Of a stretch of 30,755 nucleotides of DNA, positions 1-30,755 are shown in pieces (position 1 is the stretch's first letter; each line of letters opens with the position of its first letter). The translations under genes and the position numbers were made by a program. Location: positions 1-30,755 of IMG/VR virus record IMGVR_UViG_3300049255_000564. One strand, given 5' to 3'. The DNA comes from a virus. The notes under the pieces are model-generated. The model was not told the origin of the DNA. It saw only the letters and a list, made by a program, of their open reading frames with translations, and made no database searches.

Positions 1-1278
1 CTAGAGGCCGACGCGCGCCTTGATCGCGGCGGCCTTGGCGGCGCGCTCGCGGATCTCGCGCGCGCGGCGCTCGCTGTCCTCGTCGTCGGGATCGACGCCG
101 GGATCGTCGGCATTGTCCTCGGGATTGTCGTCGTCGGCGTCGTCGAGAAGGCTGGAGAGCTGCTCGTGCGCCTTCTTCACGTGGCCGTGGATCGCGCGCA
201 TGCAGCGCAGCGTCTCGGCGGAATGTTTGGCGCCCTTGCGCGCCAGGCCGTGCCGCTCCAGCACGCGGGCGATCGCCGTCTCGAGCGTCGCGGCCGACCA
301 GTACATCGGCGATCCGCCCTCGTCCTGCGTGCCGGCGATCTGCTCGGCGGTCTCCTCGCCGGCCATGGCGAGCAGCAGGCGGTCGCCGTCGTCGATCCAG
401 GCGCGCAATTTGGCGGGGAAATCGGAGCCGTCGTCCTCGCGCACGGCCTCGGCGGCGACGCGGTCGTAGATGTTCTCGATTCCGGCCAGAAAATAGCAGA
501 AGTCGGCGAGCGCGAAGAGATCGCGCGTGTGCAGCTTGCGCGAGAGCGCGGTCAGGTCGGGCCGGGAAGCCCGGCCGCCGGCGGCCTCGCGGGCGGCCGT
601 TTCAGGGGTCTGCGTCATCTGTCCTCCGGCGCTCGGCGTCCGCCGGCCGGCGGGCTCCCTGGCGGCGTTGCGAAGCGTTTCGAGTTCAGGCTTGCCGATC
701 ACCGCGAAATTCTGCTGGTCGAGCAGCCGCTCGGCCCAGGCGACGATCGGGCGGGTGTCGACGCCGGCTTTGCGCGCCGTCACCAGCGCGGTCGGCAGCG
801 CCGGAACCGGCACCTGGCTGATCTCGAGCAGCTCGACGCGGGTGAAATCGAGGCCGCCGGGCCGCTTGCGGTCGTTGGCGGCGCGCCATTCCAGCGGCAG
901 CCAGCCGGTCGAGGTCGCGTTGAGGAACGAGCCCTTGACGAGCTGGTAGACGGTCTCGGCGAAATCATGCTCGGCGTAGCGCACCAGGCCGGTCAGCCGC
1001 ACGCCGGCCTGCAACTGCTCGACGCGGCCGACGGGCAGCTCGTCGTCCATGTGCGCCCAGAGGAACACCGGGTTCTGCTCGAAGTTGCGCAGGTCCCACG
1101 CGTCGGGCGCGATCGTGTGCATGTCGCGGCCGACGCTGGCGTCGGAGAAGGCGTAGCGCACGCAACGTTCGGGCAGCGCTTCGAGCATGCGGCCGGAAGC
1201 GAGCGCCATGTCGCCGGCCTGAAAATGCGGAGGCTGCGCCGCCCCGAGGGCGTCGAGGTCAAGGAAGCGACGGGTCAT
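1..1278 (-). CDS. Prohead protease, HK97 type (peptidase U35)
   Basis: This 425-residue protein is the likely maturation protease of the capsid. It would cut the scaffold or delta domain of the major capsid protein inside the prohead. The N-terminal half has the family layout: a beta-rich start, a histidine segment (FLWAHMDDELPVGRV, residues 72-86), a serine segment (GSFLNATSTGW, about 116-126) and the typical LLEISQVPVPALP strand (about 150-162). The assignment of His and Ser as catalytic is from family knowledge. The C-terminal 200 residues are an acidic, low-complexity and coiled tail (DDADDDNPEDNADDPG) that may act as scaffold. The stop codon is the first three bases of the window, so the gene is complete. 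A GGAG lies about 8 bases before the ATG. It follows the portal and J-domain genes; the major capsid gene is expected just outside the window. Confidence 0.85.
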   Translation of the reverse strand: MTRRFLDLDALGAAQPPHFQAGDMALASGRMLEALPERCVRYAFSDASVGRDMHTIAPDAWDLRNFEQNPVFLWAHMDDELPVGRVEQLQAGVRLTGLVRYAEHDFAETVYQLVKGSFLNATSTGWLPLEWRAANDRKRPGGLDFTRVELLEISQVPVPALPTALVTARKAGVDTRPIVAWAERLLDQQNFAVIGKPELETLRNAAREPAGRRTPSAGGQMTQTPETAAREAAGGRASRPDLTALSRKLHTRDLFALADFCYFLAGIENIYDRVAAEAVREDDGSDFPAKLRAWIDDGDRLLLAMAGEETAEQIAGTQDEGGSPMYWSAATLETAIARVLERHGLARKGAKHSAETLRCMRAIHGHVKKAHEQLSSLLDDADDDNPEDNADDPGVDPDDEDSERRAREIRERAAKAAAIKARVGL

Positions 1279-1345
1279 CGGGTCTCCGCCGGCGCTTCCG
1301 TTTCGGCGCCGATCTATCGGTTGAAAGACGGAAGCGGGGGGCGTT

Positions 1346-1834
1346 TTAGCGGAACGTCGCGGGGGCGCCGAAAAAGCGCAGATATTCCTCCAGGCCCAGA
1401 CCGGGCTCGCCCGGGGTCCAGCCGCCGAGCCGTCCGCGCGCCTTGTCGGCGCTGGCGATGCGGCGCTTCAGACGGTCGCTGCGCGCGCGGATCTTGTCGC
1501 GCTCGGCCCGCAGGAACTCGCGCAGCTTGGCGACGATGTCGAAGCGCTCGGGCGTCTCGTTCTGTTCGAACAGCGCCTCCAGCAGCGCCGCCAGCAGGGT
1601 CAGCGCCTCGGTCTCGGGGTCCGGCGGCGCGTCGGTCGCGCCTTCCGCGTCGAAGCGGGCGCGGCGGACAGGGTCTTCCAGCAGCCGCACGGCGCGGGTT
1701 AGCTCGTCGAACGCCTCGGCCGAGCCGCCAGCGTCGGGATGCGCCGCCTTGGCCTTGCGGCGATAGGCGCGCTTGATCGCCTTCGCATCGGCGTCGCGCG
1801 GCAAGCCGAGGGTCGCGTAGGGGTCGAAGGCCAT
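1346..1834 (-). CDS. J-domain (DnaJ-like) protein in the head module
   Basis: A 162-residue protein beginning with a short J domain (MAFDPYATLGLPRDADAKAI, then helix II, the HPD tripeptide in AAHPDAGG, and helix III). J domains stimulate the ATPase of Hsp70/DnaK. There is no G/F region, zinc-finger domain or type C-terminal domain; residues 80-150 look helical and charged. An upstream in-frame ATG at 1906 would overlap the next gene; the ATG at 1834 begins exactly at the J domain and is preferred, though no strong ribosome site is visible. Its place between portal and protease suggests help in folding or assembly of head proteins, which is inference. Confidence 0.75.
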   Translation of the reverse strand: MAFDPYATLGLPRDADAKAIKRAYRRKAKAAHPDAGGSAEAFDELTRAVRLLEDPVRRARFDAEGATDAPPDPETEALTLLAALLEALFEQNETPERFDIVAKLREFLRAERDKIRARSDRLKRRIASADKARGRLGGWTPGEPGLGLEEYLRFFGAPATFR

Positions 1835-1863
1835 GCGCCGGAACGTAGCACGATTCGATATGG

Positions 1864-2148
1864 TCAGAAGGCCGGCGCGGGCGGGTGGCGCGACATGAAC
1901 GCCCATTCGTCCGCGAGGGCCGCCTCCAAATCGACGCGCGTCGCCAGATACGGGCTATACACCATCACCGTTAGCCACATCACCGTTAGCCGACCGTTCG
2001 GCGTTTCGCGCCGAAAGCGCGCAACTTGACTTAGGAGGTCGCCCTCGCTTTCGAACCCGATCCCGTCGAACGTGAACCCGCCGATTTCGGCGCCGGGGGC
2101 CAAGCGCGTCTGATCCTGCAAAACGAGTTCATCCGGATAAAAGATCAT
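1864..2148 (-). CDS. Hypothetical protein in head module
   Basis: A 94-residue protein of unknown function, starting MIFYPDELVLQDQTRL. It appears globular with mixed strands and no signal peptide. It contains the five-residue duplication LTVMW-LTVMV, produced by a 15-bp tandem duplication in the DNA. It sits 12 bases after the portal gene on the same strand. The coding call rests on position and on a clean reading frame; I do not recognise the family. Confidence 0.55.
   Translation of the reverse strand: MIFYPDELVLQDQTRLAPGAEIGGFTFDGIGFESEGDLLSQVARFRRETPNGRLTVMWLTVMVYSPYLATRVDLEAALADEWAFMSRHPPAPAF
1963..1992. repeat. 15-bp tandem duplication inside a gene
   Basis: CATCACCGTTAGCC(A/G) occurs twice in a row with period 15, differing only in the last base. 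It keeps frame and adds five residues (LTVMW/LTVMV) to the 94-residue protein. Slippage is the simplest origin. Confidence 0.85.
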
Positions 2149-2160
2149 GCGTTTCCGCTT

Positions 2161-3465
2161 TCAGAGAGCGGCGTCCGCCGAACCGGCCGGCGGCCTTCCG
2201 CCGCCTTCCGCGCCGGCGCCGGAGACATGGCTTGGCGCGCCCATGCCGCTCGGCGTGAGCAGCTTGTCGCCGCCAGGCAACGGGTCCTTGCCGTCGTCGA
2301 TGCGCGCTTCGTTCTGGGTCCAGAAGCCGCCGGCGATGGCGCGAGCGTAATTGTTGAAGCGGGCCGTGATGTTGGCCCGACTCAGCGTCGACAGATCGAA
2401 ATCGAGCACCAGGCCCAGGGACTTGAGGCCCCATTCGTAGGCGATGCGGGCCGCCCAGCGCTTGGTGTAGCCCGTCATCGTCAGGTTGATGTATTCCTGA
2501 CTGAGCTGCTCGATGTTGTTCATCGTCGCGCGCTGCAGATCGCCGATCATGTGCGCGGGAATGCGGAAGATGCGGGTGACTTCCTGGATCTGGAAGTTGC
2601 GGCTGGCGACGAATTCGGCCGCCTGCGCCGTCATCCCCATCTGCTGGAATTTGAGGCCCTGCTCCAGCACCAGAACCTTGCCGGCGTTGACGAGGCCGGT
2701 CTTGCGCTTGCGGAAATCGTCGGCGACGCGCTCCGCCGCGCCGTCGGTCAGGATCTTGTCGGTGGTCAGCACGCCCGACGGCGCGGCGCTGTTGCCCATC
2801 CATTGCGTCGCCTGGCGCTCGTAGGCGACGGCGAGGCCTATGGCGTCGGCGGCGAGCGCGATGCGGCTCGCCCCGGTCAGGCCGCTCATCGAGAAGCCCT
2901 TGACGTGCAGCACGTCCTCGGCGGGGATGAGAAACGGCTGGCCCATCAGTTCGGCGCGCAGATGCAGGCCGTTGGGCGTGACGCGGTAGAACAGCGCGCC
3001 GTCCGGACTTTCCCACAGCGCGACCCAGTCGGCGTTGACGGGCACGAGCTTGACGACGCGGCCGCGCCGGTCGCGCAGCTTCACCGCATAGGCGTTGCCG
3101 CGCAGCACCAGGCTGAACTGCATCATCTCCGCGAATTCGAACCAGGTCTGCCACTCGTTGGGCGCGGCGAACAGGGCGAACAATTCGTGGTCGCGCGCCT
3201 CGACGCGGCGATGCTCGTCATCGACGCGGTAGAGGACCGGATCGCATTTGGCGAAGTCCTCGCACAGCATGGTGACGCAGGCCATGACCGTGGTGGCCTT
3301 GAGCGCCGTGCCCTGGTTGACGGCGACGCCGGTGTTCGAGGCGGTCGAGAACGGCGTCCAGCCGCTGTCGTCGTAGCCGTCGCCGTAATCGCGCGTCAGC
3401 CGCGCGGCGAGCGCGCCGCCCTGCCCCACGCGGGCATAGAGGTCGCGGAGCGCGGTGAGGGACAT
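2161..3465 (-). CDS. Phage portal protein, HK97 family
   Basis: A 434-residue portal protein, which forms the twelve-subunit ring at the head vertex through which DNA is packaged and to which the tail attaches. Family hallmarks in order: VAVNQGTALKATTVMACVTM near residues 47-66, the NEWQTWFEFAEMM and LVLRGNAYAVKLRDRRG segments (about 100-135), LVPVNADWV, the DVLHVKGFSMSGLTGASRIA stretch (about 183-203) and FRIPAHMIGDLQRATMNNIE (about 300-320). Length is typical. The C-terminus ends in a Gly/Pro-rich tail. It lies downstream of the large terminase, the classic order. The ATG at 3465 is the only sensible start. Confidence 0.92.
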   Translation of the reverse strand: MSLTALRDLYARVGQGGALAARLTRDYGDGYDDSGWTPFSTASNTGVAVNQGTALKATTVMACVTMLCEDFAKCDPVLYRVDDEHRRVEARDHELFALFAAPNEWQTWFEFAEMMQFSLVLRGNAYAVKLRDRRGRVVKLVPVNADWVALWESPDGALFYRVTPNGLHLRAELMGQPFLIPAEDVLHVKGFSMSGLTGASRIALAADAIGLAVAYERQATQWMGNSAAPSGVLTTDKILTDGAAERVADDFRKRKTGLVNAGKVLVLEQGLKFQQMGMTAQAAEFVASRNFQIQEVTRIFRIPAHMIGDLQRATMNNIEQLSQEYINLTMTGYTKRWAARIAYEWGLKSLGLVLDFDLSTLSRANITARFNNYARAIAGGFWTQNEARIDDGKDPLPGGDKLLTPSGMGAPSHVSGAGAEGGGRPPAGSADAAL

Positions 3466-3498
3466 TGCGGCTCCGGGGGTCGGCGGATGCGCCGAAGG

Positions 3499-3777
3499 TC
3501 AGGCTTCCGTCTGGAACCAGGGGCGGAACGGCGTCAGCACGCCGTCGCGGTTCCAGTCGACGAGATAGGTGCGCGCGCCGTCTTCGGCCGTCCGCAGATG
3601 AAACAGCGGCGCCCCTTCGACGCCGTCGCGCAAGACTTCGCCTTCGACGCGCAGCCGCATGATGTCGACCATCGGCCAGCTTGCGACGACCTGCACCGTG
3701 AGGCCGTTGGCGAGCAGAGAAGCGAGAAAGCCGTGCAGATGCTCGTGCTCGGTCAGATCGAAGATGCGAACGCCCAT
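3499..3777 (-). CDS. Hypothetical protein between terminase and portal
   Basis: A 92-residue protein starting MGVRIFDLTEHEHLHGFLAS. The ATG at 3777 is preceded at the right distance by AAGGAG, a strong ribosome site, which separates it from a much longer open frame running through the terminase gene. The product looks like a small alpha/beta protein with the pattern LVDWNRDGVLTPFRPWF near its end. It sits in the terminase-portal interval where head accessory genes are found. No family is recognised. Confidence 0.7.
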   Translation of the reverse strand: MGVRIFDLTEHEHLHGFLASLLANGLTVQVVASWPMVDIMRLRVEGEVLRDGVEGAPLFHLRTAEDGARTYLVDWNRDGVLTPFRPWFQTEA

Positions 3778-3803
3778 GCGGCTCCTTGCGCAAGTCTGCA
3801 AGC

Positions 3804-5582
3804 TCAACCGAAACTCAACAATCCCCGATCGGCGCGATAGACGCTGCCGGCCGGCTCCGGGTTCTTCGTCATCAGCGCGACGGCGTCGAACAGAGCCATC
3901 AGCGGGTCGATCTTGGCGACGCCGCTGGCGGCTTTCGTCACCATCGCGGCGTTGCCGGCGAGCACCGTGCGCGCGTTGCCGACCGACCAGGCCATCAGCG
4001 GCTGGCCGCCGTGGATCAGCGTGCGATCGTCGAGCTTGCGCTCGGCCGTCTTGATCGCGCCCTGCAGTTTGAAGCCCTGGCTGACGCCCTGGAGATAGGC
4101 GGCGCAGGTTTCGCGGTCGTCGGTGACGCCGATGGTCTTGAGGCCCTCGACGATGAGGCCGACGCCGTAGAGGTCGATGCCGACTTCGGCCAGCAGGCCG
4201 AGCGCCAGGGGTTTCGCCACGACGTCGACCACGGCCTGCACGTCGGGCGGGATCATCGTCTCGCGGTCGGGCGGCGGCGGCGGCCGTCCCGGCGCGTCGC
4301 TGTCGACCAGCGCCGCCAGCTCGTTCGCGTCGAGACGGCCGGCGGCGTCGAACACTTCGAGCTCGCCGGCCTTGGCGAAATCGATCAGCACCGAGGCGAT
4401 CGACTTGCGGCGGCGCAGCACCGAGATATGCGCATAGGCGCGGCCCCAGGCGAGCCAGCGCTTGGCGCCCTTCTCGCGGCCGAGCACGCAGATTCCGAGC
4501 AGGTCCTCCAGGCCGCCGCCGTCGATGCCGACGACGACGCATTCGCTCCGCTCGAGCAGCGTGTCGAGGGTCAGCGTCGCATCGGCCGCGTCGGCCCAGA
4601 CATCGGCGCCGACCCAGCGGTCGGCGCGCAGGTTGCCGCCGATCTCGACGTTGAGATGCTTGGCCAGGATGATGTTGAGCGCGTGGTCGCCGGCCTCGCG
4701 CGCCTCGGCGAGCTTGCCGGCGATGAAGGCGCGGTTGACGCCGAGATCGAGGTTCGGGTTGGGGATGAACCAGGTCGCGGGATCGCTCCACGCCTGCGCC
4801 TTGGCCAGCGCAGGCGGGAATTCGTAGAGGATCGGCAGGACGTGCGGGGCGTCGAGCTTGCCGTCGCGGATGCGCCGCCAATAATCGAGCTTTTCCTTGA
4901 AGACGCCGGCGGGCGGCTCGTCGGATTGCGTCGAGGCGTAGATGACGAAGCCTTCGGGGTAGCTGGCGAGGCCGCCGGTCGCTTCCGAGAGCATGTTGTG
5001 GGCGTTCGACCGTTTGCCGAACAGCCAGACCTCGTCGACGAACACGCCGACGCCCTTCTTGCCGCCGACCGTGTCGGCGTCGGCGGCGATGACCTTGAGG
5101 ACCGCGCCGCTGTCCTTGTGGTGGATCTCGCGCACCGCGGCCTTGATGCGCAGGAGGGCGGCCAGCGCCGGGTCGGCCTTGACCATTTCGCGCGCCGATT
5201 TGAACGCGGTGTCGGCGACTTCCTTCGTTGGCGCCAGGATGTAGAACTCGGCCGACTGGCGCCAGTTGAGGATCAGCGCCGTCAGCATGATCCCCGCGGC
5301 GAGCGTGGACTTGCCGTTCTTCTTGGCGATCAGCAGCGCGAATTCGGTGATCGCGCGCACGCCCGTCGCGGGATCGTAGGCGCCGAACACCGAGGCGGCG
5401 AACTCCCGCACCCAGGGGCGGCTCGCTTCGCCGAAGGTCGGCGAGCCCGCGACCTCGACGATGCGCAGGTCGTCGAACACCGCCATGCAGGCGTCCGCCT
5501 CGGCTGGGAACAGCGGGGCGGGAATGATCGAGCGGCCGGCGGCGATGCGCTCGGCCCAGTCCAGGCACGCGGTCGAGCGCAT
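3804..5582 (-). CDS. terL: Terminase large subunit
   Basis: A 592-residue DNA-packaging motor of the Terminase_1 type: an N-terminal ATPase that pumps DNA into the prohead and a C-terminal RNase H-like nuclease that cuts concatemers. The Walker A-like loop is LLIAKKNGKST (about residues 83-93), a deviant P-loop common in this family. Walker B is VGVFVDEVWLF (178-188) with the Asp-Glu pair at 183-184. YASTQSDEP (about 214-222) fits the coupling motif. The nuclease starts near VVGIDGGGLEDLLGI (about 350), where the first metal-binding Asp is expected. The gene starts 3 bases after the small-subunit stop. Confidence 0.95.
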   Translation of the reverse strand: MRSTACLDWAERIAAGRSIIPAPLFPAEADACMAVFDDLRIVEVAGSPTFGEASRPWVREFAASVFGAYDPATGVRAITEFALLIAKKNGKSTLAAGIMLTALILNWRQSAEFYILAPTKEVADTAFKSAREMVKADPALAALLRIKAAVREIHHKDSGAVLKVIAADADTVGGKKGVGVFVDEVWLFGKRSNAHNMLSEATGGLASYPEGFVIYASTQSDEPPAGVFKEKLDYWRRIRDGKLDAPHVLPILYEFPPALAKAQAWSDPATWFIPNPNLDLGVNRAFIAGKLAEAREAGDHALNIILAKHLNVEIGGNLRADRWVGADVWADAADATLTLDTLLERSECVVVGIDGGGLEDLLGICVLGREKGAKRWLAWGRAYAHISVLRRRKSIASVLIDFAKAGELEVFDAAGRLDANELAALVDSDAPGRPPPPPDRETMIPPDVQAVVDVVAKPLALGLLAEVGIDLYGVGLIVEGLKTIGVTDDRETCAAYLQGVSQGFKLQGAIKTAERKLDDRTLIHGGQPLMAWSVGNARTVLAGNAAMVTKAASGVAKIDPLMALFDAVALMTKNPEPAGSVYRADRGLLSFG

Positions 5583-5585
5583 GCG

Positions 5586-5891
5586 TCAGTTTGGCTTCGC
5601 GGGCGGCGGGCGCGGGACGAAGCGGGAGGGTTGCGGAGCGTCCGGCGGGGGCGGCGGAGCCTTCGACCTGGCGCGGGCGTTGAGAAGACGGGCGCCGGCC
5701 TTGCTGACCTCGTCCCAGCGTCCTTTGGCGGCCGCCATGCCGACCGCGATCTCCATCAGTTGCTCCACCGTCTTGCCGGCGAGCAGGCTCTCGGCGGTCT
5801 GCAGTTCGTCGACGGTCGGAGCGGCGGTCTTGGGCTTGCGCCCGGCGCCGGGACGCGCGCCGCCGTGACCTTTGCGCGATGGGGCCGGCAA
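5586..5891 (-). CDS. terS: Terminase small subunit (probable)
   Basis: A 101-residue basic protein with the N-terminal motif GHGGARPGAGRKPK, very common at the start of phage small terminase subunits and related DNA-binding phage proteins. The middle (residues 25-72) is helical and the end is proline-rich. The small subunit recognises the packaging site and loads the large subunit. Its place directly upstream of terL supports the call more than its sequence does, because the family is poorly conserved. The upstream region holds a 22-bp palindrome and an AT-rich stretch. Confidence 0.75.
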   Translation of the reverse strand: MPAPSRKGHGGARPGAGRKPKTAAPTVDELQTAESLLAGKTVEQLMEIAVGMAAAKGRWDEVSKAGARLLNARARSKAPPPPPDAPQPSRFVPRPPPAKPN

Positions 5892-6048
5892 GCGGGACGC
5901 CTCTTGATTTCCCGGGAATTCAAGTTCGCGGATAAGGCGTTTATTTCAATGTTTTGGGTGAGGTTGAGCTTGATTTCTAAAAATCGCCCAACCCCAATTT
6001 TTTGCGAATGTGGGGGCGAACGGTTGCAGGCAATGCGGCCTTGGGAAA
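5892..6048. promoter_or_regulatory. AT-rich intergenic region, candidate packaging site or promoter
   Basis: A 157-bp gap between the HNH gene and terS. It starts with a near-perfect 22-bp palindrome, CTTGATTTCCCGGGAATTCAAG (5903-5924, one mismatched pair around CCCGGG). From 5925 to 6010 the sequence is clearly richer in A and T than anywhere near it. In cos phages of this type the cohesive-end site often lies close to terS and an HNH gene, so a cos or pac site is possible. A promoter for the head operon is an equal alternative; no convincing -35/-10 pair was found. Confidence 0.4.
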
Positions 6049-6411
6049 CTAAACCCCCCGTCGTACCGCGCCTCGCCTGGCCCCTCCCGCGTCTTCCTTC
6101 CAGCGGTTGTCGTGCAGACGGCACAGCGATCGCAGGTTGTCGAGGCGATCCGCGCCACCGTCCCGCCGCGACACGATGTGGTCCGCCACGATCGCAGGCC
6201 GCCCGCAGCCTTCCGCGACGCAGCGGAAGCCGTCACGCTTCAGGCAGGCGTGGCGCAAAGCTTTCCATTCGGCCGTGGAATAATAGGCGTCCGCAACCTT
6301 CGGCGGCGGCTTCGCCGCGCGCAGATCGGCGGCGCGCACCAGCGGCCCGAGGGTTTTCAGGGGTTTACTCCCGTTCCGCTCGCAGGCCTGTCGCCTGCTC
6401 CCAGCGCGCAA
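6049..6411 (-). CDS. HNH endonuclease next to the terminase
   Basis: An HNH nuclease of up to 120 residues. The motif region reads CVAEGCGRPAIVADHIVSRR then DNLRSLCRLHDNRW: the DH pair, the central Asn and the last His of a beta-beta-alpha-metal fold, with Cys residues that could bind zinc. HNH proteins beside terminases take part in packaging-site cleavage in HK97-like phages (family knowledge). The ATG at 6411 overlaps the methyltransferase by 47 bases and has no visible ribosome site. A CTG at 6360, preceded by GGGAG, would give a protein starting at LKTLGPLVRAAD and would remove the overlap; the true start is unsettled. Confidence 0.85.
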   Translation of the reverse strand: MRAGSRRQACERNGSKPLKTLGPLVRAADLRAAKPPPKVADAYYSTAEWKALRHACLKRDGFRCVAEGCGRPAIVADHIVSRRDGGADRLDNLRSLCRLHDNRWKEDAGGARRGAVRRGV

Positions 6412-7135
6412 TGACGCGGGCGCAATGTTGGGGATCGATCTCGATGGCGCAGCAGATCCGGCCTGAGTCTTCCGCCGCCATCAAGGTCGTTCCGGAACCC
6501 ACGAACGGATCGTAGACCGACTCGCCCGGCGCGCTATGGTTGAGGATCGGCCGCAGCATGCAGTCCAAAGGCTTCTGCGCCGAATGTCCGGTCTCGTTGC
6601 GTCGGTGCGGGATGTTCCACACCGTGACTTGCTTGCGATCGCCCGTCCATCCCGCCGTGCGGCCTTTGCGCACGGCGTAGAGACAGGGCTCGTGCCGCCA
6701 ATGGTAGTGGCCGCGCGAGATGATCAGCCGGCCCTTGTCCCAGACGATCTGCGAGCGCACGACGAAGCCGGCCGCGCCGAGCCCGCGCTCGACGGCGCCG
6801 TGATGCAGCGACGAGTGCCAGACATAGGCGACGTCGCCGGGAAAATGCGCCCAGGCCTCGCGCCAATCGGCGCGATCGTCGTTCCAGACCTTGCCGGTGG
6901 CGAGCTTGGCGCGCCTTTCGCCGACGAACGGATGCAACCGGGGATCGTCGCGCCAGCTCGGATCGTAGCCGACACCATAGGGCGGATCGGTCACCATCAG
7001 CCGCGGGCTAGCGCCGCGCAAAGCCTTGGCGACGATCGCCGGATCGGTGCAATCGCCGCAAACGAGGCGATGCCGCCCCAGCCGCCAAACGCGGCCATTA
7101 TCCTTAAAACGCTGATCGCGTTGAGTGTTCGGCAT
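6365..7135 (-). CDS. DNA adenine/cytosine-N4 methyltransferase, beta-class order
   Basis: A 256-residue site-specific DNA methyltransferase. The catalytic motif TDPPYGVGY (residues 49-57) comes before the SAM-binding motif DPFVGSGTTLMAA (about 214-226), the order of beta-class amino-methyltransferases. GHSAQKPLDCMLRPILNHS just before the latter is the usual lead-in. The short region between holds the target-recognition part. DPPY is compatible with N6-adenine or N4-cytosine; target sequence cannot be read. There is no restriction gene beside it, so it looks like an orphan phage enzyme that protects or marks phage DNA. Confidence 0.9.
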   Translation of the reverse strand: MPNTQRDQRFKDNGRVWRLGRHRLVCGDCTDPAIVAKALRGASPRLMVTDPPYGVGYDPSWRDDPRLHPFVGERRAKLATGKVWNDDRADWREAWAHFPGDVAYVWHSSLHHGAVERGLGAAGFVVRSQIVWDKGRLIISRGHYHWRHEPCLYAVRKGRTAGWTGDRKQVTVWNIPHRRNETGHSAQKPLDCMLRPILNHSAPGESVYDPFVGSGTTLMAAEDSGRICCAIEIDPQHCARVIARWEQATGLRAERE

Positions 7136-7166
7136 GAGTGAGTCTCAATCGCCCCGCCGCGCGCCG

Positions 7167-7253
7167 GCGGCGGGATGACCGGTCGACCGGTCGGCTCAGT
7201 CATGCGAGTGTGCAGCTCGCGGTTTGGAGCGTTACAGCGCTCCATCCCCCGCC
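7167..7253. other. Multi-hairpin, cloverleaf-like non-coding element
   Basis: The gap between the methyltransferase start and the next gene folds strikingly. An outer stem pairs GGCGGGATG (about 7167-7177) with CATCCCCCGCC (7243-7253) with a two-base bulge. Inside are a 16-bp palindrome GACCGGTCGACCGGTC (7177-7192), a GCGAG/CTCGC hairpin with a seven-base loop (about 7204-7220), and TGGAGCG/CGCTCCA with a six-base loop (7225-7244). The shape recalls a tRNA but the conserved tRNA bases are missing on both strands. It could be a structured RNA, a recombinase or partition binding site, or chance in GC-rich DNA. Confidence 0.4.
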
Positions 7254-7273
7254 CTTCGGCGTCGGTACATTGA

Positions 7274-7486
7274 TCAGGCTTCGTTCAGGCAGGCGCCGCG
7301 GATGGCTTCCTTCTTGGCGGCCGCCATCGTCGTGATGCCTTCGGGCGCCCAGCCTTCGTACAGATAGCCGCCTGAGCTAGCCGTCACGATGATGTAGAAG
7401 CGTCCGTCGAGCTCGCGGTCGATATCGATGGAAGCACCTTTGTGCGTCCCGTGAAATTCGCGGCGGGTCTGCTTTAGGATGCGCAC
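7274..7486 (-). CDS. Hypothetical protein
   Basis: About 70 residues, with FYIIVTASSGGYLYEGWAPE in the middle, suggesting a small beta-rich fold. Two GTG codons (7492 and 7486) can start it. AGAGGAG ends on the first GTG and lies five bases before the second, so the GTG at 7486 is chosen. Family not recognised. It lies downstream of the tyrosine recombinase and upstream of the cloverleaf-like element. Confidence 0.55.
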   Translation of the reverse strand: MRILKQTRREFHGTHKGASIDIDRELDGRFYIIVTASSGGYLYEGWAPEGITTMAAAKKEAIRGACLNEA

Positions 7487-7526
7487 ACGCACTCCTCTGG
7501 CATCCGATAATGATCCTTCCCGGCGG

Positions 7527-8477
7527 TCACAGAAACTTCGCTCCCGCGTGGTTTTGGAAGGCTTTCGCGCGACGGTCGTAGACGCGCAAAGTCTCGACCC
7601 GCTTGTGCCGGGTCACGTCCATCACCCGGAACAGATCGGCGCCCGATCCGAGCGCCGACGTCACGAATCCCGCGCGCAGCGAATGCCCGGAGAACGCGCT
7701 GTCATCCAGCCTCGCCCGCCGGCACGCCGCCTTGACGATCTCCGCCGCCGCGCGCCCGCTCAAAGCCGGCCCGATCCGTCCATGCCGGTCGATCCCGCGA
7801 AAGATGGCGCCCTCGACGATGCCGGCCGCCGCCAGCCAGGCGTCCAATGCCGCGAGCGCCTTCAGCTTGCCGCCGTGCGGCACGGCGATGGCGACGCCGC
7901 GCCCTTCCTGATCCGACTTGCCCTTGCGAATATGCAGAAACGCGCCGTCGGCGGTGCGCTCGACGTCCGTGACCTTCAGAACCACCAGCTCCGATCGCCG
8001 CAGCGCCGCCGCGAAGCCCAGCGCGATCAGCGCGCGGTCGCGCTTGCCCGCGAGCGTGTCGGGCAACCGCCGCAAAACCTTCGCCACCAGGTCGTGCGTC
8101 AAAGCGGCTTTCGCCGCCGGCGCGACGCCGATCGAGCGCCGCACGCCGCGCAGCACCGCCTTGACCGCCTCGAGCTGCAGCGGCGTCGCCTCGCCGGCGA
8201 GCCGATGCGCGTAGGAAATCGCCGCCGCGCGCCGCTGTATGGTCGAGACCTTCAGCCCCGAATCGGCGCAATGCGCGAGATAGGCGGCGCAGGTCTCGGC
8301 CGAAGCCGGAACCGCGCGCCGCCCGACGCTTTCACACCACGCAACAAAGGCCTTCATGTCGGCGCGATAGGCGCGCCGCGTGTTGTCGCTCTTCTCGGCC
8401 GCCGCATAGCGGGTCGCCGAAGCCAGTGCATCCGTGGCTTCGACGACCGCCGCCAGCGGCGCGGGACACTCGTCCAT
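7527..8477 (-). CDS. Tyrosine recombinase (second integrase-family protein)
   Basis: A 316-residue recombinase that cuts and rejoins DNA through a tyrosine. The N-terminal SAM-like core-binding domain spans about residues 20-112. The catalytic domain shows Arg160 (AAALRRSELVVL), Lys187 (RKGKSDQEG), His265 and Arg268 (GHSLRAGF), His291 (VTRHKRVETL) and Tyr300 (RVYDRRAKAF), so the active site looks complete. It lies inside the prophage, far from the integrase at 29649-30755, so it may resolve dimers, act at the nearby palindromes, or be left from another element. Its start lies 4 bases after the upstream stop. Confidence 0.92.
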   Translation of the reverse strand: MDECPAPLAAVVEATDALASATRYAAAEKSDNTRRAYRADMKAFVAWCESVGRRAVPASAETCAAYLAHCADSGLKVSTIQRRAAAISYAHRLAGEATPLQLEAVKAVLRGVRRSIGVAPAAKAALTHDLVAKVLRRLPDTLAGKRDRALIALGFAAALRRSELVVLKVTDVERTADGAFLHIRKGKSDQEGRGVAIAVPHGGKLKALAALDAWLAAAGIVEGAIFRGIDRHGRIGPALSGRAAAEIVKAACRRARLDDSAFSGHSLRAGFVTSALGSGADLFRVMDVTRHKRVETLRVYDRRAKAFQNHAGAKFL

Positions 8478-8481
8478 GACG

Positions 8482-8679
8482 TCAGCGCGGACGCCGCGTC
8501 ACGGTCGCTTCGCCGAGCCGCTTGCGTTCGCAATCGACGCAAATGCGGTCCATAGGCAGCAGCGGCCGATGTTCCGCCTCGCAGCGGCGGCGCAGAATGT
8601 CGAGCCGCGGCGTCGGCACGATGGCGCCGCAGCCGTCGTAACAGGGCCTGCCGAAGCGCGGCCGCACGATCACGCCCAT
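8482..8679 (-). CDS. Small Cys-rich hypothetical protein
   Basis: A 65-residue basic protein with Cys residues in CYDGC, RRRCEAE and ICVDCERKR. The pattern suggests a small zinc-binding knot. GAGGCGG precedes the ATG. It ends 4 bases before the tyrosine recombinase, so the two are likely co-translated. A link with the recombinase is only positional. Confidence 0.6.
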   Translation of the reverse strand: MGVIVRPRFGRPCYDGCGAIVPTPRLDILRRRCEAEHRPLLPMDRICVDCERKRLGEATVTRRPR

Positions 8680-8701
8680 CGCCGCCTCGCTCGTTGGAAA
8701 A

Positions 8702-8827
8702 TCAGCGGCGCATCAGCAGAAACAGATAGCGCCTCGATACCGCTACGAACGGCGCGACCTCGATCATGCGCGCGCCGTCCGGCCGCACGTAATAAGGCGC
8801 GGAGCGCCAGCGTTTGGAAAGGCGCAT
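8702..8827 (-). CDS. Small hypothetical protein (41 aa)
   Basis: A 41-residue frame starting MRLSKRWRSAPYYVRPDG. Its ATG overlaps the stop of the upstream gene in TGATG, the coupling seen throughout this operon. A hydrophobic stretch near the end (RYLFLLMRR) is too short for a sure membrane span. No family is recognised. Confidence 0.5.
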   Translation of the reverse strand: MRLSKRWRSAPYYVRPDGARMIEVAPFVAVSRRYLFLLMRR

Positions 8828-9048
8828 CAACCGAACGCGCCGCTCACCGGCCCGCGCATCGGCTTGTCGAAGCGGAAATCGTCGAGCCGGTCCGCGGCCC
8901 GCGTCAGCAGAAAGCGCGCCTGCGTGAGCCGCTCGTCGGCCCGCAGCCGGTCGATCTCCGCGATCGCCGCCGCAATCGCCTTCTCGGCGAGATCGATGGA
9001 AAGCGGCGCGTCCTCGACGACGCGCGCAGGCGTCAGCGCATCAGACAT
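8827..9048 (-). CDS. Hypothetical helical protein
   Basis: A 73-residue acidic protein, mostly helical (AEKAIAAAIAEIDRLRADER) and likely forming a coiled coil over residues 18-58. Its start overlaps the previous gene by 16 bases and its stop is shared with the next ATG. It belongs to the run of small unknown genes between the terminator and the recombinase. Confidence 0.6.
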   Translation of the reverse strand: MSDALTPARVVEDAPLSIDLAEKAIAAAIAEIDRLRADERLTQARFLLTRAADRLDDFRFDKPMRGPVSGAFG

Positions 9049-9218
9049 CGATAGCCCTTGGTCGCGTGCAGATAGAATTCGCGCTCGCCGCGCCCGTCCG
9101 GCGCCGGCGCGACGCGGCGCGCCAGCACATGCGCGAAGGGCGTGTTCTTCTTGAGCTTCAACCGGAACGGCCGCGCGATCAGCGTTTCGCCGCAGCGGCG
9201 GTGAGGATGACGGCGCAT
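9033..9218 (-). CDS. Small hypothetical protein
   Basis: A 61-residue basic protein; the second half (GRGEREFYLHATKGYRCLMR) looks like an edge of a beta-rich fold. It starts 4 bases after the upstream stop, with GGTGAG in front of the ATG. The first 12 residues are Arg/His-rich and a later start cannot be excluded. Not recognised. Confidence 0.5.
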   Translation of the reverse strand: MRRHPHRRCGETLIARPFRLKLKKNTPFAHVLARRVAPAPDGRGEREFYLHATKGYRCLMR

Positions 9219-9222
9219 GCGC

Positions 9223-9426
9223 TCACCAACTCGCCGACGAAGAACAGCCCGAGGTCGTCTCGGGCGCGCGCACGCGGCCGCGCTGGTCGCGCGCGTCGAT
9301 CTCGGGCTTGATCGGCGCGGGCGGCTGCTGGCCGGTTCGCCGCAAATCCCTGATGAAATGATCCGAAGCCCTGATCGCGCGCAATCGAAACGAATAGTCG
9401 CGCTGTTCCGAGCTCGGTCGTCCCAT
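9223..9426 (-). CDS. Small hypothetical protein
   Basis: A 67-residue protein starting MGRPSSEQRDYSFRLRAIRA, with basic helical character. The ATG at 9426 shares bases with the upstream stop (TGATG), which fixes the start and rules out the longer frame. The C-terminus is Ser/Arg-rich and unstructured. Unknown function. Confidence 0.5.
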   Translation of the reverse strand: MGRPSSEQRDYSFRLRAIRASDHFIRDLRRTGQQPPAPIKPEIDARDQRGRVRAPETTSGCSSSASW

Positions 9427-9659
9427 CAAGCTTTCTCCATTTGAGCGCCCGCGCGAACGAGGCATTCGATCTCTTCGGCGAGGAAGCGCAGCGCGAGGAC
9501 ATGCACAGGCGCGGCTGCGTCGAAACTTGTGAGCTCGGCCACGAGCTTCAGCGATTCGGTGCGATCGTAGTCGCGCGCCTGCTGCTCCGTGTCGAAGCTC
9601 ACGCCCTCGCGGATCTTCGAGAAATAGCGATAGACCGACCGCCCGTAATAGACGCTCAC
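9426..9659 (-). CDS. Hypothetical protein
   Basis: A 77-residue protein, GTG start, overlapping the upstream stop as GTGA. It has an aromatic N-terminus (SVYYGRSVYRYFSKI) and a helical acidic second half. It is flanked on both sides by start/stop overlaps, so it is well placed in the operon. Not recognised. Confidence 0.6.
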   Translation of the reverse strand: MSVYYGRSVYRYFSKIREGVSFDTEQQARDYDRTESLKLVAELTSFDAAAPVHVLALRFLAEEIECLVRAGAQMEKA

Positions 9660-9964
9660 TTCAGCGCCTCCAGCGAGCGCACCTGATAGGCGGTGCGGGT
9701 CTGCGGCTTGACGTATTTGGCGGCGGCGTCGCCGAGATCGGCGCGCGCGGCTTCGACGTCGAAACGGTTCTGCTGCGTCACGTCCTTGGTGACGCGCCAG
9801 CGAGCCCCGCGGGCCTGGTCGAGCCCGCGCTGTTCGAATTCCGCCTTCAGCGGCTTGATCCTTGCGTCCGCCTTGTCGGCCTGCGCCTTGGCGTCGCCCC
9901 AGAGATCGGCGATCTCGCCGTCGCTCAGCGCCTTGAGGTCGGCGGCCTTTGCGGGTTTGGGCAT
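9656..9964 (-). CDS. Hypothetical helical phage protein
   Basis: A 102-residue protein with a strong helical propensity and regular charge, for example KALSDGEIADLWGDAKAQAD and ARIKPLKAEFEQRGL. AGGAG lies 5 bases before the ATG, supporting this start although the upstream frame overlaps by 40 bases. The pattern (helices with a central WRVTKDVTQQNRFDVEAARAD) resembles small accessory phage proteins of unknown role. Confidence 0.7.
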   Translation of the reverse strand: MPKPAKAADLKALSDGEIADLWGDAKAQADKADARIKPLKAEFEQRGLDQARGARWRVTKDVTQQNRFDVEAARADLGDAAAKYVKPQTRTAYQVRSLEALK

Positions 9965-10224
9965 TTTGGCTCCTGACGGCGGCCGCGCCTGATCTCGACC
10001 TTCACGAGCCCGCGCCGGCCGGCGATCTGGCCGGTCTCGAAACGCTCGCGCGGCGGCGACGCGCTTTCGCCGCGCCGCTCCAGCGTCTCGACCTCGCGCA
10101 GGAGGTCGCGGCGGATCGCGTCGCGTTCGACAAAATAGGCTTCGGGGTCGTGATTGAGCGGGCGGATGCGTTCGATACGCTCGGCCAGCGCCCGCAGGCG
10201 TGCGGCGAGCCCGTCGCGTTTCAA
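9925..10224 (-). CDS. Hypothetical helical protein, TTG start
   Basis: A 99-residue basic protein with a predicted coiled coil over residues 7-52 (ALAERIERIRPLN, LLREVETLERRGE). The start is a TTG with GAGG about 8 bases before it. This is the first gene after the intrinsic terminator at 10314-10339, so its own promoter should lie in 10225-10313. A weak TGGACT-N16-TATCCT pair is there but is not convincing. Confidence 0.5.
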   Translation of the reverse strand: MKRDGLAARLRALAERIERIRPLNHDPEAYFVERDAIRRDLLREVETLERRGESASPPRERFETGQIAGRRGLVKVEIRRGRRQEPKCPNPQRPPTSRR

Positions 10225-10313
10225 GGGCCGCCTCGCTATGGGAAAATCGAGCGAGCGGCGCTCCGCCCCTCCTCGACGCTTCTCAGGATAGTCAAGATCC
10301 AGATGGAGTCCAG

Positions 10314-10339
10314 AAAAACGCCCGAAAATCTTTTCGGGC
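10314..10339 (-). terminator. Intrinsic (rho-independent) terminator, minus strand
   Basis: Read on the minus strand, a perfect 9-bp stem GCCCGAAAA/TTTTCGGGC (10320-10328 with 10331-10339, two-base loop) is followed after one base by TTTTT (10314-10318). It lies 12 bases beyond the stop of the gene at 10352 and ends the long leftward early operon. Confidence 0.88.
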
Positions 10340-10351
10340 CGATTCCCGCCG

Positions 10352-10612
10352 TCAGCGCGCCGGCTTCTCCGCCGGACCCCGTTCCGTCCAGGACGAAGGC
10401 GGCGCCATGACGCGCCGATCTCCCACGCGGTTCAGCCGCGAAATGTCGAACCAGCGCCCGTCGGGCACATCGCCCTTGTCGTTCATCGGCGGGCTGACGA
10501 CGACCTGCACGCAGCCGTAGAGATCGAAGCTCACCGACGTCGCGACGCCGGAAAATCCGGTCACCGCGTCTTCCACAGGCCAGCCCAGCAAATCCACCGC
10601 CCGTTCGAACAT
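10352..10612 (-). CDS. Conserved hypothetical phage protein
   Basis: An 86-residue protein starting MFERAVDLLGWPVEDAVTGF, with AGGAG at the right distance before the ATG at 10612. The core GVATSVSFDLYGCVQVVVSP and the segment DVPDGRWFDISRL look like a short beta-barrel-type domain found, to my memory, in many alphaproteobacterial prophages without known function. It is the last gene of the long early operon, directly before the terminator. Confidence 0.75.
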   Translation of the reverse strand: MFERAVDLLGWPVEDAVTGFSGVATSVSFDLYGCVQVVVSPPMNDKGDVPDGRWFDISRLNRVGDRRVMAPPSSWTERGPAEKPAR

Positions 10613-10622
10613 GCGTTGCTCC

Positions 10623-11549
10623 TCACGCCTCCCGCATCCCCGGCGCCGGCTTGACCGGCCGCGCGGCGTAGACCGAACCGCCGCCCGGCGGGCGGCGCCG
10701 TCCGCGGCCGCGCTCGGCCGCCATCGACGCCGCCTCCTCCGGCCCATAGACCCCCATCGCCCCCGGCGCGAACGGATCGGCCACGGGCGCCGCGTCGCGC
10801 TCGCCCATCCAGGGCCGCGCCGCCGCGCGCGGGCTCAGGGCCGCGCGGCTCTCCAGCGCGCCCTCCAGCTCGCTCGCCAGCCAGCAGAGCGCCAGCCGCC
10901 AGGCGAAATAATCGGCGCGCTCGTTCACCATCGCCTGCGGATCGGGCTCCCAGACCAGCACGCCATAGGCGCCGGCGGGATAGACGCCCTTGCGCGTCGC
11001 CGCGCAGGGCGTCTCGACGTCGCGCTCGCTCATCCGATCCCCAAACCCTTGCTCCGCCCAGCGCTCGCGCCGCCACACGCCCGGCTTGCCATTGGCGCCC
11101 AGCTTCGGGCCGCAGCTCGGCGGATCGCGCGACACGCTCGGCCGGCTGGCGAGCCGCCCGTGCACCAGAGCCAGGTTTTGGGCATTGGCCAGCGACGCCC
11201 GCGCCGCCTCGCGCCAGGCGAGCGGAAAGCCCAGGCCATGCGTCAGCCCCGCCCGCTCCTCCGGCTCCCATTCCGGCCCGAGCCGCATGCGCCCCAGCGC
11301 CTCCTCCACCACCAGGGCGTCGGCGTGCGGCGGGTCGCCGCGCGCGGCGCCGGCGCGCGACAGGCCGGCCGCGAACATCGGCGACATCGGCGGATAGCCC
11401 ATCGGACGCGTCCACTTGCCGACGATCTCGCGATCGGCGCGCGCGACGTCGAAGGTCGGCAACGCGGTCACATTCCCCGGTCGTTTGCGGGAAAGCTCGG
11501 CGGCGGCCCAGACCATGAGATCCTCGACATCGACAAGCTGTTTCGCCAA
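10623..11549 (-). CDS. Hypothetical protein of the early operon
   Basis: A 308-residue protein starting MAKQLVDVEDLMVWAAAELS. The start is TTG; the in-frame ATG 11 codons later is the alternative. It has no membrane segment or recognised motif. Residues 150-220 are rich in aromatic residues (DYFAWRLALCWLASELEGAL), and the C-terminal 70 residues are Pro/Gly/Arg-rich and probably unstructured. It lies between an HNH gene and the last operon gene. Two inverted repeats stand just upstream. Confidence 0.65.
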   Translation of the reverse strand: MAKQLVDVEDLMVWAAAELSRKRPGNVTALPTFDVARADREIVGKWTRPMGYPPMSPMFAAGLSRAGAARGDPPHADALVVEEALGRMRLGPEWEPEERAGLTHGLGFPLAWREAARASLANAQNLALVHGRLASRPSVSRDPPSCGPKLGANGKPGVWRRERWAEQGFGDRMSERDVETPCAATRKGVYPAGAYGVLVWEPDPQAMVNERADYFAWRLALCWLASELEGALESRAALSPRAAARPWMGERDAAPVADPFAPGAMGVYGPEEAASMAAERGRGRRRPPGGGSVYAARPVKPAPGMREA

Positions 11550-11565
11550 GGCAGCCCCCCGGTCC

Positions 11566-11609
11566 GTGATAATCCCTTATCACGAAACGGTTATTTTGGG
11601 AACATAACC
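11566..11609. promoter_or_regulatory. Two adjacent inverted repeats
   Basis: GTGATAA-N4-TTATCAC (11566-11583) and GGTTAT-N9-ATAACC (11589-11609) are perfect dyads in an AT-richer patch over the end of the HNH gene and just upstream of the TTG start at 11549. They could be operators or mark an internal promoter. No good -35/-10 pair was identified. Confidence 0.45.
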
Positions 11610-11963
11610 TGTCCCGGCGCGTTTCCCGCGGTCGAATTCCCGCGCGGCGGCTGTGCGAAAGGCCGCCATCGGGCGCTCGGCCCCGGCGATCGCGCGCATC
11701 GTCGCCTCCACCACCGCCGCGCGTGGATCGCCGTCGCGCCGCAGCCGCCGCAGCCATTCCGGCAAGGTCAGATCGCGCTTGTCCTGGTTGCATTCGACGC
11801 AGACGATCAGCAGGTTGCGCTCGACATGCAGGCCGCCGCGCGATTTCGGAATCATGTGCTCCAGCGAGGGATGGCGCCGCCCGCCCAGCGCCATGGCGTC
11901 GCCGCAATAGGGGCACGGCGTCCCCAGCCAGAACGCCCAGGCGCGGCCGCGCGAAAAATTCAC
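11580..11963 (-). CDS. HNH endonuclease family protein
   Basis: A 127-residue HNH protein. CPYCGDAMALGG and VCVECNQDK give two zinc-binding CxxC pairs; between them SLEHMIPKSRGG carries the catalytic EH(D/H) strand-turn and RNLLIV the central Asn. This is the CxxC-type HNH fold. The GTG start overlaps the upstream stop as GTGA, so it is coupled to the replication-like gene. It may nick phage or host DNA during replication or recombination; the target is unknown. This is the second HNH protein of the window and is not a close copy of the first. Confidence 0.85.
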   Translation of the reverse strand: MNFSRGRAWAFWLGTPCPYCGDAMALGGRRHPSLEHMIPKSRGGLHVERNLLIVCVECNQDKRDLTLPEWLRRLRRDGDPRAAVVEATMRAIAGAERPMAAFRTAAAREFDRGKRAGTGYVPKITVS

Positions 11964-13324
11964 GCCGCGCCCGCCTTCGCCCCGTCGCCGTAGCCGGGCG
12001 GGAATTCCGTCTCGAACCCCCAATGCCCGCCTCCCGCCTCCCACGGCACGCCGCGCCCGCCGTTCGCCCGGCGATACGCCTCCCACGCCCGCCCGGCCGG
12101 CGAATCGCGCTCGACCCGGACCACCGCCTTCGTCGGCGGCGGGGTCGCAAAGCCCGCAAACCTGCGCTCGGCGATGAAGGTCGCGAGATTGTGCGGGCTC
12201 GACAATTTCTGCCGGCGGATATGCTCGGCGATCGCCCCGATGCTCGCGGCGAAACGCCGCTGCTCCTCGGGCGAAAGCGCCGCGAACGCCGCCTCGGCGC
12301 GCGGCCGCGAGGCCGTGGGATCGCGCGGAAACCCGTTCCACACGCGCTCGAAATCCTGCCGCCAGGGCGGATCGCCCGGCGGGGTCGGGGGCGCAGACGC
12401 GGGGGACGCAGGCGCCGCTAGCGCGACCGCCGGCGGCCCGCGCGCCGCCTCGGCGGCCGCGCGCGCCGCGGCCAGGCGTTCGCCCGCGCGCCGCCGCACC
12501 CATTTCGCCAAAGTCGCCCAGAATTTCGGGCAATTCTCGCCCTTCGCCCGCCCCTGTTCGATCATCGCCAGCACGTCGCCGCGCGTCGCCGCGCCGCTGG
12601 CGACCAGCGCGGCGATCGGCCGGAAATCGTCGTCCAGCGCGAGCCTGAGCCCCCGCGCGTAGGCCCTGGCCTCCGCTTCGAACGGATCGCCGGTGCGCAG
12701 CGCGACGACGGTCGCCCCCGTCAGCTCGCCGAACGGCCGATTTTCGTCTCGCGAAGCGCGCGCCCCCGCCGGAGGAGGAGGAGGAGGTGATTCCTCCCTC
12801 CTTCCTCCTTCCTCCTCCCTCTGGCGCCCGAGTTCGGAACCAGTTCCGCCATTGGCGGAACCAGTTCCGCCTTTGGCGGAACCGGTTCGGAACTCGCCGG
12901 CGTCCTCGTCGAAGAGATCGTCCTCGTCCTCGGACCGCCGGCCGGCGCCGGCGCGCGGGCGCTGGCCATCGACGAAGCCGGCGTAGGCGCGCGATTCGGC
13001 GGTGTAGGGATGCACGTCCTTCGGCTTCTTGGGCCGCTGCCAGCGCACGAAATTGCGGATCACGCCGAACGTCCGCCCGTCGATCTCGAACCGCCGGATG
13101 AGGTCGACCCCGGCGAGGACCTCGAGCAGGTCGTCGACGCGCACCGGCGCGGCCGGCAGGATGCGCATCTTCAGGGTTAGCGGCTTCCACTCAAACGCGC
13201 CGGCGTCGTCGGCCTCGGTCCAGAGGCCGATCAGCAGCGGCACGGCGATCGGACAATCGAGGGTGAGCTGCGCGAAATTTTCGTCGGTGAACAGGCCCGG
13301 ATGGACGGAGCGTATGCGCGCCAT
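11960..13324 (-). CDS. Replication-initiation-like phage protein
   Basis: A 454-residue protein starting MARIRSVHPGLFTDENFAQL, a typical opening of phage replisome-organiser or helicase-loader-like proteins with an N-terminal winged-helix domain (residues 1-110, including WTEADDAGAFEWKPLTLKM). The middle is low-complexity: TGS(A/E) repeats, an acidic patch and a proline run. The last third (from about 200) has helical parts and the FERVWNGFPRDP segment seen in similar proteins. AGGGGAT lies 8 bases before the ATG at 13324. With no DnaA-like or polymerase gene here, it is the best candidate for phage replication initiation; the exact role is inferred. Confidence 0.7.
   Translation of the reverse strand: MARIRSVHPGLFTDENFAQLTLDCPIAVPLLIGLWTEADDAGAFEWKPLTLKMRILPAAPVRVDDLLEVLAGVDLIRRFEIDGRTFGVIRNFVRWQRPKKPKDVHPYTAESRAYAGFVDGQRPRAGAGRRSEDEDDLFDEDAGEFRTGSAKGGTGSANGGTGSELGRQREEEGGRREESPPPPPPAGARASRDENRPFGELTGATVVALRTGDPFEAEARAYARGLRLALDDDFRPIAALVASGAATRGDVLAMIEQGRAKGENCPKFWATLAKWVRRRAGERLAAARAAAEAARGPPAVALAAPASPASAPPTPPGDPPWRQDFERVWNGFPRDPTASRPRAEAAFAALSPEEQRRFAASIGAIAEHIRRQKLSSPHNLATFIAERRFAGFATPPPTKAVVRVERDSPAGRAWEAYRRANGGRGVPWEAGGGHWGFETEFPPGYGDGAKAGAA
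12771..12829. repeat. GGA/CCT hairpin-forming low-complexity tract
   Basis: GGAGGAGGAGGAGGAGG (12771-12787) is followed after a few bases by a pyrimidine tract made of CCT and CTT units (12793-12829). The two arms can pair imperfectly, and each is a pure purine or pyrimidine run. It encodes the Glu/Gly/Arg and poly-Pro linker of the replication-like protein. Confidence 0.75.
12836..12895. repeat. 21-bp direct repeats, 2.8 copies
   Basis: Units start GGAACCAGTTCCGCC at 12836 and 12857, with a degenerate third at 12878 (GGAACCGGTTCGGAACTC). Each unit contains the palindrome GGAAC(C/A)..GTTCC. In the protein this gives the TGSAKGG/TGSANGG repeats of the linker. Repeated sites inside a replication gene are worth comparing with origin iterons. 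Confidence 0.8.
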
Positions 13325-13325
13325 G

Positions 13326-13628
13326 TCAGGATCCCCTAAAAAAGTCGTCGGCGCGCCGCAGCACGGCGACGAGCCGCGCGGCGGCGTCCCGGCCGAGCCG
13401 AACGTCCAAAGGCGGCGCATCCGCGCGAGCCAGCTGAAAAGATGTTGGAAAGCCATGCGCGGCGGAATCGAGCGCGGCCAAAATCGTCGAGGTCACGACC
13501 ACCGGCGCGCAACGATCGTCGGGAAAGCCCATCTTGACGGGCGCGCCGCGCCTGACGTCGACGACGACGATGGTTTCGTCGTCGAGCTTCACCGTCTCGG
13601 CCCAGCCGACCTGCGAACCCTCGCTCAT
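13326..13628 (-). CDS. Hypothetical protein
   Basis: A 100-residue protein with an N-terminal beta pattern (ETVKLDDETIVVVDVRRGAP) and a helical end. It stops one base before the ATG of the replication-like gene and starts inside an ATGA overlap with a tiny upstream frame. Function unknown. Confidence 0.65.
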   Translation of the reverse strand: MSEGSQVGWAETVKLDDETIVVVDVRRGAPVKMGFPDDRCAPVVVTSTILAALDSAAHGFPTSFQLARADAPPLDVRLGRDAAARLVAVLRRADDFFRGS

Positions 13629-13690
13629 GACGGAGCGCGGGCCAAGACGAGCAGCGCCGAGACGACGAGCCCCATCACCAAAGCGCGCAT
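13625..13690 (-). CDS. Tiny hydrophobic frame (21 aa)
   Basis: A 21-codon frame, MRALVMGLVVSALLVLARAP plus Ser, that could span a membrane once. GGAGGA lies 3 bases before its ATG and its stop overlaps the next start as ATGA, which argues for translation. It may equally serve only to couple the genes on each side. Confidence 0.4.
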   Translation of the reverse strand: MRALVMGLVVSALLVLARAPS

Positions 13691-14085
13691 GCGTCCTCCT
13701 GCAAAACCGCGCGCGGCGCGTCCTCGAGCTGGCGGCGCGACTCCGGCGTCAGCTCCCAGCCGACGCCGTAGATGACGCGCACGCCGATCCCGTGCGCCTT
13801 CAGATTGCGGCGCAGATTGCGCAGCACGGCGTCGACGCTGACGAGATCGAATTCGAGGCCCTCGGCGCCGTAGAGCGTGTCATAGGCGAGCTGGCGCGAG
13901 ACGATTCCGCGCCGCCGCAGCAGCCCGAACAATTGCGCCTGCCGCCTCGGCAGGCGGAAGCGCGCGGCGATGTCGGCCTCCTCGCGCAGCAGCGCCGCGC
14001 GCAACAGCCCGATCTCCGCCTCCAGCGCGGCGACGCGCCCCTCGGCCGCCTCCGCCCGCCGCCGCCAAACTTGTTCCGTGCTCAT
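13675..14085 (-). CDS. Winged-helix (OmpR/CtrA-type) DNA-binding protein 2
   Basis: A 136-residue protein: an N-terminal coiled coil (residues 5-40, EAAEGRVAALEAEIGLLRAA) and a winged-helix domain (about 42-112). The segment LVSVDAVLRNLRRNLKAHGI is the recognition helix and VRVIYGVGWELTPE the wing. No receiver domain is present. It aligns end to end with the gene just upstream (shared ..LYG.., ..D..L..LR..., GV+...G.GW.L), so the two are tandem paralogues, but here several recognition-helix residues differ. Likely a transcription regulator of phage or host genes. Confidence 0.75.
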   Translation of the reverse strand: MSTEQVWRRRAEAAEGRVAALEAEIGLLRAALLREEADIAARFRLPRRQAQLFGLLRRRGIVSRQLAYDTLYGAEGLEFDLVSVDAVLRNLRRNLKAHGIGVRVIYGVGWELTPESRRQLEDAPRAVLQEDACALW

Positions 14086-14098
14086 GTTTGTTCCGCGC

Positions 14099-14482
14099 TC
14101 ACGCCGCCCTCCCCGGCCGCGCCGGCCGCAATCTCGCGCGCGTCTGTGCGTCCAGCGTCCAGCCCCGGCCCCAGACGGTCTCGATGCGCACGCCGAACGG
14201 CGCGACCTTCTTGCGAATCTTGCAGATGAACACGTCGACGATCTTCTCCTCCGCCGTGTCGCCGTCCGGCCGCAGACCGTAGAGCGCGCTCATCACATGC
14301 GCCTCCGTCGCCAGCTCGCGCGCGGCGAGCGCCATCATCACGCGCGTCTCCGCCGCGGTGAGCCGCCATTCAACCGGCGTCGGACGCTCGCCGCCGTAGA
14401 GCAGCTCGCGCAGCTCCGCGACCTCCTCGCGCAGCCTCTCGTTTTCGGCCTCCAGCACGTCAAGCCGCGTCGGAATGGTCAT
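14099..14482 (-). CDS. CtrA-like winged-helix protein without receiver domain
   Basis: A 127-residue protein: a coiled coil (residues 7-29) that could dimerise it, then a winged helix (35-111). The recognition helix KIVDVFICKIRKKV (80-93) and wing IETVWGRGWTL (100-110) match, to my memory, the host master regulator CtrA (KIIDVFICKLRKK...IETVWGRGY) almost residue for residue. CtrA normally has a phosphorylated receiver domain in front; here the coiled coil takes its place. The protein could bind CtrA boxes independent of phosphorylation. It overlaps the upstream ParB-fold gene by 23 bases. Confidence 0.85.
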   Translation of the reverse strand: MTIPTRLDVLEAENERLREEVAELRELLYGGERPTPVEWRLTAAETRVMMALAARELATEAHVMSALYGLRPDGDTAEEKIVDVFICKIRKKVAPFGVRIETVWGRGWTLDAQTRARLRPARPGRAA

Positions 14483-15287
14483 GGGCGCCCGCCAGCGAAG
14501 CAAGATGGATGACCCAGGCGCGCCAGGCCGGCACGCGGCGCTCGCGCGCGATCGCGCGCACCTCCGCCGGCTCGACGCCGCCCATGGCCCGGACGGCGAG
14601 CGAAAGCGTCTCGGCCGAAAATTCCCCGGCGTCATGGCCGCCGTAGAGCAGCTCCTCGAAGGCGCGGATCAGCGCCGCGCTGACCGGCGCGCATTGCGCC
14701 TCGCGCAACGCCTGCAGCACCACGCGCGCCCCCATCGCGCCGCGCCGGTCGATCAGTTTTCGCACGGTCGACAGCGCCAAAGTGTCGCCCGGCCGGAACA
14801 GCCTGTGCGACGGCGGGAAGGCCAAAAGCCGCACGCCCGCGCGCTCGCAGACCTTGGCGATCGTGCGCGCGTCGTCGTCGCCGGCGGCGAGCTCGGCGCG
14901 AAAAATCTGCATCGGCGTGACGTTGAGCCGGTCGCGGTTGAGGCCGACGAAGGCGCGCGCGCGCTCGGCGATCTCGGCGGCCGCCACCACCAGCACGGGG
15001 ATCTCGGCGATCCCGCCATGCGTGACGGCGGCGATGGCGGTGTGCTGGCCGTCGATCACCTGCCAGGAACCGTCGACCTCGGCGACCACGGGCGCCTTGA
15101 ACCGCCGCCAGTCCCAATCCTGCACGATGCGCGCGATCAGCTCGATCGAGCGCTCCGACAGCGAACGCTGATAGGTCTCGTCGACGCACAGCCTTGTCGG
15201 CGCGATCCACAGCACGCGCGGCGGCGCGGTCGCGATCGGCGCCGGTGGGGCGAAAGGCAGTTGCAGCGGCTCGATCGCGCGCATCAT
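14460..15287 (-). CDS. ParB/sulfiredoxin-fold protein
   Basis: A 275-residue protein with a ParB N-terminal-type domain. After LWIAPTRLCVDETYQRSLSE (a typical ParB-like opening, residues about 25-45) come FKAPVVAEVDGSWQVIDGQH and TAIAAVTHGGIAEIPVLVV, where the DGQH motif marks the nucleotide/phosphate-binding loop. The rest (from 130) is helical. Similar stand-alone proteins are common in phages and are not partition proteins; some bind or cut nucleotides or DNA. The first ATG overlaps the upstream stop as ATGA. Confidence 0.75.
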   Translation of the reverse strand: MMRAIEPLQLPFAPPAPIATAPPRVLWIAPTRLCVDETYQRSLSERSIELIARIVQDWDWRRFKAPVVAEVDGSWQVIDGQHTAIAAVTHGGIAEIPVLVVAAAEIAERARAFVGLNRDRLNVTPMQIFRAELAAGDDDARTIAKVCERAGVRLLAFPPSHRLFRPGDTLALSTVRKLIDRRGAMGARVVLQALREAQCAPVSAALIRAFEELLYGGHDAGEFSAETLSLAVRAMGGVEPAEVRAIARERRVPAWRAWVIHLASLAGAHDHSDAA

Positions 15288-15860
15288 CCCCGCTCTCCCC
15301 GCACCCAGCCGAAAACCGGCGCGCGGCGAACGCCGCGCTCGAAAACCAGCCAGACGACGTCGCGCCGGCCCGTGCCGAGCCGCTCGCCCGCCGCGCGCTT
15401 GCGCGCATAGACCTCGCCCGGCCACATCGAGGGGCGCGGATGCACCGCCAGCACGGCCGCGAGCGGCAGGCCCTCGAGCCAGCGCCCGGCCGCGTTGATG
15501 CGCTGCACATGGGTCAGCAGCGCCACGCGCGAAGGCGCGCACGAGATCGACGCCGTGGCCGAACGGCGGATTGCAGACGATGTCGAATTTTTGGCCCGCC
15601 GCGCGCGGCGCCCGCCAATCCTCGCTCAAGAAATCTTGAGCCCCCGGCGACGGCGGCCGCGCGTTTGACGAGATCGCTGCCATAGGCCCTGAGCCAGAAG
15701 CCCGCGCGGCGCGCACCACATTGCCGAAGCCGGCGCAAGGGTCGACGACGACCGGCCCGAACTTGCGCGTCTCGAACAAAGCGCGCGACACCCAGACCTC
15801 CTCGACGTAATGCTCGTGCGCATCGCGCGGGAGCGCCTCAGCCAGACGGAGCGCGGTCAT
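15284..15860 (-). pseudogene. Frameshifted DNA N6-adenine-type methyltransferase
   Basis: Pieces of one methyltransferase lie in all three minus-strand frames. It starts at the ATG 15860 with the SAM motif VVVDPCAGFGNVVRAAR, shifts near 15700-15712 to GFWLRAYGSDLVKRAAAVAGG, returns at the G5 run 15641-15645 to DFLSEDWRAP and the catalytic FDIVCNPPFGHGVDLV, then shifts near 15525-15531 to a third frame for the C-terminus (RPSMWPGEVYARKR, DVVWLVFERG) ending at 15284. Each join fits a one- or two-base indel. Either the gene is dead or the sequence has indel errors; the start and end overlaps with neighbours are still intact. A GTG at 15526 could translate the C-terminal 80 codons alone. Confidence 0.75.
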
Positions 15861-16222
15861 ACGCCAAGCTCCCGCAAGGCTTCGCGCAGCGCGACGATCT
15901 CGGGAGCGCGCGAGTTGGGCGCCGCCGCCGTCAGCGCGGCGCCGATCTCCGCCAAGACCTCCTTCTTCCAACCGGGATACGCCACCGCGCCGAGCAATTG
16001 CTTCCGCAGATCGCCGACGCCTCGCGTAGCCTCTCGCAAGGCGAAGAGCACGCCTTCCGAGCCCCTCGGGGGCTCGGACGCGCTCAAAACCCGCGCGGCA
16101 ATGTCGTCGAGCGCCGCGGGCGGCCATTCCGGCAGGTTCAAAGCTTGAACGCACAAGCGCCGCACGCGCACCGCGGCATGATCCGATGTCGCCCAGGGCG
16201 TGCCCTCGCGCCGCGTCTTCAT
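15857..16222 (-). CDS. Hypothetical protein
   Basis: A 121-residue mostly helical protein starting MKTRREGTPWATSDHAAVRV. It ends in an ATGA overlap with the methyltransferase remnant and begins in an overlap with the gene upstream. No motif is recognised; LREATRGVGDLRKQLLGAV suggests amphipathic helices. Confidence 0.65.
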   Translation of the reverse strand: MKTRREGTPWATSDHAAVRVRRLCVQALNLPEWPPAALDDIAARVLSASEPPRGSEGVLFALREATRGVGDLRKQLLGAVAYPGWKKEVLAEIGAALTAAAPNSRAPEIVALREALRELGV

Positions 16223-16665
16223 GGCGCCGCCTTCCGCCGCGCCGCGACGAGGGCCGAGATCAGCGCGTCGAGATGTTCGAGGAGCCGCGCGTCGCCGCCC
16301 TCGCCGAGCGCGCCGATCCGGCGCATCAGGTCCGCCAGCATCGCGCCATGCTGCGCCTCCTCGCGCGCCATCAGTTCCGCGAGGCTTTCGTCGGAGGGCG
16401 CGATCGGCGTGAAAAAGCCGCCGGCGTCGAACGCGAGCGCCTCGGCCGCCGCCGTCGCGCCGAGCCGGTAGTGGCTCAGCCGGCGCACGGCGTCGAACGA
16501 GATCTGCGCGTCGGCGACCTGCTCGTCGGCGTAGGCGTAAGTCTGGCTGACGCCCCGGCCCAAAACGAAGGCGGCTTCCTTCACGCCGCCGACCTCGGCG
16601 AACAGCGCGCCGACGATCTGTTTGGTCGAGCCGTACTCGCGCGGCTTGATCGGCCGGAAGCTCAT
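16219..16665 (-). CDS. Phage regulatory protein, CII-like helix-turn-helix (tentative)
   Basis: A 148-residue protein starting MSFRPIKPREYGSTKQIVGA. Residues 15-50 (LFAEVGGVKEAAFVLGRGVS then QTYAYADEQ) fit a helix-turn-helix, followed by the ISFDAVRRLSHY segment. This arrangement resembles small alphaproteobacterial phage regulators with a CII/Cro-like fold. The C-terminal half is helical. Start: the ATG at 16665 overlaps the small membrane gene upstream as ATGA, so the longer frame to 16701 is rejected. Role as an early regulator is inferred. Confidence 0.6.
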   Translation of the reverse strand: MSFRPIKPREYGSTKQIVGALFAEVGGVKEAAFVLGRGVSQTYAYADEQVADAQISFDAVRRLSHYRLGATAAAEALAFDAGGFFTPIAPSDESLAELMAREEAQHGAMLADLMRRIGALGEGGDARLLEHLDALISALVAARRKAAP

Positions 16666-16814
16666 GCGCAGATCCCCGTCATCACTTTGAGGAGGATCCA
16701 ACCGGCGATCCAGAGCACGGTGGCCGCGCCGATCGCCATCAGCGCAAGCGCGGAGAACACCAAAAGCTTGGCCGCCCGCAGATGACGGGGATGGATGTCG
16801 CCCTCAATCCGCAT
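16662..16814 (-). CDS. Small membrane protein (50 aa)
   Basis: A 50-residue protein starting MRIEGDIHPRHLRAAKLL. Residues 16-45 are hydrophobic (VFSALALMAIGAATVLWIAG and WILLKVM) and form one long or two short membrane spans. It overlaps genes on both sides (11 bases upstream, ATGA downstream). A role in the host membrane during early infection is possible; no family is recognised. Confidence 0.6.
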   Translation of the reverse strand: MRIEGDIHPRHLRAAKLLVFSALALMAIGAATVLWIAGWILLKVMTGICA

Positions 16815-17148
16815 GCGCCGCTCCCGTTGCGGGAGGAAACCAAAGCTCGAATTCGCGGCTGTTGAGCCATATGTCGAGCACGCGATCCTGCCTGAGGTAG
16901 AGCACGCGCAGATCGGGCTCGGCGCCCAATTTGACCTCGACCACGAGATGCGGTTCGCCCTGGCCTTTGACGTTGGCGTCGCTGACCGGCGTGATGAAAT
17001 CGCCGACCCGGAAGCGCGGCCCGGCCTTCTGTTCGGCGAAGCGCCGCCCCGCCTCGCGCAACCGCATCCTCGCCGCCTCCGGCAACAAAGCCGCTCCCCG
17101 CTCGGCGCCGCTCTCGCTGAGGCGGCCCAGCATTTCGACCAAATTCAT
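16804..17148 (-). CDS. Hypothetical protein with small beta-barrel-like domain
   Basis: A 114-residue protein starting MNLVEMLGRLSESGAERGAA, with GGAGG before the ATG at 17148. Residues 45-105 alternate strands (FRVGDFITPVSDANVKGQGE, PHLVVEVKLGAEPDLRVLYL), a pattern of small phage proteins that set a turn-rich barrel after a helical N-terminus. Function unknown. Confidence 0.65.
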   Translation of the reverse strand: MNLVEMLGRLSESGAERGAALLPEAARMRLREAGRRFAEQKAGPRFRVGDFITPVSDANVKGQGEPHLVVEVKLGAEPDLRVLYLRQDRVLDIWLNSREFELWFPPATGAAHAD

Positions 17149-17162
17149 GCGCGCCTCCGAAA

Positions 17163-17480
17163 TCACACGCCGTTCAGCGGCGCGAAGAAACAATAGACGA
17201 CCGGCCCCGGCTCGCTGCGAGCGTTCCAAAACCCCCAATAGGAGCCGTCCGGCGACGGCAGCGCGCGGGCGATGGGGACGACGGTGGTGAGCCCATCGAT
17301 GTGATAGCCGTCCGCCCTGATGTGCACGGCGCCGGGCTTGACGTGATGCGCGTCGCTCGGCCCGCAGCACCAGGCTTTCACCCAGGGCGGCACCGGCTCG
17401 CCGTTCGCCCAGAAATCATGCGCCGCCGCCGGCGAACCGGCGAAAGCCAGCGCGCCGAGCGCGAGCAGCCGCCGCCTCAC
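17163..17480 (-). CDS. Secreted hypothetical protein
   Basis: A 105-residue protein with a clear Sec signal peptide: RRR, then LLALGALAFAGSPAAA and a cleavage site before HDFW (after residue 20). The mature part holds a Cys pair (AWCCGPSDAHHV) and ends VVYCFFAPLNGV; it would act in the periplasm. The GTG start overlaps the upstream stop as GTGA. Similar short exported proteins with HDFW..GEPVPPWVK are known to me from rhizobial phages and genomes without known role. Being in the early operon, it may alter the host envelope. Confidence 0.75.
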   Translation of the reverse strand: MRRRLLALGALAFAGSPAAAHDFWANGEPVPPWVKAWCCGPSDAHHVKPGAVHIRADGYHIDGLTTVVPIARALPSPDGSYWGFWNARSEPGPVVYCFFAPLNGV

Positions 17481-17770
17481 GCCGGCGCTCCCACGCGCGC
17501 CGGCCGCGGCTCGGCCGCGAGCCGCCGCAGCGCCTCGAACTCGCGCTCGGCCTCGCCGAGCGGCCGGAAACATTCGCGCGGATAGAGGATTCCGGGCGCC
17601 TCGACAAAGGCGAGGAACAGACCCTCCCGCCCGGTTTGCCAATTGACCGCGCGCCGGGCCTCGCGCAGCGTGCAGACCTCGCCGATCGCCGGCGCGTCGA
17701 TCCGCACGCCCGCTTCGGTCAACCAACCCGTCGTATTGACGCATTGCCAGCGTCGCGCCGCCCCATCCAT
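17477..17770 (-). CDS. Conserved hypothetical phage protein (GEVCTLRE type)
   Basis: A 97-residue protein with the pattern WQCVNTTGWLTE, then IGEVCTLREARR, GREGLFLAFVEAPG and PRECFRPL. This small beta-rich family, with its GEVCTV(R) core, recurs in alphaproteobacterial phages; its function is not known. It is coupled to the secreted-protein gene by a GTGA overlap. Confidence 0.75.
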   Translation of the reverse strand: MDGAARRWQCVNTTGWLTEAGVRIDAPAIGEVCTLREARRAVNWQTGREGLFLAFVEAPGILYPRECFRPLGEAEREFEALRRLAAEPRPARVGAPA

Positions 17771-17819
17771 GCCTGCCCCCTCTTGGCGCCCGCCGCGCCG
17801 CGATCAAACAAACAAACCG

Positions 17820-18395
17820 CTACCCGCTCACCAGATTGAGCCGCCCGCCGTCGCGCCGCGCCCGATCGGCGATCGTGGCCTGAATGACGTTGAGATCGAG
17901 CGGCGGCATGAGCTGCTCCACCGGAGGCAGCTCGTTCAGGAAGGCGATGGCCGCCTCCGAATCGAGGCCGTCGGCGATGATGCGGGTCTGCGCGGCGACG
18001 CTCTGCGCTTCGATCTGCACGAAAGCCGCCTTTTCGATCGCCGCGATTTCCGCCTGCGCCAGCCGGCGCAATTCGGTGCGCCGCTCGGAAAAGGCGTTGC
18101 TGCCGCGGGATTGCCAGTAGCAGGCGAGTTTCGGCCGAAACTCCTCGGGTATGCCGAGCCGCGCCGACTCCGCCTCGATCTTGTCCATCGCCTCCTGGAC
18201 GGCCCTGTCTCCGGCCTCCATGGCCGCGTTCCAGACTTCGTTGCTGTCGAAGGCGTGAGCGGCCGAGACTTGCCGCTCGAACTCCACGAGCATTTGCGCC
18301 GATCTCTGCTGCGCGGCGCTCTTGGCGATCCTCTCGCGGCTTCTGATGAGCCGGACGAGATCGTCGCGTTCCGCCTTGGTCATGCGCCGGTCCAT
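17820..18395 (-). CDS. Hypothetical helical protein
   Basis: A 191-residue, almost wholly helical protein starting MDRRMTKAERDDLVRLIRSR. Residues 5-80 and 100-150 likely form coiled coils. GGAGGAG stands right before the ATG at 18395. A second ATG four codons later is possible. The family (MTKAERDDL..LIRSRER opening) seems common in rhizobial prophages; role unknown. Confidence 0.7.
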   Translation of the reverse strand: MDRRMTKAERDDLVRLIRSRERIAKSAAQQRSAQMLVEFERQVSAAHAFDSNEVWNAAMEAGDRAVQEAMDKIEAESARLGIPEEFRPKLACYWQSRGSNAFSERRTELRRLAQAEIAAIEKAAFVQIEAQSVAAQTRIIADGLDSEAAIAFLNELPPVEQLMPPLDLNVIQATIADRARRDGGRLNLVSG

Positions 18396-18444
18396 GAGCT
18401 CCTCCCGCTGGCGGACGGACCGCCGGTGACCGCAGGCATGAAAC

Positions 18445-18771
18445 CTAGTCTGGAGGGTGGAAGGGTCTCGCGAAGACGCCGACCTGGGTCTCGCTCAAGT
18501 AATGATCGACGTCGATGACGACCAAAATCTCGGGCGACCCCAAAACCGTCGCGCGCAGGCCTCGGCGAATGCACTGGGAGCCGAACCCGCGTCTGGGCGC
18601 CGTGAAGAACCGCAAGTCCGGCGCCAGATACATGACTTTCCCCATAAAGGATTCGCTGTCCTCGACCCGCACGTCCGGCGCAAAGCCGGAAATCCGTTCC
18701 AGCGTGATTTGGAACGAGGGCGCGGGCCGGAGGAATTCCGGCAGGTCCTCCGTGTGGAACAGTTGCAGCAT
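18445..18771 (-). CDS. Hypothetical protein
   Basis: A 108-residue protein starting MLQLFHTEDLPEFLRPAPSF. It has alternating strands (QITLERISGFAPDVRVEDSE, MGKVMYLAPDLRFF) and ends FARPFHPPD. A GGGGAG lies about 10 bases before the ATG at 18771. The longer frame upstream to 18870 would run through a strong hairpin and is less likely. Second gene after the cro-like regulator in the leftward operon. Confidence 0.6.
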   Translation of the reverse strand: MLQLFHTEDLPEFLRPAPSFQITLERISGFAPDVRVEDSESFMGKVMYLAPDLRFFTAPRRGFGSQCIRRGLRATVLGSPEILVVIDVDHYLSETQVGVFARPFHPPD

Positions 18772-18918
18772 CCGCGCGTTCTCCCCGTTGCGCTTCGCCC
18801 GATCCCGCCGCCGATCTCCCCCGAACCGGGCGGCCCTCGAACGGCCGCCCGGCCCTCGCCGCGTCCGCACGAGGAACGGCGCGCGGCGAAAGACGATTCG
18901 ATGAAGGCCCCCGGAAAC
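18772..18918. other. Early-operon leader gap with a 10-bp hairpin
   Basis: This 147-base gap between the cro-like gene and the next gene holds a perfect stem CCGGGCGGCC (18826-18835) / GGCCGCCCGG (18843-18852) with a seven-base loop. No T-run follows on either strand, so it is not a standard terminator. It may be an antitermination, pausing or stabilising structure in the leftward transcript. Confidence 0.5.
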
Positions 18919-19158
18919 TCACGACGCGTCTCCGCTATCTTCCGCAGGGGAAACGGGCGACGAAGGCGCGGGCGCCTCGATGATCTCGCCGGCCTCGAGC
19001 CGGGCTTCGAGATCGTCGAGTAGGCGGCGCACCGGGCCGCGCTCCTCGTTCTCGCCGCGCTCGATGCGCGAAATCGTCGCCTGCGTCAGGCCGAGATAGG
19101 CGCCCATCTGGTGTTGGTGCCAATTCAACCGCTTGCGGATGCGTTCGAGCTTGGTCAT
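18919..19158 (-). CDS. Cro-like XRE-family HTH regulator
   Basis: A 79-residue protein with a textbook helix-turn-helix: RIRKRLNWHQHQMGAYLGLT then QATISRIERGENEERGPVRR. The C-terminus is acidic and proline-rich. It is divergent from the S24 repressor with three operators between them, the position of Cro. The ATG at 19158 starts 7 bases after the -10 box of its promoter (TTGACG-N17-TATGGG, 19193-19165), so the message could be leaderless. It would repress the repressor gene and tune early leftward transcription, as Cro does. Confidence 0.85.
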   Translation of the reverse strand: MTKLERIRKRLNWHQHQMGAYLGLTQATISRIERGENEERGPVRRLLDDLEARLEAGEIIEAPAPSSPVSPAEDSGDAS

Positions 19159-19164
19159 GCGCAA

Positions 19165-19193
19165 CCCATACAAAACGTATTCGTCGCCGTCAA
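19165..19193 (-). promoter_or_regulatory. Leftward early promoter
   Basis: On the minus strand, TTGACG (19193-19188), a 17-base spacer and TATGGG (19170-19165). It contains the first operator in its spacer and -10 end, so repressor binding would block it. The downstream ATG of the cro-like gene lies where transcription should start. Confidence 0.75.
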
Positions 19194-19220
19194 TACCCAT
19201 CGTATGGATACAAAACGTAT
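19168..19220. promoter_or_regulatory. Three repressor operators, ATAC-N5-GTAT
   Basis: ATACAAAACGTAT (19168-19180), ATACCCATCGTAT (19193-19205) and ATACAAAACGTAT (19208-19220). The outer two are identical; all share the ATAC/GTAT dyad. Spacing centre to centre is 25 and 15 bases. The third overlaps a TATAGC -10-like box (19218-19223) just before the repressor start. The layout mirrors a lambda-type right operator with three sites. Confidence 0.85.
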
Positions 19221-19230
19221 AGCGCGCCGC

Positions 19231-19878
19231 ATGACGGCGGACCAGAAAGCAGCGGCGCGCCTTCGGGAAGCCCGCGCCCAGGCCGGCTTCGAATCGTCCG
19301 CAGCCGCCGCGCGCGCGTTGGGCGTCAAGGAAGCCGGCTACACCCATCACGAGAACGGCCAGCGCGGCTTCGCGCACAAGGCCGCGTTCTACGCCGAGCG
19401 CTTCGGCGTCGCGGCCGATTGGCTGATGACCGGACGCGGCCCGAAGAGCGGCGCTTCAACCATCGAGATGAAGGGCGCGATCGGCGCCGGCGAGAAGGTC
19501 GAGCCGGCCGACGACCAGGCCGAGATCGCGCGCGGCGAATGGGTGGAGCTGCCCCGCCCGCGCGACGCGGAAGCCTTCGTCGTGCGCGGCGATTCAATGC
19601 AGCCGCGTTTCTTTCGCGGCGAAATTCTCATCTTCGACGCGCTGCCGACCCGGCCCGAGTCCAGGTTGGTCGGGCAGATCTGCCGCATCCGGCTCCCGGA
19701 CGGCGCTTCTTACGTGAAGGTTTTATTCGGCGCGGAGGGCGCTTGGCGTCTGCATTCCATGCGATTCGGCGAGCCGGTGATCGAGGTCGCCGAGATCAGA
19801 AGCGTCTATCGCTGGCGCGCCCTGCTGCCGCCCCGCCGTGCGCATGTCCAGGTGTTCGCGCCGCCGACGGACGCGTGA
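19231..19878 (+). CDS. Phage repressor, HTH plus S24 (LexA/CI-type) peptidase
   Basis: A 215-residue lysogeny repressor. Residues 5-65 are an HTH domain (LREARAQAGFESSAAAARAL, then GVKEAGYTHHENGQRG). The C-terminal domain is a self-cleaving S24 peptidase: cleavage site likely Ala86-Gly87 (KGAIGAGEKV), nucleophile Ser122 (VRGDSMQPRF) and general-base Lys163 (GASYVKVLFG). RecA-stimulated cleavage after DNA damage would induce the prophage (family knowledge). In-frame starts exist at 19111 and 19204, but they lie in or before the operators; ATG 19231 is preferred. It stands 8 bases after TATAGC, so the message may be leaderless, as for lambda cI. Confidence 0.92.
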   Translation: MTADQKAAARLREARAQAGFESSAAAARALGVKEAGYTHHENGQRGFAHKAAFYAERFGVAADWLMTGRGPKSGASTIEMKGAIGAGEKVEPADDQAEIARGEWVELPRPRDAEAFVVRGDSMQPRFFRGEILIFDALPTRPESRLVGQICRIRLPDGASYVKVLFGAEGAWRLHSMRFGEPVIEVAEIRSVYRWRALLPPRRAHVQVFAPPTDA

Positions 19879-19881
19879 GGC

Positions 19882-20766
19882 TCAGGCCAGCCGCAGCGGC
19901 CGGGACAGGTCGAGCTTGACCCGCCATTCCGGAAAACCGTTCTCGATCAGCGCGCGCGCCGCCAGCGCGCCGGGGCCGGCGAGCGCCGCCAATTCCTCGC
20001 CGAACGCCTTCGCGTCCTCGCGCGGGATGTAGCCGACCCGCCAGCCGCCGATGTCGACGGCGACGGCGTTGCGGTCATAGGAATTGTCGGGCTCGGCGTA
20101 GACCAGCGCATTCGTGCGGAAAAACACCGGCGCGTCGCGCCGCCCGCCGGCGATCTGGTCGAGCTCGATCTGCCTGTGGCTGCAGCCGGCGATCGCGAGC
20201 TCGTAAAGCCCCGGCCCGGACAACAACGGATATTCGGCGAGCGGCGGCGGGATTTCGTTGCGCCAATAGGCGTGGCCCTCGTTCGATTGGCGCTTCAGCA
20301 GCGGCGTCGGCGGACCGAGCGCCGCCGGCTCCGGCCCGCGCGCAGCTACGCCTTGCGCCGCTTCCTCCCGCAGGTCCTGCACGACGCGCCGGCTCTTGTG
20401 GGCGAGCGCGCCGATGATCTCCACGCGCCGCTGCGAATCGACGGCGGGCGCCCGCGAAATGCTTTCGAGCTCGCCGGCCCAGCCCGCGCTCTGGCGCTGC
20501 AGGGCGGCGAGCTGCTGGCGCAACAGCGCGTTCTCGCCGTCGTGGGACGAGGCCGCGACGGTGGTGTTGACGACCACCTGCTGCACGGGCGCCGCGGCGC
20601 TTCGGGTATTGCCCGTCAACGACCAGACGAAGGCGACGATCCAGCCGATGCCGGTCCAGCCCAGCAAAACGGTAAGCGCGAGGATCGCCGTGGCCGAGCG
20701 GTGACCGCGCGCCAACGCGATCATGGGCGGCGTGAAATAAAACACGACCGCGAACATAAGCGCCAT
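19882..20766 (-). CDS. Superinfection-immunity membrane domain fused to HIRAN domain
   Basis: A 294-residue protein. Residues 1-50 hold two membrane spans (ALMFAVVFYFTPPMIALARG and ILALTVLLGWTGIGWIVAFV) with the RGH and GWTGIGW features of the Imm superinfection-immunity family, which blocks DNA entry of related phages in T4 (family knowledge). A coiled coil follows (about 70-100). The last third (from about 188) fits a HIRAN domain, a DNA-end or single-strand binding fold (ELAIAGCSHRQ, NSYDRNAVAVDIGGWRVGYI). GAGGGG precedes the ATG at 20766. It is convergent with the repressor gene and inside the immunity region, as expected of a gene made in lysogens. Confidence 0.8.
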   Translation of the reverse strand: MALMFAVVFYFTPPMIALARGHRSATAILALTVLLGWTGIGWIVAFVWSLTGNTRSAAAPVQQVVVNTTVAASSHDGENALLRQQLAALQRQSAGWAGELESISRAPAVDSQRRVEIIGALAHKSRRVVQDLREEAAQGVAARGPEPAALGPPTPLLKRQSNEGHAYWRNEIPPPLAEYPLLSGPGLYELAIAGCSHRQIELDQIAGGRRDAPVFFRTNALVYAEPDNSYDRNAVAVDIGGWRVGYIPREDAKAFGEELAALAGPGALAARALIENGFPEWRVKLDLSRPLRLA

Positions 20767-20959
20767 GTCGCCCCCCTCGTCAGCTGCTCCCTGCGACCCA
20801 AAGTCGCGCGCGAAGCGCCGGCTGTAAATGGCGGCAAAGCGCCGCAATCGCGCATTTTCGCGCTGCTTTTTGCGGCGCCCGTCCACAGCCATACGATACG
20901 TATTGACAAGCGCGAATACAGAACGTATGGGTTGCCGTCCCCACCGGAGCCCACGCGCC
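20767..20959. promoter_or_regulatory. Rightward promoter with two operators
   Basis: Plus strand TTGACA (20903-20908), a 17-base spacer, TATGGG (20926-20931). Operators ATACGATACGTAT (20891-20903) and ATACAGAACGTAT (20916-20928) abut the -35 and cover the -10. They follow the same ATAC-N5-GTAT rule as the sites at 19168-19220, so one repressor should control both. The promoter feeds the long rightward operon. The rest of the gap (20767-20890) has only short GC hairpins. Confidence 0.85.
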
Positions 20960-21139
20960 ATGTCCGCTCCCCTCGTTCCCCAGCCCATCTGCGCCGAGGT
21001 GCGCGCGATCCACGCGCGCCTGCGCGCTCTCGACGTGCGCGCCGAGCGTCAGAACGCGCTGCGCCACGCCGAGCGCCTGCGCCGCCTGAGCGAGCGCCAG
21101 GCGGCGCGGTTGAAGGCGCAGGCGGAGGCGCGCGCGTGA
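20960..21139 (+). CDS. Small coiled-coil protein
   Basis: A 59-residue, highly basic, wholly helical protein (LRALDVRAERQNALRHAERL). It is the first gene after the rightward promoter, with CGGAG before the ATG at 20960, and its stop overlaps the GTG start of the ParB gene as GTGA. A DNA- or partner-binding role is possible but not shown. Confidence 0.65.
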   Translation: MSAPLVPQPICAEVRAIHARLRALDVRAERQNALRHAERLRRLSERQAARLKAQAEARA

Positions 21140-22935
21140 CCCGCCCCGCCCGCAAACCCGCGCCCTCGGCGCCGCCGGCGCCGATCCAGCCCGGCCCGGT
21201 GGTCGACGTCGCCTTGAGCGAGATCGTCGGCGTCGATCCCTGCAACGAGCGCCGCGCGCCGACCTCGGCCGAGAGCGTGCGCGATCTCGCCGCCGACATC
21301 GCCGCGCGCGGCCTCGTCAATCCGCTGATCCTGCGCGGCCTGCCCGGCCGCTACACGGTGCTGGTCGGCGGCCGGCGCTGGCGCGCGCTGACGGCGATCT
21401 TCCCCAGCCATCAATCGACCCGCGCCCGCGTCTTCGCCGGCGACGACGAGGCCGCGGCCGCGCTGTCGCGCGCGGAAAACATCGAGCGCGTCGACCCGCA
21501 TCCGCTGGAAGAAGCCGACAGCGTCGCTTTGTCGGCCGAGCGCGGCGGCGTCGCCGCGGTGGCGCGCGCGCAGGGCAAGTCCGAGCGCTGGGTGCGCGAG
21601 CGCATCGCGCTGTCGCGCCTGCCCGACGCCGCGCGCAAACTTTGGTTGGAGGGCGCAATCGCCGCGCCGCAGGCGCGCGCGCTGGCCGCCTTCGAGCCGG
21701 CCGCCGCGCAGGCTCTGCTCGACCGCGCCAACGCGCGCGCGATCCTCGCCGACCCCCGCGCGATTCGCGCCGCGCTCGCGCCGCGCGGCGTTCCCGCCGA
21801 CGCGGCGGCCGCGCGCTATGTCGGGGTCGACGCCTATGTCGCCGCCGGCGGCGCGCTGCACGAGGACCTGTTCGACGGCCCGACCTTGCTGCTCGACGCG
21901 GAGCTGCTGTTGCGCCTCGAGCGCGCGCGCCTCGCCGCCGAGGCCGACAGGATCTGCGAGGCCGAGGGCTGGGGCCATGCCCTGTTCGAACCCGGCGAGG
22001 CGACCCGCCGCGTCGCGCCGAAATTTCTGGAAGACGAGATCGAGGCGCTTGAGGCGTACGAAGGCGCCGGCGATCACGTCCAGGCGGCCGAGATCGTGCG
22101 GCGCGCGTCGCTGCGCGCGGTTTCCCAGTCCGAGCGCGCCCGATATGGCGTCTATGTCGGCCTCGACAGCGAGGGCCGGCTCGACATCGAGCGCGGCGTG
22201 ATCGTCGACGGCGGCGCCATCCCGGCGCCGGCTACGCCCGTCGACGAAGCCGGCGGCTCCCACCCCGGCCCGGCGGCCTCCGAAATCGATGCAGGCTCGG
22301 AGGCCGCCGAAGACGTTCCCGCTGCGCGCGCCCCTCGCGCGGCGTCGCCGGCGCGCGCGGCGGAATTGTCCGCCGAGGCGCGCCGGCATCTGGATCGCGC
22401 CGTCTCGCGCGCCGCCGCCGAGCTGATCGGCGAAGCCACGGCCGGCGACGCGATGCGCGTGGCGCTCGCCGCGCTGGTCGCCAAATCCACGGCTTTGCGT
22501 CTGTCGATGGAGAAGGGGCCGGGCGGTCGCGGGCATGCGCTGCTGAGCAGGCTCGCGAAACTCGATTTCGCGCCCGCTTTGGTGGAGGCGGCCCTGGCCG
22601 ACGACGACGCGGTCGAGAACGCCTTCGCCGAGCTGATCGCCAGCGCGGTCGATGTCCGGCGCGGCGGCGACGGCGAAGCGCGCGGCCTGTTCAAGTTTCT
22701 GGCGGCGATCGACGATGCCGAGACCGTGCGGCTGCGCTTCTCGAATCACTTCGATTACGCCGCCTATTTCGCCGCCGCCGGCCGCGCCGCCTGCCTCGAC
22801 GCCTTGCGCGCCTGCGGCGGCAAGGCCGCCGAATCCGAGCGCGCCTGGATGAAGGACGAGCAGCTCGCCGAACAGGCCGCGCTGATGGCCCGCGCCGCGC
22901 GCTGGGCGCCCGAGTTTCTGGGGGTGAACGCATGA
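21136..22935 (+). CDS. ParB-family partition-like protein
   Basis: A 599-residue ParB/RepB-type protein. The CTP-binding domain shows DLAADIAARGLVNPLILRGL and the box VLVGGRRWRALTAI (residues about 78-91), then SRAENIERVDPHPLEEADSV. A helix-turn-helix follows (ARAQGKSERWVRERIALSRL, about 140-160). Residues 180-400 are a long variable region and the C-terminus is helical. ParB binds parS and spreads on DNA. No ParA is present, so plasmid-style partition is doubtful; such orphan ParBs in phages may act in replication or regulation. Start is GTG, fixed by the overlap and by the domain start. Confidence 0.88.
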   Translation: MTRPARKPAPSAPPAPIQPGPVVDVALSEIVGVDPCNERRAPTSAESVRDLAADIAARGLVNPLILRGLPGRYTVLVGGRRWRALTAIFPSHQSTRARVFAGDDEAAAALSRAENIERVDPHPLEEADSVALSAERGGVAAVARAQGKSERWVRERIALSRLPDAARKLWLEGAIAAPQARALAAFEPAAAQALLDRANARAILADPRAIRAALAPRGVPADAAAARYVGVDAYVAAGGALHEDLFDGPTLLLDAELLLRLERARLAAEADRICEAEGWGHALFEPGEATRRVAPKFLEDEIEALEAYEGAGDHVQAAEIVRRASLRAVSQSERARYGVYVGLDSEGRLDIERGVIVDGGAIPAPATPVDEAGGSHPGPAASEIDAGSEAAEDVPAARAPRAASPARAAELSAEARRHLDRAVSRAAAELIGEATAGDAMRVALAALVAKSTALRLSMEKGPGGRGHALLSRLAKLDFAPALVEAALADDDAVENAFAELIASAVDVRRGGDGEARGLFKFLAAIDDAETVRLRFSNHFDYAAYFAAAGRAACLDALRACGGKAAESERAWMKDEQLAEQAALMARAARWAPEFLGVNA

Positions 22936-23057
22936 AGCGATCTATGAGCACGACCCGACAAGCGGCGCGCGATCTCGCCGATGGGCGAGGCTGGTGGGAG
23001 CTGAGCCTGATCCTCGGCGCCCTCGCCTATTGGTGGATCGCGACGCGGGGAGGCTGA
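22932..23057 (+). CDS. Small single-span membrane protein (41 aa)
   Basis: A 41-residue protein starting MKRSMSTTRQAARDL and ending in a hydrophobic segment, WWELSLILGALAYWWIA, followed by TRGG. This predicts one membrane span. The ATG overlaps the ParB stop as ATGA. Not recognised. Confidence 0.6.
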   Translation: MKRSMSTTRQAARDLADGRGWWELSLILGALAYWWIATRGG

Positions 23058-23058
23058 G

Positions 23059-23304
23059 ATGAAGCTGACCCTGGAGCCGCAAAAGGTCGAGGTCGCCTTG
23101 AGCGATCCGTATTATCCGCTCGCGCGCGTCTGGAAGGGCGTGACGGACGACGGCCGCGAGGTCGTGGCGCTGATCGCCAGCGTCGATTCGCGCGAGCCGG
23201 CCGCGCAACCGCGCCTCAACGCCGAGCTTGCGGCTCTGCCAACCGATCTCTACGTCCAGGCGCCGGAGGTCGAAGCTGTGGTCCCGCCGCGGCGGGTCGC
23301 ATGA
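23059..23304 (+). CDS. Hypothetical protein
   Basis: An 81-residue beta-rich protein (VEVALSDPYYPLARVWKGVT, DDGREVVALIASVD). GGGAGGCTGAG lies before the ATG, one base after the previous stop. Its patterns (RVW.G.T..G..V.ALIA) resemble small phage proteins of unknown function. Confidence 0.7.
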   Translation: MKLTLEPQKVEVALSDPYYPLARVWKGVTDDGREVVALIASVDSREPAAQPRLNAELAALPTDLYVQAPEVEAVVPPRRVA

Positions 23305-23468
23305 GGCCGGCCGCGAGCTACCGCGCCGCGCGCCGCGAGGACGCCCGCATCGTCCTCAAGCAATTGCGCAAGGCCGGCGAAAAGACCAACTGGCGCGCCG
23401 TCTGGGCGAAGGCGCGCGAAATGTTTGATCGCGACCGCAGGTCGACAAAGCGGAAGGCCCTGGGATGA
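23301..23468 (+). CDS. Small basic protein (55 aa)
   Basis: A 55-residue Arg/Lys-rich helical protein starting MRPAASYRAARREDARIVLK. It has ATGA overlaps at both ends, so it is well supported as a gene. The charge suggests nucleic-acid binding. No family recognised. Confidence 0.6.
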   Translation: MRPAASYRAARREDARIVLKQLRKAGEKTNWRAVWAKAREMFDRDRRSTKRKALG

Positions 23469-23725
23469 GCGATTCGCCTGGCCTCCACGACCCCGCCGTC
23501 GCCTTGTGCTGGTCGCTGGGCCTGCCGACGCGCGCGAGCGCCAAGCGCAGCGTCTATCTCAAGGCGTCCGCGCCGATCATCCCCGCCGATCCCGACGAGG
23601 ACTCGCGCGAGCTCCTCCTGATCCGCGCCGCGCTGAAGCGCACCGCCGACGCCGCGCGCGGACCGATGACGACGCTCGCCGACGTGCGCAAGTGCGAAGG
23701 CCTGAAGGAGCCGAGCGATGGCTGA
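23465..23725 (+). CDS. Hypothetical protein
   Basis: An 86-residue protein starting MSDSPGLHDPAVALCWSLGL. It ends inside the start of the DUF5131 gene (8-base overlap), so the two are probably translated together. The C-terminal LADVRKCEGLKEPSDG is likely flexible. Unknown function. Confidence 0.65.
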   Translation: MSDSPGLHDPAVALCWSLGLPTRASAKRSVYLKASAPIIPADPDEDSRELLLIRAALKRTADAARGPMTTLADVRKCEGLKEPSDG

Positions 23726-24878
23726 CCGCACGGGCATCGAATGGGCCGACGCGAGCTGGAACCCCATCGTCGGCTGCAGCGTGGTCTCGCCGGGCTGCAC
23801 GAATTGCTACGCGATGCGTCAGGCGCATCACATCGAGGTCATGCAGAACCGCGCGGAGGACTCCTTCGAAGCGCGCCGCCAGTCGCCCTATCGCGGCCTG
23901 ACCAACCCGTCGAAGGGCGGCTATGTCTGGAACGGCAAGGTCCGCCTCGCCGCGAAGGAAACATTGACGCTGCCGCTCGATTGGAGACGGCCCCGCGCGG
24001 TCTTCGTCAATTCGATGGGCGATCTGTTCCACGAGAACGTGCCCGACGCCTGGATCGACCTGGTCTTCGCCGAGATGGCGCTTGCGTCCAAACATACGTT
24101 CGTCGCGCTGTCGAAGCGCGCTAAGCGGATGCGGCTATATTGCGTCGATCCCGAGACGCCAAAGCGGATTGCGGCCTGGCTCGGCGATGGCCGCCACTTA
24201 GTTCGTTGGCCTCTTCACAACGTGATCCTCGGCGTGAGCGCCGAGCGCCAGCAGGAAGCCGACGAGCGCATCCCCGAGCTGCTCGCCACGCCGGCCGCCA
24301 AGCGCATCGTCAGCGCGGAGCCGCTGTTGAGCGGGATCGACTTGCGCCGCATTTCCACTGGCGATCGAACTTGGATTGATGCGCTAACCGGACACCAAAG
24401 CGCAGCGAGCCGGAAAATGGCGGAGGCAGGCGGATCGATTAAAGGCATGCTCGCAACGATCCCGGCCTATGCGCTCCCGATGGGTTCGCCCGGCCTCGAC
24501 GGAATCATCGTCGGCGGCGAGTCCGGCTCCGGCGCGCGGCCGATGCATCCCGATTGGGTCCGGTCGATCCGCGATCAATGCGCCGCCGCCGACGTGCCGT
24601 TCTTCTTCAAACAATGGGGCCACTGGGCGCCGCACGAGATCAGCACGGACGGATCGGTCAACCCGCCGCTTCCCGTTCCCTCGAAGCTGGACAAGGCCGT
24701 CCGGTTCGAGAACGGCGCCTTCCGGCCGGCGCGCGAGCGCGAAACGACCATCACGTTTTTCGCGCCGGGCCTCATCTGCGCGCCCGTCGGCCGCTCCCGC
24801 GCCGGCCGACGGCTCGACGGCCGCGAACACAACGAGCTTCCGTGGACCGTTCACAGCCAAGGATTCGTCGCGCGATGA
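23718..24878 (+). CDS. DUF5131 (phage Gp37/Gp68) family protein
   Basis: A 386-residue member of the Gp37/Gp68 family. It opens RTGIEWADASWNPIVGCSVV, and three cysteines (20, 27 and 30, in VGCSVVSPGCTNCYA) are spaced like an iron-sulfur or zinc site; the family is related to radical-SAM-type TIM barrels. Further hallmarks are VFVNSMGDLFHENVP, FVALSKRAKRM, NVILGVSAERQQEADERIP, RIVSAEPLLSGIDL, GIIVGGESGSGARPMHPDWV and PFFFKQWGHW. Function is unproven; a role in nucleotide or DNA modification is only a guess. The region about 24355-24470 carries an extra stretch compared with the core pattern. Confidence 0.92.
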   Translation: MADRTGIEWADASWNPIVGCSVVSPGCTNCYAMRQAHHIEVMQNRAEDSFEARRQSPYRGLTNPSKGGYVWNGKVRLAAKETLTLPLDWRRPRAVFVNSMGDLFHENVPDAWIDLVFAEMALASKHTFVALSKRAKRMRLYCVDPETPKRIAAWLGDGRHLVRWPLHNVILGVSAERQQEADERIPELLATPAAKRIVSAEPLLSGIDLRRISTGDRTWIDALTGHQSAASRKMAEAGGSIKGMLATIPAYALPMGSPGLDGIIVGGESGSGARPMHPDWVRSIRDQCAAADVPFFFKQWGHWAPHEISTDGSVNPPLPVPSKLDKAVRFENGAFRPARERETTITFFAPGLICAPVGRSRAGRRLDGREHNELPWTVHSQGFVAR

Positions 24879-25117
24879 CCGAAAAGCCCTGCCTGCATTG
24901 CGCGCTTTGGCGCACGATCTCGGAGTTCAACACCGCGCATCCCAGGGTCTGCGTCGTCGACGCCGTCGCCGAGGTCGCCGCCGATCTGCTCGCCGCCGCG
25001 CCGCAGGACGGCCTCGTTGAGGCCAAGCTGCGCTTCGGCCTGAGCGTCGCCTCGAAGACCGCGACCAAACGCCGCCGCGCCGCCGATCGCCAGCACGCCG
25101 GAGCCACGCTGCAATGA
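24875..25117 (+). CDS. Hypothetical protein
   Basis: An 80-residue protein with an N-terminal Cys motif (CLHCALWRTISEF, then RVCVVD) and a helical basic tail. The ATG overlaps the DUF5131 stop as ATGA and its stop overlaps the next ATG likewise. The Cys pair may bind metal. Unknown. Confidence 0.65.
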   Translation: MTEKPCLHCALWRTISEFNTAHPRVCVVDAVAEVAADLLAAAPQDGLVEAKLRFGLSVASKTATKRRRAADRQHAGATLQ

Positions 25118-25314
25118 GCGAGACCTCCCCCGAAATCCTCGACCCCGAAGCCGGCGTGCCCGTGCAATTCCAGCCGAGCGGCGACGGCGGCTACGTCCTC
25201 AGCGCCGGCCCGCTCGAAATCTGGATGAGCGAGGATCAGGCGCGCCTGCTCGCCCGCCAGATCGAAAGCGAGCTCGGCTCCGGCTGGGCGCGCAGCTTCC
25301 GGAGGCCGCGATGA
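25114..25314 (+). CDS. Small acidic hypothetical protein
   Basis: A 66-residue protein: strands VPVQFQPSGDGGYVLSAGPL then a helix (MSEDQARLLARQIESELGSG). ATGA overlaps at both ends. Not recognised. Confidence 0.65.
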   Translation: MSETSPEILDPEAGVPVQFQPSGDGGYVLSAGPLEIWMSEDQARLLARQIESELGSGWARSFRRPR

Positions 25315-25757
25315 CCGCGCGCGCGCTCGATCCCTTCGACGTGATGCGCGCGACCCGCGCGCTCGCGCCGCGCGATCCCCGGCTCAACGATCTGCGCTGG
25401 CTGATCGGCGAGGCCCTGCGCCGCGCGCACGCCCGCGCCCAGACCGGCCTGGGCGCGGTCGATCCCGCCCGGCCGCCGTCGCCGGAGCCCAGCGGACGAG
25501 GCGCGAGCGAAGCCGCCGCCAAGCGGCTCGATGCGACCGAGAAGCTCGCCCATGGCGGCGCTCGCCGGCCCGCAGCTTGGCCGGTGCTGATGCGCGTGGT
25601 CATCGAGGGACGTGACTTGCGCGATTGCCGCGATCTCGTGCCCGATGTCGTCACGCCCTGGCGCTGCGACGCCGTCCTCGCCGACCGCCTGCGCTGCGCG
25701 CTCGATGTGATCGGGCCGCCGCTCGGCGTAACGGGTCCGAGGGCCGCCCGTGGGTGA
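25311..25757 (+). CDS. Hypothetical protein
   Basis: A 148-residue protein starting MTARALDPFDVMRATRALAP. The part LMRVVIEGRDLRDCRDLVPD looks like the best-folded segment; the middle is Pro/Ala-rich. It is coupled by overlap on both sides. A helix-turn-helix could lie in the C-terminal half (DAVLADRLRCALDVIG), but this is weak. Confidence 0.6.
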   Translation: MTARALDPFDVMRATRALAPRDPRLNDLRWLIGEALRRAHARAQTGLGAVDPARPPSPEPSGRGASEAAAKRLDATEKLAHGGARRPAAWPVLMRVVIEGRDLRDCRDLVPDVVTPWRCDAVLADRLRCALDVIGPPLGVTGPRAARG

Positions 25758-26250
25758 GGCGCGCCGCAAGCTCGAAGCGGCGCTGGCGAGCGACGCTTTC
25801 CCCGGCGGCCCGCGCCGCTGCCCGCGCTGCCTCGGCCTGCGCGTGGGCGTCGCCGATCAGAACGTCGCGAAGTTCTACGCGCCGAAGATCGCGATCTGCG
25901 GCGATTGCCGCGCGGCCTGGGAGCCGATCGACGAGGCGTTGATCTGGGACCGCACGGACCGGCATTGCGCGTTCTCCGCGCCCTGCGACAATTGCGCGTT
26001 CCGCCCCGGCTCCAGCGAGCAGGCCGACCGCGCGAAATGGCGCGCGCTGATCGCCAATCTCAAGGCCGGCGCGTCGTTCCATTGCCACAAGGGCGTGCCG
26101 CTCGCCCCCGGCGGCGAGACCGGCTTCGCCTATCCCCGCGATCGCCGCGAGCTGCGCCATTGCAGGGGCTATCTCGACGCGCTCGGCAAGTGGCTGGATT
26201 GGGGCGGGAAGGTCACGGGCGAGCAAATCGCGGATGCGAAGGAGGTCTAA
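25750..26250 (+). CDS. Cys-rich zinc-ribbon-like protein
   Basis: A 166-residue protein with nine cysteines. CPRC (24, 27) and CGDC (50, 53) form a zinc-ribbon-like pair; a second cluster follows at 73, 79, 82 (CAFSAPCDNCAFRPGS), 112 (FHCHKGVPL) and 138 (RHCRGYL). The second set could hold an iron-sulfur cluster or a second metal. GTG start, 8-base overlap with the previous gene. The CDNC.FRPGS...FHCHKGVP pattern seems conserved among phage proteins known to me, with no function assigned. Confidence 0.75.
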   Translation: MGEARRKLEAALASDAFPGGPRRCPRCLGLRVGVADQNVAKFYAPKIAICGDCRAAWEPIDEALIWDRTDRHCAFSAPCDNCAFRPGSSEQADRAKWRALIANLKAGASFHCHKGVPLAPGGETGFAYPRDRRELRHCRGYLDALGKWLDWGGKVTGEQIADAKEV

Positions 26251-26253
26251 GGG

Positions 26254-26514
26254 ATGGCGAAATACAGTTCTGAGACCATCGAGCGGACTGTCGAGCGGAT
26301 CGAGGTCGATATCGCCGATTTCTCGGACGCGGAAATCGTCGCGGAATGCCGACGGCGGGGCTTCGTCGTCGATCCGATCTCGTCCTACCCGCCCAGCACC
26401 GCCGCCGGCGTCAAGTCGATGCAGGAGCTTCGCGCGCTGCTGGCGCGCATGCGTCCCGATCCCCCTGCGCCCCCTCCGCCCCGCCGCCTTCGGCCGCTGG
26501 AATTCTGGATGTGA
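26254..26514 (+). CDS. Hypothetical protein
   Basis: An 86-residue protein starting MAKYSSETIERTVERIEVDI. The segment FSDAEIVAECRRRGFVVDPI is a helix-strand unit often seen in small phage proteins; the end is proline-rich. It follows the Cys-rich gene after 3 bases. Confidence 0.65.
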   Translation: MAKYSSETIERTVERIEVDIADFSDAEIVAECRRRGFVVDPISSYPPSTAAGVKSMQELRALLARMRPDPPAPPPPRRLRPLEFWM

Positions 26515-26557
26515 GCTTGCGGCGCCGCGCCGACTGAGTTGATGGGAGAAAGAGGAA

Positions 26558-26923
26558 ATGGATCAGGACAAATCGCCCGAAGCCGAAGCGTCTGCGGAGC
26601 TCTGGGACTGGGGCGTCGTCGAGATCATGGGCCATCGCACGCACGCCGGCCGATTCCGCGAGGAAGAACGTTTCGGCGCGAAGTTCATCCGCATCGACGT
26701 GCCCGTGGACGGCGATCCCGCGAAAGGCTGGATCACGCATCTCTACGGCGCCGCCGCGATCTTCTCGCTTCGCCTCTCCGACGAGGCCTCGGTGATGAAG
26801 GCCAACCGGCCCTATGTGTCGCCCTATCGTCTGACCCTCGCCAACCGGGCCGATGCAATCATCACGCAGGCCGATGCGGCCGGCGACTTCGGCGACACCG
26901 ATTACGGCGAAGACGAGCCGTGA
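26558..26923 (+). CDS. Conserved hypothetical phage protein
   Basis: A 121-residue protein with WGVVEIMGHRTHAGRFREEE, RFGAKFIRIDVP, THLYGAAAIFSLRLSDEASV and KANRPYVSPYRL. This beta-rich pattern recurs in rhizobial and related phages, to my memory, without a known function. AGAGGAA precedes the ATG and the stop overlaps the next GTG as GTGA. Confidence 0.75.
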   Translation: MDQDKSPEAEASAELWDWGVVEIMGHRTHAGRFREEERFGAKFIRIDVPVDGDPAKGWITHLYGAAAIFSLRLSDEASVMKANRPYVSPYRLTLANRADAIITQADAAGDFGDTDYGEDEP

Positions 26924-27600
26924 CGGATAGGCCCATCATCTTTTCCGCGCCAATGGTGCGCGCGCTGCTGGACGGCAGCAAGACGCAGACGCGGCGCATG
27001 TTGAGATTTCAGCCCGAGCAGCAGGCGAATGGGCTGTGGCACATAGGCAACGCCGGCGGCGGGATCGTCAACATCCCGACAGAGGAAGTCGGTGCGTTCG
27101 CCGTGGATTATGCGCCATGGGCAATCGGCGATCGACTGTGGGTGCGCGAGCGTTGTGCGAATTGGGCCGAGGGTCAGGTTTGGCGGCGCAGTTGGCTCCG
27201 CGAAGCCGACCTTTCTGCGTGTGCGACCTCCTCGGTTCGCAAAAAGCCTGGGCAGCGAGCGGCTTTTCACATGCCGCGGAAAGACAGCCGATTGACGCTG
27301 GTCGTAACGGACGTGCGCGTTCAGCGCCTCCACGATATCAGTCCCGACGACGTGACGGCCGAAGGCATTGAGACCGCGCCCCGAAGCGCGTTTGACTTTA
27401 AAACCGGCAAGTATTTACCGGGGTTCTGTTTGCCTCAAGGTGGATTCTCAAACTTGCCGGGCGCGCATAAAACGGCGTTTGCTCAGCTATGGGATTCGCT
27501 GCACGGCCCCGACGCATGGGCCGCGAACCCCTGGGTCGCCGCGATCTCCTTCCGCGTCATCCATGCCAACATCGACGCGCCCGAGGCGCAAGCCGCATGA
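26920..27600 (+). CDS. ASCH-domain-like phage protein
   Basis: A 226-residue protein. It opens DRPIIFSAPMVRALLDGSKT followed by QTRRML, then APWAIGDRLWVRERCA, LVVTDVRVQRLHDISPDDV and AFAQLWDSLHG, with ANPWVAAISFRVI at the end. This order fits phage ASCH (PUA-like) proteins, which are thought to bind RNA or modified nucleic acid. The GTG start overlaps the previous stop. Base composition in 27120-27500 is somewhat less GC-rich than its neighbours. Confidence 0.85.
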   Translation: MTDRPIIFSAPMVRALLDGSKTQTRRMLRFQPEQQANGLWHIGNAGGGIVNIPTEEVGAFAVDYAPWAIGDRLWVRERCANWAEGQVWRRSWLREADLSACATSSVRKKPGQRAAFHMPRKDSRLTLVVTDVRVQRLHDISPDDVTAEGIETAPRSAFDFKTGKYLPGFCLPQGGFSNLPGAHKTAFAQLWDSLHGPDAWAANPWVAAISFRVIHANIDAPEAQAA

Positions 27601-27662
27601 GCCGGTGCAATTGCGAGTTGAGCGCCCCCAGCAAGCTCTTGATTGAAGGAAAGCGCAGATGA
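27597..27662 (+). CDS. Tiny coupled frame (21 aa)
   Basis: A 21-codon frame (MSRCNCELSAPSKLLIEGKR plus Arg) with ATGA overlaps at both ends. GAAGGAAAG lies inside it as ribosome site for the next gene. It may only link translation of its neighbours. Confidence 0.35.
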   Translation: MSRCNCELSAPSKLLIEGKRR

Positions 27663-28270
27663 ACAGTTTGGCCAGCAAATCCCTATTCGAGAACGCGAAG
27701 CGCGAGGCCGGCATGGTGGCGGACGTCGGCGCCGCGCGCGCGTTCACGCTCGCCGTCGAGGCGCTGCGCATGCAGAAGCCGGCGCAGGCGCTCGATTGGT
27801 TGACGGATCGCTTCGTCGAAGAAGGCGGCCCGCTCGCCGCCGCCATGACGCGCGGCGAAATCCGCAAGATCGCCGGCGCGTGGCTGGACGCGCGCCGGCG
27901 CGATGGGAAACCAGGAACGACGGTCGCCCGAGCGGCCGTTCAGGGAGGCGCGGAAGCACATGCCACATGTGATAGCCAGGATATTGGTCGCTCCGCGCCT
28001 CCCGCCCCTCGCCGTGGTCCTAGCGAATTGCGCGCCATCGCCAACTTGCGGCAGCCGTCGATCTTCGATCACGTCATCACCATCGCCAACCGGCCGATCG
28101 GCGACATGCGCTACGCCGACTTGCAGACCTTCGCCGCGCGCGCGGCGGGCGAGGCGGCCGTGTTGCGCGCGTTGCTCGATCTCGGCGTGCCGCCGAGGCC
28201 GGACATGACCGTGCGCGACTATGTGCCGGAGGCCGATCTCAAGCGCATCTTCAAGGAAGCCCGGCCATGA
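27659..28270 (+). CDS. Hypothetical protein with a repeat inserted in its linker
   Basis: A 203-residue protein. The N-terminal 90 residues are helical (AARAFTLAVEALRMQKPAQA). Residues about 95-120 (GGAEAHATCDSQDIGRSAPP) are encoded by a structured palindromic repeat (27943-28003) that keeps the frame. The C-terminal part (IFDHVITIANRPIGDMRYAD, LQTFAARAAGEAAVLRALLD) is helical again. It looks like two folded halves joined by a repeat-coded linker. No known family; overlaps the next gene as ATGA. Confidence 0.7.
   Translation: MNSLASKSLFENAKREAGMVADVGAARAFTLAVEALRMQKPAQALDWLTDRFVEEGGPLAAAMTRGEIRKIAGAWLDARRRDGKPGTTVARAAVQGGAEAHATCDSQDIGRSAPPAPRRGPSELRAIANLRQPSIFDHVITIANRPIGDMRYADLQTFAARAAGEAAVLRALLDLGVPPRPDMTVRDYVPEADLKRIFKEARP
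27943..28003 (+). repeat. Structured palindromic repeat, copy 1
   Basis: A perfect 12-bp outer stem GGGAGGCGCGGA (27943-27954) / TCCGCGCCTCCC (27992-28003) encloses two hairpins: CACATG-CCA-CATGTG (27957-27971) and GCCA-N6-TGGT (27975-27988). That gives a three-way junction about 61 bases long. It shares GCGGAAGCACA and TGTGA(T/A)AGCCA with copy 2. It lies within a coding gene without breaking the frame. Confidence 0.8.
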
Positions 28271-29133
28271 GCGACGTCGCGACCGTCTGCCAGCGGCTGA
28301 TGGAGTTGCGCGTGCAGCGCGACTGGCATCTGCGCAACCGCAACCGCATCGACCTCAACGGCATGGCGATGCTGCGCCGCGCGCTGACGCCGCCGGACGC
28401 CGATTCCAAGGCGCGCGAGCGCGCCAAGACGCAGGCGATGCGCGTCTGGTCGCGCATCGTCGCCGGCAAGCCGGTGGAGACGACGGATGCGGTGGAGGAG
28501 CTGCGCGCCTCGCTGGCGGTCAACGTGCTGTCGCGCAAGCCGCAGCAGCAGCGCATGGACGAGATCGGCGCCGAGATGGTCGCGCTCGCCAAGACCCTGC
28601 CCGCCGCCGGCTTCGTCGACGGCGTGCGCGGCTTCTCGCTGCGCGGGCTGGCGGCGCTGGTCGGCGAGGCCGGCGATCTCGCGGGCTACCCGAACCCGCG
28701 CCACGTGTGGAAGCGCATGGGGCTAATGCCCTGGAACGGCCACGCCGGTTCGCAATGCGGCAAGCTCGGCCTGTCCAAGGACGAGTGGAAGGCGTTCGGC
28801 TACGTCAAGCGCCGCCGCGCCACGGTGCGCGCCGAGATCGAGGAGCCGCTGTTCTTCCATCAGATCGAGAGCGCGGAAAAATCCGGAACGGAATTCGGCC
28901 GCCCTAGGGGACGCTACGGCGAGGTCTATGTGCGCCGCCGCGAATTCACGCGCGCCGCGCGGCCGGACTGGACCAAGGGCCACGCCAAGGACGACGCGAC
29001 CCGCGTCATGGCGAAGGCCTTGATTTCCGACCTGTGGTCGGAATGGCGGGGGAAGCACAAACCGCGCGTGAGCGCCAGACTTCCTGTCGCTTCCCCCGCC
29101 GAATTGATCGTCGCGCCGGCGGCGAGCGCATGA
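28267..29133 (+). CDS. Phage protein with IS110-type Transposase_20 domain, no DEDD domain
   Basis: A 288-residue protein. Residues about 115-150 (GVRGFSLRGLAALVGEAGDL then AGYPNPRHVWKRMGLMPWNG) fit the Transposase_20 helix-hairpin-helix domain of IS110/IS116 transposases. The N-terminal DEDD/RuvC-like catalytic domain of those enzymes is absent; a helical 110-residue part takes its place. The C-terminus (YGEVYVRRREF, WTKGHAKDDATRVMAKALIS, DLWSEWRG) matches a phage-specific family often labelled transposase. It may bind or remodel phage DNA rather than transpose. Overlaps the previous gene as ATGA. Confidence 0.75.
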   Translation: MSDVATVCQRLMELRVQRDWHLRNRNRIDLNGMAMLRRALTPPDADSKARERAKTQAMRVWSRIVAGKPVETTDAVEELRASLAVNVLSRKPQQQRMDEIGAEMVALAKTLPAAGFVDGVRGFSLRGLAALVGEAGDLAGYPNPRHVWKRMGLMPWNGHAGSQCGKLGLSKDEWKAFGYVKRRRATVRAEIEEPLFFHQIESAEKSGTEFGRPRGRYGEVYVRRREFTRAARPDWTKGHAKDDATRVMAKALISDLWSEWRGKHKPRVSARLPVASPAELIVAPAASA

Positions 29134-29252
29134 GCGCGCGTCGCTGGCCAACAGGTTCCGGCGATGAGCCGGAGGGGCGGCGGAAGCACACCCAGGTTGT
29201 GAAAGCCACTGCGCGCCTTCGCTTCCGCCGCCCCAATCCTCAAGTCCGCTGA
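29130..29252 (+). CDS. Possible small frame through repeat copy 2
   Basis: A 40-codon frame starting in an ATGA overlap with the preceding stop and reading through the structured repeat at 29174-29234. The product is basic (GRRKHTQVVKATARLRFRR). The overlap is suggestive, but most of its codons belong to the repeat, so it may not be a true gene. Confidence 0.3.
   Translation: MSARRWPTGSGDEPEGRRKHTQVVKATARLRFRRPNPQVR
29174..29234 (+). repeat. Structured palindromic repeat, copy 2
   Basis: A perfect 14-bp outer stem GGGGCGGCGGAAGC (29174-29187) / GCTTCCGCCGCCCC (29221-29234) with an inner hairpin (ACACC-CAG-GTTGT, one mismatch) and a weaker second one (GAAAG...CTTC). Same 61-base length and same direction as copy 1, sharing the blocks GCGGAAGCACA and TGTGA(A/T)AGCCA, while the stems differ by paired changes. 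Confidence 0.8.
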
Positions 29253-29264
29253 CGGATAGTTCCG

Positions 29265-29402
29265 ATGCCGGCCTTCCTCGACGACGAAGCGCTCCGGGCC
29301 GAGCTCGCGCCGCACATGACGCGCGCGGGCTTCCTGCGGGCTGGAGACAGGCCCGGACTTTCCGGCTTGCCAGGGCGCAAAACCGGGGCGCCTGCGCCAT
29401 GA
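29265..29402 (+). CDS. Small hypothetical protein (45 aa)
   Basis: A 45-residue protein starting MPAFLDDEALRAELAPHMTR and ending in a Gly/Pro-rich tail. Its stop overlaps the excisionase-like start as ATGA. The first half is helical. Unknown function. Confidence 0.55.
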   Translation: MPAFLDDEALRAELAPHMTRAGFLRAGDRPGLSGLPGRKTGAPAP

Positions 29403-29656
29403 CCCGCGCGTCGCTGATCGAGCCGCAGGATCGCCTCGGCCTCAGCCGCGAGGAGGCGGCCAATTATATCGGCGTCGGCCACACCACTTTCGACAAGCTC
29501 GTCGCCGACGGACGCATGCCGCGCCCCAAGCTGATCAACACGCGCCGCGTCTGGTCGCGCCGCGCGCTCGAGGAGGCGTTTGCGCGATTGCCGGAGGAAG
29601 CGCAGGATGCGCCGAACGGCCCCGATTCCGACGTCTGGGGCGATTGCCATGTCTGA
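29399..29656 (+). CDS. Excisionase-like helix-turn-helix protein
   Basis: An 85-residue protein with a MerR/AlpA-type winged helix: RLGLSREEAANYIGVGHTTF then DKLVADGRMPRPKLINTRRV and WSRRALEEAFARL. This matches HTH_17 excisionase or AlpA-like proteins, which bend DNA at attachment sites or regulate the integrase. It lies directly upstream of the integrase with an 8-base overlap, the classic place for a recombination directionality factor. Confidence 0.82.
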   Translation: MTRASLIEPQDRLGLSREEAANYIGVGHTTFDKLVADGRMPRPKLINTRRVWSRRALEEAFARLPEEAQDAPNGPDSDVWGDCHV

Positions 29657-30755
29657 GGCGCCCGTGAAGCTGCCGTTCCTGTTCACTGACCGCGACCGCC
29701 ACGGCAACGTCAGGCATTACGTGCGCCGCAAGGGCGTCGGCAAGAAGCGCCTGCGCGCCGCGCCGGGCACGCCCGAGTTCATCGACGAATATCGCGACGC
29801 GCTCGCCGCCCTCGACAGCGCCGCGAAGACGCCGAGCGCCGATCCGATCACCTTGCGCTGGCTCGTCCGGGAATTCGAGGGCAGCCACAGGTTTCTCAAG
29901 GTGACGCCGCGCGAGCAACGCAACCGGCATCTGCTCGTGCGCGCTATTCTGGAGGAGGAGACGAAGCCGGGCTCCGGCGTTCGCCTCGGCGACTGCCCGC
30001 TGAAGCGTTTCGAGGCAACTCACGTGCGCCTGATCCGCGACCGCAAGATGGCGACGCCGTCGGCCGCCAACCATCGGCTGTCCAACCTCAGCCTGATCTT
30101 CTCCTGGGGCGTCGAAGAGCGGCGCGAGCACGTGAAGACCAATCCCTGTCTCGGCGTGCGCCCGCTCGAATACAAGAGCGAGGGATGGCACACGTGGACG
30201 GAGGCGGAGATCGAGGCCTACGAAACCCGCCATCCCCTGGGCAGCCAGGCGAGGCTGGCGCTCGATCTGCTTCTCTACACCGGCGCGCGGCGCGGCGACG
30301 TCGTCGCCCTCGGCCCGAAATCGCTGACCCGGATCGTCAACCCCGTCACCCGGCAGCCGGAGACCTGGTTGCAGTTCAAGCCAGGCAAGACCTCGAAATC
30401 GACAGGCAAGGTGGTCGTGCTGCCGGTCCTGCCCGAGCTTAGCGCCTCGATCGCCGCGACCCCGCACGGCCTCGCGACCTTCCTGATCAACAGCTACGGC
30501 AAGCCGCACGCCAGCGGCGATTCCTTCGCCAACTGGTTCAAGGACCGCGTCGTCGAGGCCGACCTGCCCGAGCACTGCTCGCCGCACGGCCTGCGCAAAG
30601 CCGGCGCTTGCCGCGCCGCCGACAATGGCGCGACCGAAAAGCAAATGATGGCGATCTTCGGCTGGACCACCTCCCGCCTCGCCGCCCACTACGCGCAGAA
30701 GGCCGACGACATGAAGCTGGCGGCCTCGGCCGTCCACGTTCTGACAAAAGCGTAG
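29649..30755 (+). CDS. int: Phage integrase, tyrosine recombinase
   Basis: A 368-residue integrase. The N-terminal arm-binding part (residues 8-35, FLFTDRDRHGNVRHYVRRKG) and core-binding domain (about 65-170) precede the catalytic domain. Active-site residues: Arg214 (YTGARRGDVVAL), Lys247 or 250 (KPGKTSKSTGKVVVLP), His313 and Arg316 (SPHGLRKAG), Trp339 in the second His position (FGWTTSRLAAHYAQ), and Tyr348. Trp there is a known variant. The gene ends with the last base of the window, so the attachment site should lie just beyond. It integrates and, with the excisionase-like protein, excises the prophage. Confidence 0.93.
   Translation: MSEAPVKLPFLFTDRDRHGNVRHYVRRKGVGKKRLRAAPGTPEFIDEYRDALAALDSAAKTPSADPITLRWLVREFEGSHRFLKVTPREQRNRHLLVRAILEEETKPGSGVRLGDCPLKRFEATHVRLIRDRKMATPSAANHRLSNLSLIFSWGVEERREHVKTNPCLGVRPLEYKSEGWHTWTEAEIEAYETRHPLGSQARLALDLLLYTGARRGDVVALGPKSLTRIVNPVTRQPETWLQFKPGKTSKSTGKVVVLPVLPELSASIAATPHGLATFLINSYGKPHASGDSFANWFKDRVVEADLPEHCSPHGLRKAGACRAADNGATEKQMMAIFGWTTSRLAAHYAQKADDMKLAASAVHVLTKA

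Follow-up and report, generated by a model that had tools for sequence, protein, structure and literature searches.

A single gene of the phage studied here joins a membrane hairpin of the Imm_superinfect type to a HIRAN domain, encoding one protein of 294 amino acids. The stretch of DNA that was analyzed (the window) is a virus record of 30,755 bases. The fusion is real, and its exact form is unique among the collections that were searched; its function we infer. The explanation that we favor, with a little less than even confidence, is that the protein is made in lysogens, sits in the inner membrane, and engages incoming phage DNA, giving superinfection exclusion. The gene is an open frame whose ATG is preceded by GAGGGGGG, a ribosome-binding-like stretch, and its parts are as follows.

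19882 to 20766, minus strand: Imm-HIRAN fusion gene, 294 amino acids (ATG-started open frame; Pfam and PHROG matches)
20617 to 20742, minus strand: Imm_superinfect two-helix membrane hairpin, residues 9 to 50 (PF14373; modeled helices; hydropathy)
20344 to 20532, minus strand: helical linker, residues 79 to 141 (AlphaFold2 model, pLDDT about 75 to 83)
19885 to 20226, minus strand: HIRAN domain, residues 181 to 294 (PF08797, family profile, and fold match)

The joining of an Imm-type domain to HIRAN had been claimed in an earlier note made from the letters alone, and it is borne out by Pfam, by PHROG, by a profile built from relatives, and by a fold match. The HMM search proposed in the same note gave one match above its cutoff, to PF14373 (residues 9 to 50, E 1.9e-15, 56.9 bits versus a cutoff of 27.9, spanning all 42 profile positions), and left the single-sequence score for HIRAN just under the threshold. 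PHROG 1039, "immunity to superinfection," covers residues 1 to 71 (E 9.6e-21), the AlphaFold2 model places N-terminal helices at residues 2 to 19 and 25 to 52, and hydropathy peaks at residues 1 to 19 and 28 to 46. The loop of the hairpin, RGHR, is more positive than its flanks, and charge therefore does not settle the topology of the fusion protein. What follows a hairpin of the PF14373 type in bacteria and phages may be a zinc ribbon, a SHOCT-like tail, a TonB-type domain, or nothing further, these tails having been named by eye or from record annotation. As the domain serves as the anchor of such varied proteins, its name is weak evidence for exclusion. We rejected the name as proof of that function, the hairpin often being a generic anchor in ordinary bacteria and phages, and the safest reading of residues 1 to 56 is that they form a predicted membrane anchor. 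Among these hairpin proteins, one from a Methylobacterium plasmid (L008:2471-3259) combines an Imm hairpin and a zinc ribbon with a C terminus of the TonB type, and one genome holds a cluster of Imm-type hairpins (L062, L074, L077, and L078), two in one long acidic-repeat protein and two in neighboring proteins.

The linker, described in the earlier note as a coiled coil, is modeled as two long helices (residues 79 to 105 and 111 to 141). For the domain that follows, PF08797 aligned to residues 224 to 258 (E 3.7e-5) with 23.9 bits for the single sequence against a cutoff of 24.7, so that the Pfam call is marginal by itself. PHROG 18569 covers residues 195 to 256, a profile of 46 relatives compared with the PDB found the HLTF HIRAN domain (E 4e-7), and AlphaFold2 gave a pLDDT of 92 to 97 across most of residues 181 to 294. 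The best solved-structure matches for this modeled segment were lp_0118 and HLTF HIRAN, with Rad5 also listed (VIA: 95 residues aligned to 3k2y with Z 9.2, 92 residues to 4xzf with Z 7.4). A chance weak match was considered and rejected on the strength of the relatives' profile and the fold matches to HLTF and lp_0118, and the assignment of a HIRAN fold to residues 181 to 294 is a firm one for a modeled structure. Imm_superinfect and HIRAN were the only two matches in the Pfam scan of the protein, which found no nuclease domain or other effector; the NCBIfam scan gave no match, and PADLOC returned only weak ones (PDC-M03B across the HIRAN core, E 0.011).

Members of the HIRAN subfamily share the signature [YF][DE]F[DE][IV]VGESxYQ, and in their alignment N228 and A234 are invariant, with D231, V244, and G245 nearly so. 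The fusion protein retains N228, Y230, and D231, which align to the NPYD core of HLTF, and keeps G245 of the core as well, in an intact reading frame. It departs from the subfamily at four near-invariant positions (E195C, Y198R, G276N, and G282R), and its HIRAN domain is slightly acidic (13 K+R, 15 D+E). In the human protein, HLTF HIRAN binds 3'-OH ends, and the R71E substitution abolishes binding (PMC11366124). Motif anchoring places a conserved serine of the subfamily at the position of Arg71. In view of this serine, DNA-end binding is a candidate property of the family, and the four changed sites make the claim weaker for the window copy; DNA-end sensing would be an analogy resting on human HLTF. 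Prokaryotic HIRAN domains have been termed uncharacterized (PMC11090510).

The genes of the window include those for a portal, a terminase, and a head protein (PHROG) as well as an integrase-like gene at 29580 to 30755, and the phage is therefore probably temperate. Single-sequence scans of viral and genome contigs found no relatives of the fusion protein, the repressor, or a ParB-like protein encoded nearby, and the region gave no phage match by megablast; the window phage is therefore without a close relative in the searched collections. The ParB-like protein (21136 to 22935, plus strand), which belongs to an early operon, likewise went unmatched among 50,697 phage records and, by pattern, among viral contigs. 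Elsewhere in the window, an N6_N4 DNA methylase gene (6365 to 7135, minus strand) lies upstream of the terminase gene, and at 11580 to 13456 (minus strand) two long frames with tentative limits overlap, one of them replication-initiator-like (PHROG 1408) and the other with an HNH endonuclease domain at its end. The fusion gene itself lies among the following features; the operators, for which no strand is given, are exact matches to ATACN5GTAT.

18919 to 19159, minus strand: Cro-like HTH gene (HTH_3, E 9e-8)
19165 to 19193, minus strand: putative PR-like promoter, TTGACG-17-TATGGG, facing the cro-like gene (from sequence)
19168 to 19180: operator 1 of the repressor/cro cluster, ATACAAAACGTAT
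19193 to 19205: operator 2 of the repressor/cro cluster, ATACCCATCGTAT
19208 to 19220: operator 3 of the repressor/cro cluster, ATACAAAACGTAT
19231 to 19878, plus strand: cI/LexA-like repressor gene (PF00717 Peptidase_S24, E 4e-7, plus HTH_19)
20888 to 20916, minus strand: putative promoter-like element, TTCGCG-17-TATGGC, facing the fusion gene (placed as the repressor's element is; 47-bp duplicate)
20891 to 20903: operator of the second cluster, ATACGATACGTAT
20903 to 20931, plus strand: putative PL-like promoter, TTGACA-17-TATGGG, facing the ParB operon (from sequence; duplicate of the cro promoter)
20916 to 20928: operator of the second cluster, ATACAGAACGTAT

The earlier note had placed the gene between two operator clusters, and this placement holds. 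Three sites lie between the repressor and cro-like genes (19168 to 19220) and two lie upstream of the fusion gene (20891 to 20928); these five are the only exact sites in the entire window, where 0.01 would be expected by chance, and no further one was found outside the two clusters. A 47-bp inverted duplicate (19161 to 19207 and 20889 to 20935) carries two operator sites in each copy, while the third operator is present on the repressor side only and missing from the side of the fusion gene. Read inward, the duplicate gives TTCGTC-17-TATGGA before the repressor and TTCGCG-17-TATGGC before the fusion gene. The outward PR-like and PL-like promoters and the operator layout make the repressor and fusion genes the two genes within a lambda-like immunity region. 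These two genes are convergent and separated by 3 bases; no intrinsic terminator was reported between them (19878 to 19882), and their transcripts may thus overlap and interfere. The fusion gene is divergent from the ParB-like operon and not part of it. A scan for the sigma-70 consensus reported no promoter, the inward TTCGCG-17-TATGGC element included; as judged from its sequence, this element may nevertheless be an active promoter.

Searches of phages, plasmids, viral contigs, and genome contigs contained no second exact Imm-HIRAN fusion. A survey of the fusion among prophages, which the earlier note had also proposed, came back empty: there was none in 80 viral Imm loci, one of which had an adjacent HIRAN gene, and none in about 1,180 Pseudomonadota genomes, for which the best few candidates were scored, so that rare fusions may have escaped. 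No paper naming both domains together was found in a literature search, which left out most subscription journals. The HIRAN part has relatives, which were reduced from viral and genomic loci to 63 distinct subfamily members with a score of at least 85, some of which are not independent of one another, such as the near copies L096 and L049. In 33 of the 63, the N terminus has one or two spans with the hydropathy of a transmembrane segment; another 7 begin with MGLLxWLFG or a near-identical start, and the remaining members are without a visible anchor. The charge pattern places the HIRAN side in the cytoplasm in 20 of 22 single-span members. Tethering of this type of HIRAN to the membrane, as the earlier note had supposed, is thus supported by relatives whose transmembrane anchors are unrelated to the Imm hairpin. 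The subfamily occurred in 5 of 385 sampled genomes of one class, the seed genome included, and such an occurrence (about 1%) fits accessory genes. Membrane-anchored HIRAN is a recurrent and apparently undescribed architecture, of which the window protein is one version.

Two genomic positions recur among the relatives. A phage repressor gene, judged by Pfam S24 or HTH matches, directly precedes the HIRAN gene on the same strand in 17 of the 59 members with upstream sequence (L011, L012, L014, L045, L048, L049, L053, L096, L098, L099, L100, L107, L111, L112, L113, L114, and L127), a count in which L014 stands at the cutoff and L049 enters through its near copy L096. A transmembrane segment is present in 9 of these 17 and absent from 8, and anchoring is therefore not universal in that position. 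In L111 (3210 to 4360) and L114 (1574 to 2703), the start of the HIRAN gene overlaps the stop of the repressor gene; the HIRAN proteins of these two loci have no membrane segment and represent a repressor-linked branch of soluble subfamily members. In a Nostoc phage, an HTH repressor gene and the HIRAN gene converge, with the same short gap between them that is seen in the window. The earlier note had considered it likely that the fusion gene is expressed in lysogens; the relatives behind repressor genes and the inward promoter-like element agree with this, and the expression itself we infer.

The tail-gene cluster is the second recurrent place: tape-measure genes adjoin L116, L123, L135, and L138, and the HIRAN gene of L129 is near tail tube genes. 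The membrane-anchored HIRAN genes of L043 and L124 also adjoin tape-measure or tail tube genes. At L220, a tail assembly chaperone gene is followed by separate neighboring genes for HIRAN and Imm (2064 to 2485), and in front of each of these two is a similar leader of 41 nucleotides with the inverted repeat CCGTTAC...GTAACGG. One fused arrangement in the window and one split arrangement at L220, a single case, suggest that the two parts may work together.

We propose that the Imm-type hairpin would anchor the protein in the inner membrane, that the helical linker would space or pair it, and that the HIRAN domain would be held at the membrane on the cytoplasmic side. Expression in the lysogen would most likely be driven by the putative inward promoter beside the second operator cluster. 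When a second phage infects, HIRAN could meet its DNA at entry and bind either an end of it or an intermediate of the entry process; the DNA would then be kept from entering or from being used early on, resulting in superinfection exclusion. As the fusion protein has no nuclease, one must assume that it stops the DNA from entering or from being put to first use, or else that it raises an alarm through the membrane.

An alarm of this kind would resemble Rex in one chain: an infecting phage would be sensed by HIRAN through its DNA ends or replication intermediates, whereupon the hairpin would disturb the membrane, so that the infected cell stops or dies before phage release. The fusion gene occupies the place of lambda rexAB between outward PR-like and PL-like promoters, relatives are found in repressor operons, L220 has the two parts as separate neighbors, and HIRAN has been proposed to sense phage-DNA ends in HipL/HipN kinase systems (PMC8262856). 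However, the anchors of the relatives vary widely, and many are single span or MGLLxWLFG only, as would be expected of an anchor more than of a channel, and we consider the alarm unlikely. If the hairpin is just an anchor, as Imm_superinfect frequently is, the protein might instead tether the DNA of its own phage, with HIRAN holding replication or packaging intermediates and having no role against other phages. The ParB-like operon diverging from the fusion gene and the action of eukaryotic HIRAN in fork remodeling (PMC11366124) would be in keeping with such a role, which is distinctly unlikely given that the fusion gene is outside that operon and that its relatives gather in repressor operons and among tail genes instead of beside replication genes.

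The two operators upstream of the fusion gene could also repress it, in which case it would be silent in the lysogen and expressed soon after infection from the region under operator control, for exclusion in the lytic phase as by T4 Imm, which works during lytic infection (PMC6832632). This we regard as quite improbable, since the strong promoter at the second cluster faces away and the inward element matches that of the repressor, since this side lacks a counterpart of the third operator, and since relatives are joined to repressor genes. The loss of four near-invariant residues might even point to a decaying or repurposed HIRAN protein in which the hairpin is the sole active part, but the intact frame, the retention of N228, D231, and G245, and the high pLDDT of the domain make this very hard to credit.

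Exclusion by a lysogen-made protein that engages DNA at the inner membrane is the explanation that we carry forward. We extend it tentatively, and with considerable doubt, to a widespread prophage class in which HIRAN is held at the inner membrane by interchangeable anchors, recognizes the entering DNA end, and excludes phages without a nuclease, the window version using a hairpin of the T4 Imm type. If the family acts at the membrane, prokaryotic HIRAN domains would gain a testable role. Entering phage DNA could be told from the cell's own by its place and free end, without recognition of sequence or modification, and the presence of such genes in repressor operons and tail-gene clusters would be explained.

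Lambda RexA and RexB, whose genes lie in the immunity region with PR and PL pointing outward on either side, combine a DNA sensor with a membrane part. The fusion gene resembles them, by description only, in its place inside the immunity region and in its pairing of a DNA-sensor-type part with a membrane part. However, lambda rexAB encodes two proteins and is read from the repressor promoter in the direction of the repressor, whereas the window has one protein whose gene is convergent with the repressor gene. Kiwa is a two-gene system, KwaA/KwaB, in which a membrane-embedded defense has a DNA-related part; the PADLOC scan reported no KwaA/KwaB match. T4 Imm shares the PF14373 membrane domain (residues 9 to 50 of the fusion protein) but belongs to a lytic phage and has neither linker nor HIRAN. 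To our knowledge, neither P22 SieA nor HK97 gp15 has a HIRAN or DNA-binding domain, and both are likened here by description and not by sequence; the position of several HIRAN relatives resembles that of gp15, presumably in the tail cluster. Both proteins are encoded by prophages, act in exclusion at the inner membrane, and keep phage DNA from being injected; in HK97 and TP-J34, blocks of this kind are overcome by changes in the tape measure (PMC10883804). HLTF, Rad5, and the bacterial HipL/HipN proteins have the fold and the NxYD core in common with the fusion protein but are soluble helicases, kinases, or antitoxins, and none of those named in PMC8262856 has an Imm-hairpin anchor. SNIPE is a membrane-bound antiphage nuclease with diverse N-terminal anchors that cuts phage DNA during injection (PMC13190303). 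It has DUF4041 and a GIY-YIG nuclease, neither of which appeared in the Pfam scan of the fusion protein, whereas the latter has HIRAN. In SNIPE, a variable N-terminal membrane anchor is followed by a cytoplasmic part that binds DNA; the HIRAN proteins, with their varied N termini, may follow a similar plan if HIRAN is their DNA-binding part, and SNIPE is, by analogy, the closest tested precedent for a membrane-bound DNA-binding protein that meets DNA at injection.
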